Source of the DNA: Natronomonas gomsonensis
GTDB taxonomy: Archaea > Halobacteriota > Halobacteria > Halobacteriales > Haloarculaceae
Assembly: GCF_024300825.1 (NCBI RefSeq)
Contig: NZ_CP101323.1
Location: 3,224,001-3,288,000, forward strand
Length of the DNA stretch: 64,000 nucleotides
Direction: 5' to 3'
The notes beneath the pieces are model-generated. The model was given only the letters and a program-made list of their open reading frames with translations. It ran no database searches and was not told the DNA's origin. This document shows positions 1 to 64,000 of this stretch, in pieces (position 1 is the stretch's first letter; each line of letters opens with the position of its first letter). The translations under genes and the position numbers were made by a program.

Positions 1-287
1 ATGTTCTCGTACTGGCTGGCCTTCTCGTTGAGTTCGCGCTTCTTGTCGTCTAAAAGGCGGTCGAGTGCGGTCGTCGGCTCGACGGCGACGTACTTCTTCG
101 GCCGAGAGGCCGACTGCGAGCGGACGAGGTTATACTGTTCGATGCTGTTGAGTACGTCGTATATCCGGCCCATCGGGACGTCGCTGACCCGTGACAACTC
201 TTTGGCGGTTGTGGGGCCGGTTTTCAGCAGTGCTCGGTACGCCCGAGCCTCGTACTCGGACAATCCGAGGTCTCTGAGACTTGCCAT
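1..287 (-). CDS. TrmB-family transcriptional regulator (partial)
   Basis: The N-terminal 95 residues of a winged-helix DNA-binding protein; the rest runs off the left edge. The start MASLRDLGLSEYEARAYRAL followed by GPTTAKELSRVSDVPMGRIY is the classic TrmB helix-turn-helix (LGLSEYEARAY opening, then the recognition helix VPMGRIYDVL). In this family the N-terminal domain binds DNA and a C-terminal domain, not seen here, often senses sugars or other small molecules. The ATG at 287 is chosen because a TATA-like box lies about 27 bases upstream. The target genes cannot be inferred. The next gene, 392-2005, is on the same strand but about 100 bases upstream with a promoter between them, so they are probably separate units. 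Confidence 0.85.
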   Translation of the reverse strand, partial: MASLRDLGLSEYEARAYRALLKTGPTTAKELSRVSDVPMGRIYDVLNSIEQYNLVRSQSASRPKKYVAVEPTTALDRLLDDKKRELNEKASQYEN

Positions 288-310
288 TACTCGCCTCTCT
301 CCCTCGGGGA

Positions 311-317
311 ATATAAA
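311..317 (-). promoter_or_regulatory. TATA box of the TrmB-type regulator
   Basis: On the minus strand the sequence reads TTTATAT, centred about 27 bases before the ATG at 287. That spacing predicts transcription starting at or next to the start codon, a leaderless mRNA as is common in haloarchaea. Inferred from spacing only. Confidence 0.6.
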
Positions 318-391
318 CACATCGTAAGTTTAGGCACGGTTGGAGTTGTTGTTACGATAGACACACGTCCCCACGGAACGGAGCGCTTTCG

Positions 392-2005
392 TTAGGGACT
401 CGGCCCTTCGGAGGCGCGTTCGAGGAGTTCGTCGGGAGTCTCCGCCGGAACCGTCTCGGTTCCGCTCCGAACGACGACCGCGTTTTCGCGGTCCCCGGGG
501 ACGACCACCTTCTCGTGGTCGGCGATGCGGAGTGCGGCGCGGTGGAGGTCCGTCCCCGCGGCGGGCGTCCGGACGACGAGCGGGTCGTAGTGGGCGCGGG
601 CAGAGGCGGCCGCGTAGCCGGCCACCTCGACGCCCATTCGGTCGTAGGCGCCGGCGAAAGACCCGAGCGCGTCCGTCGCGGCGGTTCGGTATCGGTCCTC
701 GTCGGTCAGCGCCCACAAATCGAGGAGCGCGTCGGCCATCTCCGCGTTGGTCTCCAGTGGCCGGAGCGGTCGGTCGAGCAGTCCGGCACCCTTCGGGTCG
801 CCGTCGAGGAACGCGCCGTCGTCGACGAGGCGGTCGATGGCGTCGTCGGCGACTTCGCGGGCCGGCGCGAGCCAGCCGTCGGGACCGGTCACCTGTGCGG
901 CGGCGGTCAGTCCCGACAGCACCCGCGCGTGGTCGGCGAGCAATCCGGTTTCGCTATCCTCGCCGTCGAAGTGGGTGATGTGGCCGTCATCGACGAGCGT
1001 ATCGAGAATGAACTCCAGTGCCCGCTCGGCGTAGCGGGTCGCTCCCTCGTGGTCGGTGACGGCGGCGAAGCGGAACAGCGCCTCCGCGGCCATCCCGTTT
1101 CGGTCGGCGAAGACGGTCGTATCGACGTGTGGTGGGTCGGCCTCCTCGCGGTCGGTCGGTTCCAAGAGGTAGTAGTCGCTGTCGGCTTGGCTGGCGGCGA
1201 AGGCCTCGCCGGTCCACGCTGTCGTCGTCAGGTAGTCGACCGTCCCCTCGGCGGCGTTGTGATACGATTCCTCGCCGGTGTAGAGATACCCCGAGGTGAA
1301 CGCTCCGAGGAGGGCGGCGTTCTCGTCTGTGAGTTTCTCGCGGTGGGGTTCGCCCCAACTCCGGTTCTCCGCGAAGCGATAAAATCCGCCGTCGTAGGTG
1401 TCATAGAGGTGCGTCTGGACCGCTTCGAGCGTCCGCTTTGCCCGCTGTCGGTCGCGTTTGAGTGCGAACTCGATGGTTTGGGGAAGCGGGAACTTCGCGC
1501 CGGTTCCCCACCCGCCGAACTCCTCGTCGAAGGCGGCGGCGACCTGTTCGACCATGTGCGCCTCGATGTCGGCGGTCACCTCGCCGCTCGGGAGGGCCTC
1601 ACCGGACAGCGCCCGCGGGACGCTGCCCGCGGTCGCGCCCTTCGCATCCCAGGACTCCCGAACGCTGTCGAGCACCTGTCGCATCCCATCGAGGCCGAGA
1701 TACGTCGCCCCCGACAGCACCTCGCCGTCTGGCGTCAGGAACACCGTCGTCGGGAACCCGCCCATGTTGTACCGTTCCCGAACCCGGGGGTTGCGGTCGA
1801 TGTCGACGCGGACGGGGACGAAACTGTCGCCGATGTTGGCGGCCAGTTTCGGGTCCGAGTACGTCTCCTCGTCCATCCGGTGGCACCACTCACACCACGG
1901 CGCCGTCAGCGAACACAGTACGGGCTTGCCGGTACGGTCGGCGGCCTCGAACGGGTCGGGACCCCACTCGTGCCAATCGACGAGCGTGCCGTCTCGGAAG
2001 GTCAT
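392..2005 (-). CDS. DUF255 / thioredoxin-domain protein (YyaL/SSP411-like)
   Basis: A 537-residue cytoplasmic protein. Residues about 5-125 form a thioredoxin-like DUF255 domain with the redox-type motif APWCEWCHRM near residues 35-44, followed by the cis-Pro region GGFPTTVFLTPDG. The remainder resembles the alpha/alpha-barrel part of the YyaL/SSP411 family (for example GAKFPLPQTIEFAL, LYDTYDGGFYRFAENRSW and DGHITHF). Bacterial and eukaryotic SSP411 proteins are usually longer (around 700 residues), so this is a shorter version. The biochemical role of the family is not settled; the CxxC suggests redox or metal chemistry. The ATG at 2005 gives the thioredoxin domain directly. A 514-codon plus-strand ORF over the same bases is a composition artefact. 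Confidence 0.85.
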   Translation of the reverse strand: MTFRDGTLVDWHEWGPDPFEAADRTGKPVLCSLTAPWCEWCHRMDEETYSDPKLAANIGDSFVPVRVDIDRNPRVRERYNMGGFPTTVFLTPDGEVLSGATYLGLDGMRQVLDSVRESWDAKGATAGSVPRALSGEALPSGEVTADIEAHMVEQVAAAFDEEFGGWGTGAKFPLPQTIEFALKRDRQRAKRTLEAVQTHLYDTYDGGFYRFAENRSWGEPHREKLTDENAALLGAFTSGYLYTGEESYHNAAEGTVDYLTTTAWTGEAFAASQADSDYYLLEPTDREEADPPHVDTTVFADRNGMAAEALFRFAAVTDHEGATRYAERALEFILDTLVDDGHITHFDGEDSETGLLADHARVLSGLTAAAQVTGPDGWLAPAREVADDAIDRLVDDGAFLDGDPKGAGLLDRPLRPLETNAEMADALLDLWALTDEDRYRTAATDALGSFAGAYDRMGVEVAGYAAASARAHYDPLVVRTPAAGTDLHRAALRIADHEKVVVPGDRENAVVVRSGTETVPAETPDELLERASEGPSP

Positions 2006-2107
2006 GGCTGTCCTTTCGGGCCAGTTGGGGAAAGCGCTTCGAAGTGCGAAAAACTGTAGCGGATTGCCGGCAGTTCCGTTTAGTGGTCGGTTGTTGTGAC
2101 ACGGGGC

Positions 2108-3120
2108 ATGTTCCGGAGATCCTCCCGACTCTCGGTCCGACGCGCCCTCCTCGTCGCCGTCGTCTGCGTCGGCGTGGCCTCAGTTGCGGCCGTCGGCATC
2201 GCCTCGGCGGACGGCACGGCCCAATCCGACGCACCGCGCTACGAACCCGAGGAAGCGGGCAATGCGACCTTCGAGTTCCTCGAAGCGGAAGACCACCACC
2301 CTGGCACCGACAACGCCAGCGTTCGATATACGCTACGGGGTGGCGATGTCTTCGAGGACATCGGTGCGTCGGACGGCATCGCTCCGGACCAACTCATCAT
2401 CGAAACGGACGCGGTCGACCACAGCGACTGCGAGGCGACGAACATCGCGACGTTCGGCATCGACGAGGACGGCGACGGCGAGACCGAACAGGAGTTCCTA
2501 AGGGAGGGTGGACAGGTGGCTTCGGGGACCGCATCGAAGTCTGGTTCTACGATGGCGAGGATTTCGCGGGCGACCCACCCCACCTCGAGCGCGAGGACCG
2601 TCTCGTCCTTGAGTTGAGCGACGAGGCGCCGGGCGGCGCGTGTGCCGACACCACCGAGGAAGTCGGCTGGTACGCCGCGGATGTGTTCCTCAACGGCACC
2701 GGCCCGGAGGGAACCGACACGGAAAACGGGTCCTTCGGCTTCACCGTCGAGACGAACGAAACCTACGTCTGTCCCTGCGACAACGAGAGCCACGCACGAC
2801 AGCAGTTGGGCACGGAGCCGTATCCGGGAAGCCCGACCCCGACGCCGACAGCGACGGCGACTCCCACCGCAACCCCAACCGCGACAGCGACTTCGACGCC
2901 AACGGCGACACGAACGTCAACACCGACAGCGACGCCGGAACCGGCACCGACGGAGACGTTCACGCCACTCCCGACGGAGCCACCGGAAACGCCGACCGCC
3001 GACCCCACCGACACTGACGACGCCTCGCCAACGGCGGCCGACGGGGCCGGGTTCGGCTTCACGGTTGCCGTTGTCGTGGCGCTTCTCGTAGCGATGGGGC
3101 TTCGACGACGCGCCGACTGA
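2108..3120 (+). pseudogene. Cell-surface protein with Thr/Pro linker and PGF-CTERM-like tail, frameshifted
   Basis: The gene reads in two frames. Frame one (ATG 2108) gives a Sec-type signal peptide (RRALLVAVVCVGVASVAAVG) and a body up to about base 2500 (...GDGETEQEF). The coding then continues one frame back (...GGFGDRIEVWFYDGEDF) to the stop at 3118-3120. The switch lies near 2498-2515, in the G-rich stretch AAGGGAGGGTGG. The second part has Cys pairs (CPCDN), a long Thr/Pro/Ala linker and a C-terminal GAGFGF plus hydrophobic stretch plus RRR, which resembles the PGF-CTERM archaeosortase anchor but lacks the exact PGF. If intact, the product would be an exported, lipid-anchored, probably glycosylated surface protein of about 337 residues. 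I cannot tell a sequencing error from a real mutation. Its function is unknown. Confidence 0.75.
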
Positions 3121-3146
3121 ATCAGAAGAGGTCGAAAAAGGGGTGG

Positions 3147-4745
3147 TTAGTCTTCCAACACGAGCACGCGGAGGATGTCGCCGTAGGCCGGCCGCGTGAT
3201 GAGGACGCCGATGAGGACGCCGACGATGGTGATGATGGCGAACCCTTGGAGGTCACCCAAAGACAGCACCGCCAGCGGCGACATGGCGATGATGGTCGTC
3301 GCCGCAGCGGCGCCGATGACCCAGAACGCCTTCTTGAACCGCGATTCGAAGACGCGTGAGGTCCGAACCTCACCCTGTTGCATGATTTCGTCGGCGATTA
3401 TCACGAGGTCGTCGACCCCGGTCCCGATGACGGCGATGAAGCCGGCGATGTGAGAGAGGTCAAGCGGTAACCCTACTGCGGCGGCGAACCCGAGCAGGAT
3501 GTACACCTCCGCGGCGGCGGTGAGCAGCATCGGTGCCGCAACCTCGGCTCTGCGGTATCGGGCGAACACCACGAGCGCGACCGCGCCGACCGCGGCCGCG
3601 CCGGTGGCAAGCGACAGCGGCTTGAACCGCTCGGCGAGACTCGGCAACAGGAAGTACGTCGTTCCGCGGTTGTCGATGTCGAGTTCCGTCGGGAGCGCCC
3701 CCGCGCGGATGTTGAGTTCGAGTTCGCGGGCCTCCTCAAGGCTCGTCGTCGTCGTCTGGTACTGTGGGTTCTCGTCGAAAGAGCCGTCGCGGAACGACGC
3801 CGAGAGGTCGCGATTGATTCCCGCAGCGAAGACGACTTCGCCGTCGAGGACGGTCAGGAGACACCGACCAGGGTTGTTATCCTTGTTTTCGGCCAGCGAC
3901 TCGTTGAGGTCGTAGTTACAGTTGGTTCCGCCCTGCTGGTCGAAGCCGAAGTCGCGCATCGCTTGGCCGAACTGCGGTCCCGCTTGCTCGGTGAGCGTCA
4001 CCGGAACGAACGTTCGTCCCTGCTCTTGTGTCGCGCCACCGATGCTGGCGAAATCACGCTGGGTCAGAAGCGAGACGTTGCGGTACGTGCCGTTCTCGCC
4101 CGGGAACAGCGCGACGGTTTCGACCTGTCCACGGTCGCCGATGAGGTCGATGACTTCCGAACGGTTGGCGTTCGGCACCTCGACGAGCATGAACTGCTGG
4201 CCCGGCGAGGCGATTTGCGTCACGGTGCCGCCGGGGAGACCGCCCTGGCTAATCTTGTTCGTGAGCACGTCTTCGGCGCGGTCACGGGTGGTCTGGGTGA
4301 CTCCCATCCGGATGTCGTCTTCACTCACGTCGAATCCGGCCTCGGCGAGGGCGGCGGCGAACTCCGATTGGTTCGTGTTGCCGACGAAGCGGTCGTCGAA
4401 CACCTCGACGGTGTTGCCTTCTGCGTCGGCGCGTACGTCACCCGCCCCGAGGTCGAGCTCGTCCCGCACCGTCCGCTCGATGGCTGGTTCGTCGTCGACG
4501 CTGAACTCCAAGCCGCTTGCAGTCATCCCCGCAAGCGGCGCGCGAACTTGGGTACCACCGGAGAGTTCCAGCCCGAACTTGAGGTTCGTGTACTCCGAAG
4601 TGGTCGAATCCGCAGTCGCGTTCGCGGCGGTCGCGTTCGCCCCACCCGAACCGCTACCGAGCGGTGCAAACACCGCAATGGTGCTGACGAGGACGAACAC
4701 GACGAGCAACCAGATACGCCAGTTCTCTCTAAGTTCCAGATTCAT
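3147..4745 (-). CDS. secD: Protein-export membrane protein SecD
   Basis: SecD (532 residues) works with SecF at the SecYE translocon and is thought to use ion gradients to drive late steps of protein export. The sequence has TM1 at residues 10-27 (IWLLVVFVLVSTIAVFA), a large extracytoplasmic P1 region starting with the conserved KFGLELSGGTQVRAPL, and a C-terminal block of five TM helices including LSHIAGFIAVIGTGVDDLVIIADE (the RND-type SecD TM4 signature) and a basic loop before the last helices. Length and topology fit archaeal SecD. It is the second gene of a secF-secD operon and overlaps secF by ATGA at 4742-4745, which suggests translational coupling. Confidence 0.96.
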   Translation of the reverse strand: MNLELRENWRIWLLVVFVLVSTIAVFAPLGSGSGGANATAANATADSTTSEYTNLKFGLELSGGTQVRAPLAGMTASGLEFSVDDEPAIERTVRDELDLGAGDVRADAEGNTVEVFDDRFVGNTNQSEFAAALAEAGFDVSEDDIRMGVTQTTRDRAEDVLTNKISQGGLPGGTVTQIASPGQQFMLVEVPNANRSEVIDLIGDRGQVETVALFPGENGTYRNVSLLTQRDFASIGGATQEQGRTFVPVTLTEQAGPQFGQAMRDFGFDQQGGTNCNYDLNESLAENKDNNPGRCLLTVLDGEVVFAAGINRDLSASFRDGSFDENPQYQTTTTSLEEARELELNIRAGALPTELDIDNRGTTYFLLPSLAERFKPLSLATGAAAVGAVALVVFARYRRAEVAAPMLLTAAAEVYILLGFAAAVGLPLDLSHIAGFIAVIGTGVDDLVIIADEIMQQGEVRTSRVFESRFKKAFWVIGAAAATTIIAMSPLAVLSLGDLQGFAIITIVGVLIGVLITRPAYGDILRVLVLED

Positions 4746-5611
4746 TGTGCGATTCCCTCGTATTTGTAGTAGCGAAGCAGACTCACGTTGAGCAGGTAGG
4801 TGTTCATCAGGTCGGCGGTGAGGCCGAACACGAGCACGATGCCGACCTGCGGCAACAGCGGAATGCCGAACTGGCCGGCGACAATGGTCATCACGACCAT
4901 CGCGGCGATGGAGGTGACCGTCATCGTCACCCCGGTCCGCATCGCGCGGAACGTCGATGTGTAGAAGTCACCGTGTCGCCGCAGGACGTGGTTGTTCAAC
5001 AGCAAATCGGAGTCAACGGAGTACCCGATGAGCATCAAAAGCGCCGCGACCGTGCCGAGTGTCAACTCGATGTCGAACAGTCGCATCAGCGCGAGCGGAA
5101 TCACGATGTCGGAGAACGCGGAGGCGACCACGGCGATGGAGGGGACGAACGTCCGGAACATGAGGAACACGAGCGCAGCCATCCCCGCGAAGGCTATCGC
5201 GAGGCCGATGAGGGCCTGTGTCTGGGACTCGGCGGCGAAACTCGCCGACCGAGTGCCAGATGACTCTATCGTGTAGCCCTCATTCTCCGCCTGCGTGCGG
5301 AGCGTTTCGAGGTCTTCGTACTCGCCCTCTTGGAACTCGACCATATAGGAGTCGCCTCCCGCCGTGCCGACCTGCGTGATGGAGGCGACCGGTTCGTCGA
5401 ACGTCTCCCGTATCTGGTCGGGCGAATCAGTCGTTTCCACCTGCAACTCGGCGCCGCCGGTGAACTCGATTCCGAGCGTCACCGGCGACCCCGCTATCGC
5501 TGTCGCGACGACGAGAATGCCGAGGGCAACCGCCAACAGCCCGAGCGGGAGGGCTATCAACTGACGGTTGGTGTAGTCGGCGTAATCGACAGTCGGTACC
5601 GTCAGGTCCAT
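4742..5611 (-). CDS. secF: Protein-export membrane protein SecF
   Basis: SecF (289 residues) is the partner of SecD in protein export. TM1 is near residues 20-42, followed by the conserved TLGIEFTGGAELQVET and an extracytoplasmic domain. Five C-terminal TM helices include GYSVDSDLLLNNHVLRR, the SecF TM4 signature (GYSVDD in bacteria). The ATG at 5611 starts directly before VPTVDYADYTNRQLIALPLG. The gene is upstream of secD, the secF-secD order usual in archaea, and the two overlap by 4 bases. It is divergent from the MOSC gene at 5734. Confidence 0.96.
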   Translation of the reverse strand: MDLTVPTVDYADYTNRQLIALPLGLLAVALGILVVATAIAGSPVTLGIEFTGGAELQVETTDSPDQIRETFDEPVASITQVGTAGGDSYMVEFQEGEYEDLETLRTQAENEGYTIESSGTRSASFAAESQTQALIGLAIAFAGMAALVFLMFRTFVPSIAVVASAFSDIVIPLALMRLFDIELTLGTVAALLMLIGYSVDSDLLLNNHVLRRHGDFYTSTFRAMRTGVTMTVTSIAAMVVMTIVAGQFGIPLLPQVGIVLVFGLTADLMNTYLLNVSLLRYYKYEGIAQ

Positions 5612-5733
5612 GCCGTTCGGTGTGGGGGCACCTCGAATAAGGGTTGTCGTTCGTGTCTCGAAAGGGTTCTCGGCGGTCGAACTCCGAGTCGCCGAACCGC
5701 ACCCTTCAACACCGCCGGGTCCAATCGTCGGAC

Positions 5734-6534
5734 ATGTCCGCGACGCTGGAGCGCATCGTCGTCTACCCCGTCAAATCACTCGACCCACACGACACGATGG
5801 AGCGGGCGACGGTTCGGCCGGACGGCGGCCTCTCGTATGACCGGGAGTTCGCCATCGTCGACGCCGACGGCAACTACGTCAACGGGAAGAACGACCGCCG
5901 CGTTCACCAACTCCGGTCGTGGTTCGACCCCAAAGCCGGCCGGCTGACCCTCCGGGCGAACGACGGCGACCCAACGGCTTTCGACCTCGAGGATACCGGA
6001 ACCATCGAGGCGTGGCTCTCGGAGTACTTCGAGCAGCCAGTCGAACTCCGCCGCGACGAGGCCGGGGGCTTTCCTGACGACACGCTCGCTTCGGGTCCGA
6101 CCGTCATCGCCGAATCGACCATCGAGGCGGTCGCTGAATGGTTCGACGATATTGATGCCGACGAGATGGAGCGACGGCTCCGACCGAACCTCGTCGTCTC
6201 CGGCGTCGAACCGTTCTGGGAGGACCGGCTCTACCGCGACCGCGAGACGGCAATCGGCTTCCGAATCGGCGACTGTGAGTTCCTCGGGTCGAACCCCTGT
6301 CAGCGCTGTGTCGTCCCCACCCGAGACCCCGAGACCGGCGAGGAGACGCCCGGCTTCCGGGAGACGTTCCACGAACAACGCGAAGCGACGCTTCCGGCGT
6401 GGGCCTCGGAGGCGTGGTTCGACCACTACTTCCGCCTGATGGTCAACACGTTCGTCCCCGAGTCGACGGTCGGAAAGTCGCTCCGAGTCGGGGACGATAT
6501 CGAGATACTCGGAGAACGGCCATACCCGGCCTGA
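5734..6534 (+). CDS. MOSC-domain protein
   Basis: A 266-residue protein with an N-terminal MOSC beta-barrel domain (IVVYPVKSLDPHD then GLSYDREFAIVD) and a C-terminal MOSC domain containing FLGSNPCQRCVVPTRDPETG, whose Cys is the likely sulfur or molybdenum-cofactor ligand residue. Family members (molybdenum cofactor sulfurase C-terminal domains, mARC, YcbX) bind Moco or carry sulfur. A ferredoxin tail, present in some relatives, is absent. The ATG at 5734 is chosen over the upstream in-frame start because MSATLERIVVYPVKS matches the usual domain opening. The exact substrate is unknown. Confidence 0.85.
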   Translation: MSATLERIVVYPVKSLDPHDTMERATVRPDGGLSYDREFAIVDADGNYVNGKNDRRVHQLRSWFDPKAGRLTLRANDGDPTAFDLEDTGTIEAWLSEYFEQPVELRRDEAGGFPDDTLASGPTVIAESTIEAVAEWFDDIDADEMERRLRPNLVVSGVEPFWEDRLYRDRETAIGFRIGDCEFLGSNPCQRCVVPTRDPETGEETPGFRETFHEQREATLPAWASEAWFDHYFRLMVNTFVPESTVGKSLRVGDDIEILGERPYPA

Positions 6535-6597
6535 GCGCCGAGACGGTGCGTCAGTTCGGAGCAGTTCTTTTGATGAGGGGCTGTCAACCCCTGCCGT

Positions 6598-7695
6598 ATG
6601 AGCGACGACGGTGCGGCTGTCGACGGCACCGATAGTGGGACGGGGCGGAACGAAGACTCCGAGAACGGCGAGGCGTATCCCGACCTGTGGCTCGACCAGT
6701 TCGCGAGCTATCTGGGCTTCGGCCGTCTCGCGGCGCTCGTCGATGAGGACTTGCCACCGTCCTACGTCTACGCCACCACCACGATCGTCGGATGGCTCGC
6801 AGTCGTCGTCGGATACAGCGTCTACACTGGGACGCCGACGATATACGAGACGAATCCGTACTTCCTTCTCCAACCGATTGCGCTTCTCGTCGCGGTGTAC
6901 GGCTCACACTCGCTTCGCCGCTCGTATGCCGACGTGATGGACGAGATGCGGATTCGGGACCGCGCGGAGAAACCGGAACAACTCATCGACATCGTACCGG
7001 AGTGGCTCCCGTGGTCGCTGTTCGCCTTGACGGCGGGTATGCAACTCCTGCGTACGTTTCTTCTCGACCTCACGTCGTTCTCGGCGACGGAAATCGTCGC
7101 CAACGTCTTCGTGTTCCCGTTCGTGTATGGGCCGATACTCGTCCAGTTCCTCTCGATATACATCGCTATCGAGTTCATCGCGCCGTGGCGGCTGACGAAC
7201 TCCGAAGTCGGCATCCACTTCCTCGACCCACACGGCGTCGGCGGGCTTCGACCGCTCGGGGAACTCATCAAGAAGGCGTATTACTACGTCGTCTTCGGGC
7301 TGGTCGTCTACGCGCTGATAACGTACGCACCGGTGCTCGGCAGCCCGGAGCAGGAGGTTTCTGCGGCCGCCAGCACCATCTTCACCGCGGTATGGGTTCT
7401 CACCATCGCGACCATCGGCTTCGCCGTGTTCATGCTTCATCGGTTCATGCACCGGGAGAAACATGACGAGATACAGCGCCTCGAAGACGAACTCCGGTCG
7501 TACATGGTAGACCCCTGGGACGTGACGAAGTACACCATCGAGGACGGCAAGGAGAAAGAGGCCGAGGACATCCGCCGCCGAATCGAACAGGTGAGTTCGA
7601 CGAGCGAATATCCCGCGACGTTCAACATCTGGTCGCAGTTGCTTCTCAGCGTCGCGATACCGAAGGCCGTTCAACTGCTCTTGTCGACGCTCTGA
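6598..7695 (+). CDS. Polytopic membrane protein, uncharacterised
   Basis: A 365-residue protein with a short acidic N-terminus and about six or seven predicted TM helices, for example YATTTIVGWLAVVVGYSVYT, ANVFVFPFVYGPILVQFL, YYYVVFGLVVYALITYA and VWVLTIATIGFAVFMLH. The last third has a charged soluble stretch (residues about 280-340, with EKHDEIQRLEDELRSYMVDP, probably helical) before a weakly hydrophobic end. I recognise no catalytic motif. It looks like a haloarchaeal membrane protein of unknown role. It is convergent with the gene at 7700-8164. Confidence 0.75.
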   Translation: MSDDGAAVDGTDSGTGRNEDSENGEAYPDLWLDQFASYLGFGRLAALVDEDLPPSYVYATTTIVGWLAVVVGYSVYTGTPTIYETNPYFLLQPIALLVAVYGSHSLRRSYADVMDEMRIRDRAEKPEQLIDIVPEWLPWSLFALTAGMQLLRTFLLDLTSFSATEIVANVFVFPFVYGPILVQFLSIYIAIEFIAPWRLTNSEVGIHFLDPHGVGGLRPLGELIKKAYYYVVFGLVVYALITYAPVLGSPEQEVSAAASTIFTAVWVLTIATIGFAVFMLHRFMHREKHDEIQRLEDELRSYMVDPWDVTKYTIEDGKEKEAEDIRRRIEQVSSTSEYPATFNIWSQLLLSVAIPKAVQLLLSTL

Positions 7696-7699
7696 ACCG

Positions 7700-8164
7700 C
7701 TAGGGCAGATACCGGACGCTGACGACGCCATCGTCGCTCCGAATCTCGACGCGGTTTACGCCCAGGCGGGCCGCCCGTGCGAGCGTGCCCTCGTCGTCGA
7801 GGACATCCTCGACGGCGGCTTCGGTTTCGGAGTCGGGAACGGTCAGGACGTGGAGTTCGCCCGTTCCGGCGCGCTCGCGCGTCGTCAACTCGCCTTCGGG
7901 CTGTTCGGCGGCGATGTCGCGTTCCTGTTTCGTCGGCGGTTCGGCGCTGTGTTCGACCGAGAGCCGACAGCGGCTCTCGAAGTCGACGAGTCTGTACTGT
8001 ACCTCCATCGGCGGTTCCGGGGCGACCGTTCCTTCGATCACTTCCCGCTCTTCGACGCCGGGATTCTCCGCGAGCGTGTGGACCTGTCCGCGGTCGACGT
8101 CCTTGAGGACGGCCGACTCGGCGTCCGCGTGGGTCACGAGGAACCGACCTTCCTGCTCTGTCAT
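7700..8164 (-). CDS. Small acidic soluble protein, DUF5812-like
   Basis: A 154-residue acidic protein opening MTEQEGRFLVTHADAESAVL and ending with GDGVVSVRYLP-like beta structure (NRVEIRSDDGVVSVRYLP). From memory it fits the haloarchaeal family DUF5812, which has no established function. No TM helix, Cys cluster or nucleotide motif is visible. It is followed at about 40 bases on the same strand by the membrane protein 8205-8735, which lies upstream of it, so the two may share a transcript. Confidence 0.75.
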   Translation of the reverse strand: MTEQEGRFLVTHADAESAVLKDVDRGQVHTLAENPGVEEREVIEGTVAPEPPMEVQYRLVDFESRCRLSVEHSAEPPTKQERDIAAEQPEGELTTRERAGTGELHVLTVPDSETEAAVEDVLDDEGTLARAARLGVNRVEIRSDDGVVSVRYLP

Positions 8165-8204
8165 GGATGGATGAAGGCGCTCGGGGCTTTTCCGCGTTTC
8201 GAGG

Positions 8205-8735
8205 CTACCGGAGCCACCGATGGACCAGATAAATCAGGGCCGCGCCGGCCAGCGGTATCGTCCAGGAGAACACTTCCGGAAGGGCGTACAGCGCCTCGAC
8301 GAGCGGTGCGGCGAGTCCGCTCGGGTCGGGTCGGGCCGTCACCTCGCCGTCGAGTTCGAACTCCGCGGGCATCGAGGCGATGGCGCCCAGATACAGCGTC
8401 ACGACGTAGACGGCGCCGGTGACCGCAAGCGCGAAATCGTACCGTGAGTCGTCGCCCTCTCGGCGGTGGTGGCGGGCGACGAACAGGACGGGCGCGAGAA
8501 GCGGTGCGACGACGACGAACCCCAAAAGCAGGAACACCGACCGGACGAACGTGATTGTTCCCCCGCCGAACCCCGCGGTGTTGGCGATGGCGACGACGAG
8601 TGCGAACGTGAAGAACACGCCGAGAATCGCGGCCAGCAGTCCGCCAATGACGACGTAGGCCCGGAAGAGCCGAGAACGGCTCCGTCTGAAGGCGTAGGGG
8701 AACGCACCGAGCAGTCCCGAGTACCCGTTGCTCAT
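8205..8735 (-). CDS. Four-helix membrane protein, uncharacterised
   Basis: A 176-residue protein starting MSNGYSGLLGAFPYAFRRSR. It has four clear hydrophobic segments: YVVIGGLLAAILGVFFTFAL, SVFLLLGFVVVAPLLAPVLF, FALAVTGAVYVVTLYLGAIA and FSWTIPLAGAALIYLVHRWL. There is a basic loop (RHHRREGDDSRYD) between helices two and three. The start at 8735 is preferred over the longer in-frame ATG at 8804 because the extension is Arg-rich and unlike haloarchaeal coding sequence. No function is recognised. Confidence 0.7.
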   Translation of the reverse strand: MSNGYSGLLGAFPYAFRRSRSRLFRAYVVIGGLLAAILGVFFTFALVVAIANTAGFGGGTITFVRSVFLLLGFVVVAPLLAPVLFVARHHRREGDDSRYDFALAVTGAVYVVTLYLGAIASMPAEFELDGEVTARPDPSGLAAPLVEALYALPEVFSWTIPLAGAALIYLVHRWLR

Positions 8736-8854
8736 CGTCGGCCGTAGGCGCGTCCGCCGAATAAACCGCCCGGTTGCGGGCGCTTCTCTGTGCCGAGCAG
8801 ACACGACCGAGGGGTATCGGCAACGCCTTTGTTGTTCGACCCGCCGCTACCACC

Positions 8855-10141
8855 ATGCACATCGACTTCGGCAACGCCTTGTCCACCGAGACGACACACG
8901 GCGTCTCGGAGGCGTCCTTACAACGCCTCGACGAACGCGTCGTCCGCGCCCACGACCGCATCGAGACCGGTATCGAGGACCGCGAGTTCGGCTATGCGTG
9001 TCTCGCACTCCCGGAAGACACCGACGCCGACGCTATCCGCGAGGCAGTCGCGGGGTTCGACCCCGAAGCGGTGTTGACCGTCGGCATCGGCGGGTCGTCG
9101 CTCGGCGCCGACACCATCACCGCCGCGTTGGGCCTTGAGGGCCACTACACGCTCGACAACATCGACCCCCAATACACTCGACGGCTACTCGACCGACTCC
9201 CGCTGTCCGAGACGCTCGTCAACGTCGTCTCGAAGTCGGGAACGACCGCAGAGACGCTGGCGAACTTCCTCGTCGTTCGGGAGGCGATGGCCGACGCCGG
9301 TGTCGAGTGGACCGACCGAACGGTCGTCACGTCGGGCGATTCCGGGCCGCTCGTGGAGTTGGCCGAAACCCACGACCTACCGACGTGTCGCGTTCCGGAG
9401 GGGCTTCCCGGCCGGTTTTCGGCGCTGTCGCCGGTCGGTCTGCTTCCGGCGGCGGCGCTGGGCGGCGACATCGAGGCCGTTCTCGAAGGCGGTGCCGAGG
9501 GCCGAGCGTCGCTGGAACCGTCGCTGTTCGACTGTCCGGCCTACGCCTACGGCGCCGTTTCCTACGCCCTCGAACAGCGCGGCGCGACGACGAACGCCTT
9601 CGTCCCCTACGCCGAGGACCTCGAACCGTTCGGGGAGTGGTTCGCCCAACTGTGGGCCGAGAGCCTCGGCAAGGACGGCCTCGGGCAGACGCCCGCCCGC
9701 GCCCTCGGTGTGACCGACCAACACTCCCAACTGCAGTTGTACCGGGCCGGCCGGAAGGACAAACTCGTGACGCTCGTTCGGCCCCGGGAACGGACGGACA
9801 TCGACATCCCGGAAACGAACGTCGAGGAGTTGTCGTACCTCGGCGGCGAGACGCTGGGCGAACTGCTCGACGCGGAGTTCGAGGCGACTGAAGCGTCACT
9901 CGTCGCGGCGGGGCAACCCAACGTCCGCATCGAAATCGACCGCCTCGACGCCCACGGCGTCGGTGAGTTGCTGTACGGAATGGAGGCGGCGTGTATCCTC
10001 GCCGGCGAATTGTCCGGTGTGTCGACGTTCACACAGCCGGCCGTCGAGTGGGGGAAACGCGCCGCGCGCGGACTCCTCGGTGCGGGGGAGTTCGAGGAGG
10101 CCGAGGCCGTCAAGGACAAGACCGTCCGACGCGTCGAGTAG
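8855..10141 (+). CDS. pgi: Glucose-6-phosphate isomerase
   Basis: A 428-residue SIS-fold enzyme interconverting glucose 6-phosphate and fructose 6-phosphate, used in haloarchaea mainly for gluconeogenesis and sugar breakdown. Visible signatures are VLTVGIGGSSLGADTITAAL, the SIS phosphate-binding stretch VVSKSGTTAETLANF, and the C-terminal EWGKRAARGLL where the family carries the catalytic lysine. The start MHIDFGNAL at 8855 is supported by homology-like alignment of the N-terminus; the 27-residue in-frame upstream extension looks non-coding. It abuts the convergent CPBP gene with no gap (10141/10142). Confidence 0.93.
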   Translation: MHIDFGNALSTETTHGVSEASLQRLDERVVRAHDRIETGIEDREFGYACLALPEDTDADAIREAVAGFDPEAVLTVGIGGSSLGADTITAALGLEGHYTLDNIDPQYTRRLLDRLPLSETLVNVVSKSGTTAETLANFLVVREAMADAGVEWTDRTVVTSGDSGPLVELAETHDLPTCRVPEGLPGRFSALSPVGLLPAAALGGDIEAVLEGGAEGRASLEPSLFDCPAYAYGAVSYALEQRGATTNAFVPYAEDLEPFGEWFAQLWAESLGKDGLGQTPARALGVTDQHSQLQLYRAGRKDKLVTLVRPRERTDIDIPETNVEELSYLGGETLGELLDAEFEATEASLVAAGQPNVRIEIDRLDAHGVGELLYGMEAACILAGELSGVSTFTQPAVEWGKRAARGLLGAGEFEEAEAVKDKTVRRVE

Positions 10142-10888
10142 TCAGACGAGACCCACGGCGTTGGCGTAGTTCGACCCGAAGACGACAGCGTTGTAGACAC
10201 CGTGGGCGACGGCCGGAACGACGAGGTTCTCGGTGTGTTCGTACGCCGCACCAAGGGAGGCACCCAGAAGGAAGAGGACTCCAAGGGTCGTCGCGAGACT
10301 GGCGTCAAGCCCGCTTGTCGCCCCGTAGGCTGGGATGTGGACGAGCGAGAAGACCAAGGCAGCGACGGCGACCGCGGGAGTGGCACCGAACACCTCCCGG
10401 AGGCGGGTCTGGATGACGCCCCGGTAGAGGAGTTCCTCGGCCGGACCGGTGACGAGCACCGAAAGCGGGATGAGCGGGAGCAACAGCGCGGGGTTCGATT
10501 CGGCCTGTTGGGAAACGGAGTGTTCCGTCGCCGACAGTCCGAGTTGGTCGATGAGGAAACTCGCCCCCGCGAGGACGGCGAAGAGGCCGACCGTCGCGAT
10601 GACCGCCCAGCCGAGGTCCCGGAGCGTGGGGCGTCTGATGCGGAGATACGACCACGAAACGTCCCTGAATCTGAGATACACGACCGCGACGCCGACGAGG
10701 CCGATACCCTGTCCGACGAGTGAGAGGGCGCTGGTCAGCGGTGAATCCGACGTAATCGGAAGGAATGCGCTGGCGATGCTGATGACGATGAGGCCGACGA
10801 CGGCGCCGATGAGAAGCCCGACCAATCCGAGGAAGGCGACGCCGCCGACCGCGAGGGCCGGCGAGGACCGTTCGGCGGAGACGCTCAT
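10142..10888 (-). CDS. CPBP-family intramembrane metalloprotease
   Basis: A 248-residue polytopic membrane protein with the three CPBP (CAAX protease and bacteriocin-processing, Rce1-like) motifs: GPAEELLYRGVIQTRL with the EExxxR core, FSLVHIPAYG with FxxxH, and VPAVAHGVYNAVVFGSN with HxxxN. These residues form the metal and active site inside the membrane. Its substrate is unknown in haloarchaea. The start MSVSAERSSPALAVGG at 10888 places TM1 about 10 residues in; the longer ORF upstream is discarded as Arg-rich noise. It is divergent from the 43-residue gene at 10993. Confidence 0.9.
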   Translation of the reverse strand: MSVSAERSSPALAVGGVAFLGLVGLLIGAVVGLIVISIASAFLPITSDSPLTSALSLVGQGIGLVGVAVVYLRFRDVSWSYLRIRRPTLRDLGWAVIATVGLFAVLAGASFLIDQLGLSATEHSVSQQAESNPALLLPLIPLSVLVTGPAEELLYRGVIQTRLREVFGATPAVAVAALVFSLVHIPAYGATSGLDASLATTLGVLFLLGASLGAAYEHTENLVVPAVAHGVYNAVVFGSNYANAVGLV

Positions 10889-10960
10889 TGGTTCGTGTTG
10901 GGGCTTCGAGCCGATTAACCTTGTCAGTCGAGTCGTCCGTCCGTCACCTGTCTGACGGAG

Positions 10961-10967
10961 TTTTATG
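10961..10967 (+). promoter_or_regulatory. TATA box for the 43-residue gene
   Basis: TTTTATG is centred about 29 bases before the ATG at 10993, so transcription would begin at or just before the start codon. This supports the small ORF being expressed. Confidence 0.55.
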
Positions 10968-10992
10968 CGAACTGGTACCATACGTTCGTCGC

Positions 10993-11124
10993 ATGCAGCG
11001 GTACACCCTCGTCTGTGATGAGACGACGGCGCAACAAATCGAGGGGCTGGCCGTTGAGTACGGCCTGACCGAACAGGAGGTCCTCGAACAGCTCGTCGGT
11101 GTCGGGCTCGAAGAGCTCGATTAG
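10993..11124 (+). CDS. Small ribbon-helix-helix-like protein (43 aa)
   Basis: A 43-residue ORF, MQRYTLVCDETTAQQIEGLA then EYGLTEQEVLEQLVGVGLEE. The pattern of a beta-strand (RYTLVCD) followed by two amphipathic helices matches the CopG/Arc ribbon-helix-helix DNA-binding fold, in which the strand contacts DNA as a dimer. It has its own TATA box and overlaps the convergent nob1 gene by 4 bases. It is small enough to be missed by gene callers. Function as a DNA-binding protein is inferred only from the fold pattern. Confidence 0.65.
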   Translation: MQRYTLVCDETTAQQIEGLAVEYGLTEQEVLEQLVGVGLEELD

Positions 11125-11576
11125 GGTCGCTTGCGTTCGAGGTCGCTCCCGCAGATTTCACAGCGCTCGCGGTGGTCGTCGAACGTCCGTCCGCAGCCCT
11201 GACACTGGAACTGCCACTCCCTTGTCTCGTCGATGCCGTCGCGCGCGATGACCTCGACGGCTACGTCGAGTTTCTCGGCGACGTTCTGCATCGCGTAGTC
11301 GTCGGTGACGAGCGTCCCGTCGAGTTCGAAGGCGGCCGCAAGCAGTCGGATGTCGGTCCGGGAGAGTTCCTCCGCGTCGCCCGTCTCGCGGGCGGCGCGT
11401 TCGACCCGCTCTATCGTGCTTGGGTCGGGAATGTGTATCTGCATCCCGGAGCCTTCGAGGGCGTCGAAGCGATAGCCGGCCTCGTCTTCGAGTTCCTCGC
11501 GGACGAGCGGGATGGTGACGATGTCGCTGCTGGTGGTGAAGTCGTGGATGAAGGCCGACGAATCGAGAATCTGCAT
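11121..11576 (-). CDS. nob1: Endonuclease Nob1 (PIN domain plus zinc ribbon)
   Basis: A 151-residue protein. The N-terminal PIN domain has MQILDSSAFI (first acidic residue), LVREELEDE, and LSRTDIRLLAAA and LDGTLVTDDYAMQNVA (later acidic residues). The C-terminal zinc ribbon has FQCQGCGRTF and CEICGSDL. This architecture is that of archaeal Nob1, which cuts the 3' end of pre-16S rRNA during small-subunit maturation. It lies next to a PRC-barrel gene only 6 bases upstream on the same strand, so both are probably cotranscribed. Confidence 0.92.
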   Translation of the reverse strand: MQILDSSAFIHDFTTSSDIVTIPLVREELEDEAGYRFDALEGSGMQIHIPDPSTIERVERAARETGDAEELSRTDIRLLAAAFELDGTLVTDDYAMQNVAEKLDVAVEVIARDGIDETREWQFQCQGCGRTFDDHRERCEICGSDLERKRP

Positions 11577-11582
11577 CGAAAA

Positions 11583-11822
11583 TTAGCGAGCAACGACGAT
11601 GGTGTCTTTCACGGCCTGTACTCGACTGACCGGCACGCGGAGGTTCCCGTGTTCGTCGTGGTCGAACTCGGTTTTGACCGTCTGCTCGCCGGGGTCGACG
11701 ACGAGGTTCTGTAGCGATCCGGTCTTGAGGTCCATCGTGATGTTGTACAGCGTTCCGAGGCTCGCACCGTCGGAGCCCATCACCTCTTTTTCCGAGAGGT
11801 TCTCGGCGAGTACGTCGGACAT
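11583..11822 (-). CDS. PRC-barrel domain protein (79 aa)
   Basis: A single PRC-barrel domain, MSDVLAENLSEKEVMGSDGA followed by GTLYNITMDLKTGSLQNLVV and VPVSRVQAVKDTIVV. Such small beta-barrels occur in RNA metabolism proteins (for example RimM) and in photosynthetic complexes. In archaea stand-alone copies are common next to RNA-processing genes. The stop is 6 bases before the nob1 start, so an rRNA-maturation link is reasonable but inferred. The ATG at 11822 is used because a longer reading frame upstream has no protein-like character. Confidence 0.88.
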   Translation of the reverse strand: MSDVLAENLSEKEVMGSDGASLGTLYNITMDLKTGSLQNLVVDPGEQTVKTEFDHDEHGNLRVPVSRVQAVKDTIVVAR

Positions 11823-11936
11823 ACTCCCCGCTTGAGCGTCATCCTGTATCAACGTTCGGGTCAGACGCCGGCTCCGGTCGTCGAGTGCGGTCGAATTTGG
11901 GTCAACGTTGAAGGGTGTGACCGCTCGAATCTGTGT

Positions 11937-12449
11937 ATGCAACGACGACAGTACCTCCGAACGGCCGCACTCGCCGGGGCCGCACTCGGAATCGCAGGCT
12001 GTACCGAGGGCGGCAACGGCAACGGCGATACCGACGGGACGCCCGAGACAACACCGACGGAGACGCCAACGGAGACGGCCCCGCCGACGGCGGAACCGAC
12101 GGACGAACCGACGGAGACGCCGACGCCGACGCCGACCCCCGAGCCACCGTCGGACCCCGACCAGCGGGTCGCGGTCGGCGACGGCCTCAACTTCGACCCC
12201 GAGGCGTTCGACATCTCCGTCGGGGACACCGTCCTCTGGGAGTGGGTCGGAGCGGGGCACAACATCAAGTACGATGACGGCGGCGTCCCCGAGGGGACCG
12301 ACTGGACCGGCACCGAGGGCAGTCGCACGACGACCTACGGCGAGGGTCACGTCCACTTCCACACCTTCGAGACGGCTGGCGAGTACGACTACTACTGCGT
12401 GCCTCACCAGAGCAGCGGGATGACGGCGTCGTTCACCGTCACGGAGTAG
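11937..12449 (+). CDS. Halocyanin-type blue copper lipoprotein
   Basis: A 170-residue exported protein. It opens with a Tat signal MQRRQYLRTAALAGAALGIA followed by the lipobox Cys (GIAGC), then a Thr/Pro/Glu linker of about 50 residues and a plastocyanin-like domain. Copper ligands are visible: His in GAGHNI, then Cys, His and Met in YYCVPHQSSGM. Halocyanins are peripheral electron carriers on the outer face of the haloarchaeal membrane. The linker resembles the glycosylated Thr-rich spacers of surface proteins. It is divergent from the PRC-barrel gene and upstream of infB, probably with its own promoter. Confidence 0.93.
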   Translation: MQRRQYLRTAALAGAALGIAGCTEGGNGNGDTDGTPETTPTETPTETAPPTAEPTDEPTETPTPTPTPEPPSDPDQRVAVGDGLNFDPEAFDISVGDTVLWEWVGAGHNIKYDDGGVPEGTDWTGTEGSRTTTYGEGHVHFHTFETAGEYDYYCVPHQSSGMTASFTVTE

Positions 12450-12527
12450 CGACGCCACACAGGCGACCGGAGACTGAAACCGTTAAATGCCGCGGGCGGC
12501 CACTACACCAACAACGGAGTTCTTTCT

Positions 12528-14336
12528 ATGTCTGACGCTCACACCACCGACGCCGGGGACGAAGCGGAGTTACGGACGCCTATCGTCGCCGTCTTGGGCC
12601 ACGTCGACCACGGGAAGACGAGCCTGCTGGACAAAGTCCGCGGGTCGGCGGTCACGGCCGGCGAGGCCGGCGCCATCACACAACACATCGGCGCGACGGC
12701 GGTCCCACTGTCGACGATTTCGGACATCGCGGGCCGCCTCGTCGACCCCGACGACTTCGACCTTCCGGGACTGCTGTTCATCGACACGCCCGGCCACCAC
12801 TCGTTTTCGACGCTTCGGTCACGCGGCGGCGCACTCGCCGACATCGCCATCCTCGTCGTCGACGTCAACGACGGCTTCCAACCGCAGACGCTGGAGGCCA
12901 TCGACATCCTCAAGCGAACCCAGACGCCGTTCATCGTCGCGGCGAACAAAGTCGACACGGTGCCGGGGTGGAACCCCAACCCCGACGAACCGATACAGCA
13001 GACGCTGGAAAAACAGAGCGACCGCGCCGAAGAACGGCTCAATCAACAACTGTACGAGATTATCGGCGAACTCTCCGACAACGGCTTCTCGGCCGACATG
13101 TACTGGCGGGTCCAGGACTTCCGGGGTAACATCGGCGTCGTCCCCGTCTCCGCGGAAACCGGCGAGGGCGTCCCAGACCTCCTGACCGTCCTGATGGGAC
13201 TGTCCCAGCGGTACCTCAAAGAGGAGATGTCCATCGACGTGGGTGGCCCCGGCGTCGGGACCGTTCTGGAGGTCAAAGAGGAACGCGGCTTCGGGACGAC
13301 GCTGGACATCGTGCTGTACGACGGGACGGTTCGGGCCGACGACACTATCGTCGTCGGCGGGAAGAACGACCCCATCGTCACCGAGGTGCGGGCGCTGTTG
13401 CAACCGCGACCGCTCGCCGAAATTCGGACGGAAAAGCAGTTCGAGCAGGTCGAGGAGGTCGGCGCCGCGGCCGGCGTGAAAATCGCCGCGCCGGACCTCG
13501 ACGACGCGATGGCCGGCGCGCCCGTCCGTGTCGTCCGCGACCGCCCACTAGAGGATGTCATCGCGGAAGTGCAGGCCGAACTCGCCGAAATCGACGTGGT
13601 CACCGAAGAGGATGGCGTCGTAGTCAAAGCCGACACCCTCGGGTCGCTGGAGGCTATCGCCTCCGCCTTAGCGGACGCCGAGGTCCCCATCGTCCGCGCG
13701 GAGGTCGGCGACGTGGCGCCCCGCGACGTGGCCGTCGCCTCCACCGCCGAGGAGGGCAAACATCAGGCCATCCTCGGGTTCAACGTCGACGTACTCGAAG
13801 ACGCTGAACGCGAGGCAACCGAAAGCGACGTGAAACTGTTCGTCGACGACGTGATTTACCAACTCGTCGAGGAGTACGAGAACCACGTCGAGAGCATCGA
13901 GCGCGCCCAACAGGAGCAGGTGCTCGACAAGATTCAACGGCCCTGTCGGTTCCGCATCCTCGAAGACCACGTCTTCCGGCAGTCCAGTCCCGCTGTCGTC
14001 GGTGTCGAAGTCCTCTCGGGAACGCTGAAGCGCAACTCCCGCGTCGTCAAGTGGGAGGGCAACGACACCACCCGCGTCGGCGAACTCAAATCGCTGCAGG
14101 ACGCCGGCGATGACATCGACGAGGCCCGCGCCGGCGAGCAGGTTGCCGCCTCCATCGACGGCCCGACGGTCGGCCGACAAATCGAGGAGGGCGACGAACT
14201 CTGGACGGAAATCCCCGAGAAACACGCCAAGATTCTCGAACAGGAACTCTCCGAGGACATCCCCACCGACGAACTCGAAGCGCTCGGGATGTACCTCGAC
14301 AAACACCGCAAGCGGGATCCCTTCTGGGGCAAGTGA
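12528..14336 (+). CDS. infB: Translation initiation factor IF-2 (aIF5B type)
   Basis: A 602-residue GTPase of the archaeal/eukaryotic IF5B family, which promotes ribosomal subunit joining and initiator tRNA positioning. The G1 motif AVLGHVDHGKTSLLDK is at residues 20-35, the switch-I region ITQHIGAT follows, then DTPGHHSF (G3) and AANKVDTVPGW (G4). The C-terminal half carries the beta-barrel and tRNA-binding domains, ending KHRKRDPFWGK. The length is standard for archaea. A TATA-like GTTAAAT about 40 bases upstream would give a short leader. Confidence 0.96.
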   Translation: MSDAHTTDAGDEAELRTPIVAVLGHVDHGKTSLLDKVRGSAVTAGEAGAITQHIGATAVPLSTISDIAGRLVDPDDFDLPGLLFIDTPGHHSFSTLRSRGGALADIAILVVDVNDGFQPQTLEAIDILKRTQTPFIVAANKVDTVPGWNPNPDEPIQQTLEKQSDRAEERLNQQLYEIIGELSDNGFSADMYWRVQDFRGNIGVVPVSAETGEGVPDLLTVLMGLSQRYLKEEMSIDVGGPGVGTVLEVKEERGFGTTLDIVLYDGTVRADDTIVVGGKNDPIVTEVRALLQPRPLAEIRTEKQFEQVEEVGAAAGVKIAAPDLDDAMAGAPVRVVRDRPLEDVIAEVQAELAEIDVVTEEDGVVVKADTLGSLEAIASALADAEVPIVRAEVGDVAPRDVAVASTAEEGKHQAILGFNVDVLEDAEREATESDVKLFVDDVIYQLVEEYENHVESIERAQQEQVLDKIQRPCRFRILEDHVFRQSSPAVVGVEVLSGTLKRNSRVVKWEGNDTTRVGELKSLQDAGDDIDEARAGEQVAASIDGPTVGRQIEEGDELWTEIPEKHAKILEQELSEDIPTDELEALGMYLDKHRKRDPFWGK

Positions 14337-14350
14337 TTCGGAGTAATTAG

Positions 14351-14358
14351 ATTTAATT
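14351..14358 (+). promoter_or_regulatory. TATA box of the 60-residue membrane protein
   Basis: ATTTAATT is centred 27 bases before the ATG at 14382, in a short AT-rich patch between infB and that gene. It predicts a leaderless transcript. Confidence 0.55.
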
Positions 14359-14381
14359 ACCACCGGCCGCACGTCCCGGGT

Positions 14382-14564
14382 ATGACGGAGACGCCCACTC
14401 CGAGTCACTACGACGGCCTGTTGGCGGCGATGCCGGCGTCGGTCGCCGGCGGCGCCGCAGTCGGGTGGGCGCTCGCGGTTCCCGTTCTCGTCGGAATGGC
14501 TGCAGGCAGCCTGCTCGCGGGGCTGTTGCTTACGGTGTCGATACTGTTGGTGCCGCCGCAGTAA
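14382..14564 (+). CDS. Small two-helix membrane protein (60 aa)
   Basis: A 60-residue protein with a short polar N-terminus (MTETPTPSHYDGLLAAMPAS) and two hydrophobic segments: VAGGAAVGWALAVPVLVGMA and SLLAGLLLTVSILLVPP. It has a well-placed TATA box. Small proteins of this shape are frequent in haloarchaeal genomes and none has a known role. It is convergent with 14577-14903. Confidence 0.65.
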   Translation: MTETPTPSHYDGLLAAMPASVAGGAAVGWALAVPVLVGMAAGSLLAGLLLTVSILLVPPQ

Positions 14565-14576
14565 AACGAAACCGCG

Positions 14577-14903
14577 TTACTTCGCTATCTGGGGTACGTC
14601 CTCGCTGGCGTGTTTGGCTTCGAGCGCAGCGCCAGCGGCGAGTTCGCGTGCGAGTTCGGCCTCGTCGGCGTCCTCGTCGAAGGTGAATCCTGCGGAGACG
14701 ACCGACCCGGCGGGCGGTTGGACCGCGACGGTCGCCTGCAGGCCGTCGGCACCGTCGACGATTTCGGCGCCGACGACGAAGGTGTCCGGGAGCAGCGAGC
14801 GGGTAGAAGACGTGACGGCCTCGATGTTGCGACGCAGCGCTTTGCGCGCTTCGGTGGTGGGCTCCTCCGTGACCCGACCGGCGTGGGGCGTGTTTCCGTG
14901 CAT
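14577..14903 (-). CDS. Small soluble protein, DUF5811-like (108 aa)
   Basis: A 108-residue protein starting MHGNTPHAGRVTEEPTTEAR, with a helical segment (KALRRNIEAVTSST), beta-like segments (DTFVVGAEIVDGADGLQATV) and a helical, acidic C-terminus (DEAELARELAAGAALEAKHA). From memory it matches the haloarchaeal family DUF5811. No catalytic motif is visible and the function is unknown. Confidence 0.75.
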   Translation of the reverse strand: MHGNTPHAGRVTEEPTTEARKALRRNIEAVTSSTRSLLPDTFVVGAEIVDGADGLQATVAVQPPAGSVVSAGFTFDEDADEAELARELAAGAALEAKHASEDVPQIAK

Positions 14904-15002
14904 GAGAACTTGTGCTGCCTACAGGAGGTGTCGGTAAAAACCCGTCGGCACCTGTACGGTGCAGTACATAACTCTCGGGAGGGCGACAGAGGTGTCCGTC
15001 GG

Positions 15003-16061
15003 TTAGCTTCCGGCGCTCTGTTTGTCCAGTCCCGCCGACTGGATGTCCTCGTCGTCGACCGACGAGCGGAGTGCATCCATCCCGTCCTCGCGGTCGATGC
15101 CGAAGTTGTCCGCATAGAGGTCGGCGACGCGGTCGAGTTCCTCGTCGGAAAGCGCTGGCACCTCGCTGGCGGCGGCCCACTCGTCGATGTCCTCGCGGGT
15201 GCGGAACGTCGGCGTGACCGAGGCGACGTGGTCCTGTGAGAGGAGCCACTGGAGGCTCGCTTGAGCCATCGTGCGTTCGCCGTCGCGCTCTAAGAAGCGC
15301 AGCGTCTCGATTTTCTCCCAGCCGGTCTCGTACCACTCGTCGGGGCGGAAGCCGCGGTGGTCGCCCTCGTCGAGTTCCGTTTCGGGGGTGACCTGCTCGT
15401 TGAGCAGCCCCGAGGAGTGCGGCACACGGGGGATGAGACTCGTCGAGGAGCCGGTCCGTTCGAGGGTTTCGAGGAAGTGGTTGCCGACTTCCTGTTCGAG
15501 GAGGTTCCACACCAGCTGCACGGAGTCGAACTCCTCCTCGATGGCGAGGTCGCCCTCCGCGAGCCAGCCGATAGAGGGGCCGAGCGCCAGTCCGATGGCG
15601 TCGGCACGGCCCTCTTCGCGAACCTCGTCGAGGAACTCCAAGACGTCGGCGTCCATCTCCTCGACGTTGGCGTTGTGCAGTTGCAACACGTCGACGCGGT
15701 CCATGTCGAGGCGGTCGAGTGACTTCTCGAAGGCCTCTTCGAGGTACTCCCGGTTCAGTTCCTTCGGCAGTTCGCCGTGGCCGGCCTGCGGATTGTTGTA
15801 GAAATCGTAGCCGATTTTGGTGGCGACGGTCACCTCATCGCGGTAGTCGGCGAGTGCCTCGCCCACCAACTCCTCGGAGCGGCCGTGGCCGTACACGTCG
15901 CCGGTGTCGAAGTAGGTGATGCCCTGTTCGACGGCGTACTGGAGCATCTCGACGGCCTGCTGTTCGCTTCGGTCGCCCCACCAGTCGCTGCCGACAACCC
16001 AGGCACCGAAGCCGATTTCGCTGACCTCCACATCGGAGTCGCCAAGCGTCCGATAGTTCAT
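15003..16061 (-). CDS. Aldo/keto reductase family oxidoreductase
   Basis: A 352-residue TIM-barrel oxidoreductase, probably NADP(H)-dependent. Visible family features are MNYRTLGDSDVEVSEIGFGA at the N-terminus, ITYFDTGDVYGHGRSEELVG containing the catalytic Asp and Tyr, VATKIGYDF with the catalytic Lys, and DRLDMDRVDVLQLHN. The C-terminal QWLLSQDHVASVTPTFRTRE fits the cofactor-binding end. The substrate cannot be deduced. The gene stands alone, with divergent neighbour 16269. Confidence 0.9.
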   Translation of the reverse strand: MNYRTLGDSDVEVSEIGFGAWVVGSDWWGDRSEQQAVEMLQYAVEQGITYFDTGDVYGHGRSEELVGEALADYRDEVTVATKIGYDFYNNPQAGHGELPKELNREYLEEAFEKSLDRLDMDRVDVLQLHNANVEEMDADVLEFLDEVREEGRADAIGLALGPSIGWLAEGDLAIEEEFDSVQLVWNLLEQEVGNHFLETLERTGSSTSLIPRVPHSSGLLNEQVTPETELDEGDHRGFRPDEWYETGWEKIETLRFLERDGERTMAQASLQWLLSQDHVASVTPTFRTREDIDEWAAASEVPALSDEELDRVADLYADNFGIDREDGMDALRSSVDDEDIQSAGLDKQSAGS

Positions 16062-16268
16062 ACCATCCCGTTGGGAGGTGACACACTTAGCGGTCGTGGT
16101 TCGTCTCAGCGAGTGGGACAGCTAACGAACGCGACCGCTCGACGGCGGTTTCGGTCCCTTCGAGGGAGCCATCGCCGCCCCGGGACCGCCGGCACTTCAG
16201 GTAACCGCGGTCGTGCGCGCACGTCACAACAGCAATCCCTAACACCTCTCGGTCCCCTCGACACGACA

Positions 16269-17165
16269 ATGACGAAGCGACACGTCTCGCTGCCGGCCGA
16301 CGCCGAGGAGGGGCTTCGAACCTTCATCGACGAGGTCGACCGCCGGCTATCGAGCGACGAGAGCACCTGTGAGGTCGTCGAAGACGTTCTCATCGACCTC
16401 CACGGGGACCGCGATGCCTACGAGCGGTGGCAGACCGGCGGCGACGTTTCCCCGGCCGAACGGGTCCGCCTGCAGGGGTACGACCCGTGTAACTCGACGC
16501 TGGAGAGCGAGTACTACGCCGAGAAGGACGAGGACGCCTTCGAGCAATCGAAACACCTCCAATGGCTCTGGCGACAGTTCGACGCCACACCGATGGCCGA
16601 CAACGTCGAGTTCGCCCTTCGGTTCCGGCGAATGCTCGCCGACCACCTCTTCGAGTCCTGCGGGGAGAACTGTCGGTTCTTCAAGGGCATCTCGTTCACC
16701 TACGGCCACAACATCTCCGTCGGCGACAACGTCGTCGTACACGACGATGTCCACCTCGACGACCGGGGGAAACTCACCATCGGCGACCGCGTCTCGATTT
16801 CCGACGGCGTCCACATCTACTCCCACGACCACGACATCGTCGACCAGACCGAAGTCGAGAACTTCCACACGATAATCGGCGACGACGCCCGCGTCACCTA
16901 CGACGCGATGGTTCGAGCGGGCGTCAGAGTCGGCGAGAACGCCGTCGTCGGTGCCCGGGGCGTCGCCCAGTCGGATATCCCGGACCACCACGTCGCGGTC
17001 GGTATGCCCGCGAAAAGCGTCCGCGTGAAACCCGGGTTCGAGGACGTGGCCGAACCGCTCGACGCCGATCACGCCGACGACCGCGAATCGCGACGCATTC
17101 CCTACGACCTCCCCAACGACATCAGGCGGTTCGACGAGTTCCAGCGGGACCTCGACCGGTCCTGA
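16269..17165 (+). CDS. Left-handed beta-helix acyltransferase with extra N-terminal domain
   Basis: A 298-residue protein. Residues about 120-250 are hexapeptide repeats of the LbH acyltransferase fold (HNISVGDNVVVHDDVHLDD, LTIGDRVSISDGVHIYSHDH, VRVGENAVVGARGVAQSDIP), as in maltose O-acetyltransferase and other acetyl-CoA-dependent enzymes; the His-rich loop HIYSHDHD holds the likely catalytic His. Ahead of it is an unusual N-terminal section: MTKRHVSLPADAEEGLRTFI followed by a helix (residues 1-55) that resembles a ribbon-helix-helix opening, then a charged helical segment. The acceptor is unknown. It converges with the arylsulfotransferase-family gene. Confidence 0.83.
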   Translation: MTKRHVSLPADAEEGLRTFIDEVDRRLSSDESTCEVVEDVLIDLHGDRDAYERWQTGGDVSPAERVRLQGYDPCNSTLESEYYAEKDEDAFEQSKHLQWLWRQFDATPMADNVEFALRFRRMLADHLFESCGENCRFFKGISFTYGHNISVGDNVVVHDDVHLDDRGKLTIGDRVSISDGVHIYSHDHDIVDQTEVENFHTIIGDDARVTYDAMVRAGVRVGENAVVGARGVAQSDIPDHHVAVGMPAKSVRVKPGFEDVAEPLDADHADDRESRRIPYDLPNDIRRFDEFQRDLDRS

Positions 17166-17175
17166 CGCTCGGTTC

Positions 17176-18516
17176 TCAGCTCCGACGGTACGTTCGGATA
17201 CCTTCCCACGTGAGACCGACGGCACTGCCGAACATCGTCAACAGCGCGAGCAGTCCCGGCAGGCCGACCCACGAGGGGAACACGAAGCCAATCCACGACT
17301 CCGCGAAGGCGATGGTGCCGGTGATACCGCCACCGTAGTCGGTGCCTTCGAGGTCGTCGCCCGGCGGGGCGTTTTCGGGTTCTTCACCCAACTCGCCGTC
17401 GGGCCCCAGCGGGTCGACGTCGTAGACGATGCCACGCTCCTCGCTGAAGTCGTGGCCCCAGACGACCGACCCGGTCTCGTTGACTTCGAGTATCCGGAAG
17501 TTCCGGGAGTCGGCTATCATCGTGTTGCCGTTCGGCAGGCGCTCGGCGTCCCGGGGCCACTGGAGGTGTTCGTCGGCCCCCGGTCCCGTCCCTTCGTAGC
17601 GCCAGACCTCCTCCATCGTCTCGGCGTCGTACTCGACGATGCGGTTGTTCTCGCTGTCGGAGACGATGACGTGGTCGTGAGCCTCGAGGTAGTTCGGGTC
17701 GTGTTGTTCGTGCATGATGTCCTCGTTGCCCGGTTCCCCGATGACGCGGACGATGTCGTCGGTTTCGGGGTCGACCTCGATGAGCACGTCGAAGTTCCGG
17801 ATGGACATCAGGAAGTTGCCGTTGTCCAGTTGGTCGACGTCGTTCATGTGGGTCCAGTCCTGACTGCCGCCGGTGTAGCGGTGGTCCTCGCGTGAGGTCC
17901 CCTCGACGTGGTTCTCCCAGAACTCCGTCCCTTCGTCGAGGTGTTCGATCGCGGACCACTCCCACGTGATGTTGCCGCTCTCGTTGACCGTGAACGTCCG
18001 GTGTTGGCCCATGTCGATGATGACCGTCTCGCCGCTGTCCAGTCGGTCGGCGTCGTGGACCTCGTGGTAGGTGACGAAGTGGTCGTACCACGTGTAGGCC
18101 CAGACGCGCTCGTTGGTGTCGGGGTCGACTTCCTCGACGACGTTCCGGACGCAGTGGTCGCGTTGGCCCTCGGGACCGGCGTTTCGGAACTCCTCGGGAC
18201 ACTCGCTGTTGGGAATGTGCTGTCCGTAGGAGACCATCACGTTGCCGTTGTCGAGCATCTCGCCGTCGAACACCGCGGCTTCGTCGGGTTGATACTCCCA
18301 GACACGCTCGCCGCTCTCGTTGAGAACGAACACGTCACCGTTGTAGTTGCCGAACCAGCCGTAGGTTTGTACCGTCACCAGCGTGTTCCCCGGATACCGT
18401 TCCTCCGTGTCACCGTCGGTTTCGACGGGGTCGTCGGCGGTGACGGCGAGCACGCCGAGCACGCCGAGACACGCCAGGAGAACCGCAACCAGGACGACGA
18501 CGCGTCGCTTTCTCAT
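17176..18516 (-). CDS. Arylsulfotransferase (ASST) family membrane-anchored protein
   Basis: A 446-residue protein with an N-terminal TM anchor (RRVVVLVAVLLACLGVLGVL) and a C-terminal TM segment (LPGLLALLTMFGSAVGLTW). Between them is a beta-propeller-like domain full of WEY/WEW-type blade repeats (GERVWEYQPDEAA, ITWEWSAIEHLD, VWRYEGTGPGADEH), each followed by DADRLDSGE- or DVDQLDNGN-type turns. This is the pattern of the ASST family (sulfate transfer between phenols in bacteria). Whether the haloarchaeal protein is catalytic is unproven; a role outside the membrane is inferred. The start at 18516 places the signal anchor at the N-terminus. Confidence 0.8.
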   Translation of the reverse strand: MRKRRVVVLVAVLLACLGVLGVLAVTADDPVETDGDTEERYPGNTLVTVQTYGWFGNYNGDVFVLNESGERVWEYQPDEAAVFDGEMLDNGNVMVSYGQHIPNSECPEEFRNAGPEGQRDHCVRNVVEEVDPDTNERVWAYTWYDHFVTYHEVHDADRLDSGETVIIDMGQHRTFTVNESGNITWEWSAIEHLDEGTEFWENHVEGTSREDHRYTGGSQDWTHMNDVDQLDNGNFLMSIRNFDVLIEVDPETDDIVRVIGEPGNEDIMHEQHDPNYLEAHDHVIVSDSENNRIVEYDAETMEEVWRYEGTGPGADEHLQWPRDAERLPNGNTMIADSRNFRILEVNETGSVVWGHDFSEERGIVYDVDPLGPDGELGEEPENAPPGDDLEGTDYGGGITGTIAFAESWIGFVFPSWVGLPGLLALLTMFGSAVGLTWEGIRTYRRS

Positions 18517-18611
18517 AACCACGGTGTTCGGGTCGCCGTGCAAATCTTTGACGGTCTTTCGTCGCCGGCGATATCCGCTCGGCTTTTCTTCGCCGACCCG
18601 CACGAAGAGGT

Positions 18612-19334
18612 ATGCGGAGCGTCGCCATCAACGTCGGAGCCAACACCAACGAACCGGGGTTTCGCGGCCCGATTTACGACGACGGCCGTTTCGAGTACGT
18701 CCCCATCCCCGAGTCTGAACCCATTGACCCAGAGGCCACCGTGCCGACCTACGGCGACCTCGATTTGCACGTCGACGTGCGTTCGGTCGCCGACGTGTCG
18801 GTCCATCTCGACCCAACCTTCGCCGGCGTCCACGGCTCGGAGTTGTACACCTACGGCGACCCCCACGGCGTGAAGGCACGCCCGCTGCTCGAACTGGAGG
18901 CGGGCGATTTCGTCTTCTTTTATGCGACGCTCTCGACGGCCGGTTCGGACCCCGCCGACTGGATTGCTCCCGAGTGGGGAACCTACGTCATCGGCCACTT
19001 CCGTCTCGGCCGGGACCCGCTGTCGGCAGCCGACTACCACGACCTCCCGCCGTACGGCAAGGAGGTGTTCTCCGAGAACGCTCACTGCAAGCGCGAGAGC
19101 TTCGACGCCGAAGTGTTGCTGTACGGCGACGGAATGGGCTCGGAGTTGTACGACATCGCGGTGCCGCTGTCCTCGCGTGCGGCCGGCGTCGATGCCAACC
19201 GACTCGTCACCGACTGTTCGAGCGACTCCGGAAAGGGGCCGTGGTGGCGTCGCCCGATGAAATTCGACGCCGAAGGGACCGAAGAACTGCTCGAGATACA
19301 CGATGCTCGTGCCCACGAGCGGGCGTTCCGCTGA
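18612..19334 (+). CDS. Nmad3-family putative nucleotide-modification protein
   Basis: A 240-residue protein starting MRSVAINVGANTNEPGFRGP, with IYDDGRFEYVPIPESEPI close behind. The combination of a glycine-rich N-terminal strand-loop and RFEYVPIPE is what I remember of the Nmad3 family (nucleotide modification associated domain 3), proposed from comparative genomics to act in nucleic-acid modification. Later features include PEWGTYVIGHFRLGRDPLS and a conserved-looking FSENAHCKRESFD. Catalysis has not been shown for the family, and the neighbours here are not restriction or phage genes. Confidence 0.65.
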   Translation: MRSVAINVGANTNEPGFRGPIYDDGRFEYVPIPESEPIDPEATVPTYGDLDLHVDVRSVADVSVHLDPTFAGVHGSELYTYGDPHGVKARPLLELEAGDFVFFYATLSTAGSDPADWIAPEWGTYVIGHFRLGRDPLSAADYHDLPPYGKEVFSENAHCKRESFDAEVLLYGDGMGSELYDIAVPLSSRAAGVDANRLVTDCSSDSGKGPWWRRPMKFDAEGTEELLEIHDARAHERAFR

Positions 19335-19381
19335 CGGCCACGAAGCTTATCCCCGACCGCCGGATATCGCCGCGATTGCCC

Positions 19382-19939
19382 ATGAGTGATACAACCGGAC
19401 CGCTTCGGTTCGTCCCGTCGTTCGAACAGCGGACCGTCCGACGTATCGTCGGCGGCTGTCTCGCGGTTGCCGGCTCGGTACTGTTGGTCGGGCTCTTGGC
19501 TGTCACGCCCGCAGTCGACCGCTTGGTCGCGGGGCTGTCGGTGTCGCTGTGGGACGCCGTCGTGGCCGTCCTGACGCTTCTCGTCGTCGTCGCGCTGGTG
19601 TGGCTCGCGCTGTCGGTCGAACGCGCCGTCGGACAGGCACTCGACGGCCCCGACGCCGCAGTCGAGAACGCGGCGGTGGCCGCAAAGCTCCTCGTCGGCT
19701 TCGTCGCGGTCACCGTCGGATACCACGGTTTTGAGGCCGTCGTGACGCCGTCGTTGGAGGCGTTCGGTATCGGTGGCTTCTATCACCTTGGCTTCTTGAC
19801 GGCCGGACTGCTCGTCCTCGGCGCCTTCGCCCGGCGGTTGTATCGCTGTTGGACGCCCGTGACGGAGTTGCTCACCGACTACGTGATGGACGTGGGCAAC
19901 AGGACCGACCGCGTCGAACGCCACCGGGTTGAAGAGTAA
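19382..19939 (+). CDS. Four-helix membrane protein next to potassium channel
   Basis: A 185-residue membrane protein with about four TM segments: GCLAVAGSVLLVGLLAVTPA, LWDAVVAVLTLLVVVALVWL, NAAVAAKLLVGFVAVTVGYH and FYHLGFLTAGLLVLGAFARR. The C-terminus is charged and cytoplasmic-looking (MDVGNRTDRVERHRVEE). I recognise no family. It ends 79 bases before the potassium channel gene on the same strand, but that gene has its own TATA box, so cotranscription is uncertain. Confidence 0.7.
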   Translation: MSDTTGPLRFVPSFEQRTVRRIVGGCLAVAGSVLLVGLLAVTPAVDRLVAGLSVSLWDAVVAVLTLLVVVALVWLALSVERAVGQALDGPDAAVENAAVAAKLLVGFVAVTVGYHGFEAVVTPSLEAFGIGGFYHLGFLTAGLLVLGAFARRLYRCWTPVTELLTDYVMDVGNRTDRVERHRVEE

Positions 19940-19987
19940 CGGCCTGCGGGCCGCCGCTGACGATCCGTCTCCATGTTGTCGGTGATA

Positions 19988-19994
19988 CTTTATC
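19988..19994 (+). promoter_or_regulatory. TATA box of the potassium channel gene
   Basis: CTTTATC is centred about 28 bases before the ATG at 20019 and supports a separate leaderless transcript for the channel. Confidence 0.5.
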
Positions 19995-20018
19995 GTCTCC
20001 GGACGCAGCGGGACCTAC

Positions 20019-21650
20019 ATGGACAGTTGGCGGCGTCGGACGTTCTACTATCTTCTCGGCTTGGCGGCGGTGATACTGGCCTACGCCGCCGCCTACGACT
20101 ACGCGATGTCGGTCTTCGAGAACAGCCCGCGGTCGTATCTCGAATCCCTCCAAATCGTTGTCGAGACGTTCACGACGACCGGCTTCGGCTCCGATGCGGC
20201 GGGGTGGTCATCCTGGGAGATGCTCGTGTTGGTCATCGTCATGGACCTGACAGGGGTCGTCCTCATCTTCCTGGCGCTGCCGGCGTTGGTGTTCCCGCTG
20301 TTCGAGGAGGCCATCTCGACGACCGCTCCGACGAGCGTCGAGGACCTCGAAGACCACGTCGTCATCTGTAACCTCACCTCCCGGGGCGAGACGCTCATCG
20401 ACGAACTCGAGTCCAACGGCGTCGACTACGTCATCATCGAGAACGAACGCGAAGTAGCGGAGGAACTCCACGAGTCGGGGTATTCGGTCATCCACGCCGA
20501 CCCGAAAACCGTCGACGGGCTCCGTGCGGCGGGGCTCCCGTCGGCCCGTGCGCTCGTCGCCGACGACACCGACCAAATCAACACGAGCATCATCCTGACC
20601 GCGAAGGAACTCGCCGACGACGTCGACGTCATCAGTTTTGCCGAGGACCCCTCCCGCGAGCGGTACCACCACCTCGCTGGCGCCGACGAGGTGTTCTCGC
20701 CGCGGGCGCTGTTGGGGCGGAGTCTCGCATCGAAAATCACGACCAGCATCTCAACGTCGCTCTCGGAGGCCATCGCGGCGGGCGACCAGTTCGAAATCGT
20801 CGAACTGCCCGTCCACCACGGCAGCGAACTCATTGGGAAGACCATCGACGAAATCGGCATCCGACAGCGGACCGGCGCGAACGTCATCGGCGCGTGGTTC
20901 CGCGGGCAGTTCGAGACGCCGCCGTCGCCGGACGCCGTCATCGACTCCGGTACGGTCCTTCTGGTCACTGGCCAAGAGAAGCAACTCGAACGGCTCAAGA
21001 ACCTCACGCTGTCGGCCATCCGGCACTTCCGGAGCAGTCAGACCATCCTCATCGGTCGCGGCGAGGTCGGCGACTCCGTCGCCAGCCGGCTCGACGAGGA
21101 GGGCATCCCGTACACGACAATCGACCTCTTCGAAAAACCGGGCGTCGACATCGTCGGTGACGCGACCGACCCCGATGACCTCGAGGCAGGCGGGATTCAG
21201 GAGGCAAACACCGCCGTCCTCGCGCTGTCGGACGACACGACCACCGAATTCGCTACGCTCGTCGCTCGCGACCTCGCGCCCGATATCGAAATCCTCGCCC
21301 GCGCCGAGGAAAACGAGAACGTCACCAAAATTTATCGTGCCGGGGCGGACTACGTTCTCTCGCTTGCGACCGTCAGCGGTCGAATGTTGGCCTCGACGAT
21401 TCTCGACGAGGAGGTCATCTCCTTCGACAAGCAAGTCGACATCGTCCAGACCGAGGCGCCGGGACTCGTCGGCACGACCATCGGCGAAGCGGAAGTCCGC
21501 TCGGAGACGAACTGTACGGTCATCGCCGTCGAACGGAACGGCGAGGTTCAGACCGAAATCGGCCCCGGGTTCCGAATCGAGGACGGCGACGAACTGATAA
21601 TCGCCGGCACCGACGAGGGGACAAGCGCGTTCACCGACCGGTTCGGCTAG
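20019..21650 (+). CDS. Potassium channel / TrkA-type protein with two RCK modules
   Basis: A 543-residue protein. The N-terminal 100 residues hold two TM helices (residues 8-28 and 66-90) flanking a pore loop with ETFTTTGFGSD at residues 49-59, in the place of the usual TVGYGD filter. After that come two tandem TrkA-N/TrkA-C (RCK) modules: VVICNLTSRGETLIDELE near residue 108 and ILIGRGEVGDSVASRLDE near residue 350, each a Rossmann-type nucleotide domain followed by a TrkA-C domain. RCK domains gate potassium channels by binding NAD(H), ATP or ions. The first RCK lacks a strict GxGxxG (NLTSRG), so nucleotide binding may be confined to the second. It is likely to be part of osmotic potassium handling in a salt-in organism. 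Confidence 0.85.
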   Translation: MDSWRRRTFYYLLGLAAVILAYAAAYDYAMSVFENSPRSYLESLQIVVETFTTTGFGSDAAGWSSWEMLVLVIVMDLTGVVLIFLALPALVFPLFEEAISTTAPTSVEDLEDHVVICNLTSRGETLIDELESNGVDYVIIENEREVAEELHESGYSVIHADPKTVDGLRAAGLPSARALVADDTDQINTSIILTAKELADDVDVISFAEDPSRERYHHLAGADEVFSPRALLGRSLASKITTSISTSLSEAIAAGDQFEIVELPVHHGSELIGKTIDEIGIRQRTGANVIGAWFRGQFETPPSPDAVIDSGTVLLVTGQEKQLERLKNLTLSAIRHFRSSQTILIGRGEVGDSVASRLDEEGIPYTTIDLFEKPGVDIVGDATDPDDLEAGGIQEANTAVLALSDDTTTEFATLVARDLAPDIEILARAEENENVTKIYRAGADYVLSLATVSGRMLASTILDEEVISFDKQVDIVQTEAPGLVGTTIGEAEVRSETNCTVIAVERNGEVQTEIGPGFRIEDGDELIIAGTDEGTSAFTDRFG

Positions 21651-21654
21651 CGAG

Positions 21655-22059
21655 TCAGGCGGACACCGGCGACCGAAGTTCGGAGACGTAGGCCGTGAGG
21701 TCGGTCGTCGTGAGCATCCCGATGACGCCCTCCGTCTCGTCGACGACCGGCAGGTGGTGGATTCCCTCCTCGAGCATCGTGTCGGCGGCCTCCCGAATCG
21801 GGTCCTGTGCCGACGCCGTGGTGAGCCCCGTCGACATGTACTCCGAGACGGGCGTCCGGTCTTTCGGCTTCCGTTCGGCGACGATGTCGACGAAGTCGGT
21901 CGAAGTGAGAATCCCCTCCAGATGGCCCGACTCGTCGACGACGAGGACCGACCCGATGTCGTGTTCACGCATCACGGCCGCGGCGTCTTCAACCAGTGCA
22001 TCCGGGGAGACCGTGTGTAAATCCGTGGACATCAACCGTGCGACAAAGATGTCGTCCAT
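21655..22059 (-). CDS. CBS-domain pair protein
   Basis: A 134-residue protein made of two CBS domains: MDDIFVARLMSTDLHTVSPD...MREHDIGSVLVVDESGHLEG and PVSEYMSTGLTTASAQDPIR...MLEEGIHHLPVVDETEGVIG. CBS pairs (Bateman modules) bind adenosyl ligands such as AMP, ATP or SAM and regulate partner proteins. No effector domain is attached. It converges with the channel gene, ending 4 bases away. Confidence 0.92.
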   Translation of the reverse strand: MDDIFVARLMSTDLHTVSPDALVEDAAAVMREHDIGSVLVVDESGHLEGILTSTDFVDIVAERKPKDRTPVSEYMSTGLTTASAQDPIREAADTMLEEGIHHLPVVDETEGVIGMLTTTDLTAYVSELRSPVSA

Positions 22060-22136
22060 ACCTTCCCTTCCCCGTGCCGTGTGTTAAGCATTGTCGTCGC
22101 GGAACGACAGGAGGCGCCGTCGATGTCCGGGCGTGA

Positions 22137-22155
22137 GAAAACGCGAAGCGTTTTC
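22137..22155. repeat. Perfect 8-bp hairpin GAAAACGC / GCGTTTTC
   Basis: GAAAACGC, a 3-base loop GAA, then GCGTTTTC. It lies between the CBS gene and tRNA-Gly, 78 bases upstream of the CBS start codon. It could be a transcript end signal or an operator; the sequence does not decide. It lies in a 300-base stretch without any convincing ORF. Confidence 0.55.
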
Positions 22156-22222
22156 GAACTACGGATGGCGCACGACCGCAAGAAGTCGGTTTACGGGTCA
22201 ATCCGCTCCCCGTTCGCGTTCC

Positions 22223-22247
22223 CGAGGCCTCACTCCGTTCGGCCTCG
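22223..22247. repeat. 7-bp hairpin CGAGGCC / GGCCTCG beside the tRNA 3'-end copy
   Basis: CGAGGCC and GGCCTCG are perfect inverted arms with an 11-base loop, ending 2 bases before the displaced tRNA-Gly 3' end at 22250. The nearby CTTCGCTTCGCTCGG also has a low-complexity look. The function is not evident. Confidence 0.55.
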
Positions 22248-22249
22248 CT

Positions 22250-22272
22250 ATGCGCCGTCCGGGAATTGAACC
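22250..22272 (-). repeat. Displaced copy of the tRNA-Gly 3' end (possible attachment-site remnant)
   Basis: The 23 bases at 22250-22272 repeat exactly those at 22370-22392, which are the 3' end (T-arm and acceptor) of tRNA-Gly. The two copies are 120 bases apart in the same orientation. After the match the upstream half of the tRNA is not present. tRNA 3' ends are common integration targets of archaeal integrases, so this is a candidate att remnant; no integrase gene lies nearby. Confidence 0.7.
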
Positions 22273-22370
22273 GGAGCCAGACGGTCGCCTTCGCTTCGCT
22301 CGGACGCTGCGACTGGCAGGGTTACAATTCCGGTGGCGATGATGTCTCTCACTGGCGTTCGAGACAATCA

Positions 22371-22441
22371 TGCGCCGTCCGGGAATTGAACCCGGGCTAT
22401 TAGCTTGGGAAGCTAATGTCCTACCACTGGACCAACGGCGC
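22371..22441 (-). tRNA. tRNA-Gly (CCC anticodon)
   Basis: Read on the minus strand the gene begins GCGCCGTTGGTCCAGTGGTA and folds into a full cloverleaf: acceptor GCGCCGT with ACGGCGC, anticodon stem TTAGC/GCTAA around loop TTCCCAA (anticodon CCC at loop positions 3-5), and T-arm with loop TTCAATT. The discriminator base is A and no CCA is encoded. The gene has no visible intron. Its 3' half is duplicated 120 bases away. Confidence 0.95.
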
Positions 22442-22600
22442 ATTCGTCGCTTCTCTCCTCACGCCCCGCGGCTCGCGAACCGTTCCGGTTCGCTCACCGA
22501 CGGCGTTCAAAGCAACGTACCTGACGCCCGCACTTGAACGTAGCGCCTCGGTGTCGCCATCGGAACCGGACGGCCGTCCAAGAAACCCCCACTGACGGGA

Positions 22601-22610
22601 GGTTATTAGT
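22601..22610 (+). promoter_or_regulatory. TATA box of nadE
   Basis: GGTTATTAGT is centred about 29 bases before the ATG at 22635 and would give a leaderless nadE transcript. The 160 bases between tRNA-Gly and this box hold nothing I recognise. Confidence 0.5.
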
Positions 22611-22634
22611 CACGAGCGAGCGAACGGACCGTCG

Positions 22635-23462
22635 ATGACGAGTGCTTCACCACTGGTCGAGGGGACGAACGTGGACTTGCTGTTCTCCGAGGCGGAACTC
22701 GACGCTCGCCGCGAACACATCGTCGAGTTCATCGAGTCCGTCGTCGAGGACGCGGGTGCGGAGGGGGCCGTCCTCGGACTCTCGGGCGGCATCGACTCGA
22801 CGCTGACCGCCCATCTCGCCGTCGAGGCGCTGGGCACCGAGGGACTGCACGGACTGCTCATGCCGAGCGAGTCCAACCCCGAGGCCGACAAGACCGACGC
22901 CGAGCGGGTCGCCGAGAACCTCGGTATCGAGTACGACGTAATCGACATCAACCCCATCGTCGACTCCTTCGTCGAGGCAGCACCCGACTACGCCGCTGAC
23001 GACCGGATGGCGCTTGGGAACGTCCGGGTGCGAACACGCGGCGTGTTGAACTACTTTATCGCCAACGCCGAAAGCCGGGTCGTCCTCGGAACCGGCAATC
23101 GCTCGGAGGCGGCGACGGGCTACTTCACGAAGTACGGCGACCAGGCCGTCGACTGCAACCCCATCGGCAACCTGTATAAGTGTCAGGTCCGGCAACTCGC
23201 CCGCGAAGTCGGCGTCCCGGATGACCTCGTCACCCGGACGCCGACTGCAGGGATGTGGGAGGGCCAAACCGACGAAGAGGAGATGGGGCTTGGGTACGAC
23301 GAACTCGACGCGGTTCTCGCGCTCCACGTCGACGGGCCGTTCTCGAAGGACGCCACCGTGCGGACACTCGGACTGCCCGAGGAGGCCGTCGAGCGTGTCG
23401 TCGACCTCTACGAAAAGAGCGAACACAAGCGGTCGATGCCGCCCGCGCCGGACCCGTTGTGA
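22635..23462 (+). CDS. nadE: NH3-dependent NAD+ synthetase
   Basis: A 275-residue enzyme that amidates nicotinic acid adenine dinucleotide to NAD+ using ATP and ammonia. The PP-loop is LGLSGGIDSTLTAHLA near residue 50, and GTGNRSEAATGYFTKYGDQA is the conserved deamido-NAD site. There is no glutaminase domain, so ammonia is the nitrogen donor. The ATG at 22635 follows a TATA box. The C-terminus is near the stop of the convergent zinc-finger gene. Confidence 0.95.
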   Translation: MTSASPLVEGTNVDLLFSEAELDARREHIVEFIESVVEDAGAEGAVLGLSGGIDSTLTAHLAVEALGTEGLHGLLMPSESNPEADKTDAERVAENLGIEYDVIDINPIVDSFVEAAPDYAADDRMALGNVRVRTRGVLNYFIANAESRVVLGTGNRSEAATGYFTKYGDQAVDCNPIGNLYKCQVRQLAREVGVPDDLVTRTPTAGMWEGQTDEEEMGLGYDELDAVLALHVDGPFSKDATVRTLGLPEEAVERVVDLYEKSEHKRSMPPAPDPL

Positions 23463-23465
23463 GAA

Positions 23466-24053
23466 TCAGGCTTCGCTGACGACGATTCGGATGTGGTCGC
23501 CTTCTTGGAGGACGTAATCGGGCGATACGTCCTCGCCGCTGACTTCAACGACGACCTCGTAGCCCTCGCCGTCGACGTACTCCGTGCCGTCGTAGGTCAC
23601 AGAGTTGTCCGTAATTTCGAACCCGAGGGTGTTCATGCCGTACTCCAGCGTCATGCCGGTCGCGTGTGCGTGCCAGCGGTCGTCGGAGCGCCCCTCGAAG
23701 TGGAATCGGGGATACTCCTGTGGCTGTTTCCACCGTGCCTGTGAGAAATCGAACGTCTCGCCGGTGATGGTGACGTTAATCGTCCCGTGGTGGTGGGCGC
23801 TTCCGGCCGGCCCGATGTCGCCGGCGGCGCTCCCGCTGCCGGCGACGAAGACGACGTAGCCGACGATGCCGAGGGAGGCGAGCAAAACGACGCCGAGGGC
23901 GATGGGACCGGTCGGGAGGCCGTCGTCGCCGTCGATGTCGCCGACCCGGCGCTTGTCGATGGGACCGAGTTCGTCGGCGTGGGCGGACTTCAGGTGTTCG
24001 AGATGAGCCTCCTCGGTGTCGTGGGAGGCACCGCAGTAGTCGCACTCGGGCAT
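23466..24053 (-). CDS. Membrane-anchored C2H2 zinc-finger protein with external domain
   Basis: A 195-residue protein. It opens with a C2H2 finger (MPECDYCGASHDTEEAHLEH then LKSAH; ligands Cys4, Cys7, His20, His25). A TM helix follows at about residues 50-70 (GPIALGVVLLASLGIVGYVV). The C-terminal about 120 residues start with a His cluster (SAHHHGTINVTITGE) and look beta-rich (ARWKQPQEYPRFHFEGR, RWHAHATGMTLEYGMNTLGF). The finger would be cytoplasmic and the rest outside if the helix is a simple signal anchor. I do not know the family's role; metal sensing is possible. Confidence 0.7.
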   Translation of the reverse strand: MPECDYCGASHDTEEAHLEHLKSAHADELGPIDKRRVGDIDGDDGLPTGPIALGVVLLASLGIVGYVVFVAGSGSAAGDIGPAGSAHHHGTINVTITGETFDFSQARWKQPQEYPRFHFEGRSDDRWHAHATGMTLEYGMNTLGFEITDNSVTYDGTEYVDGEGYEVVVEVSGEDVSPDYVLQEGDHIRIVVSEA

Positions 24054-24124
24054 TTCTACCTCCCCTTATCCGTCAAGGCTTTCAACTGTTACGGTAATTG
24101 AAACGACTCCGTTCGGCGCCTGCC

Positions 24125-24832
24125 TCACTCGCCCAACTCGCGGAGGTCCTCGGCATGGGCTTCGACGAGTGCCTCGAAAGCGGCCACTTCGGCGTCCTCC
24201 TGTTCGGATTTTGGACCTCGGTCACGAATCCGCTCTTTGACGTGTTCGAGTGCAAGCGAGTCGTTTTCGGCCACCCGTTCGGCGACGGCCTGCGGCGACT
24301 CGACGACGCGGGAGACCAGCCCGATGCGAAGCGCCTCCTCGGCATCGATGACCCGCCCGGACAGCGAGAAGTCCAGCGCGTCGCCCATCCCGACGACCTC
24401 GGGGAGTCGGACGGTGCCGCCCCACGCACCGAAGAGGCCGAAGGTCACGCCCGGCTCGCCGAAGGTGGCCTTCGGAGTCGCCAGCCGCATGTCGCAGGCG
24501 AGCGCCAACTCGACGCCGCCGCCGCGGGCCGCCCCTTCGATGCCGGCGACGACGACCGACGAGGAACTCTCGATGGCGTCGGCGACCGCCTGCCCGCGGC
24601 GGACGAACGGCTCGACCGAGTCGGGGTCGCGTTCGGCAACCGTCGCAACCGTCGAGAGGTCGGCACCGGCACAGAAGGCCTCACCTGCCCCGCGGAGGTA
24701 CACCACCGGCGCGGCACAGTCGGTGACCGCGGCCTCCAGTTCCGCCAGCGCTGCGGGCGTCAAAGCGTTACGGCGCTCCGGCCGGTCGAGCGTGACGACG
24801 CGCACGTTGCCGCCGTCTTCGACGCGTATCAT
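24125..24832 (-). CDS. Enoyl-CoA hydratase/isomerase family protein
   Basis: A 235-residue crotonase-fold protein beginning MIRVEDGGNVRVVTLDRPER. Family features are RRNALTPAALAELEAAV, the CoA/oxyanion-hole segment GAGEAFCAGADLSTVATVAE and the second oxyanion part GIEGAARGGGVELALACDMR, followed by GEPGVTFGLFGAWGGTVRLP. In the hydratases the catalytic Glu pair sits in the GG(xx)ELA and following region; here the second position is Gly/Ala rather than an obvious Glu, so the reaction may differ. The start at 24832 gives the normal N-terminus. Substrate unknown; fatty-acid or related CoA metabolism is likely. Confidence 0.88.
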   Translation of the reverse strand: MIRVEDGGNVRVVTLDRPERRNALTPAALAELEAAVTDCAAPVVYLRGAGEAFCAGADLSTVATVAERDPDSVEPFVRRGQAVADAIESSSSVVVAGIEGAARGGGVELALACDMRLATPKATFGEPGVTFGLFGAWGGTVRLPEVVGMGDALDFSLSGRVIDAEEALRIGLVSRVVESPQAVAERVAENDSLALEHVKERIRDRGPKSEQEDAEVAAFEALVEAHAEDLRELGE

Positions 24833-24882
24833 ACGGTGAGATTGCCACCGTTTCCAAAGGTCTTTGCCCTTCGCTCCCCAAC

Positions 24883-25536
24883 ATGTCGGCAATGGAGGAA
24901 GCCGCCGCGGTCCGGCGGGCAGCGTCCGAGTCGGTCGCGGATGTCGCCCCTGAGGAACTCCGCCGGACCATCGACGAGTACGTCGCAGATGGGTCCGTCG
25001 TCCCCGGCGTGTTGACGCTTCTGAGCGCCCGCGCCGTCACCGACGAACACCCAGAGGACCTCGTCGAACAGGCCGCCGGCGTCCAACTCATCTACGACGG
25101 ACTGCGACTCACGCGGGACCTCGCACAGGAGGACTCCTGGAACGGTGGCGACCGCGACGCCGCCAACATGGCGATTCTCGCCGCCGACGTGTTGGTCGCC
25201 CGCGGGTTTTACCTGCTCGCCCGCACCGACGCCGCCGAGGACGCCGTCGGCGTCGTCCGCGCCTTCGGCCGCGACCAGACCGTCCGCGAATCAGCGCCCC
25301 CCGACCACGCAGCCGCCCTCGATGGCAACCTCGAAACTGACGTACTCGAACTCGCCATCCGCACCGGCGTCTCGGCCTCCGGCGGCCGAACCGACGACGC
25401 CGCCGGCCTCGCCGACGATTTCGCCCCCGAGAACTCGCCGTTCGACTCCGCGGAGGCGTTTTTCGACGACGGACGACGCGACCGCCTGGCAGGCCTGTCA
25501 ATCGATAGCGGGCGGCCGCTGAATCGAAACGATTAA
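24883..25536 (+). CDS. Degenerate isoprenoid-synthase-like helical protein (DUF7114-like)
   Basis: A 217-residue all-helical-looking protein. Several stretches echo trans-isoprenyl diphosphate synthases in order: GSVVPGVLTLLSARAV (compare the GKRxRP..LL region), VEQAAGVQLIYDGLRLTRDL (the helix that normally carries DDxxD) and NMAILAADVLVARGFYLLAR (GD.LLA..F). The Asp-rich motifs themselves are missing, so prenyl transfer is unlikely. I associate it from memory with haloarchaeal DUF7114. An accessory or regulatory role in lipid synthesis is a guess. It is divergent from the enoyl-CoA hydratase gene. Confidence 0.65.
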   Translation: MSAMEEAAAVRRAASESVADVAPEELRRTIDEYVADGSVVPGVLTLLSARAVTDEHPEDLVEQAAGVQLIYDGLRLTRDLAQEDSWNGGDRDAANMAILAADVLVARGFYLLARTDAAEDAVGVVRAFGRDQTVRESAPPDHAAALDGNLETDVLELAIRTGVSASGGRTDDAAGLADDFAPENSPFDSAEAFFDDGRRDRLAGLSIDSGRPLNRND

Positions 25537-25565
25537 CGGGGCAACCCGGCTACGGAGAAGTGCCT

Positions 25566-25637
25566 GCCTGGGTAGCTTAGCGGTAAAGCGCGTCCTTGGT
25601 AAGGACGAGAGCCCGGGTTCAAATCCCGGCCTAGGCT
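25566..25637 (+). tRNA. tRNA-Thr (GGT anticodon)
   Basis: The sequence GCCTGGGTAGCTTAGCGGTA begins a cloverleaf. Acceptor GCCTGGG pairs with CCTAGGC, including one G-T pair; the anticodon stem CGTCC/GGACG encloses loop TTGGTAA with anticodon GGT; and the T-arm GCCCGGGTTCAAATCCCGG closes the fold. The discriminator is T, no CCA is encoded and there is no intron. GATTAAC about 40 bases upstream may be its TATA element. Confidence 0.95.
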
Positions 25638-25845
25638 CTTTCTGCGTTTAATCTGGTAGAAATTCGTTCGCGGCCTGCCGCTTGTGTGGCGTTGCTAATT
25701 GCGGGCTGTATCTCGGCGAACTCGTTGCTCGTCTGTACGTCGTGGAACTGCCGGGAGGGTAGGCAGTCGTTAAACGCGATTGACCGTTTTCCGAACGTGA
25801 AACTAATAGCAAACGTTTAGGTGTGGTAACGTATATCACGTGTGT
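25638..25845. other. AT-richer intergenic region before the pilB-type gene
   Basis: These 208 bases between tRNA-Thr and the secretion ATPase carry no convincing ORF. Near the right end are AAACGTTTAG and GTAACGTATATCACGTG; TATAT in the latter is within 15 bases of the ATG at 25846 and so too close to be the TATA box of that start. The ACTAATAG at about 25802, 40 bases upstream, is a possible alternative. I see nothing else of note. Confidence 0.4.
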
Positions 25846-27753
25846 ATGTGGGGTGACGACAGCGAGGGGGACTCAGAGAGTCGTACAGATGAGGATGGCT
25901 TTGAAGCGGCCTCCGATGGGGGCGTAACTGACGGTGAATCGACGGGAGAGCTATCCGTCACGCAAGCACCCAAACGGAAGCGTAGCGGACTCAGAGAGGC
26001 CTCTCGTATATTCAGGGACTACATCGACCTCCTCGTCGGTGGCGACGATTCCCTCTCCGAGGTTCCCGGAACGGGGGTCGACCGGCTTCCGATGGACGAC
26101 CCGATTCGGGACCACCCGACGCGAATCGATGTCATCGCCGACGTGGTGGATTTCTCCGATGTCACGAACGACCTCCCAATCGAGACGCCCGACCCCGACG
26201 ACCTCCGGGAGGAGTGGTTCGATTTCAGTTATCTCCGTTCCCACGAGGAAGTGGAACGCTACTGGGTCAACGAACCGTACGCGTACGTGTCGGTTCTCCG
26301 GAGCGACGCCGACGGCGAACTCCACTACCGGGTGACGGAACCGGCGCTGGGCGCCTTCGAGGAGTACATCTTAGAGGAGTTGACGCGCATCCTCCGGAAC
26401 AACCTGATGTACGAGGACCTCGGCAGCGAGGCCGAGCGCGCCTCGATGTTCGACCGGCGGGTCATCGAACTCATCGACGACCATACGGCGTCGCTGTCGC
26501 CGCTGTCGGTTCACAAACTCGCCTACTACCTCCGTCGGGACTTCGTCGGCTACGAGCGCATCGACCCGCTGCTGTCCGACGACGCGGTCGAGGACATCTC
26601 CTGTGACGGGCGGAACCTCCCCGTGTTCGTCTATCACCGGGACTACCGGGATTTGGATACGAACATCACGTTCGGCGAGTCCGAACTGCGGTCGTTCGTC
26701 ACCAGACTGGCCCAGCGAGCCGGCAAACACCTCTCGGTGTCGAACCCCCTCGTCGACGCATCGCTCCCCGATGGCTCCCGAGTGCAGTTGACCTTCGGCG
26801 GCGAAATCGCCACGCGGGGACCGAACTTCACGATTCGGCAGTTCTCGTCGGTACCGGATACGCCGGTCGACCTCATCAACTGGGGGACGTTCTCCATCGA
26901 GCAGATGGCGTATCTGTGGCTCGCCATCGAGAACAACCGTTCGTTGATGTTCGCCGGGGGGACCGGCGCCGGCAAGACCACGTCGCTGAACGCGGTGTCG
27001 TTTTTCATCCCCAAGAAGAGCAAAATCGTCTCCATCGAGGACACCCAGGAGGTGTCGCTGCCGCACGAAAACTGGGTGCAGTCGCTGACGCGGGAGTCGG
27101 CGACCGCCGACGGTTCCGGTGAGGTGACGATGTATCAACAGCTCCAGACCGCCCTCCGGCAACGGCCCGAGTACCTGTTGGTCGGTGAGATTCGGACCGA
27201 ATCCCGGGTCGCGCTCACGTTCTTCCAGGCGATGGCGACCGGACACACGGCGTACACGACGGTCCACTCCGAGTCCGTGATGGGCGTCATCAACCGACTT
27301 GAGAACGAACCGCTCAGCGTTCCGACCCAGATGATAAAGGAGCTCGATATCATCTCGATTCAAAAGCAGGTGCTGTTGGGCGACGAGCGCGTCCGGCGAA
27401 ACCAGAACATCACCGAGTTAATCAGCGGCGGCGAGGGCGACGACATCCTCGCAAACAAGGTGTTCGAGTGGAACCCCAGAGACGACAGTTACAACGAGGG
27501 CTTCGATTCGACCGTCCTCGAGGAAATCGCGGCCGACCGGGGCTGGTCGACCAAACAACTGCAGTCGGCCATCGACGGTCGAAAGCGGGTGCTGGAGTAC
27601 TTAGTGGAGAACGACATCACGTGGTGGGAGGACGTCGCTCGCGTCATCCACTCGTTCATCGAGAACGAAGAGCGGGTGTTGGAGGACATCGAAAACGGTG
27701 AACTCGAACCGGCGGGGACGCTCGAAGAGGGCGTCTCCGGGGACGGACAATGA
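25846..27753 (+). CDS. Type IV pilus / secretion ATPase (PilB/TadA-like)
   Basis: A 635-residue ATPase of the archaeal GspE/TadA family that powers assembly of type IV pili or related surface structures. After an acidic, low-complexity N-terminus (about 60 residues) there is an N-terminal domain with DPLLSDDAVEDISCDGRNLP, then the Walker A AGGTGAGKTTSLNAVSF, the Asp-box IVSIEDTQEVSLPHENW, the Walker B region PEYLLVGEIRTESRVALTFF and the His-box ATGHTAYTTVHSESV. The ATG at 25846 is preferred over the overlapping GTG at 25840; the choice changes two residues. It overlaps the membrane partner gene by ATGA at 27750-27753. No prepilin gene is adjacent. Confidence 0.92.
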   Translation: MWGDDSEGDSESRTDEDGFEAASDGGVTDGESTGELSVTQAPKRKRSGLREASRIFRDYIDLLVGGDDSLSEVPGTGVDRLPMDDPIRDHPTRIDVIADVVDFSDVTNDLPIETPDPDDLREEWFDFSYLRSHEEVERYWVNEPYAYVSVLRSDADGELHYRVTEPALGAFEEYILEELTRILRNNLMYEDLGSEAERASMFDRRVIELIDDHTASLSPLSVHKLAYYLRRDFVGYERIDPLLSDDAVEDISCDGRNLPVFVYHRDYRDLDTNITFGESELRSFVTRLAQRAGKHLSVSNPLVDASLPDGSRVQLTFGGEIATRGPNFTIRQFSSVPDTPVDLINWGTFSIEQMAYLWLAIENNRSLMFAGGTGAGKTTSLNAVSFFIPKKSKIVSIEDTQEVSLPHENWVQSLTRESATADGSGEVTMYQQLQTALRQRPEYLLVGEIRTESRVALTFFQAMATGHTAYTTVHSESVMGVINRLENEPLSVPTQMIKELDIISIQKQVLLGDERVRRNQNITELISGGEGDDILANKVFEWNPRDDSYNEGFDSTVLEEIAADRGWSTKQLQSAIDGRKRVLEYLVENDITWWEDVARVIHSFIENEERVLEDIENGELEPAGTLEEGVSGDGQ

Positions 27754-29855
27754 GCCACGACGACTCCGCAAGAGACCGTACGGAGGGGTCGGATGGGACG
27801 GCCGACGGAACCGCACTCAGCGACGGCGGAACCGAAGAGCAACTGCCAGTGCCGGAGTACGAGCGCAAGCAGTACCTCCCCACGAGCGGCCTTCCGACGG
27901 CACGACGCAAGGTGTTGGTCGAGAAGTTCGGCCCCATCCGGACGTATTTCAAAGCCCGTCCGGACGAACACTTCGGCCTCCAGCGTCGTCTCAATCAGGC
28001 CCGCCTCGGGCTTTCCTACGACGTGTACCTGACGCGAACCGTCCTGTATTCGGTCGTCGTTGGGTTGCTGTGTGCGCTGTTGGGACTCGGCTTGACGGTC
28101 GCGCTGTCGCAGTTGGGCGTTCTCGCGGGCATCGAAGCGCCCATTTCGACCTCCAGCGGGACGGTGCTGTCCGACATCGTGGTGTTCATCGCCGCCAATC
28201 GGGTGTTCTTCTTCGGGGCCACGTCCACGCTCCTGTTGATGTTCCTCGGCGCGACCGTGACGTGGATTGCCCAGTACTACTACCCCTACATTCTGGTCGA
28301 CAGTCGGCGGCGGAACATCGACGTGATGTTGCCGCACGCCATCGTCTACATGTACGCGCTCTCCTACGGTGGGATGGACTTCGTGACGGTGTTGAAGCGG
28401 ATGGCGGAGGCCGAGGACACCTACGGCGAAGTCGCCCACGAGTTCGACATGGTCGTCCGCGACGTGGAGGTCTTCGGCAACGACCTGTTCACGGCGATAC
28501 GCAACGCCCGGAACCTCACAGCCAGCGAGAACATGGAGACGTTCCTCGACGACATGCTCAGCGTCCTCGACAGCGGCGGGAACGTCACCGAGTTCCTCCG
28601 CGACGAGAGCGACAAGTACATGCAGCGAAGCCAGGAGGAACAGAAGCGGTTCCTCGAGGCGCTGGCAATGCTCAGTGAGGTGTTCATCGTCGCCTTCGTC
28701 GCCGCGCCGCTGTTTCTCATCATCACCCTCATCATGATGACGTTCCTCGGCTCTGCGGGGTTCGGCATGCTGTTCGCTATCGTGTACCTCGTGCTCCCGC
28801 TCGGAATGGTCGGGTTCATCGTCCTGGTGTCGATGCTCTCTGAACCATACCGCTCGCCGAATCACAGCGTGACCACGGATTCGGACTTCTCTTCGCCGAT
28901 CGAGTGGTTCGGCGACGACACACAGCACGCCGTCATCCGACGAATCCGACTCCGTCGTCGACTCGATACGTTCCTGTCGGCCCCGCTGAAGCCGCTGCGA
29001 CGACGGCCGGAGTTGACGCTTCTGTTCTCGGCTCCCCTCGCAGCCGCGTATCTTGGCATCGCTGCCGTCGTGTTCGGCACGCCGTCGGCCGATGGAATCC
29101 TCTCGACGCCGTTCCGGACGACGAGCCTGTTTTTGGTTGCTCCGTTTCTCGTCGTGGCGACGCCGATGTCAATCGTCCACGAGCAGAGTCGCCGACAGCG
29201 GCGCCACGTCGCGTCGCGGTTGCCCGACGCCCTTGACATCCTCGCGAGTTCGAACCAGATGGGCGTCTCGCTCGTCGAGGGGTTTGGACTGGTCGCCCGG
29301 AACGTGACGGGCCGCTTCGCCGAGGAACTCCGCCACGTCCGAAACGACATTCGCTGGAACCACGACATGCGGAGCGCGCTGTTGTCGATGGCCGACCGGA
29401 TGGCCGTCCCGCAGTTGACCAGGACCTGCAAAATTCTCGCCGAAGGGAGTCGCTCGACCGGGAACCTTCATCAGGTGTTGAAAATCGCTGCCCAGGACAC
29501 GCGACACCGCCTCCAGATGGAACGGGCCCGCGAGCAGGAACTCCAAACGTACGTCGCGGTCGTCGCCATCGGCTTCCTCGTCTACCTCGGTACCGTCGTC
29601 GTCATCGACCAGAGTTTCCTCGCGCCGGTCATCGAACGCATCGGCGAGACCGAAAGCGGTGAACTCGACCAACTCATCAACGTCGGCGCCGGCGACGTGT
29701 CGACGTACAACGCGCTGTTCCTTCACTCGGCGCTGGTGCAGGCGGTCGGAACGGGTCTCATCATCGGCGAACTCGCCGACAGCGACGTTCGAAGCGGTCT
29801 CAAGTACAGCATCGCGCTCGTCCTCGTCGCGCTGGCGGTGTTCGCGTTCGTGTAA
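27750..29855 (+). CDS. Type IV pilus / secretion membrane protein (PilC/TadC-like)
   Basis: A 701-residue membrane protein, partner of the upstream ATPase. It contains two T2SF (TadC) domains, each a cytoplasmic helical bundle followed by TM helices: the first has MLPHAIVYMYALSYGGMDFV and FLEALAMLSEVFIVAFVAAP, the second SRLPDALDILASSNQMGVSL and QTYVAVVAIGFLVYLGTVVV. This duplicated form is typical of haloarchaeal PilC proteins. The ATGA overlap with the ATPase suggests coupled translation. The pilin substrates must be encoded elsewhere. Confidence 0.92.
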   Translation: MSHDDSARDRTEGSDGTADGTALSDGGTEEQLPVPEYERKQYLPTSGLPTARRKVLVEKFGPIRTYFKARPDEHFGLQRRLNQARLGLSYDVYLTRTVLYSVVVGLLCALLGLGLTVALSQLGVLAGIEAPISTSSGTVLSDIVVFIAANRVFFFGATSTLLLMFLGATVTWIAQYYYPYILVDSRRRNIDVMLPHAIVYMYALSYGGMDFVTVLKRMAEAEDTYGEVAHEFDMVVRDVEVFGNDLFTAIRNARNLTASENMETFLDDMLSVLDSGGNVTEFLRDESDKYMQRSQEEQKRFLEALAMLSEVFIVAFVAAPLFLIITLIMMTFLGSAGFGMLFAIVYLVLPLGMVGFIVLVSMLSEPYRSPNHSVTTDSDFSSPIEWFGDDTQHAVIRRIRLRRRLDTFLSAPLKPLRRRPELTLLFSAPLAAAYLGIAAVVFGTPSADGILSTPFRTTSLFLVAPFLVVATPMSIVHEQSRRQRRHVASRLPDALDILASSNQMGVSLVEGFGLVARNVTGRFAEELRHVRNDIRWNHDMRSALLSMADRMAVPQLTRTCKILAEGSRSTGNLHQVLKIAAQDTRHRLQMERAREQELQTYVAVVAIGFLVYLGTVVVIDQSFLAPVIERIGETESGELDQLINVGAGDVSTYNALFLHSALVQAVGTGLIIGELADSDVRSGLKYSIALVLVALAVFAFV

Positions 29856-30239
29856 TCACCCCTCGCCTTCGGACGCTTCGACCTCCTCGGTCGTCCCGAC
29901 CTCCTCGAACAACAGGTACACGAACAGCACGAACAGGCCGGCTTGTACGACTTTGTCGGCGATGCCCAGAGACAGCAACGGCGCACCGTCGAGAACCCAG
30001 ACGATGCTCATCACGCTGATGTATATCGCTCCGACGAGATACAGCACGGGATTCCAGAAGTTCGTAAAGAAGACGACGAAGCCAGCGAGGAGTCCAAGCG
30101 CCAGCACCGCGAAAATGTGGTTGCCGGTCGTCGTCGCCAGCGTGAGGTGGATGGCGGCGCTGACGAACGACAGGACGACGAGGGCTGCCTTCGGGAGCGT
30201 CCACTCGACGTCTCGCAACTCGAAGCTATCGGCGGCCAT
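29856..30239 (-). CDS. Small four-helix membrane protein
   Basis: A 127-residue protein with TM segments ALVVLSFVSAAIHLTLATTT, IFAVLALGLLAGFVVFFTNF, NPVLYLVGAIYISVMSIVWV and VVQAGLFVLFVYLLFEEVGT, and an acidic tail. The FWNPVLYLVGAIY portion resembles small haloarchaeal membrane families of unknown function. It begins directly at the stop of the pilC-type gene on the opposite strand (29855/29856). The function is unknown. Confidence 0.72.
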   Translation of the reverse strand: MAADSFELRDVEWTLPKAALVVLSFVSAAIHLTLATTTGNHIFAVLALGLLAGFVVFFTNFWNPVLYLVGAIYISVMSIVWVLDGAPLLSLGIADKVVQAGLFVLFVYLLFEEVGTTEEVEASEGEG

Positions 30240-30263
30240 TGGCCCCGCTTCTTCGAGGAGTCA

Positions 30264-31523
30264 CTAAAATGGCGACGATTCATCACGGCGATGACAGGCC
30301 GCCGAACCGGCGGCCGTTTCGTGGGTCTCGGGTTCGCGACGCTCACACACCGTGGTGAACGACGTTTCCAACTGCTCCAGCGCGGCCTCCTCGTCACCGG
30401 CGAGCAGGGCGTCGAGCGCCGCCGAAAGTGCCCCTTCGGCATCGTCGTCGGGAAGTGAGACGGGAACGCCGTATCGCTCCCGGAGCACCGCCCGAAGTCG
30501 TTCGTCGTCGCCGTCATCCAGTCGGTTTCGGAGCCGTTGGATGTCGACGTCGTCTGCGGTGACGGCGAGTCGCAAGTCCAGTACTGCCCGGAACGTCTCG
30601 GCGTCGATGTCGTACTCCTCGGGCGGGATGACCACTGGACAGCGGGTGTGGAACCGACAACCGGACGGAGGGTCGGCGGGGTCCGGAACGTCGCCACCGA
30701 GCGGTTTCGTCCCGCCGCGCTCGTCGGGGTCGAGCGTCGGCACGGCATCGACCAGCGCCTGCGTGTAGGGATGCTGTGGGTCCTCGAAGACGGCGTCGAC
30801 CGGCCCCCGTTCGACGATTTCACCGAGATACATGACGGCGACACGGTCACAGAACCGACGGACTGTGCGGATGTCGTGGCTGATAAAGAGGATGGCGAGG
30901 TCGTGGCGGGCCTGCAACGTTTCGAGCAACGAGAGGATTCGCGTCTGGACGCGCTCGTCGAGGGCGCTCGTGGGTTCGTCGGCGACAAGCAGGTCGGGGT
31001 CGAAGACGAGCGCCCGTGCGAGCGCGAGGCGCTGCTTCTGCCCGCCGGAGAACTCGTGGGGGTAGCGGTCGGCCGTCTCGGGGTCGATGCCGACCCGTTC
31101 GAGGCGGTCGGCGACGAGTTCCTCGCGGCGCTCGGCGTCGCTCACGCCGTGGATGTCTATCGGCTCCGCGACGGATTCGCCGACCGGAATCCGGGGATTG
31201 AACGCCTCGTCGGGGTTCTGCAACAGCAACTGTGCGCGGCGGCGGAACCGGCTCAACTCGGCGTCGTCGAACGACCCCACCGACTCCCCGTCGAAACGGA
31301 CCTCGCCGCCGGTGGGCGAGTCGAGGTGCAGTAGCGACCGCGCGGCGGTCGATTTCCCACACCCCGACTCGCCGACGAGCGCGAGCGTCTCGCCGCGCCG
31401 CAACTCGAGGTCGATGCCGTCGACGGCCTTGACGTGGCCGACCGTCCGGCGAAGGAACCCGCGTTTGACCGGATAGTGTTTTTTCAGGTCCCGAACCGAC
31501 AACAGGGGGTCGCCGCCGCTCAC
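30264..31523 (-). CDS. Dipeptide/oligopeptide ABC transporter ATP-binding protein (DppF-like)
   Basis: A 419-residue ATPase, the second nucleotide-binding subunit of a peptide/nickel-type importer. Walker A is LVGESGCGKSTAARSLL, the signature is FSGGQKQRLALARAL, and the Walker B is [18 protein letters not shown]. The OppD/F C-terminal Cys-rich segment DPADPPSGCRFHTRCPVVIP is present, followed by an extra about 100-residue helical tail (...ALDALLAGDEEAALEQLETS) common in haloarchaeal DppF proteins. The start is GTG at 31523, chosen because it overlaps the dppD-like stop as GTGA (31520-31523). Confidence 0.93.
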   Translation of the reverse strand: MSGGDPLLSVRDLKKHYPVKRGFLRRTVGHVKAVDGIDLELRRGETLALVGESGCGKSTAARSLLHLDSPTGGEVRFDGESVGSFDDAELSRFRRRAQLLLQNPDEAFNPRIPVGESVAEPIDIHGVSDAERREELVADRLERVGIDPETADRYPHEFSGGQKQRLALARALVFDPDLLVADEPTSALDERVQTRILSLLETLQARHDLAILFISHDIRTVRRFCDRVAVMYLGEIVERGPVDAVFEDPQHPYTQALVDAVPTLDPDERGGTKPLGGDVPDPADPPSGCRFHTRCPVVIPPEEYDIDAETFRAVLDLRLAVTADDVDIQRLRNRLDDGDDERLRAVLRERYGVPVSLPDDDAEGALSAALDALLAGDEEAALEQLETSFTTVCERREPETHETAAGSAACHRRDESSPF

Positions 31524-32494
31524 GACCCTCCCCCTCCACCGAGCGTCGCGATGTCGTAGTCGGGGCCGTAGAAGACGCAGGCGACTTCGTGGCCCGCGTC
31601 GCCGTTGGCGGCGTGGAACGCAGGATAGCCGTCCGCACAGTCGGGGACTGCGTGAGGGCACTCCGACCGGAACGGACAGCCGCCGTCGGCGGGTGTCGGG
31701 CGGTCGTCGGTGCCCTCGGCGACTCCCCGAAGCGACCGGAACAGAAGCCGGGTGTAGGGGTGGGCCGGCCGGTCGAACAGCGCCCCGACGCCGCCGCGTT
31801 CCATCACGCGACCGCCGTAGAGGACGACCACTCGGTCGGCCAACTCCGCGACGACGCCGAGGTCGTGAGTGACGAGCAACACGGCGAGGTCGCGGGCAGA
31901 ACTCAACTCCCGGAGGAGTTCCAGCAGGCCAGCCTGTAGCGTCACGTCCAGCGCCGTCGTCGGTTCGTCGGCTACGAGCAGGTCCGGGTCGGCAGCCAGC
32001 GCCACGGCGATGGCGACCCGCTGTCGCATCCCTCCGGAGAGTTGGTGTGGATAGGCGTCGATGCGCTCCGCCGGGGCGGCGATACCCACGTCTTCGAGCA
32101 GCGAAATGGCGCGGGCTCTCGCCTCGCTCCGGGAGGCGTCGTCGTGGAGGCGTATCGCCTCGATTATCTGGTCGCCGACGGAGTAGACGGGGTCGAGACT
32201 CGTCCCCGGTTGCTGGAAGACGTGGGCGATTCGGCCCCCGCGGACCGACCGGAGTGTCCGGTCGTCGCAGTCGGTCAACTCCCGGCCGTCGAAGTGGACC
32301 GACCCCGCGACCGCTGCGCCGTCTGCGATTCGGGTCAGCGCCTCACAGGCGGCCGTCTTCCCCGACCCCGTCTCGCCGACGAGACAGACGACTTCGCCGC
32401 GGTCGACGGTGAAGTCGACGCCGTCGACGGCCTTGACGGTCCCCTCGTCGGTCGGAAACTCCACCCGGAGTCCCTCGACCGACAACAGCGTCAT
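31520..32494 (-). CDS. Dipeptide/oligopeptide ABC transporter ATP-binding protein (DppD-like)
   Basis: A 324-residue ATPase with Walker [20 protein letters not shown], signature [15 protein letters not shown], Walker [15 protein letters not shown] and the C-terminal Cys-containing [18 protein letters not shown] region of the OppD family. It is the middle gene of the minus-strand unit dppC-D-F, with ATGA/GTGA overlaps on both sides. It and the DppF-like protein are expected to form the ATPase heterodimer. Confidence 0.93.
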
Positions 32495-33615
32495 CGGCCA
32501 CCTCGTGGGTCGAGGGCGTCTCTGAGCCCGTCGCCGAGTACTTTACACGAGACGGCCATCGCCGCGAGGGCGACGACCGCGGGCGGTGAAACCCACCAGT
32601 GTCGGGCAGCGACGACGGTTCGTCCCCAAGACAGCAGGTCGGGGTTCGTCAGGTCGAGAAAGGCGATAGCCGCCTCGGTCAACACGAGTATCGGGACGAG
32701 GTGGGCCGCCACCGTGACGACGGCGTTGGAGACGTTCGGTAGGTGGTGACGGCGGAGGAGATGTCCGGTGTCCGCACCGAGGTTCCGGGCGGCCAGTACG
32801 TACCCGAACTCGCGGCGTTGACGCGTTTCGCTGCGTATCAGTCTGGCGGCGCTACCCCAACTGAACAGCCCGAAGAGGACGACGAACAGCGCGAGGCTAC
32901 GACTCGAAAGGCTCACGATGAGGACGTAGACGATGATGGCGGGGACCGTCTGCTGGGCGTCGATGCCGGTCACGGCGACTTTGTCGACCCAGCCGCCGCG
33001 GTAGCCGGCGAGAAGCCCCACGACGGTAGCCAGCGGGACGACGAGCAAGGCCGCGACGAACGTGATAAGTGTCGCGATGCGAGCGCCCGCGACCGTTAGG
33101 GCGAGGATGTCTCGACCGAAGCGGTCGGTCCCGAGCGGAAACCGGAGCGAGCCGTGACATTGCCCGTCGACGACGACGCCGGCACACGAGGGAACCGCGA
33201 CGGTCGGCCGGTCGAAGAACAGCGGCGGTTGGGTGGCATACAGGAGGTTATGGGAGACCGGGCGAACGAACGGCCCGAACAATCCCACGACGACGATGGC
33301 GGTGAACACACACAGAGCGAGGACCGAACCGGTGTCGGTCCGGAACCGTCGCCAGACGCGAGCGGCGTCCTCGCGCCGTCGGAGGGTCGCGACGACGAGT
33401 GCCGCAAAGACGGGCAGGGAGAGCAAGAACAGCCACTCCAGAAACGAGACGTTCCACTGGCCGACGAGGTAGACGTGAGCGACGTAGTGGTCGTACAGAT
33501 ACAACACGAGGACGGCCGCGACACCGACGAGAAGCGTCGTGATTGCCGGCGACGGTGAGTCAAACCCGGACCGTTCGTCTGACCAATCGATTCTCGGTAA
33601 CTCTTCCGGCGGCAT
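32491..33615 (-). CDS. Dipeptide/oligopeptide ABC transporter permease (DppC-like)
   Basis: A 374-residue permease with an unusually long N-terminal part: two TM helices (TTLLVGVAAVLVLYLYDHYV and FLEWLFLLSLPVFAALVVAT) precede the standard DppC core. The core has PLGTDRFGRDILALTVAGAR and the EAA-type loop LAARNLGADTGHLLRRHHLP. The ATG at 33615 is preferred over the TTG at 33630. It heads the dppC-D-F transcript and is divergent from the dppB-like gene. Confidence 0.9.
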   Translation of the reverse strand: MPPEELPRIDWSDERSGFDSPSPAITTLLVGVAAVLVLYLYDHYVAHVYLVGQWNVSFLEWLFLLSLPVFAALVVATLRRREDAARVWRRFRTDTGSVLALCVFTAIVVVGLFGPFVRPVSHNLLYATQPPLFFDRPTVAVPSCAGVVVDGQCHGSLRFPLGTDRFGRDILALTVAGARIATLITFVAALLVVPLATVVGLLAGYRGGWVDKVAVTGIDAQQTVPAIIVYVLIVSLSSRSLALFVVLFGLFSWGSAARLIRSETRQRREFGYVLAARNLGADTGHLLRRHHLPNVSNAVVTVAAHLVPILVLTEAAIAFLDLTNPDLLSWGRTVVAARHWWVSPPAVVALAAMAVSCKVLGDGLRDALDPRGGR

Positions 33616-33652
33616 GGAGGGCAGGGACAACGGAAATGTCCGATGCCATTTG

Positions 33653-33665
33653 ATAAAACTTTATG
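33653..33665. promoter_or_regulatory. Back-to-back TATA boxes of the divergent dpp units
   Basis: On the minus strand GTTTTATC (33653-33660) lies about 38-45 bases before the dppC-like start at 33615. On the plus strand ACTTTATG (33658-33665) lies about 70 bases before the dppB-like start at 33734. The boxes overlap by three bases, so binding of transcription factors to one would exclude the other. The plus-strand transcript would have a leader of about 45 bases. Confidence 0.45.
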
Positions 33666-33733
33666 TTCTGAGGGAAGTTGCCACGCCACATGCCCTCCCG
33701 GCAACGAATCACCCGCCGACCGGTGAGAGTCCC

Positions 33734-34687
33734 ATGAGCGTCCCTCGGCTCGTCGCTCGACGGCTCGTCCTCTCGGTTGTCATCGTGTGGCTGGTTCTCT
33801 CGTTGATGTTTCTCCTGATTACCGTTGCCCCGGATTCTCGACTCGGCGGTATCCTCGGTGCCGCCGCCTACGGCGGGGCCAACGTCACGGAACTGCAGAC
33901 TATCGAACAGCAGTATCTCGAAACGTACGGCTTCGACCGACCGATAGAGGTGCGGTACGTCGACTGGATGACCAGCATTCCGACGTTTCAGTGGGGCGAG
34001 TCGTTCGTCTCGGGGGAGCCGGTTCGTGGGATTGTCGCCGACCGTCTGTCGCGGACGCTCCAGTACGTCCTCCCGGCGACGGTGCTGGCGACCGTCGGCG
34101 GCGTCGCCATCGGGGTCTACGGTTCGTTGCGGCCGCGGTCCAGCGGCGACCGGGTCGGTCGTCTGGCTGCCTACGTCGCGCTCGCGGTACCGAACTTCTA
34201 TCTCGCCTATCTACTGGTCGTTTGGTTCGGGGACCTCACGCTACTGACCGACAGTGGGTGGGTTCCCGACGACCTCTGGACCGGCTACGTCTTCCCGACC
34301 GTACTGCTGTCGACGACGCTCGCGGGAGCGCTCGTCAGTTACACACGCGCGAGCGCGAACGAGTACGTCGACACGGCGTTCGTGAAGTTGGTTCGTGCGA
34401 AGGGTGGCTCCGAGTGGCGCGTCGCCGCCCACGTCCTGAAGAACGCCGCACCGCCGCTGTTTGCGCTGCTGTTCGCCGAATTGCTGGCGGCGCTTCTCGT
34501 CGCCGTCTTCGTCGTCGAGTCGGTGTTCGGTATCGACGGCTTCGGGTCGCTCGTGCTCACATCGGTGTACGACAGGGACGTGCCGGTTCTGTTGGCGATA
34601 ACGTACGTCGTCGTGCTGGTCGGGGTCTTCGGAAACATCTTACAGGACGTCGTCTCGGCGACGCTGGACCCCCGAACCGAGTCGTGA
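33734..34687 (+). CDS. Dipeptide/oligopeptide ABC transporter permease (DppB-like)
   Basis: A 317-residue permease starting MSVPRLVARRLVLSVVIVWL. The DppB fold is shown by QQYLETYGFDRPIEVRYVDW (the substrate-side domain), DRLSRTLQYVLPATVLATVG and the EAA-loop VKLVRAKGGSEWRVAAHVLKN, with about six TM helices. It is encoded divergently from its likely partners dppC, dppD and dppF, an unusual arrangement. No solute-binding protein gene (dppA) is near. It ends immediately before the convergent HTH regulator. Confidence 0.92.
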   Translation: MSVPRLVARRLVLSVVIVWLVLSLMFLLITVAPDSRLGGILGAAAYGGANVTELQTIEQQYLETYGFDRPIEVRYVDWMTSIPTFQWGESFVSGEPVRGIVADRLSRTLQYVLPATVLATVGGVAIGVYGSLRPRSSGDRVGRLAAYVALAVPNFYLAYLLVVWFGDLTLLTDSGWVPDDLWTGYVFPTVLLSTTLAGALVSYTRASANEYVDTAFVKLVRAKGGSEWRVAAHVLKNAAPPLFALLFAELLAALLVAVFVVESVFGIDGFGSLVLTSVYDRDVPVLLAITYVVVLVGVFGNILQDVVSATLDPRTES

Positions 34688-35335
34688 TTACTGGACCAGC
34701 GTCGACAGTACCTTCCCTTCGACCTTCCGGAGGTGTTCGCCGACGGTGCCCGCCGAGACGCCCACCTCGCCGGCGATGTCCTCGTGGGTCGCGTTGCGCG
34801 GCACCTCGTAGTACCCCATCTCGACGGCGGCCTCCAGAATCTCCTGTTGTCGTTCGGTGAGCACCGAAAACAGTTGCTCGGAGTCGGGGTGGTAGTCGCC
34901 GATACCCTCAAGCGACAGGGTCAGCGAGTCCGGGATGGAGTCGACGACGCGCTGGATGGTGCCATCGTCGCCGACGAGGGTCACGCGGACGCCGCCCGTT
35001 TCCAGACAGTCGATGGGCGTCTTCAGGACGATTTCGTTGTCCTGTGTAATCGACAGCAGGCGTCGGACCGTCTCCGTGGGCTGGAAGTGGATGTACGCTA
35101 GTCCCTCGTGGTCGCCGGAGACGTCGTGGGCGATGACATCGTCCTGTTCGTCCAATATCTCGGCGACGGCATCGAGGTTCCCGCGGACGCTGTACAGCGA
35201 TACGCAACTGCCGTCCGACAGGAGGTTTATCTGGTGAATCGCGTCCCGGGTGACCGTCGGGTCGCCGGCGAGTGCTTGGTCCGCCGGCTGGAGTCCCCCT
35301 CCCTCCGGCGAGATGACGACGGTCGCATAGCGCAT
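34688..35335 (-). CDS. HTH-10 (bacterio-opsin activator type) transcriptional regulator
   Basis: A 215-residue regulator. The C-terminal HTH_10 domain reads LTERQQEILEAAVEMGYYEV, PRNATHEDIAGEVGVSAGTV and GEHLRKVEGKVL, the haloarchaeal Bat-like DNA-binding domain. The N-terminal about 150 residues are a sensor-like domain (MRYATVVISPEGGGLQPADQ, GNLDAVAEILDEQDDVIAHD). Adjacent, converging position to dppB makes it a candidate regulator of the transporter, but proximity alone does not show this. Confidence 0.9.
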   Translation of the reverse strand: MRYATVVISPEGGGLQPADQALAGDPTVTRDAIHQINLLSDGSCVSLYSVRGNLDAVAEILDEQDDVIAHDVSGDHEGLAYIHFQPTETVRRLLSITQDNEIVLKTPIDCLETGGVRVTLVGDDGTIQRVVDSIPDSLTLSLEGIGDYHPDSEQLFSVLTERQQEILEAAVEMGYYEVPRNATHEDIAGEVGVSAGTVGEHLRKVEGKVLSTLVQ

Positions 35336-35445
35336 ATCCCGAGGTGCGCGTCGAGGTGCCTTAGTGTTGTGTTCACACAGCGCTTTTAAACACCCCTCGG
35401 ATGGCGGGCGACACGACGATTGCTCGTTCGCCTCTCCGTGGTGGT

Positions 35446-36390
35446 ATGACGCAGATAGAAGACGCGACCCGAGAAATGCGAATCGACCCCGACACCGTCG
35501 GCGGTGGCTACTTCAAACACGCCGTCTACAACCACTGGGACCCATACGAGGACATCGAGCAGGAACTGCTGGAGCAAGACCGAAAACGGCTCGTCGAAAA
35601 CGAAGAACTCGACGAGTCGGCGTTCGGTGACTTGATGCAGACCGTCGCGCTGTTCGGCGCGGGCGAGGAGGCGGTCACCGAGGACCTCGCGCCGTTGATG
35701 CTCACGCTTTCGGACATCAACGACCAGATGTTCGTCTCCAGCCAGATTTACGAGGAGGCCAAACACACCCAGTTCTTCGACCGCTACTGGCGAGAGGTCA
35801 TCCTGCCGGTCGCCGAAGAGCGCGGCTGGGAGCAGGTCGCTCCCACCGACCAGCGCTTCTTCCTCGACGGCTACATCGAGTTGTTCGACCGCACCGAGGA
35901 GGCCATGGAGACACTTCTGACCGACGACACGCCCGAAAACCGCGTGCGGGCGTACTGCCACTACCACCTCGTCGTCGAATCCGTACTGGCTCAGACCGGC
36001 TACTACGGCATCACTTCCTCGATGTCCGACAGCGGGAGCGACGACGTGGCCAAGGAGGACCTCCCACATCTCGACGGACTGGTGAAAGGAATCTCCTTCA
36101 TCCGCTCCGACGAGGGGCGACACGTCGGCTTCGGGATGCAGAAGGTCCAGGCTCATCTCGCCGAGGACGGCGTCGACGAGCAAATCGTCCGCGATACGCT
36201 TCAGGAGTTGATGCCGCTCGTCGCCGAGACAGTCAGTGCGACCGACGAGGTCATCAACCCGCTGCCGCTGGTCGACTACGCCAGCGAGAAGCTCACGCGT
36301 CGCATCGAAATCATCACCGACCAGCAGGCGACGATTCCCGATGTCGAAGAGCTCGTCGCTCTCGACGACGAGCCCGCCGCAGCCGACTGA
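35446..36390 (+). CDS. R2-like ligand-binding oxidase / ferritin-like diiron protein
   Basis: A 314-residue ferritin-like protein, the length of the R2lox family (relatives of ribonucleotide reductase R2 with an Mn/Fe site). Metal-ligand regions are visible: AGEEAVTEDLAPLM, IYEEAKHTQFFDRY (ExxH), YHLVVESVLAQTGYYGI and RSDEGRHVGFGMQKV (ExxH). The ATG at 35446 is chosen because the upstream 15 residues look unrelated. R2 proteins of true ribonucleotide reductases sit beside R1 genes; none is here, which favours R2lox. The substrate is unknown. An inverted repeat GAAACG/CGTTTC at 36420-36438 follows the stop and may help end transcription. Confidence 0.8.
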   Translation: MTQIEDATREMRIDPDTVGGGYFKHAVYNHWDPYEDIEQELLEQDRKRLVENEELDESAFGDLMQTVALFGAGEEAVTEDLAPLMLTLSDINDQMFVSSQIYEEAKHTQFFDRYWREVILPVAEERGWEQVAPTDQRFFLDGYIELFDRTEEAMETLLTDDTPENRVRAYCHYHLVVESVLAQTGYYGITSSMSDSGSDDVAKEDLPHLDGLVKGISFIRSDEGRHVGFGMQKVQAHLAEDGVDEQIVRDTLQELMPLVAETVSATDEVINPLPLVDYASEKLTRRIEIITDQQATIPDVEELVALDDEPAAAD

Positions 36391-36499
36391 TTCCGTCGGT
36401 TTCCCTCGTTTCAACGACAGAAACGGAGGTTTCGTTTCGCCTCGCCAAGGGGTGTTAGAGAATCCCACTCCCTTAAAGACTCCAAACAGTCTAGCCAGT

Positions 36500-36520
36500 A
36501 TTAACATTATAATTCATAAG
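36500..36520 (+). promoter_or_regulatory. AT-rich promoter of aceA and its leader ORF
   Basis: TTAACATTATAATTCATAAG contains TATAAT and TTCATAAG as alternative TATA boxes. It is far AT-richer than its surroundings, about 50 bases before the 36-codon leader ORF and about 170 bases before the aceA ATG. The aceA message should therefore have a leader of about 140 bases, unusual among the mostly leaderless genes here. Confidence 0.55.
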
Positions 36521-36558
36521 GGTTTTGTACCAGTCCCCGCTCTTCACGAGTGCACAAG

Positions 36559-36669
36559 ATGAGTGACTCCCAGCCCCGCTTCCCGGAGACCCGTTCGGAG
36601 GAGACTGGGCTGGAGGAACTCAGGAACCAAATCCGGCGACTCGAAGGCGCTGCCGTTCGGTCCCGGTAA
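36559..36669 (+). CDS. Small ORF in the aceA leader (36 aa)
   Basis: ATG at 36559 opens a 36-codon [23 protein letters not shown] followed by [16 protein letters not shown], ending TAA 13 bases before the aceA start. It is in another frame from aceA. The composition (amphipathic helix [13 protein letters not shown]) is protein-like. It could be a separate small protein or a leader peptide. It might also be non-coding; only expression data would tell. Confidence 0.45.
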
Positions 36670-36682
36670 TCTACATCCAACC

Positions 36683-37753
36683 ATGGCACACGACAACGAC
36701 GGAGAGGACAAGGTCGCAAGCCGAGTCCAGAACACCGAATCGATCGTTCGAGACGTTGACAACCCGGCCGCTCGCGAACTCCGAGAGAAGTTCGACAAGC
36801 AGGACTTCACGTTCGCACCCGGTCTCTACCACGCGCTCGACGCCCGCCTCGCCGAGATGGCCGGCCTCGACGCCGCGTACATGTCGGGCTACTCGACGGT
36901 TCTGGGCCAGTTCGGCTTCCCGGACCTCGAGATGGTCACGATGACCGAGATGGTCGAGAACGCAAAGCGCATCGTCGAAGCGACGAACCTGCCGGTCGTC
37001 GCCGACGCTGACACCGGCTACGGTGGCATCCACAACGTCCGCCGAGCCGTCCGCGAGTACGAGAAGGCCGGCGTCGCTGCGGTCCACATCGAGGACCAGA
37101 CGACGCCCAAGCGCTGTGGCCACATCGCTGGCAAGCAGATCGTCTCCCGAGAGGACGCCAAGGCTCGCTTCAGCGCGGCTGTCGACGCCAAGCAGTCCGA
37201 GGATACCGTCATCATCGCCCGGACGGACGCCTACGGCTCCGCCAACGGCGACTGGGAAGAGCACCTCGAGCGCGGCCGCATCTACGCCGACGCCGGCGTC
37301 GACCTCGTCTGGCCCGAGATGCCCGACCCGTCCCGCGAGGACGCCGTCAACTACGCCGAGACCATCCACGAGACCCACCCCGACCTGGACCTCGCGTTCA
37401 ACTACTCCAGCTCCTTCGCGTGGAGCGAGGAGGAGGACCCGCTCACGTTCCAGGAACTGGGCGACCTCGGCTACCAGTACATCTTCATCACGCTGTACGC
37501 CCTGCACTCCGGCGCACACGCGGTCTACGAGGACATGTCGAACATCGCCGAGAACGACGAGGAAGCACAGTGGGACCTCGAGGACCGCTACCTCGGCCAC
37601 GAAACCGAGAGCCACCACGAGCTTTCGTTCGTCTCCCGCTTCCAGGACATCGAGGCGCAGTTCGACCCCGAGGCCAAGGAACGAATGGAGAAGTCCGCGG
37701 GCTTCACCGAGGACGAGAACGAGCCGCTCACGTCCGAGCAGGACGACGACTAA
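36683..37753 (+). CDS. aceA: Isocitrate lyase
   Basis: A 356-residue enzyme splitting isocitrate to glyoxylate and succinate, the first step of the glyoxylate bypass used for growth on acetate or fatty acids. Visible motifs: [19 protein letters not shown] (Mg site), [20 protein letters not shown] with the catalytic KRCGH, and IIARTDAYG. Haloarchaeal isocitrate lyases are of this short kind. It is followed 132 bases later by malate synthase, giving both bypass enzymes. The start [11 protein letters not shown] is the only good ATG. Confidence 0.96.
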
Positions 37754-37848
37754 GCGCGCTCTCGACACCCGAGTTTCTTTCTTTCGACCGACGCGGAGTC
37801 CCTACTGTACCCGCCGATACGACCGTCAATAGAGCCGATTCGGCCACC

Positions 37849-37855
37849 TTTAATA
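37849..37855 (+). promoter_or_regulatory. TATA box of malate synthase gene
   Basis: TTTAATA is centred 34 bases before the ATG at 37886 (25 before the GTG at 37877). It means aceB has its own promoter although it lies behind aceA. Confidence 0.55.
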
Positions 37856-37885
37856 ACCGCGGAGTAATCTCTCCGAGTGACTCAG

Positions 37886-39199
37886 ATGACTGCAATCGAC
37901 AAGCGACGACACGAGCGGAAGTTCGTCCGGACGTTCTTCACGACCCCGACGGCCGTTGAGGGCGAAGACGATTCCGCGAAGATGCTCGCGAACGCCTCCC
38001 AGCTCCGCGGCATGGAAGCCCCCGACGTGTGGGTCCCGGACAACGAGGACGCGACGGCACCGAACATGCGCGACGAGGGCGCCCAGAACATCATCGACGT
38101 TGTCTCGGAGAACGGCGCCGACTTCCCCGGCGAGATTCACCCCCGCGTCGTCTGGCACCGCGATAGCCCCCAGACGCGCTATCAGGGCTTCCAGCACATG
38201 CTCGAAATCGCCGACCCCGCAAACGGCGCCGTCGACGACATCGACGGCTTCGTCATCCCGGAAGTCGGCGACATCGACGACTGGAAGAAGGCCGACGAGT
38301 TCTTCACCATCGTCGAGAACGAACACGGCCTCGAAGAGGGTAGTCTCAAGATGTCGGTCATCATCGAGAGCGGTTCGGCCGAACTCGCGATGGGCAAGCT
38401 CCGCGACGAGATGGGCAAGCCGACCAACAACCTCGAACGCATGTTCCTGCTCGTCGACGGCGAGGTCGACTACACGAAGGACATGCGCGCCATCACGCCG
38501 ACCGGCGAACTGCCGGAGTGGAAGGAACTCCGCCACAACACCTCCCGCGGTGCCAGCGCCAACGGCCTCATCGCCGTCGACGGTCCCTTCGACGACATCC
38601 GAAACGTCGAGGGCTACCACGACCGCATCGAGGCGAACAACGCCATGGGGATGCTCGGCATCTGGTCGCTGACACCGGGTCAGGTCGTCGAGGCTAACCA
38701 GTCGCCGCTGCCGCCCGCCGAGGGCAGTTGGCTCATCGACGCCGACGGCCGCGAGGTCGAACTCGAAAGCGCCGACGGCGTCGAAGTCTACGAGGGCGAC
38801 CGCATCAGTCTCGAAGAGACCGGTGACGGCTACACGCTGACGGTCGGCTCCGACACCTACGAACTCGACGACGAGGAGGCGCTCCACGAGGAGCTGCTCG
38901 GCCTGCTCGATTACGTCCCCAGCATGGACGACATCGTCGACTCCATGGAGGAGTTCGAGGCCGCCAAGGAAGCCGGCAAGGGCGCCATCGCGATGACCCA
39001 GTCGGCGACCGTCCGCATCGACGGCGTCGAGGTCGACGTCGCCAAGGACCGCATGTGGGACGAGGCGACGTATCAGGCACTCATGACGCCTATCGCGCTG
39101 TTCCAGGACGTCTACGAGAACCGTCCCGACCAGCACGACGACCTCGCGGAACTGTACAGCGAGGACGTCGTCGAGCGCGCCGTCGAAGTCGGTAACTGA
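37886..39199 (+). CDS. aceB: Malate synthase (haloarchaeal type)
   Basis: A 437-residue enzyme condensing glyoxylate with acetyl-CoA to malate. It is the short haloarchaeal kind, related to the citrate-lyase-beta/HpcH aldolase fold rather than bacterial malate synthase A or G. Features: RTFFTTPTAVEGEDD, VWVPDNEDATAPNMRDEGAQ, GFVIPEVGDIDDWKKADEFF and SVIIESGSAELAMGKL. The ATG at 37886 is preferred over the GTG at 37877, which would add three residues. Gene pairing with aceA makes the assignment firm. Confidence 0.95.
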   Translation: MTAIDKRRHERKFVRTFFTTPTAVEGEDDSAKMLANASQLRGMEAPDVWVPDNEDATAPNMRDEGAQNIIDVVSENGADFPGEIHPRVVWHRDSPQTRYQGFQHMLEIADPANGAVDDIDGFVIPEVGDIDDWKKADEFFTIVENEHGLEEGSLKMSVIIESGSAELAMGKLRDEMGKPTNNLERMFLLVDGEVDYTKDMRAITPTGELPEWKELRHNTSRGASANGLIAVDGPFDDIRNVEGYHDRIEANNAMGMLGIWSLTPGQVVEANQSPLPPAEGSWLIDADGREVELESADGVEVYEGDRISLEETGDGYTLTVGSDTYELDDEEALHEELLGLLDYVPSMDDIVDSMEEFEAAKEAGKGAIAMTQSATVRIDGVEVDVAKDRMWDEATYQALMTPIALFQDVYENRPDQHDDLAELYSEDVVERAVEVGN

Positions 39200-39268
39200 G
39201 GACACGCGTCTCATTTCTTTCGACGCCGGGCCGACACTGCCAAGAGTCGGCGGGTCTCCCTTCTCGGT

Positions 39269-40075
39269 ATGCGCGCCTTTCGGGTGGCCTACGACGGGAC
39301 CGGCTATCGAGGGTATCAGCGCCAACCCCACGGCAACACCGTCGAAGATACGCTGTTCGAGGCGCTGTCGGAACTCGGCGTCGACTTCGAGGATGGGTCG
39401 CCGGTCGGCTACGCCGCGGCGGGTCGGACCGACGCCGGCGTCTCCGCACGCGCCCAGACGGTCGCCTTCGAGGCGCCCGAGTGGCTCCGGCCGCGGGCGC
39501 TTAACGGCGAACTGCCGGCCGACGTGCGGGCGTGGGCAGACGCCGACGTTCCGGCGTCGTTTCACGCCACACACGACGCCGTCGAGCGGACGTATCGGTA
39601 CTTCCTGTACGCGCCGGACCTCGATGTCGAGCGGGCCGCCGAAGTCTGTACACAACTCTCCGGGGAACACGACTTCCACAATCTCACGCCCGACGAGACG
39701 GGCACCGAACGGGACCTCTCGGTGAGCGTCGAACGCGACGGCTCGTTTCTCGTCGTCGACTGTCGGGCCGGCGGCTTCGCCCGGGAACTCGTCCGCCGGG
39801 TGGTGTCGCTGCTCGAAGCCGTCGCGACCGGCGAGCGCGAGGCGGCGTTCCTCGAGCGGGTACTTTCGGCGGAGCGACTCTCCGGTCCCGACGGGGTCGC
39901 CCCCGCTGCCCCCGAACCGCTGGTGTTGCTCGACGTTCGCTACCGGGGCGTCGAGTTCACCGTCGACGAGGCAGCAGCCGAAAGCGTCCACGAGGTGTTC
40001 GACCGGCGGCGCCGCGAACGGTTGGCGGGCGCACGCGTCGCCGAGACGCTCGCGGGCGACCGACAGCGGGGATGA
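39269..40075 (+). CDS. truA: tRNA pseudouridine synthase A
   Basis: A 268-residue enzyme converting uridines of the tRNA anticodon stem-loop (positions 38-40 in known TruA) to pseudouridine. The start MRAFRVAYDGTGYRGYQRQP is a standard TruA opening; the catalytic Asp is in YAAAGRTDAGVSARAQTVAF; and ARELVRRVVSLLEAVATGE is the usual C-terminal region. The gene runs on the same strand ahead of pepF, which has its own TATA-like box. Confidence 0.95.
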   Translation: MRAFRVAYDGTGYRGYQRQPHGNTVEDTLFEALSELGVDFEDGSPVGYAAAGRTDAGVSARAQTVAFEAPEWLRPRALNGELPADVRAWADADVPASFHATHDAVERTYRYFLYAPDLDVERAAEVCTQLSGEHDFHNLTPDETGTERDLSVSVERDGSFLVVDCRAGGFARELVRRVVSLLEAVATGEREAAFLERVLSAERLSGPDGVAPAAPEPLVLLDVRYRGVEFTVDEAAAESVHEVFDRRRRERLAGARVAETLAGDRQRG

Positions 40076-40112
40076 CGACGGGTTTAGAAAGACACGCTTC
40101 GTAGTCGTGGCC

Positions 40113-41900
40113 ATGAGTTCGGTTCCAGAACGGAGTGACATCGACGAGGCGTACACGTGGGACCTCACGGACCTTTTTGCCGACGACGAGGCGTGGGAGG
40201 ACGCCTACGAGACGGTCGAAGAGCGACTCGAGGACCTCAGGGCCTACGAGGGCCGCGTCGCCGAGGACGCCGAAACCCTCCAAGAGATACTGGAACTTCG
40301 GGAGTCGGTGATGCGTGAGGTGTCGAACGTCGCCGCCTACGCGCGGATGCGGAAAGACGAGGATACGACGAACCAGCAGTATCAGGCGCTGTCGGCGCGG
40401 GCGCAGTCGCTGGCGGCCGACGCCTCTAGTGCGGCGAGCTTCATCGAACCCGAACTGCAGGAACTCGACCGAGCGGCGATAGACGAGTTCGTCGAGTCCA
40501 ACTCCGACCTCTCGGAGTACGACCATTACTTCGACGACGTGTTGCGGATGAAACCCCACACCCGGTCGGCGGAAATCGAGGAACTGCTGGCGGATTTGAG
40601 CGAGGTGACGGGCGCGGCCGGCGACGTGTACAACATGCTGACGAACGCCGACATGGAGTTCCCCTCGGTCGATGTCGACGGCGAACCGCAGCGCATCACG
40701 CTGTCGAACTTCACGAAACTCCAGAAACACCCCGACCGGGACGTTCGCCGGCGGGTGTACGAGGCGTTCTACGACGAGTGGAGCGAGTACCGCAACTCGG
40801 TCGGGACGGCCTACAAAAACAGCGTGAAGGCCGACTCGAAACTCGCGGCAGCGCGGAACTACGACTCCGCACGGGAGGCCGCACTCGACGGCCCGAACGT
40901 CCCCGCTGAGGTGTACGACACGCTGGTCGAGACGGTGGAGTCGAACCTCGACGTGCTCCATCGACACGCCGACCTAAAACGCGACGCCCTCGGAGTCGAG
41001 GAGTTGAAGATGTGGGACCTCTACGCACCGCTCGCTGATTCCGAAAGTCCCGACCTCCCCTACGAGGAGGCCAAAGACCACGTCATCGACGCCGTCGAAC
41101 CGCTCGGGGACGCCTATCAGGAACGGATGGCGGAGGGCTTGGAGTCCCGGTGGGTCGACGTCTACGAGACGGCGAACAAGCAGTCGGGAGCCTACAGCGG
41201 CGGCACCTACGACAGCCAGCCCTACATCCTGATGAACTATCAGGACGACATCGCCTCGATGTACACGCTGGCCCACGAACTCGGACACTCGATGCACTCG
41301 GAGTTGACGAGCGAGGAACAGCCCTACGTGTACTCCGGCTACGAGATTTTCGTCGCGGAGGTCGCCTCGACGGTCAACGAGGCGCTGCTCACCCACCACC
41401 TGCTGGAGACCGTCGACGACGAGACGTTCCGTCGGCACGTCATCGACGAGTACCTCGAACGGTTCCGGTCGACGCTGTTCCGACAGACGATGTTCGCCTC
41501 CTTCGAACACCGCGCTCACGAACTGAGCGAGGCCGGCGAGGCGCTGACTCCGGACCGACTCGACGGCATCTACCGCGACCTCAAGGAGGACTACTACGAA
41601 CCCGCCGACGTCGACGACCATATCGCCCGCGAGTGGATGCGTATCCCGCATTTCTATCGCGCCTACTACGTCTACCAGTACGCGACGGGCATCTCGGCTG
41701 CCAACGCCATCGTCGACCGCATCCGTGAAGACGGCGAGGGGGCGGCGGCCGACTACCGCGAGTTCTTGCGGTCGGGCTCTCGCGAATATCCGCTGGAACT
41801 GCTCGAAACCGCCGGCATCGACATGTCGTCGCCGGCTCCTGTCGAGTCTGCCATCGAGACGTACGACGAGATGGTCGCCGAGTTCGAGCGACTCAGATAG
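40113..41900 (+). CDS. pepF: Oligoendopeptidase F (M3B metallopeptidase)
   Basis: A 595-residue cytoplasmic zinc peptidase that cuts short peptides. The active site is LAHELGHSMHSELT with HExxH, and the third ligand region YEIFVAEVASTVNEALL contains a Glu. The N-terminal domain has long helices (YETVEERLEDLRAYEGRVAE, TRSAEIEELLADLSEVTG). The start at 40113 follows TTTAGA about 29 bases upstream; the overlapping GTG at 40107 would add only two residues. It may help recycle peptides, possibly including those from the proteasome, but the PAN gene downstream has its own promoter. Confidence 0.94.
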   Translation: MSSVPERSDIDEAYTWDLTDLFADDEAWEDAYETVEERLEDLRAYEGRVAEDAETLQEILELRESVMREVSNVAAYARMRKDEDTTNQQYQALSARAQSLAADASSAASFIEPELQELDRAAIDEFVESNSDLSEYDHYFDDVLRMKPHTRSAEIEELLADLSEVTGAAGDVYNMLTNADMEFPSVDVDGEPQRITLSNFTKLQKHPDRDVRRRVYEAFYDEWSEYRNSVGTAYKNSVKADSKLAAARNYDSAREAALDGPNVPAEVYDTLVETVESNLDVLHRHADLKRDALGVEELKMWDLYAPLADSESPDLPYEEAKDHVIDAVEPLGDAYQERMAEGLESRWVDVYETANKQSGAYSGGTYDSQPYILMNYQDDIASMYTLAHELGHSMHSELTSEEQPYVYSGYEIFVAEVASTVNEALLTHHLLETVDDETFRRHVIDEYLERFRSTLFRQTMFASFEHRAHELSEAGEALTPDRLDGIYRDLKEDYYEPADVDDHIAREWMRIPHFYRAYYVYQYATGISAANAIVDRIREDGEGAAADYREFLRSGSREYPLELLETAGIDMSSPAPVESAIETYDEMVAEFERLR

Positions 41901-41991
41901 CCACGGGGATTTCGACCGGTCGAAGAGAACGAATACCCCTGCAGGCGGTGTGTCAACCCCTACCGCAAGCGTCTCCCACACCCAAAGCCAC

Positions 41992-41998
41992 TTTTAAT
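41992..41998 (+). promoter_or_regulatory. TATA box of the PAN gene
   Basis: TTTTAAT is centred 26 bases before the ATG at 42021, predicting a leaderless message. Confidence 0.6.
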
Positions 41999-42020
41999 CT
42001 CGAACGCGTAGCACCCATCA

Positions 42021-43238
42021 ATGTCGCATAGTCCTTCGCTCCCCGACCGGCCGACGTTGGACCTCGACCCCGAGATGTCGGAGTCCGAACGGCTCTCGGC
42101 GCTTCGGGACCACTACATCGACGTCGCACGCGTCCACGACGAACTGTCGGCACAACTGGAGTCCGCACGGTCGCGGCAGTCGGAACTTCGCGAGGAGGTT
42201 TCGGCGCTCCAGGAGGAAAACGAGGCGCTGAAAACCTCCTCGCTGTACATCGCGACGGTCGAGGAACTCACCGACGACCAAGCGTTGCTCAAACAGCACG
42301 GCAACAACCAGGAAGTCCTCACGGACGTTTCGCCGCGGCTGTACGACCGCATCGAGGCCGGCGACCGCGTCGCCATCAACGACTCCTTCGCCATCCAGAC
42401 GCTGTTGGACACCGAGACGGACGCCCGCGCACAGGCGATGGAGATTTCGGAGAAACCGGGCGTCGACTACGAGGACATCGGCGGTCTCGAAAGCCAGATT
42501 CAGGAGGTTCGGGAGGCAGTCGAGGACCCACTCACCAACCCCGAGAAGTTCGAATCCGTCGGCATCGAACCGCCGACCGGCGTCCTGTTGCACGGGCCAC
42601 CGGGCACCGGGAAGACGATGCTGGCGAAGGCCGTCGCCAACCAGACCGACGCCACCTTCATCAAGATGGCCGGCTCCGAGTTGGTCCAGAAGTTCATCGG
42701 CGAGGGCGCACGCCTCGTCCGTGACCTCTTCGAGTTGGCCGCCGAACGCGAACCCGCCATCATCTTCATCGACGAAATCGACGCCATCGCCTCCAAACGG
42801 ACGGAATCGAAGACCTCCGGCGACGCCGAGGTCCAGCGGACGATGATGCAACTGCTCTCCGAGATGGACGGCTTCGACCAGCGCGGCGATATCTCCATCA
42901 TCGCGGCGACGAACCGCTTCGACATGCTCGACCGCGCTATCCTCCGTCCCGGCCGCTTCGACCGCCTCATCGAAGTGCCCGAACCGGACATCGAGGGCCG
43001 CGAACAGATTCTCCGCATCCACACCCAGCGGATGAACCTCGCAGACAGCGTCGACCTCGCGGAACTCGCCGAGGAAACGGAGGGCCTCTCGGGCGCCGAA
43101 CTCGAGAGTCTCGCCACCGAGGCTGGCATGTTCGCCATTCGCGACAACCGTACCGAAGTGGTCGAGGCCGACTTCCTGGAAGCCCTCGATAAGGTTACCC
43201 GCGAGGAATCGCCCGGGAAACCCATTGCGTTCTACTGA
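42021..43238 (+). CDS. pan: Proteasome-activating nucleotidase (PAN)
   Basis: A 405-residue AAA+ ATPase that unfolds proteins for the 20S proteasome. A coiled coil spans about residues 18-75 ([20 protein letters not shown]), followed by an OB region, then the AAA module: Walker [19 protein letters not shown], Walker [17 protein letters not shown] and the second region of homology [18 protein letters not shown]. The C-terminus ends AFY. In the best studied PANs the last three residues form HbYX (hydrophobic-Tyr-any), which docks into the 20S ring; here Tyr is last, so the fit is imperfect. The 405-residue length is normal. Confidence 0.96.
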
Positions 43239-43265
43239 CGAACTCCTTTTTCGCCGCTCGCTTCG

Positions 43266-43499
43266 CTACCAGTCTATCATTCTCGTCGCGAACCAGTAGA
43301 GTCCGTAGATGCAGGCCGCGACGACGACGAGGGTGATGATGGGGCCTGCAACGTCTCGGGGGAGGCCGAGGGCCATCAGCGCCTCGGTGCCGAAAACGAG
43401 ACTGATCGCGACGAGGAGAGCGGCGCCGACCAGCAGCGCCGAAAACAGCAGGCGGCCGAGTCGAGCGAGCGCGACGTTCCGTATCGCATCGAGAACCAT
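43266..43499 (-). CDS. Small two-helix membrane protein (77 aa)
   Basis: A 77-residue protein MVLDAIRNVALARLGRLLFS with two hydrophobic segments (LLVGAALLVAISLVFG and GPIITLVVVAACIYGLYWFA). The ATG at 43499 is the plausible start; the upstream extension is Arg/Pro-rich and unlikely. It is convergent with PAN and downstream of the PitA-like gene on the same strand. The function is unknown. Confidence 0.65.
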   Translation of the reverse strand: MVLDAIRNVALARLGRLLFSALLVGAALLVAISLVFGTEALMALGLPRDVAGPIITLVVVAACIYGLYWFATRMIDW

Positions 43500-43582
43500 A
43501 CTGCTCGTGCTTCGCACACCGATAAAAAATTCGGGCCTGATTCGCTCGTCGAACCCGAGGAGTTGACGGTTGTTCGGGCGGT

Positions 43583-45826
43583 TCAGGCGAGGAAGACGTG
43601 TCGCGGTCGGCCGTCGAGGACTTCCCGGCCCCACTGGACGGTCTCACGGAAGTCCTCAGAGCGGAAGAAGGCCATGGCGTCGTCCTTCTCGCGCCACTGA
43701 CTCGCGATGAACATGTCGTTCTCGTCGGTTTCGTTGACCATGAGCCGCGTCTCGAAGTGGCCCTCCATGTCGTCGAGGGCGTCGCCGACCTCCTCGAAGG
43801 TGTCGACGAACTCCTCGCGGTACTCCGGTTTGACGGTGTAGAACATCCCCATCGTGCTGAAGCCGCTTTCCTCGCCGGCGCGAGCGACGACGCCGGGCAA
43901 CTCCGAGAGGAACCCGCCGGCGGTGTCGGCGGCCTCCTTGGTGTCCCAGATTGAGACGATAGCGGTTCGGTCGTCACCATGTTCATCGCCGTAGACGGCG
44001 GATTTGACGTGGGTGTCGTAGTGTTCGAACCGCTCCCGGAGGCCGTCGAGTTCCTCGCGGAGTTCCTCGGAGTCGGCCTCGGAGTACAACACCAGGGCAT
44101 AGACGTCTTCGCCGTGCGGTTGTCCGGCGTAGATGTTCAATTCCTCCAGTTCCCCGCGGATGTCGTCGTCCTCGTCGGTACCGTAGGTGTCGGCCTCGTC
44201 GGCGCTGTCGGCCGATTCGTCCCCGAGGGCGGCGCCCACGCCGGGACCGGAACCGGGCAGGTCGGCGAGGAAGCCGGAGGCGGTGTTGGCGGCGCGTTCG
44301 TTGGCCCACAGCGAGACGACGGCGGTGTCCCCCGAATCGGCACGGACGGTCGTGAGGACGTGGGTGTCGTAGTGCTCGAAGTTCCCTCGGAGTCCGTCGA
44401 CCTCGTCGACGAGGTCCTCCGCAGGAGTGTCGGAGTGGAACAGTAAGGCGTAGCCCGCATCAGGGTGTTCCGTCAAATCGATGCCGAAGCGGTGGACGCG
44501 ACGCTGGAACTCCTCGACGTCGACTTCCTCGTGTTCGGGGCCACCGGTGTCGGGACGACCGCCGCCCGAGGAGTCCTGTTCGTCTTCGGAATCGCCCTCG
44601 GAATCGCCCGCAGTGGGCTCTTCGTCGTCGAGCGGCGCCCCGACGCCGCCGGTGACGCCCGGCAGGTCGGCGAGGAAGCCGGAGGCGGTGTTGGCGGCAC
44701 GTTCGTTGGCCCACAGCGAGACGATTGCCACAGAGCCGTCGCTCGTTCGGACTTCGGTGAGGACGTGGGTGTCGTAGTGGTCGAAGTTCCCCCGGAGTTC
44801 GTCGACGGACTCTTCGAGGGTGCCGGCGTCGGCGTCGGATTCGAAGAGGAGGCCGTAGCCCGCGTCCGTTTCGGCTACGTCGACGCCGTAGGTACCGGCC
44901 CTCCGGGTGAACGTGCTGGGGGCGACGACCTCGTGGTCGGCGTCGGTCGAGGGCCGCCCGCCGCTGTCGTCCTCGTCGGTGCTGTGGTCTTCTTCGCTTT
45001 CGGCGTGCGAATTGGCGGACTCTCCGTCGGCGCTGTCGTCGGCCGGGACGGTCTCGCCGGCGAACAGCGCGCCGAGGTCGGACGACGGGAACCGACGGCC
45101 GACGTAGAATGGTCCGAACTCCGCGAACTTCGAGGAGGAGGGGTCGAACCGCATCTCGTACAGCAGGTGTTTGATGTCGGTCATGTCGTCGGCGAACAGC
45201 GTGACGCCCCACTCGTGGTCGTCGAGGCCGACGCTGCCGGTGATTATCTGGGTCACCTTGCCGGCGTACTCCCGTCCGATGTCACCGTGGGCGGACATGT
45301 ACTCCTTGCGCTCCTCGAAGGGGAGGTCGTACCAGTTGTGCTCCGGACCGCGACGCTTGTCCATCGGGTAGAAACAGACGTGTTCGGCGTCCGGAATCTC
45401 CGGGTAGATGCGCTGTTTCATGTAGTTGCGCATCCCCGCGTCCTCGATGTCGTCGAGGCCGTCGGTGAGGTCCTCGTGCATGTACCCCGAAACCTCGGTG
45501 ACGGAGACGTACGAGGAGGCACGTTCGGTGAATTCCGCGAGTGCCGTCGACTCGAAGCGGCGCTCGGCGCGGTCGAGGTGTTCCAGCGTCGGCCGCAGAT
45601 GCAGTATCATGAGGTCGGCCTTGTGACCGACGATAGAGAAGACGGCCGACCCGCCCTCTTCGGCGTCGACCACCGCCTCGTGGTTCTGCAAGTAGTCGAT
45701 GCCCTCTTCGAGCGCCCGCTGTCGGGTCCGTTCGGGTGCCTCGCGCCACGCGTCCCAGTCGATACGGCGGAGGTCGTGGAGCGCGTACCACCCTTCTTCG
45801 GTCCCCGGCGGTCGTCGTCGTACCAT
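43583..45826 (-). CDS. PitA-like heme-binding protein: Cld/HemQ domain, three tandem repeats and an ABM domain
   Basis: A 747-residue protein. Residues about 10-245 are a chlorite-dismutase/HemQ-type heme domain (GWYALHDLRRIDWDAWREAP, SVTEVSGYMHEDLTD, YMSAHGDIGREYAGKVTQII with the likely heme-ligand His, and LLYEMRFDPSSSKFAEFGPF). An acidic linker follows. Then come three related modules of about 95 residues, near 300-395, 435-530 and 555-650, each with LRGNFEHYDTHVLT-type and VSLWANERAANTASGF-type motifs. Finally an antibiotic-biosynthesis-monooxygenase-like fold (GMFYTVKPEYREEFVDTFEE, FIASQWREKDDAMAFFRSED) ends the protein. PitA of Haloferax volcanii is a shorter Cld-ABM fusion, so this one is expanded. 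The heme step it performs, possibly coproheme decarboxylation, is inferred. Confidence 0.85.
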   Translation of the reverse strand: MVRRRPPGTEEGWYALHDLRRIDWDAWREAPERTRQRALEEGIDYLQNHEAVVDAEEGGSAVFSIVGHKADLMILHLRPTLEHLDRAERRFESTALAEFTERASSYVSVTEVSGYMHEDLTDGLDDIEDAGMRNYMKQRIYPEIPDAEHVCFYPMDKRRGPEHNWYDLPFEERKEYMSAHGDIGREYAGKVTQIITGSVGLDDHEWGVTLFADDMTDIKHLLYEMRFDPSSSKFAEFGPFYVGRRFPSSDLGALFAGETVPADDSADGESANSHAESEEDHSTDEDDSGGRPSTDADHEVVAPSTFTRRAGTYGVDVAETDAGYGLLFESDADAGTLEESVDELRGNFDHYDTHVLTEVRTSDGSVAIVSLWANERAANTASGFLADLPGVTGGVGAPLDDEEPTAGDSEGDSEDEQDSSGGGRPDTGGPEHEEVDVEEFQRRVHRFGIDLTEHPDAGYALLFHSDTPAEDLVDEVDGLRGNFEHYDTHVLTTVRADSGDTAVVSLWANERAANTASGFLADLPGSGPGVGAALGDESADSADEADTYGTDEDDDIRGELEELNIYAGQPHGEDVYALVLYSEADSEELREELDGLRERFEHYDTHVKSAVYGDEHGDDRTAIVSIWDTKEAADTAGGFLSELPGVVARAGEESGFSTMGMFYTVKPEYREEFVDTFEEVGDALDDMEGHFETRLMVNETDENDMFIASQWREKDDAMAFFRSEDFRETVQWGREVLDGRPRHVFLA
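44256..44317 (-). repeat. Near-identical 62-base segment, copy in module 2 of the PitA-like gene
   Basis: Bases 44256-44317 match 44661-44722 at 61 of 62 positions. They are 405 bases (135 codons) apart in the same frame and encode SLWANERAANTASGFLADLP in both modules. The one difference is in a third codon position. Confidence 0.9.
44661..44722 (-). repeat. Near-identical 62-base segment, copy in module 1 of the PitA-like gene
   Basis: Partner of the segment at 44256-44317; see there. The high DNA match, far better than between modules 2 and 3, points to recent duplication or gene conversion. Confidence 0.9.
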
Positions 45827-45903
45827 GGACGGACGTTCGGACGGCCGGATAATGGGGCTTTTGAGTCCGGCGAACGGCGAGCGTTCCGGAGCCGTAGTCT
45901 CCC

Positions 45904-46060
45904 CGACTACCTGATATAATACGTTAGATTGGTCTATAAAAGTTCTAAAAGAGTCTCAGGCGGTTTCTAAACAATTCATTTTTGCGGCTGAAACGTCGAG
46001 AACTGAGCGAACGGTGCTGAATTTATCGCAAGGCTCTGGCGTTTATATGGGGGTGGCGGA
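45904..46060. promoter_or_regulatory. AT-rich upstream region of the first DUF7123-type operon
   Basis: About 160 bases of AT-rich DNA between the divergent PitA-like gene and the 83-residue gene. It contains TATAAAAGTTCTAAAAGAG (45936-45954), the 11-mer TGAAACGTCGA (45989-45999) and the TATA box TTTATAT (46042-46048), 45 bases before the ATG at 46087. The same 11-mer, a similar TATAAAACGTCTAAAGG and a TTTATAT box precede the paralogue at 51970. An SD-like GAGG at 46074-46077 fits a leadered message. Confidence 0.6.
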
Positions 46061-46086
46061 CACAGAGAGAAGCGAGGAAAGTCCCT

Positions 46087-46338
46087 ATGTCGAGCGCCAC
46101 CCAATCGAACACCCCCTCCATCACGCCCGGACTCCCGCAGTTGGTGTCCGGCTGCATCGAACGACTCACCACCGGCGTCCGCGCGGCCGCGTTCTGGGCC
46201 GCCGCCCTGCTACCGCTCGTCGTCATCGCTGGGCTGGCGACGGGACTGGCCGGACAACATCCCGAAGCCCTCGCTGGTGCACTGGCACTGAACGCCGCCT
46301 GTGCGGTCGTCGGTCACGGCCACGCTCCCCAACGATGA
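46087..46338 (+). CDS. Small membrane protein coupled to a DUF7123-type gene (83 aa)
   Basis: An 83-residue protein MSSATQSNTPSITPGLPQLV with one long hydrophobic stretch (AAFWAAALLPLVVIAGLATG) and a second weaker one (HPEALAGALALNAACAVVG). It begins after a leader with an SD-like GAGG and ends overlapping the next gene by ATGA (46335-46338). This makes a two-gene operon. The second DUF7123-type gene at 51970 has no such partner. The function is unknown. Confidence 0.65.
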   Translation: MSSATQSNTPSITPGLPQLVSGCIERLTTGVRAAAFWAAALLPLVVIAGLATGLAGQHPEALAGALALNAACAVVGHGHAPQR

Positions 46339-46589
46339 GTACGAACGCCTCCACCCAATCGGCGTATCGCTCCCGGAAAGCGAAGCGACTCGTCGAGTAC
46401 CTCCGTGCGGAGGCCGAACGCAACGACGGCGACCTCTACATCAAAGGGAAATTCATCGCCGACGACGTGGACCTCTCCCCGAAGGAAATCGGCGCGCTGT
46501 TGTCGAACCTCCAGGGGTCGGTCCACGGACTCACAATCGAGAAGTGGTCCTACACCTCCGCGACCACGTGGCGAATCTCCTCGGCCTGA
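46335..46589 (+). CDS. DUF7123-type small protein, copy 1 (84 aa)
   Basis: An 84-residue basic/acidic protein: SRKAKRLVEYLRAEAERNDG, DLYIKGKFIADDVDLSPKEI, GALLSNLQGSVHGLTIEKWS, YTSATTWRISSA. The pattern helix, beta-strand, then DLSPKEIGALL resembles a winged-helix core in which SPKEIG starts the recognition part. I recall this as the haloarchaeal family DUF7123. It is paralogous to 51970-52209: the C-terminal EKWSYTSATTWR is identical, with 38 identical bases. A DNA-binding or regulatory role is inferred from shape only. Confidence 0.8.
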   Translation: MSTNASTQSAYRSRKAKRLVEYLRAEAERNDGDLYIKGKFIADDVDLSPKEIGALLSNLQGSVHGLTIEKWSYTSATTWRISSA

Positions 46590-46606
46590 ATCGTTCGGCG
46601 CTCGCC

Positions 46607-46619
46607 GGTCCCCGTTTTT
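46607..46619 (+). terminator. GGTCCCCG-T5 element after DUF7123 copy 1
   Basis: GGTCCCCGTTTTT follows the first copy by 17 bases. The same 13 bases follow copy 2 at 52258-52270. T-runs end archaeal transcripts, so this is a likely shared terminator. The convergent site-2 protease gene ends 10 bases further on. Confidence 0.6.
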
Positions 46620-46628
46620 GCTTCCGTC

Positions 46629-48410
46629 CTACCCCAGTAGCTGCGGCACGAACAGCATCCCGAGGAGGCTGAGTATCATCGAGGCGCTGATGGCGACGGT
46701 CACCGCCGTCGCCACGGCCGGGTCCGGTTCGATCGGCAGTCGCGCTATCGTCGCCTCGACCGCCGACCGAAGGATGTGCCCGCCGTCGAGCGGATACGAC
46801 GGGATGCAGTTGAAGATGCCGAGGTTCAGATTGACCCAGCCGGTCCAGAACAGCACGTTGATGAGTCCGAAGACGACGCCGGCGCTGAGCGGACCGGACA
46901 CCGAATAGAAGTTCGAGATCTCGCCGTTGAACCCCGCGAAATTGTACGCGAGGTTGGGGTCGACGACGCTGGCGAACGGCAAGACGAGCACCGCAAAGGT
47001 TCGGGAGATGAACGTCGAGACAGGGTCGTCGCCCCAGCCGCTGCCCCCGAGGAGGGCGTGATACTGCGAGGCCGGGTAGGTGTCGATACCGAAGTCGTCG
47101 ACGACGATGCCGCTCGTGCCCTGCTGGATGCCACCGACGCCGAGGTAACCGTATTCGCCTTGTGAATTCTCCCCAAGCGTCACCTCGTAGACGTGGCGCT
47201 CGCCGCTCCAGGGGTCGTCGCCGTCGCCGTGGTAGGCGACGACTTCGACGGTGTCGCCGGGTTCGGTCTCCTGAAGCACCGTCGAGAGCGCCTCGGGTGT
47301 CGGCGTCGGTTCGCCGGCGACGCTGTGGACGAGCATCGGCCGGTCGGGCGCTCCGCCATCGGCCCCCAATGGGTCGTCGGCGGGGACCGCACTGACGAAG
47401 ACGCCGACCGGGAACTGTGTCGTCCCCTCGTCGGTGTCCAACTCGACGACCTCGTTGCCGGAGACGGCGGCTTCGAACTCCGATTGGGTGTACACCGGTT
47501 CGCCGTCGACGGCTTCGATGGTGGTCTCGGTTCCGAACGGTGCGTCGACGACCGCACGGGTGACCATCAGGCGGCGCTGGACGGTGACGGTCTCGCCGTT
47601 TCGCAACTCGACGGTCACCTCCCGATCGGCCTCGGCGAGGGCCGCGTCGAAGGATGCTTGGTCCTCGACGGGTTGGCCGTCGACGGCAGTAATCACGTCG
47701 CCGCGGTCGATACCGGGGTCGCCGGCATCGCTAGCCGGCGACCCCGGTAGCGTTCCGCCGATTGCGACACCTGGAACGACGGTAACGAGACTGGCGACGA
47801 GGCCGAACAGCAGCGCGAACGTAATCGCGGTGACGAGGAAGTTGTTCGTCACGCCGGCGGCGAACATCCGCGTCTTGCCGCCGCGGTCGGCCGACCGCTG
47901 GCTCTCTTCGTCGGGTTGGACGAAGGCACCGAGCGGGATGAACGCCAGCAGGGCGACGCCCATCGACTCGATTTCGATGTCCTCGACGCGACACAGAAGC
48001 CCGTGGCCCCCTTCGTGGACGACGAGCCCCACGAGCAGGCCGACGAGGATGTCAACGGCGGCGGCCCACGGGAGGAACTGATTGACGCCCGGGATGACGA
48101 GGGCGTCTTGGGGACGGGCGATGCGGGCGGCTTCGGGTGAGGTTATCGCACTGAACGCCGAGAACAGCACGGCGACGAACGACCCGACCATGATGACGAC
48201 GGCGATGCCGACGCCGAGGTTGCCCCACGCGCGCCAGAATCGCTTGGGTTTGGCGAGCCACTCGAGGGCGGCCCGCCCGCGTTTCGTGTGGATGGTGAGA
48301 ATCGGCCCCGACACCCGGAACGACGACGGCAACACTCCGCGGGCGTTCAGCGCCATCGCTACCGAGGTGTAGATGAGAACCCCGACCAGTATCCACAGCA
48401 GCGTGTTCAT
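46629..48410 (-). CDS. Site-2 protease family protein with two PDZ-like domains
   Basis: A 593-residue membrane metalloprotease of family M50. The zinc site is VGLVVHEGGHGLLCRVEDIE (HExxH) in the TM region near residue 135, and the third ligand is in NLGIFNCIPSYPLDGGHILR (PLDGGH). Between them lie PDZ-like domains (PGIDRGDVITAVDGQPVEDQ and VLVHSVAGEP-like segments). The start MNTLLWILVGVLIYTSVAMA at 48410 gives a proper first TM helix; the extension to 48476 is not credible. It follows lysS by 84 bases on the same strand. Its substrate is unknown; site-2 proteases cut regulatory membrane proteins. Confidence 0.92.
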   Translation of the reverse strand: MNTLLWILVGVLIYTSVAMALNARGVLPSSFRVSGPILTIHTKRGRAALEWLAKPKRFWRAWGNLGVGIAVVIMVGSFVAVLFSAFSAITSPEAARIARPQDALVIPGVNQFLPWAAAVDILVGLLVGLVVHEGGHGLLCRVEDIEIESMGVALLAFIPLGAFVQPDEESQRSADRGGKTRMFAAGVTNNFLVTAITFALLFGLVASLVTVVPGVAIGGTLPGSPASDAGDPGIDRGDVITAVDGQPVEDQASFDAALAEADREVTVELRNGETVTVQRRLMVTRAVVDAPFGTETTIEAVDGEPVYTQSEFEAAVSGNEVVELDTDEGTTQFPVGVFVSAVPADDPLGADGGAPDRPMLVHSVAGEPTPTPEALSTVLQETEPGDTVEVVAYHGDGDDPWSGERHVYEVTLGENSQGEYGYLGVGGIQQGTSGIVVDDFGIDTYPASQYHALLGGSGWGDDPVSTFISRTFAVLVLPFASVVDPNLAYNFAGFNGEISNFYSVSGPLSAGVVFGLINVLFWTGWVNLNLGIFNCIPSYPLDGGHILRSAVEATIARLPIEPDPAVATAVTVAISASMILSLLGMLFVPQLLG

Positions 48411-48494
48411 TACAGTTCCGTAGGGGCTCCGTGGTTCAAAAACCCGACCTTTCGGACACTCGTAAGGCGGTCCCACCGTTCGTGTCGAGGTCGG

Positions 48495-50135
48495 CTAGGC
48501 TTCCCGGCGGAGCCGTCGCGTCACGAACTCCTCGTCCATCGGCGCGAGGAACGGTCCGAGACGTGGCCCCTGTGATTCGTCGAGGAACAGCCGGTAGCCG
48601 GCCTCGAAGAAGTCTCCGACGGCAACGTCGTTTCGCTTTGCGGTTTCGTAAATCTCCCCCTGTAGCGAATCCGCGTCGGGGGATTCCGCCTCGATGAAGT
48701 CGGCGAGGTCGTCGAGTGCGGCCCCGACGCCGCCGTCGAACTCGACCTCGGGGAGGTCCTCGGCCAGTCGGTAGTTGAACTCGTTGTCGGTGCGTTCGGC
48801 CCACGCACGGGCTTTCTCGACGCGTGCGAGTGCGGCTTCGAGTTCGGCGTCGGTGGCGTCGGCCGGCAGATGTCCCGACCGGCGGGCCATCTGAACCCGG
48901 AGGTCGCGGTTGTCCGTCATCCCGAGGACGGCCGCGAACGTGTAGGGGATGCGGACGGGCGGGGTTTCGCCAACCTCGTCGACGACCATCGGGTAGGCGC
49001 GGTCGGCGCGTTCCCGTTCGTCCTCGTCTGCGTCGTCGGTGGTGCCGTAGTAGACGCGCTCGAAGCGGTCGAACTCCTCGACAAGTCGGTCGATATTGTC
49101 GACGTTGAAGTCACGCTGTTTCTTCGGGTTCTTCGTGAAGAAGTAGCGCAACACCGGCACCTCAAGCAGTTCGAGCACCTCCTCGACGGTGATGATGTTG
49201 CCGGCCGACGACGATAGCGCGTCGCCGTTCAGCGTGAACCACTCGTACACCATCGGAACGGGCGGCTCGAATTCGAACACCTCGCGAGCGACGGTCTCCC
49301 CGGAGGGCCACGACCCCTCGGCGTGGTCCTTCCCGAACGGCTCGAAATCCACTCCCAGCGTGAGCCACTGGGCGGGCCACTCGAAGCGCCACGGGAGTTT
49401 CCCCTCCCGGAAGGTGGCCGTTCCCTCGTGGCCACAGCCCTCTATCGTGTCGTCGCCGGCCTGTACGTCTTCACAGACGTAGTCGACGGTTTCGGCTTCG
49501 AGGTCGATTCCGGTGATTGTCTCGGTGAGGTTGCCACACTCCGAACACTGCGCGAAGAAGGGGACGTAGGAGTCGTCGACCTTGTCCTGGAACTCGCCCA
49601 ACACCTCGCGTGCCCGGTCGCGGTGTTCGAGGACGTGCCGGACGGCGTCGTCGAACTCGCCCGATTCGTAGAGGTCGGTGTTGGAGACCACGTCGATGGG
49701 GACGCCGACGGCCTCGGCGGAGCGGGAGAGGAGTTCGGTGAAGTGGGCGCCGTAGGAGTCACAGCAGCCGAAGGGGTCGGGGATGTCGGTGTAGGGCTTT
49801 CCGAGGTTGCGGCCGAGTGCGCCGGCGTCGACCTCGCCCAGTCCGACGACGTTCCACTCGAGGTCCGCGAGCTTTCGGGGGAGTTTCCGGAGGCGGTCCT
49901 TGTCGTCGGTGGTGAACACCTGCCGGACCTCGTGGCCGCGTTCCCGGAGGGCCTCGGCGACGAAGTACCCGCGCATGATTTCGTTGAAGTGGCCGAGATG
50001 TGGGACGCCGGAGGGAGAGACGCCACCTTTGACGATGATGGGCTCTTCGGGGTCGCGGGCCTCTATCTCGTCGGCGACTGCGTCGGCCCAGAAGGCCCGC
50101 TGTCGGCCGGTTCCGATGTCGTAGAGGTCACTCAT
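48495..50135 (-). CDS. lysS: Lysyl-tRNA synthetase, class I
   Basis: A 546-residue class I LysRS, the Rossmann-fold type found in many archaea in place of class II. The HIGH motif appears as SPSGVPHLGHFNE and the KMSKS equivalent as GDALSSSAGN. Zinc-type Cys motifs are FFAQCSECGNLTE and CEDVQAGDDTIEGCGHEG. The start MSDLYDIGTGRQRAFWADAV at 50135 overlaps the end of pyrH by 8 bases, so the two are in one transcript, and the site-2 protease follows. Confidence 0.96.
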   Translation of the reverse strand: MSDLYDIGTGRQRAFWADAVADEIEARDPEEPIIVKGGVSPSGVPHLGHFNEIMRGYFVAEALRERGHEVRQVFTTDDKDRLRKLPRKLADLEWNVVGLGEVDAGALGRNLGKPYTDIPDPFGCCDSYGAHFTELLSRSAEAVGVPIDVVSNTDLYESGEFDDAVRHVLEHRDRAREVLGEFQDKVDDSYVPFFAQCSECGNLTETITGIDLEAETVDYVCEDVQAGDDTIEGCGHEGTATFREGKLPWRFEWPAQWLTLGVDFEPFGKDHAEGSWPSGETVAREVFEFEPPVPMVYEWFTLNGDALSSSAGNIITVEEVLELLEVPVLRYFFTKNPKKQRDFNVDNIDRLVEEFDRFERVYYGTTDDADEDERERADRAYPMVVDEVGETPPVRIPYTFAAVLGMTDNRDLRVQMARRSGHLPADATDAELEAALARVEKARAWAERTDNEFNYRLAEDLPEVEFDGGVGAALDDLADFIEAESPDADSLQGEIYETAKRNDVAVGDFFEAGYRLFLDESQGPRLGPFLAPMDEEFVTRRLRREA

Positions 50136-50814
50136 TCGGGACGACCTCGGTGCCGTCGAAGGCGTCACCGGCGACGGCGTCGGCGATTCGGTCGGGGTCG
50201 GTTCCGTCGAGAACGACGGCTCTGAGCCCCGAACGCTCGATGATTTTCGCGGCGAGTAAGTCGACCGGCGCGTTCGACCCGGCGGCGGTCTCGATACTGG
50301 AGATGACGTCGACGAGTTCGCTTGCAGTCAGGCGGTCGTAGCGTTCGGCGTCGTCGACCTCCTTCGGGTCAGCCGAGAAGACGCCCGGAACGCTCGTCGC
50401 GTAGATGAGCAGGTCGGCGTCCACCATCTCCGCCAACAGCGCCGAGACGGCGTCGGTCGTGTGGCCGGGAACTGTCCCGCCCATGACCGCGACTTCGCCG
50501 CGTCGAAGGGAGGCGCGGGCGGCTTCGTGGGATTCGGCGGGTTCGGGAGTCGCCGAACTGTCGAGGGCCGTGACGAGCAGTCGCGCGTTCAACCGGGTCA
50601 CGTCGATGCCGAGGGCGTCGAGGTCGTACTCCGAGGCTCCGAGTTCGCGGGCGGTACCGATGTAGCGCCGTGCGACGCCCCCACCGCCGACGACGGTTGC
50701 GACCTCGTGTCCGTCCTCGACGAGCCCGTCGATGACGGTGGCGTGGCCTCGGACCCGCTCGGGGTCGAGGTCGGGTGCGAGTACGCTCCCGCCGATAGAA
50801 ACGACGATTCTCAT
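50128..50814 (-). CDS. pyrH: UMP kinase (archaeal type)
   Basis: A 228-residue amino-acid-kinase-fold enzyme phosphorylating UMP to UDP. It begins MRIVVSIGGSVLAPDLDPER with the phosphate-binding GGS, then ATVVGGGGVARRYIGTAREL and VMGGTVPGHTTDAVSALLAE. Archaeal UMP kinases are this length. It overlaps lysS by 8 bases. It is divergent from the molybdopterin synthase gene. Confidence 0.95.
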   Translation of the reverse strand: MRIVVSIGGSVLAPDLDPERVRGHATVIDGLVEDGHEVATVVGGGGVARRYIGTARELGASEYDLDALGIDVTRLNARLLVTALDSSATPEPAESHEAARASLRRGEVAVMGGTVPGHTTDAVSALLAEMVDADLLIYATSVPGVFSADPKEVDDAERYDRLTASELVDVISSIETAAGSNAPVDLLAAKIIERSGLRAVVLDGTDPDRIADAVAGDAFDGTEVVPNE

Positions 50815-50897
50815 TAGGTTCGGGTTGCCGTGTTTCGGTCTTAAGGGTTGTCAACATCTCCGACACCTACAAGCCCCAGCGGTCGAAGGAACACGCT

Positions 50898-51680
50898 ATG
50901 TACGCGTTCGCCCTGCTCGGCGATGGTGCCGAGCGCGCAGTAGAGCGACTGGCCGTCGCCGTCGAGGGCCGTGTCGGCATCGTTCGGGTCGGCGAGACCG
51001 CCACCGACGGCGGCGTGACGGCCGGATACGGGGACACGGAGTACGTCGTCGACGAGCGGTGGCAAGCCACCGGCGACGGCCTGTCCGTTTCGGACGCTCT
51101 CGACCGACTGGCGCCCGACCACGACTACGCGGCAGTCCTCGGTGACGACGAAACCGGGTTACCGACGATTGCAGTCGGTGACGGGGTCGACGACGCGGTC
51201 TTCGAAGCCGACGACGCGAGGAGTTTCGATACGGAGGCGGCCATCGAGGCGATTCACGGGACCGAACCACACGAGACGCTCGAATCGCTCGTCGCCGAGG
51301 TCAAACGGTCACAGTCGGCCGACTACGCTGGCGCCATCGCCACCTTCACCGGGCGGGTGCGGGCCAAAGAGGACACCGCAGACGACCGGACCCACTACCT
51401 CGAATTCGAGAAATACGAGGGCGTCGCCGAGCGGCGCATGGACACCATTGAGACCGAACTCGAAGAACGAGAGGGAATCCTGAACGTACGGCTCCATCAC
51501 AGGACGGGCCGGATTCCGGACGGAGAGGATATCGTGTTCGTGGTCGTCCTCGCCGGGCACCGCCGAGAGGCGTTCCGGTCCGTCGAGGACGGAATCGACC
51601 GACTGAAAGACGAGGTGCCGCTGTTCAAGAAGGAGGTAACCGACGACGAGACGTTCTGGGTCCACGAGCGCGAGACGTAG
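50898..51680 (+). CDS. moaE: Molybdopterin synthase MoaE with MobB-like N-terminal domain
   Basis: A 260-residue fusion. The C-terminal half is MoaE, the large subunit that puts sulfur into precursor Z to make molybdopterin: GAIATFTGRVRAKED, HYLEFEKYEGVAERRMDTIE, RLHHRTGRIPDGEDIVFVVV and LKDEVPLFKKEVT with the catalytic-type Lys. The first about 100 residues look like the end of MobB (YAAVLGDDETGLPTIAVGD) but without the P-loop. Haloarchaeal MoaE proteins carry this sort of extension. It stands alone, so MoaD must be elsewhere. Confidence 0.9.
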   Translation: MYAFALLGDGAERAVERLAVAVEGRVGIVRVGETATDGGVTAGYGDTEYVVDERWQATGDGLSVSDALDRLAPDHDYAAVLGDDETGLPTIAVGDGVDDAVFEADDARSFDTEAAIEAIHGTEPHETLESLVAEVKRSQSADYAGAIATFTGRVRAKEDTADDRTHYLEFEKYEGVAERRMDTIETELEEREGILNVRLHHRTGRIPDGEDIVFVVVLAGHRREAFRSVEDGIDRLKDEVPLFKKEVTDDETFWVHERET

Positions 51681-51689
51681 GTGTGCGCC

Positions 51690-51955
51690 GAGGCAGTTGC
51701 TGGCGTGTAGCCGTGGTAAATTTGAGGTGAAATTGACCGATAAATAACTGATTTGGCGCCCCTCACCGACGATAAGGCCCGTATTAATTGCAAACAATAT
51801 AGTTATGCAAAAATATTTGAGAAGAATTTATAAAACGTCTAAAGGTTCCTAATTGCTTTGTGAAACGTCGATACGTTTCCGCAAAACGTCCGAATCGATG
51901 CGAAGCGGCCCTAAGGTTCCTTCCTTTATATGTTGATACGGAAGATAGCCGTAAG
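51690..51955. promoter_or_regulatory. AT-rich upstream region of DUF7123 copy 2
   Basis: About 250 bases with no ORF. It has runs of low GC (ATTAATTGCAAACAATATAG, AAAAATATTTGAGAAGAATT), a perfect 7-base inverted repeat GAAACGT-CGAT-ACGTTTC (51862-51879), the 11-mer TGAAACGTCGA (51861-51871) and the TATA box TTTATAT (51925-51931) 45 bases before the ATG at 51970. AACGTC occurs several times. The SD-like GAGGAG at 51957-51962 fits a leadered message. The layout repeats that of copy 1. Confidence 0.6.
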
Positions 51956-51969
51956 TGAGGAGATAGAAA

Positions 51970-52209
51970 ATGAGCGCAACTATGGAAGCCTCCACGGACA
52001 CCAAGGAAGGTCGCCTCCGAACGTACCTGCGTCAGCGAGTGGAGGACGGTGAGGTCTACATCAAGAGCAAGTTCATCGCCGACGACGTGGACCTTTCCCC
52101 GAAAGAAATCGGTGCGCTGATGGTGAAACTGCGCGACTCCGCCACCGACATCGAAGTCGAGAAGTGGTCCTACACCTCCGCGACCACGTGGCGAGTCAGC
52201 CCGGCCTGA
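51970..52209 (+). CDS. DUF7123-type small protein, copy 2 (79 aa)
   Basis: A 79-residue paralogue of the protein at 46335: LRTYLRQRVEDGEVYIKSKF, IADDVDLSPKEIGALMVKLR, DIEVEKWSYTSATTWRVSPA. The core DNA is nearly the same in both genes (38 identical bases at 52157-52194 and 46537-46574). Unlike copy 1, it is first in its transcript. A second in-frame ATG at 51982 could also start it. Role unknown; a small winged-helix regulator is my best guess. Confidence 0.8.
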   Translation: MSATMEASTDTKEGRLRTYLRQRVEDGEVYIKSKFIADDVDLSPKEIGALMVKLRDSATDIEVEKWSYTSATTWRVSPA

Positions 52210-52257
52210 GGCGGCATCGAGACACAGTCCCACCGAGGCAGGCGCTTGCTTGCGCTC

Positions 52258-52270
52258 GGTCCCCGTTTTT
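52258..52270 (+). terminator. GGTCCCCG-T5 element after DUF7123 copy 2
   Basis: GGTCCCCGTTTTT, the same 13 bases as at 46607-46619, 49 bases after the stop codon. It is followed by the short palindrome CCCCTGTCAGGGG and the TATA-like ATTTATC that precedes the next gene. Confidence 0.6.
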
Positions 52271-52286
52271 CTGCCCCTGTCAGGGG

Positions 52287-52293
52287 ATTTATC
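52287..52293 (+). promoter_or_regulatory. TATA box of the second site-2 protease
   Basis: ATTTATC is centred about 29 bases before the ATG at 52319, so the transcript should be leaderless. Confidence 0.55.
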
Positions 52294-52318
52294 CGCGGCA
52301 ATCCCCTTCCGTAGCGTG

Positions 52319-53488
52319 ATGACCACTGCCGAACCGGCGTCGGATCACGAGGGACCGCCGCCGGAGGCCCTCCTGCCGTCGTTCCGCGTCACCGACGTGG
52401 AACGAGACGACGACCGACTCATCTACTACGGTCGTCCCCAGACCGAGTATCAGCGGCTCGAACAGCAACTGTGGCCGCTGTTCCGGGAGTACGGCTACGA
52501 GGTACGACTCGATGTCGTCTCCGACAGCGAACCCGACCCGATAACGGGCGTCGCGGTGACGGAGAACCGACAGGCGCTCGTCGCTGAACCCCGAAGCGTC
52601 GGCGTCGACAGCGTCCCCTGGACCAACGTCGTGATGTTCGTCGCGACGGTTCTCACGACGCTGTACGCCGGTACCATCTGGTACTATCAATCGGTCGAGG
52701 GGCCGCTGGACCTCCTCGCCGGCTGGCCGTTTTCGCTTGCGGTTCTCGGTGTCCTCGGTGTTCACGAGTTCGGCCACTACGCACTGTCTCGGTACCACGA
52801 TGTCGAGGCGAGCCTTCCCTACTTCATCCCCGTACCGACGTTCATCGGCACGTTTGGCGCCGTCATCAAGATGAAGGGCCGCATCCCGAACCGGAAGGCG
52901 CTGTTCGACATCGGTGTTGCGGGGCCGTTGGCGGGTCTCGTCGCCGCCGTCGGCGTCGCCATCTTTGGGCTGTATCAGGACCCGATTCCGGTTCCGCCGG
53001 AGGTGCTGAACAGCGAGAGCGCCATCCAACTGGAACTCGGATACCCGCCGCTGTTGCAGTTCCTCTCGTGGGTGACGGGACAACCGCTGACCTACGAGAA
53101 CCCCGCGTTGGTGGCGAGTCCCATCGTCTTCGGCGCGTGGATTGGACTGTTCGTCACGTTCCTCAACCTCATCCCGGTCGGCCAACTCGACGGCGGCCAC
53201 ATCATCCGGTCGATGGTCGGCGAGCGCTCCGAGACGATTGCCGCGCTCGTCCCCGGCGGGCTGTTCGCTCTCGCCGGCTACCTGTACCTGTTCACCGGCG
53301 TCAGTTCGAATGCGCCGTTCCTGTGGGTGTTCTGGGGCCTCATCGCGCTTGGGTTGGCGTACGTCGGACCGACGCGACCGGTGTTCGACGAACCCCTCGA
53401 TAGAAAACGGATGGCTGTGGGCGTCCTCACCTTCGTCCTCGGTGCGCTGTGTTTCACCCCGGTTCCGTTCGAACTCATCGGTGCGTGA
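52319..53488 (+). CDS. Site-2 protease family protein (M50), short type
   Basis: A 389-residue membrane protease. After a soluble N-terminal domain (LEQQLWPLFREYGYEVRLDV) come TM helices, the zinc motif LGVLGVHEFGHYALSRYHDV (HExxH), GTFGAVIKMKGRIPNRKALF (the family's GAxI/P-loop stretch) and the third ligand motif NLIPVGQLDGGHIIRSMVG. There is no PDZ domain, unlike the protease at 46629. The ATG at 52319 follows a TATA box; the frame upstream is non-coding. It overlaps the convergent thiL gene by 14 bases. Confidence 0.92.
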   Translation: MTTAEPASDHEGPPPEALLPSFRVTDVERDDDRLIYYGRPQTEYQRLEQQLWPLFREYGYEVRLDVVSDSEPDPITGVAVTENRQALVAEPRSVGVDSVPWTNVVMFVATVLTTLYAGTIWYYQSVEGPLDLLAGWPFSLAVLGVLGVHEFGHYALSRYHDVEASLPYFIPVPTFIGTFGAVIKMKGRIPNRKALFDIGVAGPLAGLVAAVGVAIFGLYQDPIPVPPEVLNSESAIQLELGYPPLLQFLSWVTGQPLTYENPALVASPIVFGAWIGLFVTFLNLIPVGQLDGGHIIRSMVGERSETIAALVPGGLFALAGYLYLFTGVSSNAPFLWVFWGLIALGLAYVGPTRPVFDEPLDRKRMAVGVLTFVLGALCFTPVPFELIGA

Positions 53489-54347
53489 AGCCGCGGTCCG
53501 AAAGCGGCTCTCCGTCGGACAGAACATCGCCGTCCGTGACCTCGCCGATTCGTGTCACCTCGACCGGGGCGGCCGCTCTGAGGCGGTCGACAGCATTCTC
53601 CGGTGCGGTGAACACTAACTCGAAGTCCTCGCCGAAGTGAAGTCCCAACTCACGTCGCATGGCGTTGTCCTCGACAACATCGTCCACCGCCGGGTCGATA
53701 GGGATGTCGTCGTAGCGAACCGAAAAACCGCAGTCGCTCGCCGCCGCGAGTTGGTGCAGCGAGCGCGCGAGGCCGTCGCTGGAGTCCATCATCGCGGTAG
53801 CGTCGTCGCCGACCGCTCGGCCGGCAGCCACCCGTGGCTCGAACTGGAACAGTTCGTTCGCCCGCGCAGTCTCGCCGTCCTCGAACAGTTGGAGGGCAGC
53901 CCCGCTTCGACCGACCGAACCGGTCACACAGACGGCGTCGCCGGGAGCGGCACCGGTACGATAGACGGGGTCGTCGCTTCGGCCCACCACTGTCGTGGCG
54001 ACGGTGAATTCGTCGTGGCCGTCGAGGTCACCGCCGACGTATTCGGCGTCGACGGCTTCACACACGTCGGTACAGCCACGAAGGAACGCTGCTATCTCCG
54101 TCTCACGGAACGACGGCGCACCGTACACCGCGACGGCTGCCGTCGCCTCGGCGCCCATCGCGGCCACGTCCGACAGGGAGGCCCCGACTGCTCGCCAGCC
54201 GGCCGTATAGCGGGTCGTTCCGTCGGGGAAGTCCGTCGTCTCGTGGAGCATGTCGGTCGTCACGACGAGGTCGTCGAGAACCGCACAGTCGTCGCCCGAC
54301 CCCTCGACGTACTCGCCGACGAGCGAAAGCGCCGCCCGTTCGTCCAT
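53475..54347 (-). CDS. thiL: Thiamine-monophosphate kinase
   Basis: A 290-residue enzyme making thiamine diphosphate from thiamine monophosphate and ATP. Signatures: YVEGSGDDCAVLDDLVVTTD, TAGWRAVGASLSDVAAMGAE, YVGGDLDGHDEFTVATTVVG and ATAMMDSSDGLARSLHQLAA. The length is slightly short of bacterial ThiL. The DNA overlaps the convergent protease gene by 14 bases at its 3' end. Confidence 0.93.
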   Translation of the reverse strand: MDERAALSLVGEYVEGSGDDCAVLDDLVVTTDMLHETTDFPDGTTRYTAGWRAVGASLSDVAAMGAEATAAVAVYGAPSFRETEIAAFLRGCTDVCEAVDAEYVGGDLDGHDEFTVATTVVGRSDDPVYRTGAAPGDAVCVTGSVGRSGAALQLFEDGETARANELFQFEPRVAAGRAVGDDATAMMDSSDGLARSLHQLAAASDCGFSVRYDDIPIDPAVDDVVEDNAMRRELGLHFGEDFELVFTAPENAVDRLRAAAPVEVTRIGEVTDGDVLSDGEPLSDRGFTHR

Positions 54348-54417
54348 ATCCGAACCTCTCCCCCTGCGGTCAAAGGGCCATCGGTGCGTTCAAGCGCCCG
54401 ACGGCCGACCGGCAGGT

Positions 54418-55437
54418 ATGGCGCTGGACGTTCGTGCGACCGTCGCGGGCTTTCTCGGCGCCGTGGTCGTGTTGGCCGTCCTCGCGGTCGTCGTCGGCGT
54501 CGGAGAACTGCTGTCGACGCTTTCGATGGCGCGTCCGCCGCTCGTCGGTGCCGTCCTCGTGGCGGCGTCGCTGTGGCTGTTCGCGTGGGCGCTGGCGCTT
54601 CTGACGGTACTCGACGCCCTCGATGCTCACATATCCGTTCTGCAATCGGTTGCGGTCTACGCCGGCGTGTTGTTCTCCAACAACGTCACGCCGTTCGGTC
54701 AGGCCGGCGGCGAACCGGTGAGCGCGCTCCTCATCTCGGAGGCCGCCGAGACGGAGTACGAGACGGCGCTGGCCTCGATTGCCAGCGCCGACGCGCTGAA
54801 CTTCGTTCCGTCGACGGCGCTGTCGCTCGTCGGCGTGGCGTACTTTTCCGTCGCCGCGACGGCCGGGACCGAGGCGCTGCAGTGGGCGGCGGCCGCGGCC
54901 ATCGGGTTGGCGGTCGCCCTTCCGGTCGTCGGCTTCCTCGGGTGGCGGAACCGCGGACAACTCGAAACCGCAATCGGACGAGCAGTAACGCCGATTGCGC
55001 GAGCCGTGGGTCGGTACGTCCCTCGAGTCGACCCTCCCGAACGGACGGCGGTCGAACGCCGCGTCGGTGGGTTCTTCGAGTCGATAGAGGCCGTCGCGAC
55101 CGACCGGTCGACACTGCTCGCTGCGCTCGGCCTGTCGTCGCTGGGGTGGCTGGCGCAGGCATCGGCGCTGTGGCTGTCGCTGTACGCCCTCGGCGTCACG
55201 GCACCGATAGCGGCCGTCCTCGTCGCGGTTCCCGTCGGTGCGATGGCCAGCGTCACGCCGCTTCCGGGCGGACTCGGCGGCATTGAGGCCGCCCTCGTCG
55301 CCCTGATCGTCCCGCTGGCCGGCGTCAGTGGAGCGACCGCTGCGGCGGCGGTGGTTCTCCATCGCGGGGCGATTTATTGGCTTCCGACGCTTCTCGGCGG
55401 TGGCGTCGCCTCGGCGCTCGGCGTCGGCCGCGTGTGA
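54418..55437 (+). CDS. UPF0104/LPG-synthase-type transmembrane protein
   Basis: A 339-residue membrane protein with about eight TM helices. The family marks are YAGVLFSNNVTPFGQAGGEP (conserved in UPF0104/AglD-like proteins) and AMASVTPLPGGLGGIEAALV. Relatives include the lysylphosphatidylglycerol synthase TM domain and haloarchaeal AglD-like proteins. No cytoplasmic transferase domain is attached, so it may act on a membrane lipid or lipid-linked glycan. The ATG at 54418 is preferred; the upstream extension overlies thiL. Confidence 0.85.
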   Translation: MALDVRATVAGFLGAVVVLAVLAVVVGVGELLSTLSMARPPLVGAVLVAASLWLFAWALALLTVLDALDAHISVLQSVAVYAGVLFSNNVTPFGQAGGEPVSALLISEAAETEYETALASIASADALNFVPSTALSLVGVAYFSVAATAGTEALQWAAAAAIGLAVALPVVGFLGWRNRGQLETAIGRAVTPIARAVGRYVPRVDPPERTAVERRVGGFFESIEAVATDRSTLLAALGLSSLGWLAQASALWLSLYALGVTAPIAAVLVAVPVGAMASVTPLPGGLGGIEAALVALIVPLAGVSGATAAAAVVLHRGAIYWLPTLLGGGVASALGVGRV

Positions 55438-55471
55438 CCGCCTCACGACCGCCCTCGGGGGAGACCAACAG

Positions 55472-55480
55472 CGTTAAACG
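55472..55480 (+). promoter_or_regulatory. TATA box of the eS19 gene
   Basis: CGTTAAACG is centred 28 bases before the ATG at 55504, a leaderless-type spacing. Confidence 0.5.
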
Positions 55481-55503
55481 CGGGCGACGGGAATCGAATC
55501 GTA

Positions 55504-55959
55504 ATGACGACGCTCTACGACGTGCCCGCTGAGGACCTCATCGAGGCGGTCGCCGAGAAGCTCGAATCCGAACTGGACGAACCCGAATGGATCAACTACG
55601 GTAAGACCGGCATCAGCCGCGAACTCCCGCCCGAACAGGAAGACTTCTGGGCGCGACGCGCCGCCAGCCTCCTGCGGAAAGTCGCCGTCGACGGCCCCGT
55701 CGGCGTCCAGCGACTCCGCACCCACTACGGGAAGTCCGTCAACGGGACGACCCGTTACCGCGTCCGTCCGGACCGCAAGACCGAGGGCTCCGGCAACGTC
55801 ATCCGCACCGCTCTCCAGCAACTCGAAGACGCCGGCTACATCGACTCCTACGAGGGCCGCGGCCGCACCGTCAGCGGCGAGGGGAAGGCCCTCCTCGACG
55901 AGACCGCCGAAGAGGTCATCGAGGAACTCGACCGGCCGGAACTCGAGCGTTACGCCTGA
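55504..55959 (+). CDS. rps19e: Ribosomal protein eS19 (S19e)
   Basis: A 151-residue small-subunit protein, starting MTTLYDVPAEDLIEAVAEKL. The conserved segments EWINYGKTGISRELPPEQED, DFWARRAASLLRKVAVDGPV and VIRTALQQLEDAGYIDSYEG identify it. eS19 is present in archaea and eukaryotes but not bacteria. It is followed after about 200 bases by PDCD5 and the PP-loop gene, a neighbourhood of translation and RNA genes. Confidence 0.96.
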   Translation: MTTLYDVPAEDLIEAVAEKLESELDEPEWINYGKTGISRELPPEQEDFWARRAASLLRKVAVDGPVGVQRLRTHYGKSVNGTTRYRVRPDRKTEGSGNVIRTALQQLEDAGYIDSYEGRGRTVSGEGKALLDETAEEVIEELDRPELERYA

Positions 55960-56133
55960 ACCTTTTTCCACGGTCGCTGGGAGCAGCCGGCAAAAACGTC
56001 CATCAAAAAGACACTTCGACCCGTACCTCCGACTTCGGGATACGTTCGTCCGCTTCCGACGAGGAATCGAGGAAGAACGCGCCGGTGGGTGTGGCCGAAC
56101 GGAATCTGCCATACTGAAGAAACTCGGAGGGCA

Positions 56134-56141
56134 CTATTTTT
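56134..56141 (+). promoter_or_regulatory. TATA box of the PDCD5 gene
   Basis: CTATTTTT lies about 30 bases before the ATG at 56167. The region from 55960 to this point has no ORF of note. Confidence 0.45.
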
Positions 56142-56166
56142 CACTCCGCACGAGTAACGGGTAGAT

Positions 56167-56517
56167 ATGAGCGGCGAACCCACAGACGAGGACCTCGAAG
56201 AACTGCGCAAGAAGAAGATGGAACAGCTCAAAGACCAGCAGGGTGGCGAGGGACAGGCGGAGGCCGCCGAGGCCCAACGCCAGCAGGCCGAAGCCCAGAA
56301 GAAGGCCGTCCTCCGGAAGGCGCTGACAGACGGCGCTCGCAAGCGGCTCAACACGGTCCAGATGTCGAAACCGGAGTTCGGCGAAAAGGTCGAACAACAA
56401 ATCGTTGCGCTGGCCCAGAGTGGCCGACTACAGGGCAAAATCGACGAGGAGAAGATGAAGGAACTCCTCTCGGAGATGAAACCCGACTCCCAGAGCTTCG
56501 ACATCAAGCGCCGATAG
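56167..56517 (+). CDS. PDCD5-family DNA-binding protein
   Basis: A 116-residue protein [20 protein letters not shown] with a long charged helix ([20 protein letters not shown]) and the three-helix PDCD5 core ([34 protein letters not shown]). The archaeal members are described as DNA-binding proteins; the eukaryotic one is linked to programmed cell death and to chaperonin. It ends TAG at 56515-56517, with the PP-loop gene starting in the next base. Confidence 0.94.
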
Positions 56518-57156
56518 ATGGAGTGCGGACTGCTGTTCAGCGGCGGGAAGGACTCCTCGTTGGCCGCGTTGCTGCTCGACCGGTTTTACGATGTGACGCT
56601 CGTCACCGCTCACTTCGGCATCACCGACGACTGGAAACACGCCCGCGAGGCCGCTGACGCGCTCGGCTTCCCGTTCGACGAAATCGAGATGGACAGCGAG
56701 TTTGCCGACGATGCCGCCGAGCGGATGCGCGAGGACGGGTTCCCACGGACCGGCATCCAGCAGGTCCACGAGGACGCTCTGGAGGCGGTCGCCGCCCAAT
56801 ACGACGTGGTCGCGGACGGAACACGTCGGGACGACCGCGTTCCGACGGTGTCGCGGGCGGTGGCCCAGAGCCTCGAGGACCGAAACGGGGTCGATTACGT
56901 CGCTCCGCTGTCGGGATTCGGCCGAAGCGCGGTCGACCGGCTCGTCGACGAACATCTCGTCGTCGAGTCTGGCCCGAGCGAAGAGATTCCGAAGGGCGAC
57001 TACGAAACGGAGCTCCGGGCGCGCATCCGCCAGCGGTGGGGTGGCGACACGGTCCGAGAGGTGTTCCCCGACCACGAGCAGACGAGAGTGGTGGGGCGCA
57101 ACGAGACCCAGACCGGCGGGAAGGGTCTCGGGGAAGCGAGTGCCTCGGAGAAGTGA
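56518..57156 (+). CDS. PP-loop ATPase family protein
   Basis: A 212-residue protein whose start MECGLLFSGGKDSSLAALLL carries the PP-loop SGGKDSS, as in adenylating enzymes of the ATP pyrophosphatase superfamily (diphthamide synthase, tRNA thiolases). Other segments: VVADGTRRDDRVPTVSRAVA and LSGFGRSAVDRLVDEHLVVE. The family member is not a standard asparagine synthase or TilS. From its neighbours (eS19, PDCD5) a tRNA or translation role is plausible. It starts directly after the PDCD5 stop, so they are cotranscribed. Confidence 0.8.
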   Translation: MECGLLFSGGKDSSLAALLLDRFYDVTLVTAHFGITDDWKHAREAADALGFPFDEIEMDSEFADDAAERMREDGFPRTGIQQVHEDALEAVAAQYDVVADGTRRDDRVPTVSRAVAQSLEDRNGVDYVAPLSGFGRSAVDRLVDEHLVVESGPSEEIPKGDYETELRARIRQRWGGDTVREVFPDHEQTRVVGRNETQTGGKGLGEASASEK

Positions 57157-57256
57157 GCGTCGAGCAGAGCGAGCCGTGAACAGCGAGACGGATGTCCGTC
57201 GGGCCGCCCGCAAATCGGCGCACAGCTTTTTGCCCCACCGTGTCATACGCTCCCAC

Positions 57257-57910
57257 ATGAAGTTCGTCATCGTCGGGTACGGTCGAGTCGGGATGCGCAC
57301 CACGGACATCCTGGTGAACGAGGGTCACGATGTCGTCATCGTCGATGTCGACTCCGAGAAGGCTCAGCAGGCCCGCGACGCGGGGTTGGAGGTCATCGAG
57401 GGTGACGGGGAGGACGAGCGGGTCCTCGAACGCGCCGACCTCGACGAAACCGACGCACTCGCGGCTTTGTCGGGGGATTTGAACGTCAATTTCACTGCGT
57501 GTATGATAGCCAACGGCCACGGCTGTCGGACGGTGTTGCGAATCGACGAGGACTACCGACAGGAAATTTACGAGAAGTACGCGGCCGACGTCGACGAGGT
57601 GGTGTACCCCGAGCGGATGGGTGCTGCGGGTGCAAAGACGGCGCTCCTCGGCGGGAACCTGAACGTGCTCGCCGACCTCACCGAGCATCTGACCGCAACG
57701 AGCATCGACATCCCCTCGGAGTCGCCGGTCATCGGCCAGCGGGTCGTCGAGTTGGACCTCCCCGGCAACGCTCGGCTGTACGCCCACGGCCGACGCAAGG
57801 AACCGATGACGATTCCGCTCCCACAGACGAGAATCGAGGCGGGTGACCGCGTCGCGCTCATCGCCGAACAGAGTTCCCTTGAGTCGGTCCAGACGATGCT
57901 AACCGGGTAA
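57257..57910 (+). CDS. TrkA-type potassium-uptake regulatory protein
   Basis: A 217-residue protein with an N-terminal TrkA-N Rossmann domain (MKFVIVGYGRVGMRTTDILV, the GxGRxG nucleotide site, then HDVVIVDVDSEKAQQARDAG) and a C-terminal TrkA-C domain (SPVIGQRVVELDLPGNARLY). It would bind NAD(H) or ATP and regulate a Trk/Ktr-type potassium transporter, but no transporter subunit is adjacent. The ATG at 57257 follows a T-rich CTTTTTG at about 57226-57232. Confidence 0.9.
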   Translation: MKFVIVGYGRVGMRTTDILVNEGHDVVIVDVDSEKAQQARDAGLEVIEGDGEDERVLERADLDETDALAALSGDLNVNFTACMIANGHGCRTVLRIDEDYRQEIYEKYAADVDEVVYPERMGAAGAKTALLGGNLNVLADLTEHLTATSIDIPSESPVIGQRVVELDLPGNARLYAHGRRKEPMTIPLPQTRIEAGDRVALIAEQSSLESVQTMLTG

Positions 57911-58108
57911 CGTCCGTTGGCGACGTGAAAAGCTCGGGCGCGCGATGGGGAGGATGGGGAAAGTTTGAGGCCGTCGGTGCGCGCCCATCCGTTGGGTGGT
58001 CGGGGTGTCACATAAATCCGCGTCAGACGGACGTGTGACTGGCGGCACGAGCCGCTTTCTCGCCGTCGCGAGAAACGACCGATGGTTTCGTCTCCGCCCG
58101 CTCGAAAT
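57911..58108. other. Intergenic region before the molybdate/sulfate transporter
   Basis: About 200 bases without a convincing ORF. A 6-base inverted pair GTCACA (58008-58013) and TGTGAC (58034-58039) flanks CGCGTCAGACGG; the arms are short and may be chance. The strong near-palindrome at 58109-58137 is listed separately. Confidence 0.4.
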
Positions 58109-58137
58109 CATATGTAGTTTCTGAAAACTGACATATG
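58109..58137 (+). promoter_or_regulatory. Near-palindromic operator candidate CATATGT...ACATATG
   Basis: CATATG at both ends encloses TAGTTTC and GAAAACTGA, giving a 29-base near-palindrome centred at 58123. The right arm ends 21 bases before the transporter ATG at 58159 and also supplies the only TATA-like sequence (ACATATGG) near the expected -27. A dimeric repressor binding here would block the promoter directly. Confidence 0.6.
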
Positions 58138-58158
58138 GCTGCCGGCGAAGGGTGAGCC

Positions 58159-59265
58159 ATGGCGACGGTCGGGTCCACGGAGGGAGGGTTCGCGTTCGAT
58201 TACAGTGAGGTGACCGGCGCCATTGGCGATTCGATGACGGTGTTGCCGTTGGTCGTCGCACTCGGGGCGCTGACACCGGCGTCGCTGCCGCATCTGTTGG
58301 GCGGGTTCGCGGTCTTTCAGGTCATCTGGGGACTCTACTACGGCCTTCCGCTGTCCGTCGAGCCGATGAAGGCGCTTGCGGGCCTCGCCATCGCCGGCGC
58401 CATCGGCTACGGCGAGTTGGTCGCTGCGGGTCTACTCGCTGGTGGTGTGCTACTCGTTGCCGGTCGAACCGGTGCAGTTTCGCGGGTCGCGGCTGTCGTC
58501 GGCGAACCGGTCGTCCGCGGCGTCCAGTTCGCAGTCGCCTGTCTGCTGGTCGTCGCGGCGGCGGACCTCGTTGCCGCCGCACCGAGCGTCGCCGCCGTCG
58601 GCGTCGGTGTCGCAGTCGTGGTCGCGGTCGTCTCCCGCCGCGCCGTCGCGCTCGCCGTTCTCGCCATCGGCTTGGGGTGGGCCGCCGTGACGACGGGCGT
58701 TCCCGCTCTCTCCGTCCCGTCGATGGCGCTGTTCCCGAGCGGCCTCCCGAGGCTTTCCGTCGGCGCCATCGAGGGCGTCGCCGCTCAGTTGGCGATGACG
58801 GTCGGCAACGCCGCCGTCGCCACGTCGCTTCTGCTCGCCGACTACTACGACGCCAACGTTTCACCCGACCGTCTGGCTGAGAGCATGGGGGCGATGAACC
58901 TACTTGCGGTTCCGCTCGGCGCGCTGCCGATGTGTCACGGTTCCGGCGGCCTCGCCGGTAAACACGCTTTCGGTGCCCGCACGGCGACGGCCAACGTCTT
59001 CGCCGGATGTCTGTACGCCCTCCTCGCCCTCCTCGCCGGCCTGCTCGTCGCGTTTCCGATGGCGCTGCTCGGCGTGCTGTTGGTCGTCGTGGCGCTGTCG
59101 CTCGCTCAGACGGCGTTCGCATCGACCGACAGGTGGCTGTTCGTCGCCTCGGTCGGCGGTCTGGCCGTCCTCACCAACGTCGGCGTCGCCTTTCTGGCGG
59201 GTGCTGTCTGGTGGGTATTCCGTTCCCGGGCGCCGCGCTTTTCGTCGTTGAACGACGAGTGGTGA
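58159..59265 (+). CDS. Putative molybdate/sulfate transporter (MOT1/SulP-like)
   Basis: A 368-residue membrane protein with about ten TM helices. Its signatures are FDYSEVTGAIGDSMTVLPLV (the MOT1-type N-terminus), WGLYYGLPLSVEPMKALAGL and the GALPMCHGSGGLAGKHAFGA motif typical of MOT1 molybdate transporters. There is no STAS domain, as in MOT1. It follows a near-palindromic operator candidate, fitting regulated uptake of molybdate (or sulfate). The gene for molybdopterin synthase is 7 kb away in this window, not linked. Confidence 0.85.
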   Translation: MATVGSTEGGFAFDYSEVTGAIGDSMTVLPLVVALGALTPASLPHLLGGFAVFQVIWGLYYGLPLSVEPMKALAGLAIAGAIGYGELVAAGLLAGGVLLVAGRTGAVSRVAAVVGEPVVRGVQFAVACLLVVAAADLVAAAPSVAAVGVGVAVVVAVVSRRAVALAVLAIGLGWAAVTTGVPALSVPSMALFPSGLPRLSVGAIEGVAAQLAMTVGNAAVATSLLLADYYDANVSPDRLAESMGAMNLLAVPLGALPMCHGSGGLAGKHAFGARTATANVFAGCLYALLALLAGLLVAFPMALLGVLLVVVALSLAQTAFASTDRWLFVASVGGLAVLTNVGVAFLAGAVWWVFRSRAPRFSSLNDEW

Positions 59266-59267
59266 GT

Positions 59268-59363
59268 ATGTCTTGGGAAGACCTCTTCGAGCGGGCGGAG
59301 GCGTACGACGTGTCCCTCGAAGACGTGACTGAAACCCTTCGAAAGCGACGCGATGACCGGTAA
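59268..59363 (+). CDS. Very small ORF overlapping the PIN-like gene (31 aa)
   Basis: A 31-codon ORF, MSWEDLFERAEAYDVSLEDV then TETLRKRRDDR, starting 2 bases after the transporter stop and ending 11 bases inside the next gene. It is a single acidic-basic amphipathic helix. The arrangement transporter, tiny ORF and PIN-like protein on one strand suggests cotranslation. I think similar very small proteins occur in other haloarchaea, but this is memory only. Confidence 0.55.
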   Translation: MSWEDLFERAEAYDVSLEDVTETLRKRRDDR

Positions 59364-59835
59364 CGACCACGACCCCGACTACACTCGAATCGTCGCCGAC
59401 GCCGACGTGCTGGCGGCGGACCTCCTCGTCGGTGGCGCCTCGCGGGCGACGCTCGATGTCCTCCGGGCGCACTCGTGGCTCACGCTCGTCGCGACCGAGC
59501 GGCTTTTCGACGACGCGGAGGCCGTCGTCGCCGAGTTGGCCGATGAGTCGCTGGCCGCCGACTGGCGCGAGCACCTCGAAGAGTGGGCCGTCGTCGTCGA
59601 GCAACCCGAGGGTGACCATCCGGCGCTCGCGGCAGCCTATCGCGGAAACGCCACTCAGGTCGTCTCCTTGGACGAGCGACTGTTGGGTGCGAAAGCCGCC
59701 GCGGCCCTCGGCGGGCGAATCGACGTGAGCGTCCGTCCACCGGATGCTTTCGAGCGCCTTTTCGACCCCAAGAGCATCTATGAACTGGCCTTCGAGGAGC
59801 AGTATCCGGGTCCCGACAGCGACTCTCGACGTTAG
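59353..59835 (+). CDS. PIN-like (RNase fold) small protein, DUF7384-like
   Basis: A 160-residue protein. DYTRIVADADVLAADLLVGG, LATERLFDDAEAVVAELAD-type segments (VATERLFDDAEAVVAELADE) and TQVVSLDERLLGAKAAAALG give the spaced acidic residues and order of a PIN-like nuclease fold. PIN proteins are often toxins of VapBC pairs, but this one lacks an obvious antitoxin except the 31-residue ORF. From memory it belongs to a haloarchaeal DUF family. It overlaps the small ORF by 11 bases and the convergent SDR gene by 4. Confidence 0.65.
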   Translation: MTGNDHDPDYTRIVADADVLAADLLVGGASRATLDVLRAHSWLTLVATERLFDDAEAVVAELADESLAADWREHLEEWAVVVEQPEGDHPALAAAYRGNATQVVSLDERLLGAKAAAALGGRIDVSVRPPDAFERLFDPKSIYELAFEEQYPGPDSDSRR

Positions 59836-60614
59836 TCGGGGGTATTGAGGTTCTTCGCGGTCCGTCCGGTGAAGCGGTTCGGGAGGACGTTCGAAATCCG
59901 GGTGAGGAGTTTGTACTTCCAGCCGGTGACGACGACGGTGTCGTCCGCCTGCAGTCCATCGTAGCCGGCTTTCGCGACCATCTCGACGTCCTGCATCGAC
60001 CCGCTCCCGAGCGGCGTGTTCTCGTTTTCGGCGCGGGACTGAAACTCCGTCTCGACGGGGCCGGGACACAACACCGTCACCGTGACGCCCTCCGTTCGGA
60101 GTTCCTCGGCGATACCCTCCGAGAAGTTCTTCATGTACGCCTTCGAGGCGTAGTAGATAGCCATGAACGGCCCGGGGAACCACGCGGCCGTCGAGGCGAC
60201 GTTCAGGACGCCGCCGTGGCCCCGGTCGGCCATATCCCTACCGTAGCGATGGACTAGCTCGGTCGGCGTCACCACGTTCAACTGCAGTTGGTCGAGTTCC
60301 CGGTCGAGGTCGTTGTCGACGAACGCGCCCTGCGTCCCGATGCCGACGTTGTTGACGAGCACATCGACTTCGATGTCCCGGCGTTCGGTCTCTTCGTACA
60401 ACGCCGCCGGTGCTTCCCGAGTCGAGAGGTCCTGAACGACCGTGTGGGTTTCGATACCATGGTCTTCTTCGAGCGTCTCGGCCAGTGCGTGGAGTTTCTC
60501 CTCGCGGCGTGCGACGAGGACGACGTCGTGGCCGCCCGCGGCGAACTGCTTGGCCAGCGCCTTCCCGATTCCCGCCGACGCGCCCGTCACGAGCGCGGTT
60601 CCATCGACTGCCAT
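59832..60614 (-). CDS. Short-chain dehydrogenase/reductase (SDR)
   Basis: A 260-residue NAD(P)-dependent oxidoreductase. It has DGTALVTGASAGIGKALAKQ (TGxxxGxG cofactor site), VLVNNVGIGTQG (NNxG), VASTAAWFPGPFMAIYYASK with the Ser and YxxxK catalytic residues, and PGPVETEFQ. This is the DltE/classical SDR kind related to retinol- and ketoacyl-type reductases. The substrate is unknown. It has no obvious operon partner. Confidence 0.93.
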   Translation of the reverse strand: MAVDGTALVTGASAGIGKALAKQFAAGGHDVVLVARREEKLHALAETLEEDHGIETHTVVQDLSTREAPAALYEETERRDIEVDVLVNNVGIGTQGAFVDNDLDRELDQLQLNVVTPTELVHRYGRDMADRGHGGVLNVASTAAWFPGPFMAIYYASKAYMKNFSEGIAEELRTEGVTVTVLCPGPVETEFQSRAENENTPLGSGSMQDVEMVAKAGYDGLQADDTVVVTGWKYKLLTRISNVLPNRFTGRTAKNLNTPD

Positions 60615-60668
60615 ACCCGAGTGCCGTCCGAGACCGCCCTAAAGCTACGGGCGGGCTATCCGGGCCGT

Positions 60669-61322
60669 TTAATCCAGTCGGCGGTTCGCGTACCACTCGG
60701 CGAACTTCCCCAGGGCGCGACCGCGGTGTGAGATTGCGTTTTTGCGTTCGGCGCTCATCTCGGCGAAGGTGGTGCCGTCGTGTTCGAAGATGGGGTCGTA
60801 GCCGAAGCCACCCTCTCCGCGCGGTTCGACGATGGTTCCGGGGACCGCCCCTGTGAACAGTTTCACGGGCAGGTCGCTTCCAGCGACGGTGTCGTCCGTC
60901 GTCGCACTCGCCCGGTCGTCGGCCGAGAGGTCCTGTCCGCGGCGCTCGCCTGTGTCGACGGGTTCGGGCGAGGCCTCGAAGCCCTCGCCGTCGCAGTAGG
61001 CGATGACACACCGGAACTGCGCTCGGGTGGCGTCCTCCCCTCGCGCGAGTCGGCCCACCCGTTCGATTCCCAGCGTGTTCTCGACGTACGCCGAATACGG
61101 GCCGGGAAATCCGTCGAACCCCTCGATGTAGAGGCCGGCGTCGTCGACGATGACCGGTTCGTCGGCGAACTCGAAGGCCGACCGGGCGCCCTCCGCGGCG
61201 ACGGCTTCCAGCGAATCGGCCTGTATCTCCGGATAGTCGTAATCGAGCGCAGCGATGTCGTCACCGAGGTACTCCTCTGCCTCCCTGACTTTCCCCTCGT
61301 TCGTCGTCACGTACCGAAGCAT
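60669..61322 (-). CDS. rdgB: XTP/dITP pyrophosphatase (RdgB/HAM1 family)
   Basis: A 217-residue enzyme removing non-canonical purine nucleotides (XTP, dITP) from the pool. Marks: MLRYVTTNEGKVREAEEYLG (SxNxxK-type start), VIVDDAGLYIEGFDGFPGPY, EPRGEGGFGYDPIFEHDGTT and MSAERKNAISHRGRALGKFA. An extra insert around residues 130-160 (EASPEPVDTGERRGQDLSAD) is acidic and unusual in this family. The ATG at 61322 is chosen; the 76-residue upstream extension looks non-coding. Confidence 0.94.
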   Translation of the reverse strand: MLRYVTTNEGKVREAEEYLGDDIAALDYDYPEIQADSLEAVAAEGARSAFEFADEPVIVDDAGLYIEGFDGFPGPYSAYVENTLGIERVGRLARGEDATRAQFRCVIAYCDGEGFEASPEPVDTGERRGQDLSADDRASATTDDTVAGSDLPVKLFTGAVPGTIVEPRGEGGFGYDPIFEHDGTTFAEMSAERKNAISHRGRALGKFAEWYANRRLD

Positions 61323-61399
61323 GGAGATCGGTTCGGCGGGAGAGCGAAAAGCCCCACCGATACGAGACGGCAGCGGTCGCGTTTCGCTGCCACCCTGAG

Positions 61400-61407
61400 G
61401 CTTATGC
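61400..61407 (+). promoter_or_regulatory. TATA-like box of the 132-residue gene
   Basis: GCTTATGC is centred about 28 bases before the ATG at 61432. Confidence 0.4.
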
Positions 61408-61431
61408 GCGTGTGAACCGTACGCACGGCCG

Positions 61432-61830
61432 ATGACCGATTCGGATGCGGACCCGGACGAGATTCGCGACGTGCTGTTGGAGTACTCCGACCACCGGGCC
61501 GTCCGCAACGTGTTCAGCGCCCACCGTGGACAGGGGTCGGCGGACCTCACTGACTACGTCGAGGCGATGCGGGCAACCGACGGCACACTCGCACTCGTCG
61601 CCAGCGATGGCGCCGCTGACGTGTACGCCCGCTGGGACGGCCGCGGCGCACGCTACGAGCATTTGACGCTGTGGCCGCCGTGGAGCATCGGCGGCTACGA
61701 CCACAAGGACAGCGCGACGCTGGCGACGTATCTCGGCCAAAAAGACGACCTCCGGCCGACGCTCCACGACTACACGCCCTTCGCCGACCAGCAGGTACTG
61801 TCGAGTCTCTCACACCGAATCTGGCCCTGA
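61432..61830 (+). CDS. Uncharacterised small protein (132 aa)
   Basis: A 132-residue protein MTDSDADPDEIRDVLLEYSD with no recognised motif. Its end is Trp-rich: YEHLTLWPPWSIGGYDHKDS and DQQVLSSLSHRIWP. The size and acidity fit haloarchaeal hypothetical families. It is convergent with hisS (gap 9 bases). Confidence 0.6.
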   Translation: MTDSDADPDEIRDVLLEYSDHRAVRNVFSAHRGQGSADLTDYVEAMRATDGTLALVASDGAADVYARWDGRGARYEHLTLWPPWSIGGYDHKDSATLATYLGQKDDLRPTLHDYTPFADQQVLSSLSHRIWP

Positions 61831-61839
61831 GCGGGGAAC

Positions 61840-63135
61840 TCAGTAGTCGTCGTACGTCGGCCGGTCGTACTCGCCGGGGAACGCCTCGAGTGGCACCTGT
61901 TTCTGGTCGCCCGACGCCATGTCCTTCAGCGTCACGGCGTCGTCTGCGAGGTCCTGTTCGCCCACGACGACGACCGTTTCGGCGTTGATACCGTCGGCGT
62001 AGCCGAGTTGGTCACCGAACCCGCGACCCGTCAGATTCGACTCGACGACGTTGCCGGACGCCCGGAGTTGACGGGCGATATCGGCGGCGACGTCGCGGGT
62101 GTCACCGACCGTCAGGACGTAGTAATCCGTCGTCAGTTCCTCCTCGGGCCAGACGCCCGCCCGCTGACACAGCAGGCTCAGGGTGGCGTGGCCGATGCCG
62201 ACGCCGACCGCGGGCGTCGGTTGGCCGCCGAACCCCTCGATGAGGTCGTCGTAGCGACCGCCGCCGAACACCGACCGCGACACCTCCCCGGCGGTGTCGA
62301 AGCACTCGAAGACGACCCCGGTGTAGTAATCCAGTCCGCGGGCGGTCTCCAAGGAGACCGTACAGAACTCGTCGGCACCGAAGTCGTCGGCGGCGTCGAG
62401 CACTGCACGCAGGTTCTCGACGGCCGACGCCACGCGGTCGGTGCCGGCGAACTCGACGAGGTCGTCGAGGTCGTCGGTCGCCAACACCGCATCGAAGGAC
62501 TCCGCTTCCTCCCGTGTTAGACCGGCCTCGACGAGCAACTCGTGGTACTCCGCGTCGTCTATCTTCTGGCTCTTGTCGACAGCGCGAATCGCATCGGCGA
62601 TATCCACGTCGCTGTCGAGGGACTCCAACAGGCCACCCAATATGTCGCGGTGGGAGACCCGGAACTCGAAGTCCTCGGCGGTCAATCCGAGTTCGGTCAA
62701 CACGTCGGCGGCGGCCGCGAGGATTTCTGCGTCGGCTTCGGGGTCGGAGACGCCGAAGATGTCGACGTTCGTCTGGTAGAACTCCCGGAACCGGCCCTGC
62801 TGGACCTGTTCGTAGCGCCAGAACGGCCGCGTCGAGAACCACTTGATGGGCTTCTGTAACGCCTGCTGTTTGGCGACGACCATCCGTGCGACCGTCGGCG
62901 TCAACTCCGGCGTCAACGCGACGTTTCGGCCGCCTTTGTCCTCGAAGGTGTACAGCTCTTCGACGATTTCCTCGCCCGATTTGTCGACGTACATCTCGGT
63001 CCGCTCCATCGCCGGCGTCCCGACCTCTCGGAAGCCGTACCGACGCAGTTGCTCCTCTACGGCGTCGGTGACCTCCCGCCGGGCAGACATCTCGCCGGGG
63101 TAGAAATCGCGGAACCCCTTCAGCCGGTCGTACAT
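61840..63135 (-). CDS. hisS: Histidyl-tRNA synthetase
   Basis: A 431-residue class II synthetase. Visible are GFRDFYPGEMSARREVTDAV, the motif 2 region WRYEQVQQGRFREFYQTNVD, RGLDYYTGVVFECFDTAGEV, and the motif 3 region GGGRYDDLIEGFGGQPTPAV, followed by a C-terminal anticodon-binding domain. The length and features are those of HisRS. It is not preceded by a histidine-biosynthesis cluster. The stop abuts the convergent 132-residue gene. Confidence 0.95.
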   Translation of the reverse strand: MYDRLKGFRDFYPGEMSARREVTDAVEEQLRRYGFREVGTPAMERTEMYVDKSGEEIVEELYTFEDKGGRNVALTPELTPTVARMVVAKQQALQKPIKWFSTRPFWRYEQVQQGRFREFYQTNVDIFGVSDPEADAEILAAAADVLTELGLTAEDFEFRVSHRDILGGLLESLDSDVDIADAIRAVDKSQKIDDAEYHELLVEAGLTREEAESFDAVLATDDLDDLVEFAGTDRVASAVENLRAVLDAADDFGADEFCTVSLETARGLDYYTGVVFECFDTAGEVSRSVFGGGRYDDLIEGFGGQPTPAVGVGIGHATLSLLCQRAGVWPEEELTTDYYVLTVGDTRDVAADIARQLRASGNVVESNLTGRGFGDQLGYADGINAETVVVVGEQDLADDAVTLKDMASGDQKQVPLEAFPGEYDRPTYDDY

Positions 63136-63259
63136 GCCAACGGCTTCGAGAGGGGAGGCACTAAAAGGTGCGATTGTGCGTGGGAAGCGAGGCGTTCGCT
63201 ACTCACGGCGGCCGCTGGCCGCCGTTCGTTCGAGGCTTTTCTCTTCGGTCAAAGCCTCG

Positions 63260-63535
63260 CTAGTCGTCAACAACGACTTCGACAGGCTCTTCGGTGTCGT
63301 CCTCGGTCGCGGCTTCGCTGGCCTGTCGCTGCTGGTAGAACAGCGCGCCGGCGACGGCCAGCACTATCCACGACCGCCAGTTGGCGAGGTTGAGCGTGTA
63401 GCCGATGCCGAACGGCTTCTCGACGAGCATGCCCTCGTCGGGTTGCCAGTAAGCGCTCATCATCCGTCCGAGCGACGGTCGTTCGAAGTTGTACGGCACG
63501 CCGAACAGTTCGCCGGACTGCGGCTTGTCGGTCAT
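63260..63535 (-). CDS. Small membrane protein, DUF5808-like (91 aa)
   Basis: A 91-residue protein MTDKPQSGELFGVPYNFERP with the GVPYNFERPSLGRMM stretch I associate with DUF5808, one TM helix (SWIVLAVAGALFYQQRQ) and an acidic tail. It begins 73 bases after the stop of the partial Bud32 gene on the same strand, which suggests a shared transcript. The ATG at 63535 is used because the longer frame adds a Arg-rich stretch. Confidence 0.75.
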   Translation of the reverse strand: MTDKPQSGELFGVPYNFERPSLGRMMSAYWQPDEGMLVEKPFGIGYTLNLANWRSWIVLAVAGALFYQQRQASEAATEDDTEEPVEVVVDD

Positions 63536-63604
63536 GTCTCGCCGTACGGCGGGCCGGAACTTATAGCCACGCCCCTCGCCACGACTCCGCCTCACATTGC
63601 GGTG

Positions 63605-64000
63605 TCACTGGTATCGCCCGCGGCCCTCTATCTCCCGTAACTGCTCGACGGCACGGGCGTCGCCCGCTTCGCGATAGGCGTCCTCGAAGGCCTCGAGTAG
63701 CTCGGGTGCGTCGTCGGCCGTCCCACTCAACGCCCCCTCGAAGACGTGGAGGTCCATCGCGTAGTCCTCGATGTCGTCGGTGTAGTATCCCAGCCCGAAG
63801 TCGATGAGGTAGGTCCGGTCGCCGTCTTCGCCGCCGACGCGGGCGTTCCGCGGCGTCGGGTCGCCGTGGACGAATCCGGCCTCGTGACAGCGAGCGAGAT
63901 GGTGCCCGACATCGCGGACGCCGGATTCGTCGAGATCGTCTCGCAAGTCCGCATCGCCGACGTACTCGAAGACGAGCCGACCTTCCGTGGGGTCGACGTC
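63605..64000 (-). CDS. Bud32 / Kae1-associated kinase domain (partial)
   Basis: The C-terminal about 131 residues of an atypical small kinase. The catalytic stretch EAGFVHGDPTPRNARVGGED (HGDxxxxN) and YLIDFGLGYYTDDIEDYAMD (DFG) identify the Bud32/piD261 kinase of the KEOPS complex, which makes t6A in tRNA. In haloarchaea it is commonly fused behind Kae1 in one long gene, so the N-terminal part probably lies beyond the right edge. It precedes the small DUF5808-like gene on the same strand. Confidence 0.92.
   Translation of the reverse strand, partial: DVDPTEGRLVFEYVGDADLRDDLDESGVRDVGHHLARCHEAGFVHGDPTPRNARVGGEDGDRTYLIDFGLGYYTDDIEDYAMDLHVFEGALSGTADDAPELLEAFEDAYREAGDARAVEQLREIEGRGRYQ

Follow-up and report, generated by a model that had tools for sequence, protein, structure and literature searches.

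Three-module PitA/ChdC of Natronomonas, a genus-restricted variant of a known haloarchaeal protein

The window analysed here, a stretch of 64,000 nucleotides of Natronomonas gomsonensis (contig NZ_CP101323.1), contains an open reading frame with an ATG start encoding 747 amino acids. In an initial annotation made from the letters alone, the product was read as an expanded PitA, in which three additional tandem modules separate a chlorite-dismutase-type (Cld) domain from a monooxygenase-like (ABM) domain. The locus raises the question of whether these modules are an addition to PitA, how they arose, and what they may contribute beside the enzyme domain.

The open reading frame was matched over its full length by the NCBIfam PitA equivalog NF007124 with 1099.7 bits (cut-off 446), and a ChdC domain, at least one module of the M3 type and a C-terminal ABM domain were found in one chain. 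A module HMM, seeded with the three modules of the 747-aa protein and iterated over PitA homologues, detected exactly three modules (E 3e-33 to 4e-41). Judged by its sequence, the protein is PitA/ChdC, composed of a coproheme decarboxylase domain, three modules of ~92 residues and a C-terminal ABM domain (Table 1). The three inter-domain linkers contained 33-35% Asp+Glu. The PitA identity, the three tandem modules in 747 residues and the acidic linkers had all been recognised in the initial annotation. A whole-genome scan with the module profile gave three matches, all inside the pitA gene, and no module copy elsewhere in the genome. An assembly artefact, considered a possible source of the repeats, was ruled out by the recurrence of the three-module layout in 11 other assemblies, including those of Natronomonas sp. 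CBA1123 (97% identical) and N. gomsonensis (94-95%). An antisense open reading frame of 484 aa (44465-45919, plus strand) had no Pfam match and was regarded as a side effect of GC-rich coding. None of the neighbouring genes hints at another function for pitA.

Table 1. Features of the pitA locus and its neighbours; positions are those of the window.
Feature	Position	Strand	Evidence or remark
Proteasome-type AAA ATPase	42021-43238	+	neighbour
Small membrane protein	43266-43634	-	neighbour; read by eye, no Pfam match
pitA/chdC open reading frame, three-module form, 747 aa	43583-45826	-	NCBIfam NF007124 match
C-terminal ABM domain, residues 655-747; His690	43586-43864	-	Pfam PF03992, 8.7e-14
Module M3, residues 555-645; YAGQPHGEDV motif, His606, Trp627	43892-44164	-	tree node 100/100
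Linker 3, 29 residues, 34% Asp+Glu	44165-44251	-	composition
Module M2, residues 434-525; His489, Trp507	44252-44527	-	module HMM, tree, AlphaFold2
Last 22 codons of M2, homogenised with M1	44252-44317	-	identity comparison
Linker 2, 43 residues, 33% Asp+Glu	44528-44656	-	composition
Module M1, residues 299-390; His354, Trp372	44657-44932	-	module HMM, tree, AlphaFold2
Last 22 codons of M1, homogenised with M2	44657-44722	-	identity comparison
Linker 1, 43 residues, 35% Asp+Glu, 3 His	44933-45061	-	composition
ChdC (coproheme decarboxylase / Cld-superfamily) domain, residues 1-255	45062-45826	-	Pfam PF06778, 9.6e-67
DUF7123 protein	46014-46589	+	neighbour
M50 protease	46629-48476	-	neighbour
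Class I lysyl-tRNA synthetase-type gene	48495-50168	-	neighbour

The N-terminal domain matched the ChdC proteins of Geobacillus (7e-75) and Listeria (3e-70). It was aligned with the structures 1t0t, 4wws and 5loq. Tyr153, His180 and Gln193 were conserved in the alignment with Listeria and Geobacillus ChdC, at positions which we take to be those of the catalytic Tyr, the proximal His and the distal Gln of Listeria ChdC. The distal Arg of functional chlorite dismutases was absent and Gln193 stood at the aligned position, which completes the set of residues by which ChdC is recognised (catalytic Tyr, proximal His, and Gln where chlorite dismutase has its distal Arg). The domain is predicted to convert coproheme to protoheme. 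For this putative activity of ChdC/PitA the support is genetic and comes from the H. volcanii homologue, where deletion of pitA lowers aerobic growth and heme rescues it (PMC5746218).

H. volcanii PitA/ChdC (HVO_1871) belongs to the same N-terminal family and likewise joins a ChdC domain, through a linker, to an M3-type module and an ABM domain within a single chain. Its ChdC part multimerises, the whole protein contains 0.83 protoheme per subunit, and protoheme is carried by a 20-kDa fragment starting with AGKPH at residue 322 (PMC5746218). This start falls inside the YAGxPHGEDV motif of M3, so that the fragment, described as a '200-residue ABM-like domain', corresponds to M3 plus ABM; M3 makes up the greater part of the N-terminal half of this fragment, for which heme binding is proven. 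The H. volcanii protein differs in length (501 aa), in having one module instead of three (by fragment mapping and by its one-module relatives), and in its His-rich linker, whereas the acidic first linker of Natronomonas holds three His in 43 residues. The median number of linker His was nine in one-module forms and four in two-module forms; on these counts a His-rich linker marks only a subset of the PitA family.

Modules were counted in 159 distinct PitA proteins that were complete or nearly complete. One module was present in 45 proteins (486-544 aa), two in 102 (574-707 aa) and three in 12 (724-919 aa), and every PitA with counted modules carried at least one. The initial annotation had started from a PitA consisting of a Cld-type domain and one monooxygenase-like domain, to which three modules had been added; this baseline was wrong, M3 being the module of the ordinary one-module PitA of ~500 aa. 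The second module occurs in most Haloarculaceae and in some other families. The two-module forms of Haloarcula, Halosimplex and Halorientalis (NF007124, 637 positions) have the same domain order as the Natronomonas protein with one module fewer, and their N-terminal module is a relative of both M1 and M2. Since most Haloarculaceae already have two modules and M3 is universal, the count indicates that Natronomonas PitA has one extra module, not three.

All 12 three-module proteins were from Natronomonas. Of the 19 Natronomonas genomes with a countable gene, 12 had the three-module and seven the two-module form; genome G009 held a fragment only. The class was surveyed with 391 genomes from 86 genera, each at least 80% complete. 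At least one module match was found in 389 of them, and no three-module PitA was found outside Natronomonas. The only genomes outside the genus with three or more module matches (G051 and G095) had them split between two separate genes. The architecture had been called unusual, on the understanding that other haloarchaeal PitA proteins do not commonly have three modules. This is correct outside the genus and incorrect within it, and the architecture is less unusual than stated while still genus-restricted. The three-module PitA is thus no novel type of enzyme; it is a known protein in a real, well-conserved form restricted to Natronomonas. No description of a multi-module PitA was found in the literature searched, the original PitA paper (Bioinformatics 2006, 22:671) lying outside that search.

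Several genomes of the survey deviated from the common pattern. Genome G141, from the same order and 99% complete, had no PitA or module match, against nearly every other haloarchaeon. A Natronomonas MAG (G004) contained on contig C24 a second, one-module PitA (L034), which grouped with proteins of family f4 and is probably a contaminating contig or a transfer. Two MAG proteins, L163 of QS_1_69_70 (919 aa) and L204 of QH_7_69_31 (905 aa), are three-module PitAs whose extra length consists of long low-complexity linkers, including TDEDTDEATADS-type repeats. The second PitA-like gene of G095 (L225:705-2129, plus strand) encodes a ChdC domain and one diverged module, with a C-terminus that lacks the usual ABM ending. 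On contig C5 of G051, a gene (L224:506-1753, minus strand) encodes a protein of 415 aa that combines two PitA-type modules, both of which keep the YDSH His, with a blue-copper domain at the C-terminus (PF00127, 8e-12); it has a Tat-like signal and a lipobox and lacks ChdC and ABM. This protein type was present in one of 18 genomes of the genus of G051. The PitA-type module therefore also occurs outside PitA, in a protein that appears to be exported.

In a tree of 108 modules, M3 fell together with the only module of one-module PitAs and with the last one of two-module PitAs (100/100). M1 and M2 were placed among the N-terminal modules as two separate clades of 12 members each, with moderate supports (86/74 and 89/82). 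According to this tree M3 is the orthologue of the universal, ancestral module, and M1 and M2 are the duplicates. The reverse had been assumed, M3 having been taken for a more diverged copy. The separation of M1 and M2 into two clades, each spanning the 12 species, places their duplication before the split of these species. A recent duplication of the whole module, as first suggested, was ruled out by the tree, and high nucleotide identity between M1 and M2 was confined to their last 22 codons. M1 and M2 would have arisen when an ancestor with two modules duplicated its N-terminal one, prior to the divergence of the three-module species. The three-module proteins were not one clade in the ChdC tree, where the three-module label required three changes on the tree found, and one origin is also compatible with the data.

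The near-identical tract noted at the outset (44661-44722 and 44256-44317; 62 bases, one mismatch, 405 bases apart) was found exactly as described. It belongs to wider repeat families, a 119-nt unit and a 67-nt unit with three copies each and spacings of 405 and 351-360. In the last 22 codons, M1-M2 identity was 0.835 within genomes and 0.793 after shuffling between genomes, and none of 20,000 shuffles was as high. This test counts related genomes as independent; the result held with nine distinct lineages (0.818 vs 0.779 shuffled), and with four lineages p was 0.04, the lowest attainable value there being 1/24. Upstream of the tail there was no identity excess (0.635 vs 0.633 shuffled, p 0.33), and the tails of M1 and M3 (p 0.28) and of M2 and M3 (p 0.84) showed no within-genome excess. 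In two-module proteins a slight within-genome excess between the two modules (0.667 vs 0.649) may come from shared codon usage.

Purifying selection on the same peptide combined with codon bias could produce such a tract without gene conversion, since GC3 is high (0.85-0.98) and the same codons are favoured everywhere. This explanation has little probability. Identical residues of the M1 and M2 tails shared identical codons more often within than between genomes (0.748 vs 0.664), with no clear excess upstream (0.703 vs 0.687, p 0.12); the M1-M3 and M2-M3 tails showed no excess; and species-specific codons were common to both copies, e.g. in L010 (GCG and TTT) and in L006. The within-genome homogenisation fits local gene conversion. 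Gene conversion had been offered as one of two explanations for the likeness of M1 and M2, and it is supported for the last 22 codons only, which would be kept alike by recurrent intragenic events.

AlphaFold2 predicted each module with high confidence as ferredoxin-like (mean pLDDT 82.7 overall, pTM 0.48), and all modules are predicted to be ABM-like ferredoxin folds. Foldseek searches with the predicted structure matched single domains to ABM proteins, including 4dpo, 2omo, 3qmq and HmoB (4jou), at 1.1-2.9 Å rmsd and target TM 0.72-0.81, the matches being assigned to single domains without naming which of the four each covers; with the M1-M2 model, single ABM matches were looser (4.1-6.1 Å). 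HmoB binds heme by its ABM-fold domain. Unlike the ABM family, the Natronomonas modules are tethered to a ChdC domain and fall below the Pfam cut-off: none of M1-M3 matched PF03992 above it (best module E 0.12), and the module-to-ABM profile match was weak (hhalign probability 36%). Assignment to another known family (DAPDH_C, Imm7, TraF_2 and others) was rejected, the Pfam matches being weak and inconsistent between members.

In each of the four domains, strand 2 starts with an invariant His (354, 489, 606, 690) and strand 3 ends with an invariant Trp (372, 507, 627, 711). The PHGEDV motif was specific to M3-type modules. His690, the 58th residue from the C-terminus, keeps the position of H. 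volcanii His444, for which Kosugi and colleagues suggested a role as heme ligand (PMC5746218). By the residue offsets of heme-oxygenase profile matches, we infer that this His falls elsewhere than the proximal His of IsdG, and its ligand role is putative. Values of dN/dS were 0.12-0.66 in M1-M3 and 0.37-1.12 in the linkers, M1 being the least constrained module (0.24-0.66).

From these data we favour, with moderate confidence, a PitA in which the ChdC domain makes heme, M3+ABM holds the product, M1 and M2 extend the heme-accepting region, and the M1 and M2 tails undergo gene conversion. The ChdC domain, by homology, would convert coproheme to protoheme; the M3+ABM unit would take up and hold the product heme, as the biochemistry of H. 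volcanii PitA has shown for that protein; and M1 and M2 are retained, constrained domains of predicted ferredoxin-like fold. That these two enlarge the tethered region by which the ChdC ring passes on its heme, as acceptors or as hand-on sites, is probable at a lower level of confidence. Heme binding by the modules is a candidate property, drawn from the M3+ABM fragment of the homologue.

M1 and M2 could instead be non-heme domains, spacers or docking units that hold M3+ABM off the ChdC ring or bind partners. We consider this possible but doubtful. It agrees with the heme content of a one-module PitA, about one per subunit, with the restriction of PHGEDV to M3-type modules and with the long, acidic and variable linkers; the His at the start of strand 2 and the Trp at the end of strand 3, invariant in all module classes, are more than a spacer needs. 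It is also conceivable, and in our view unlikely, that module number sets the hemes per subunit and that Natronomonas PitA is a tethered multi-heme carrier whose module end is kept by gene conversion. Each added module would then be an extra heme site next to the heme-making enzyme. Against an extra heme per module stands the H. volcanii protein, which with one module already holds about one heme per subunit, so that extra modules need not add heme.

A neutral size polymorphism, in which a repetitive gene acquired a third module by tandem duplication and conversion without functional gain, appears improbable. The family does contain one-, two- and three-module forms, the number varies even inside Natronomonas, and M1 is the least constrained module, but 12 species have kept M1 and M2, and compared with the adjoining linkers both modules are under purifying selection. 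Equally improbable is a pairing of M1 and M2 in one chain into a second ferredoxin-like barrel with a second heme site beside M3+ABM: ChdC, DyP and ABM proteins do build barrels from two ferredoxin-like domains, and over its whole length the M1-M2 model was best matched in fold by the ChdC-family structures 1vdh and 4wws, but these matches were at rmsd 17-18 Å, the pair alone gave a pTM of 0.47 without confident packing or a fixed relative placement, and the barrel was rejected, no defined geometry being obtained from AlphaFold2 and Foldseek.

The analysis corrects the domain picture of PitA, whose literature domain of 200 residues is two domains, the first belonging to the module family. The homogenised tails of M1 and M2 are a small but clear example of intragenic gene conversion, for which the gene itself supplies the controls. 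The natural series of one-, two- and three-module proteins makes testable the proposal that the C-terminal part of PitA stores and protects new heme.
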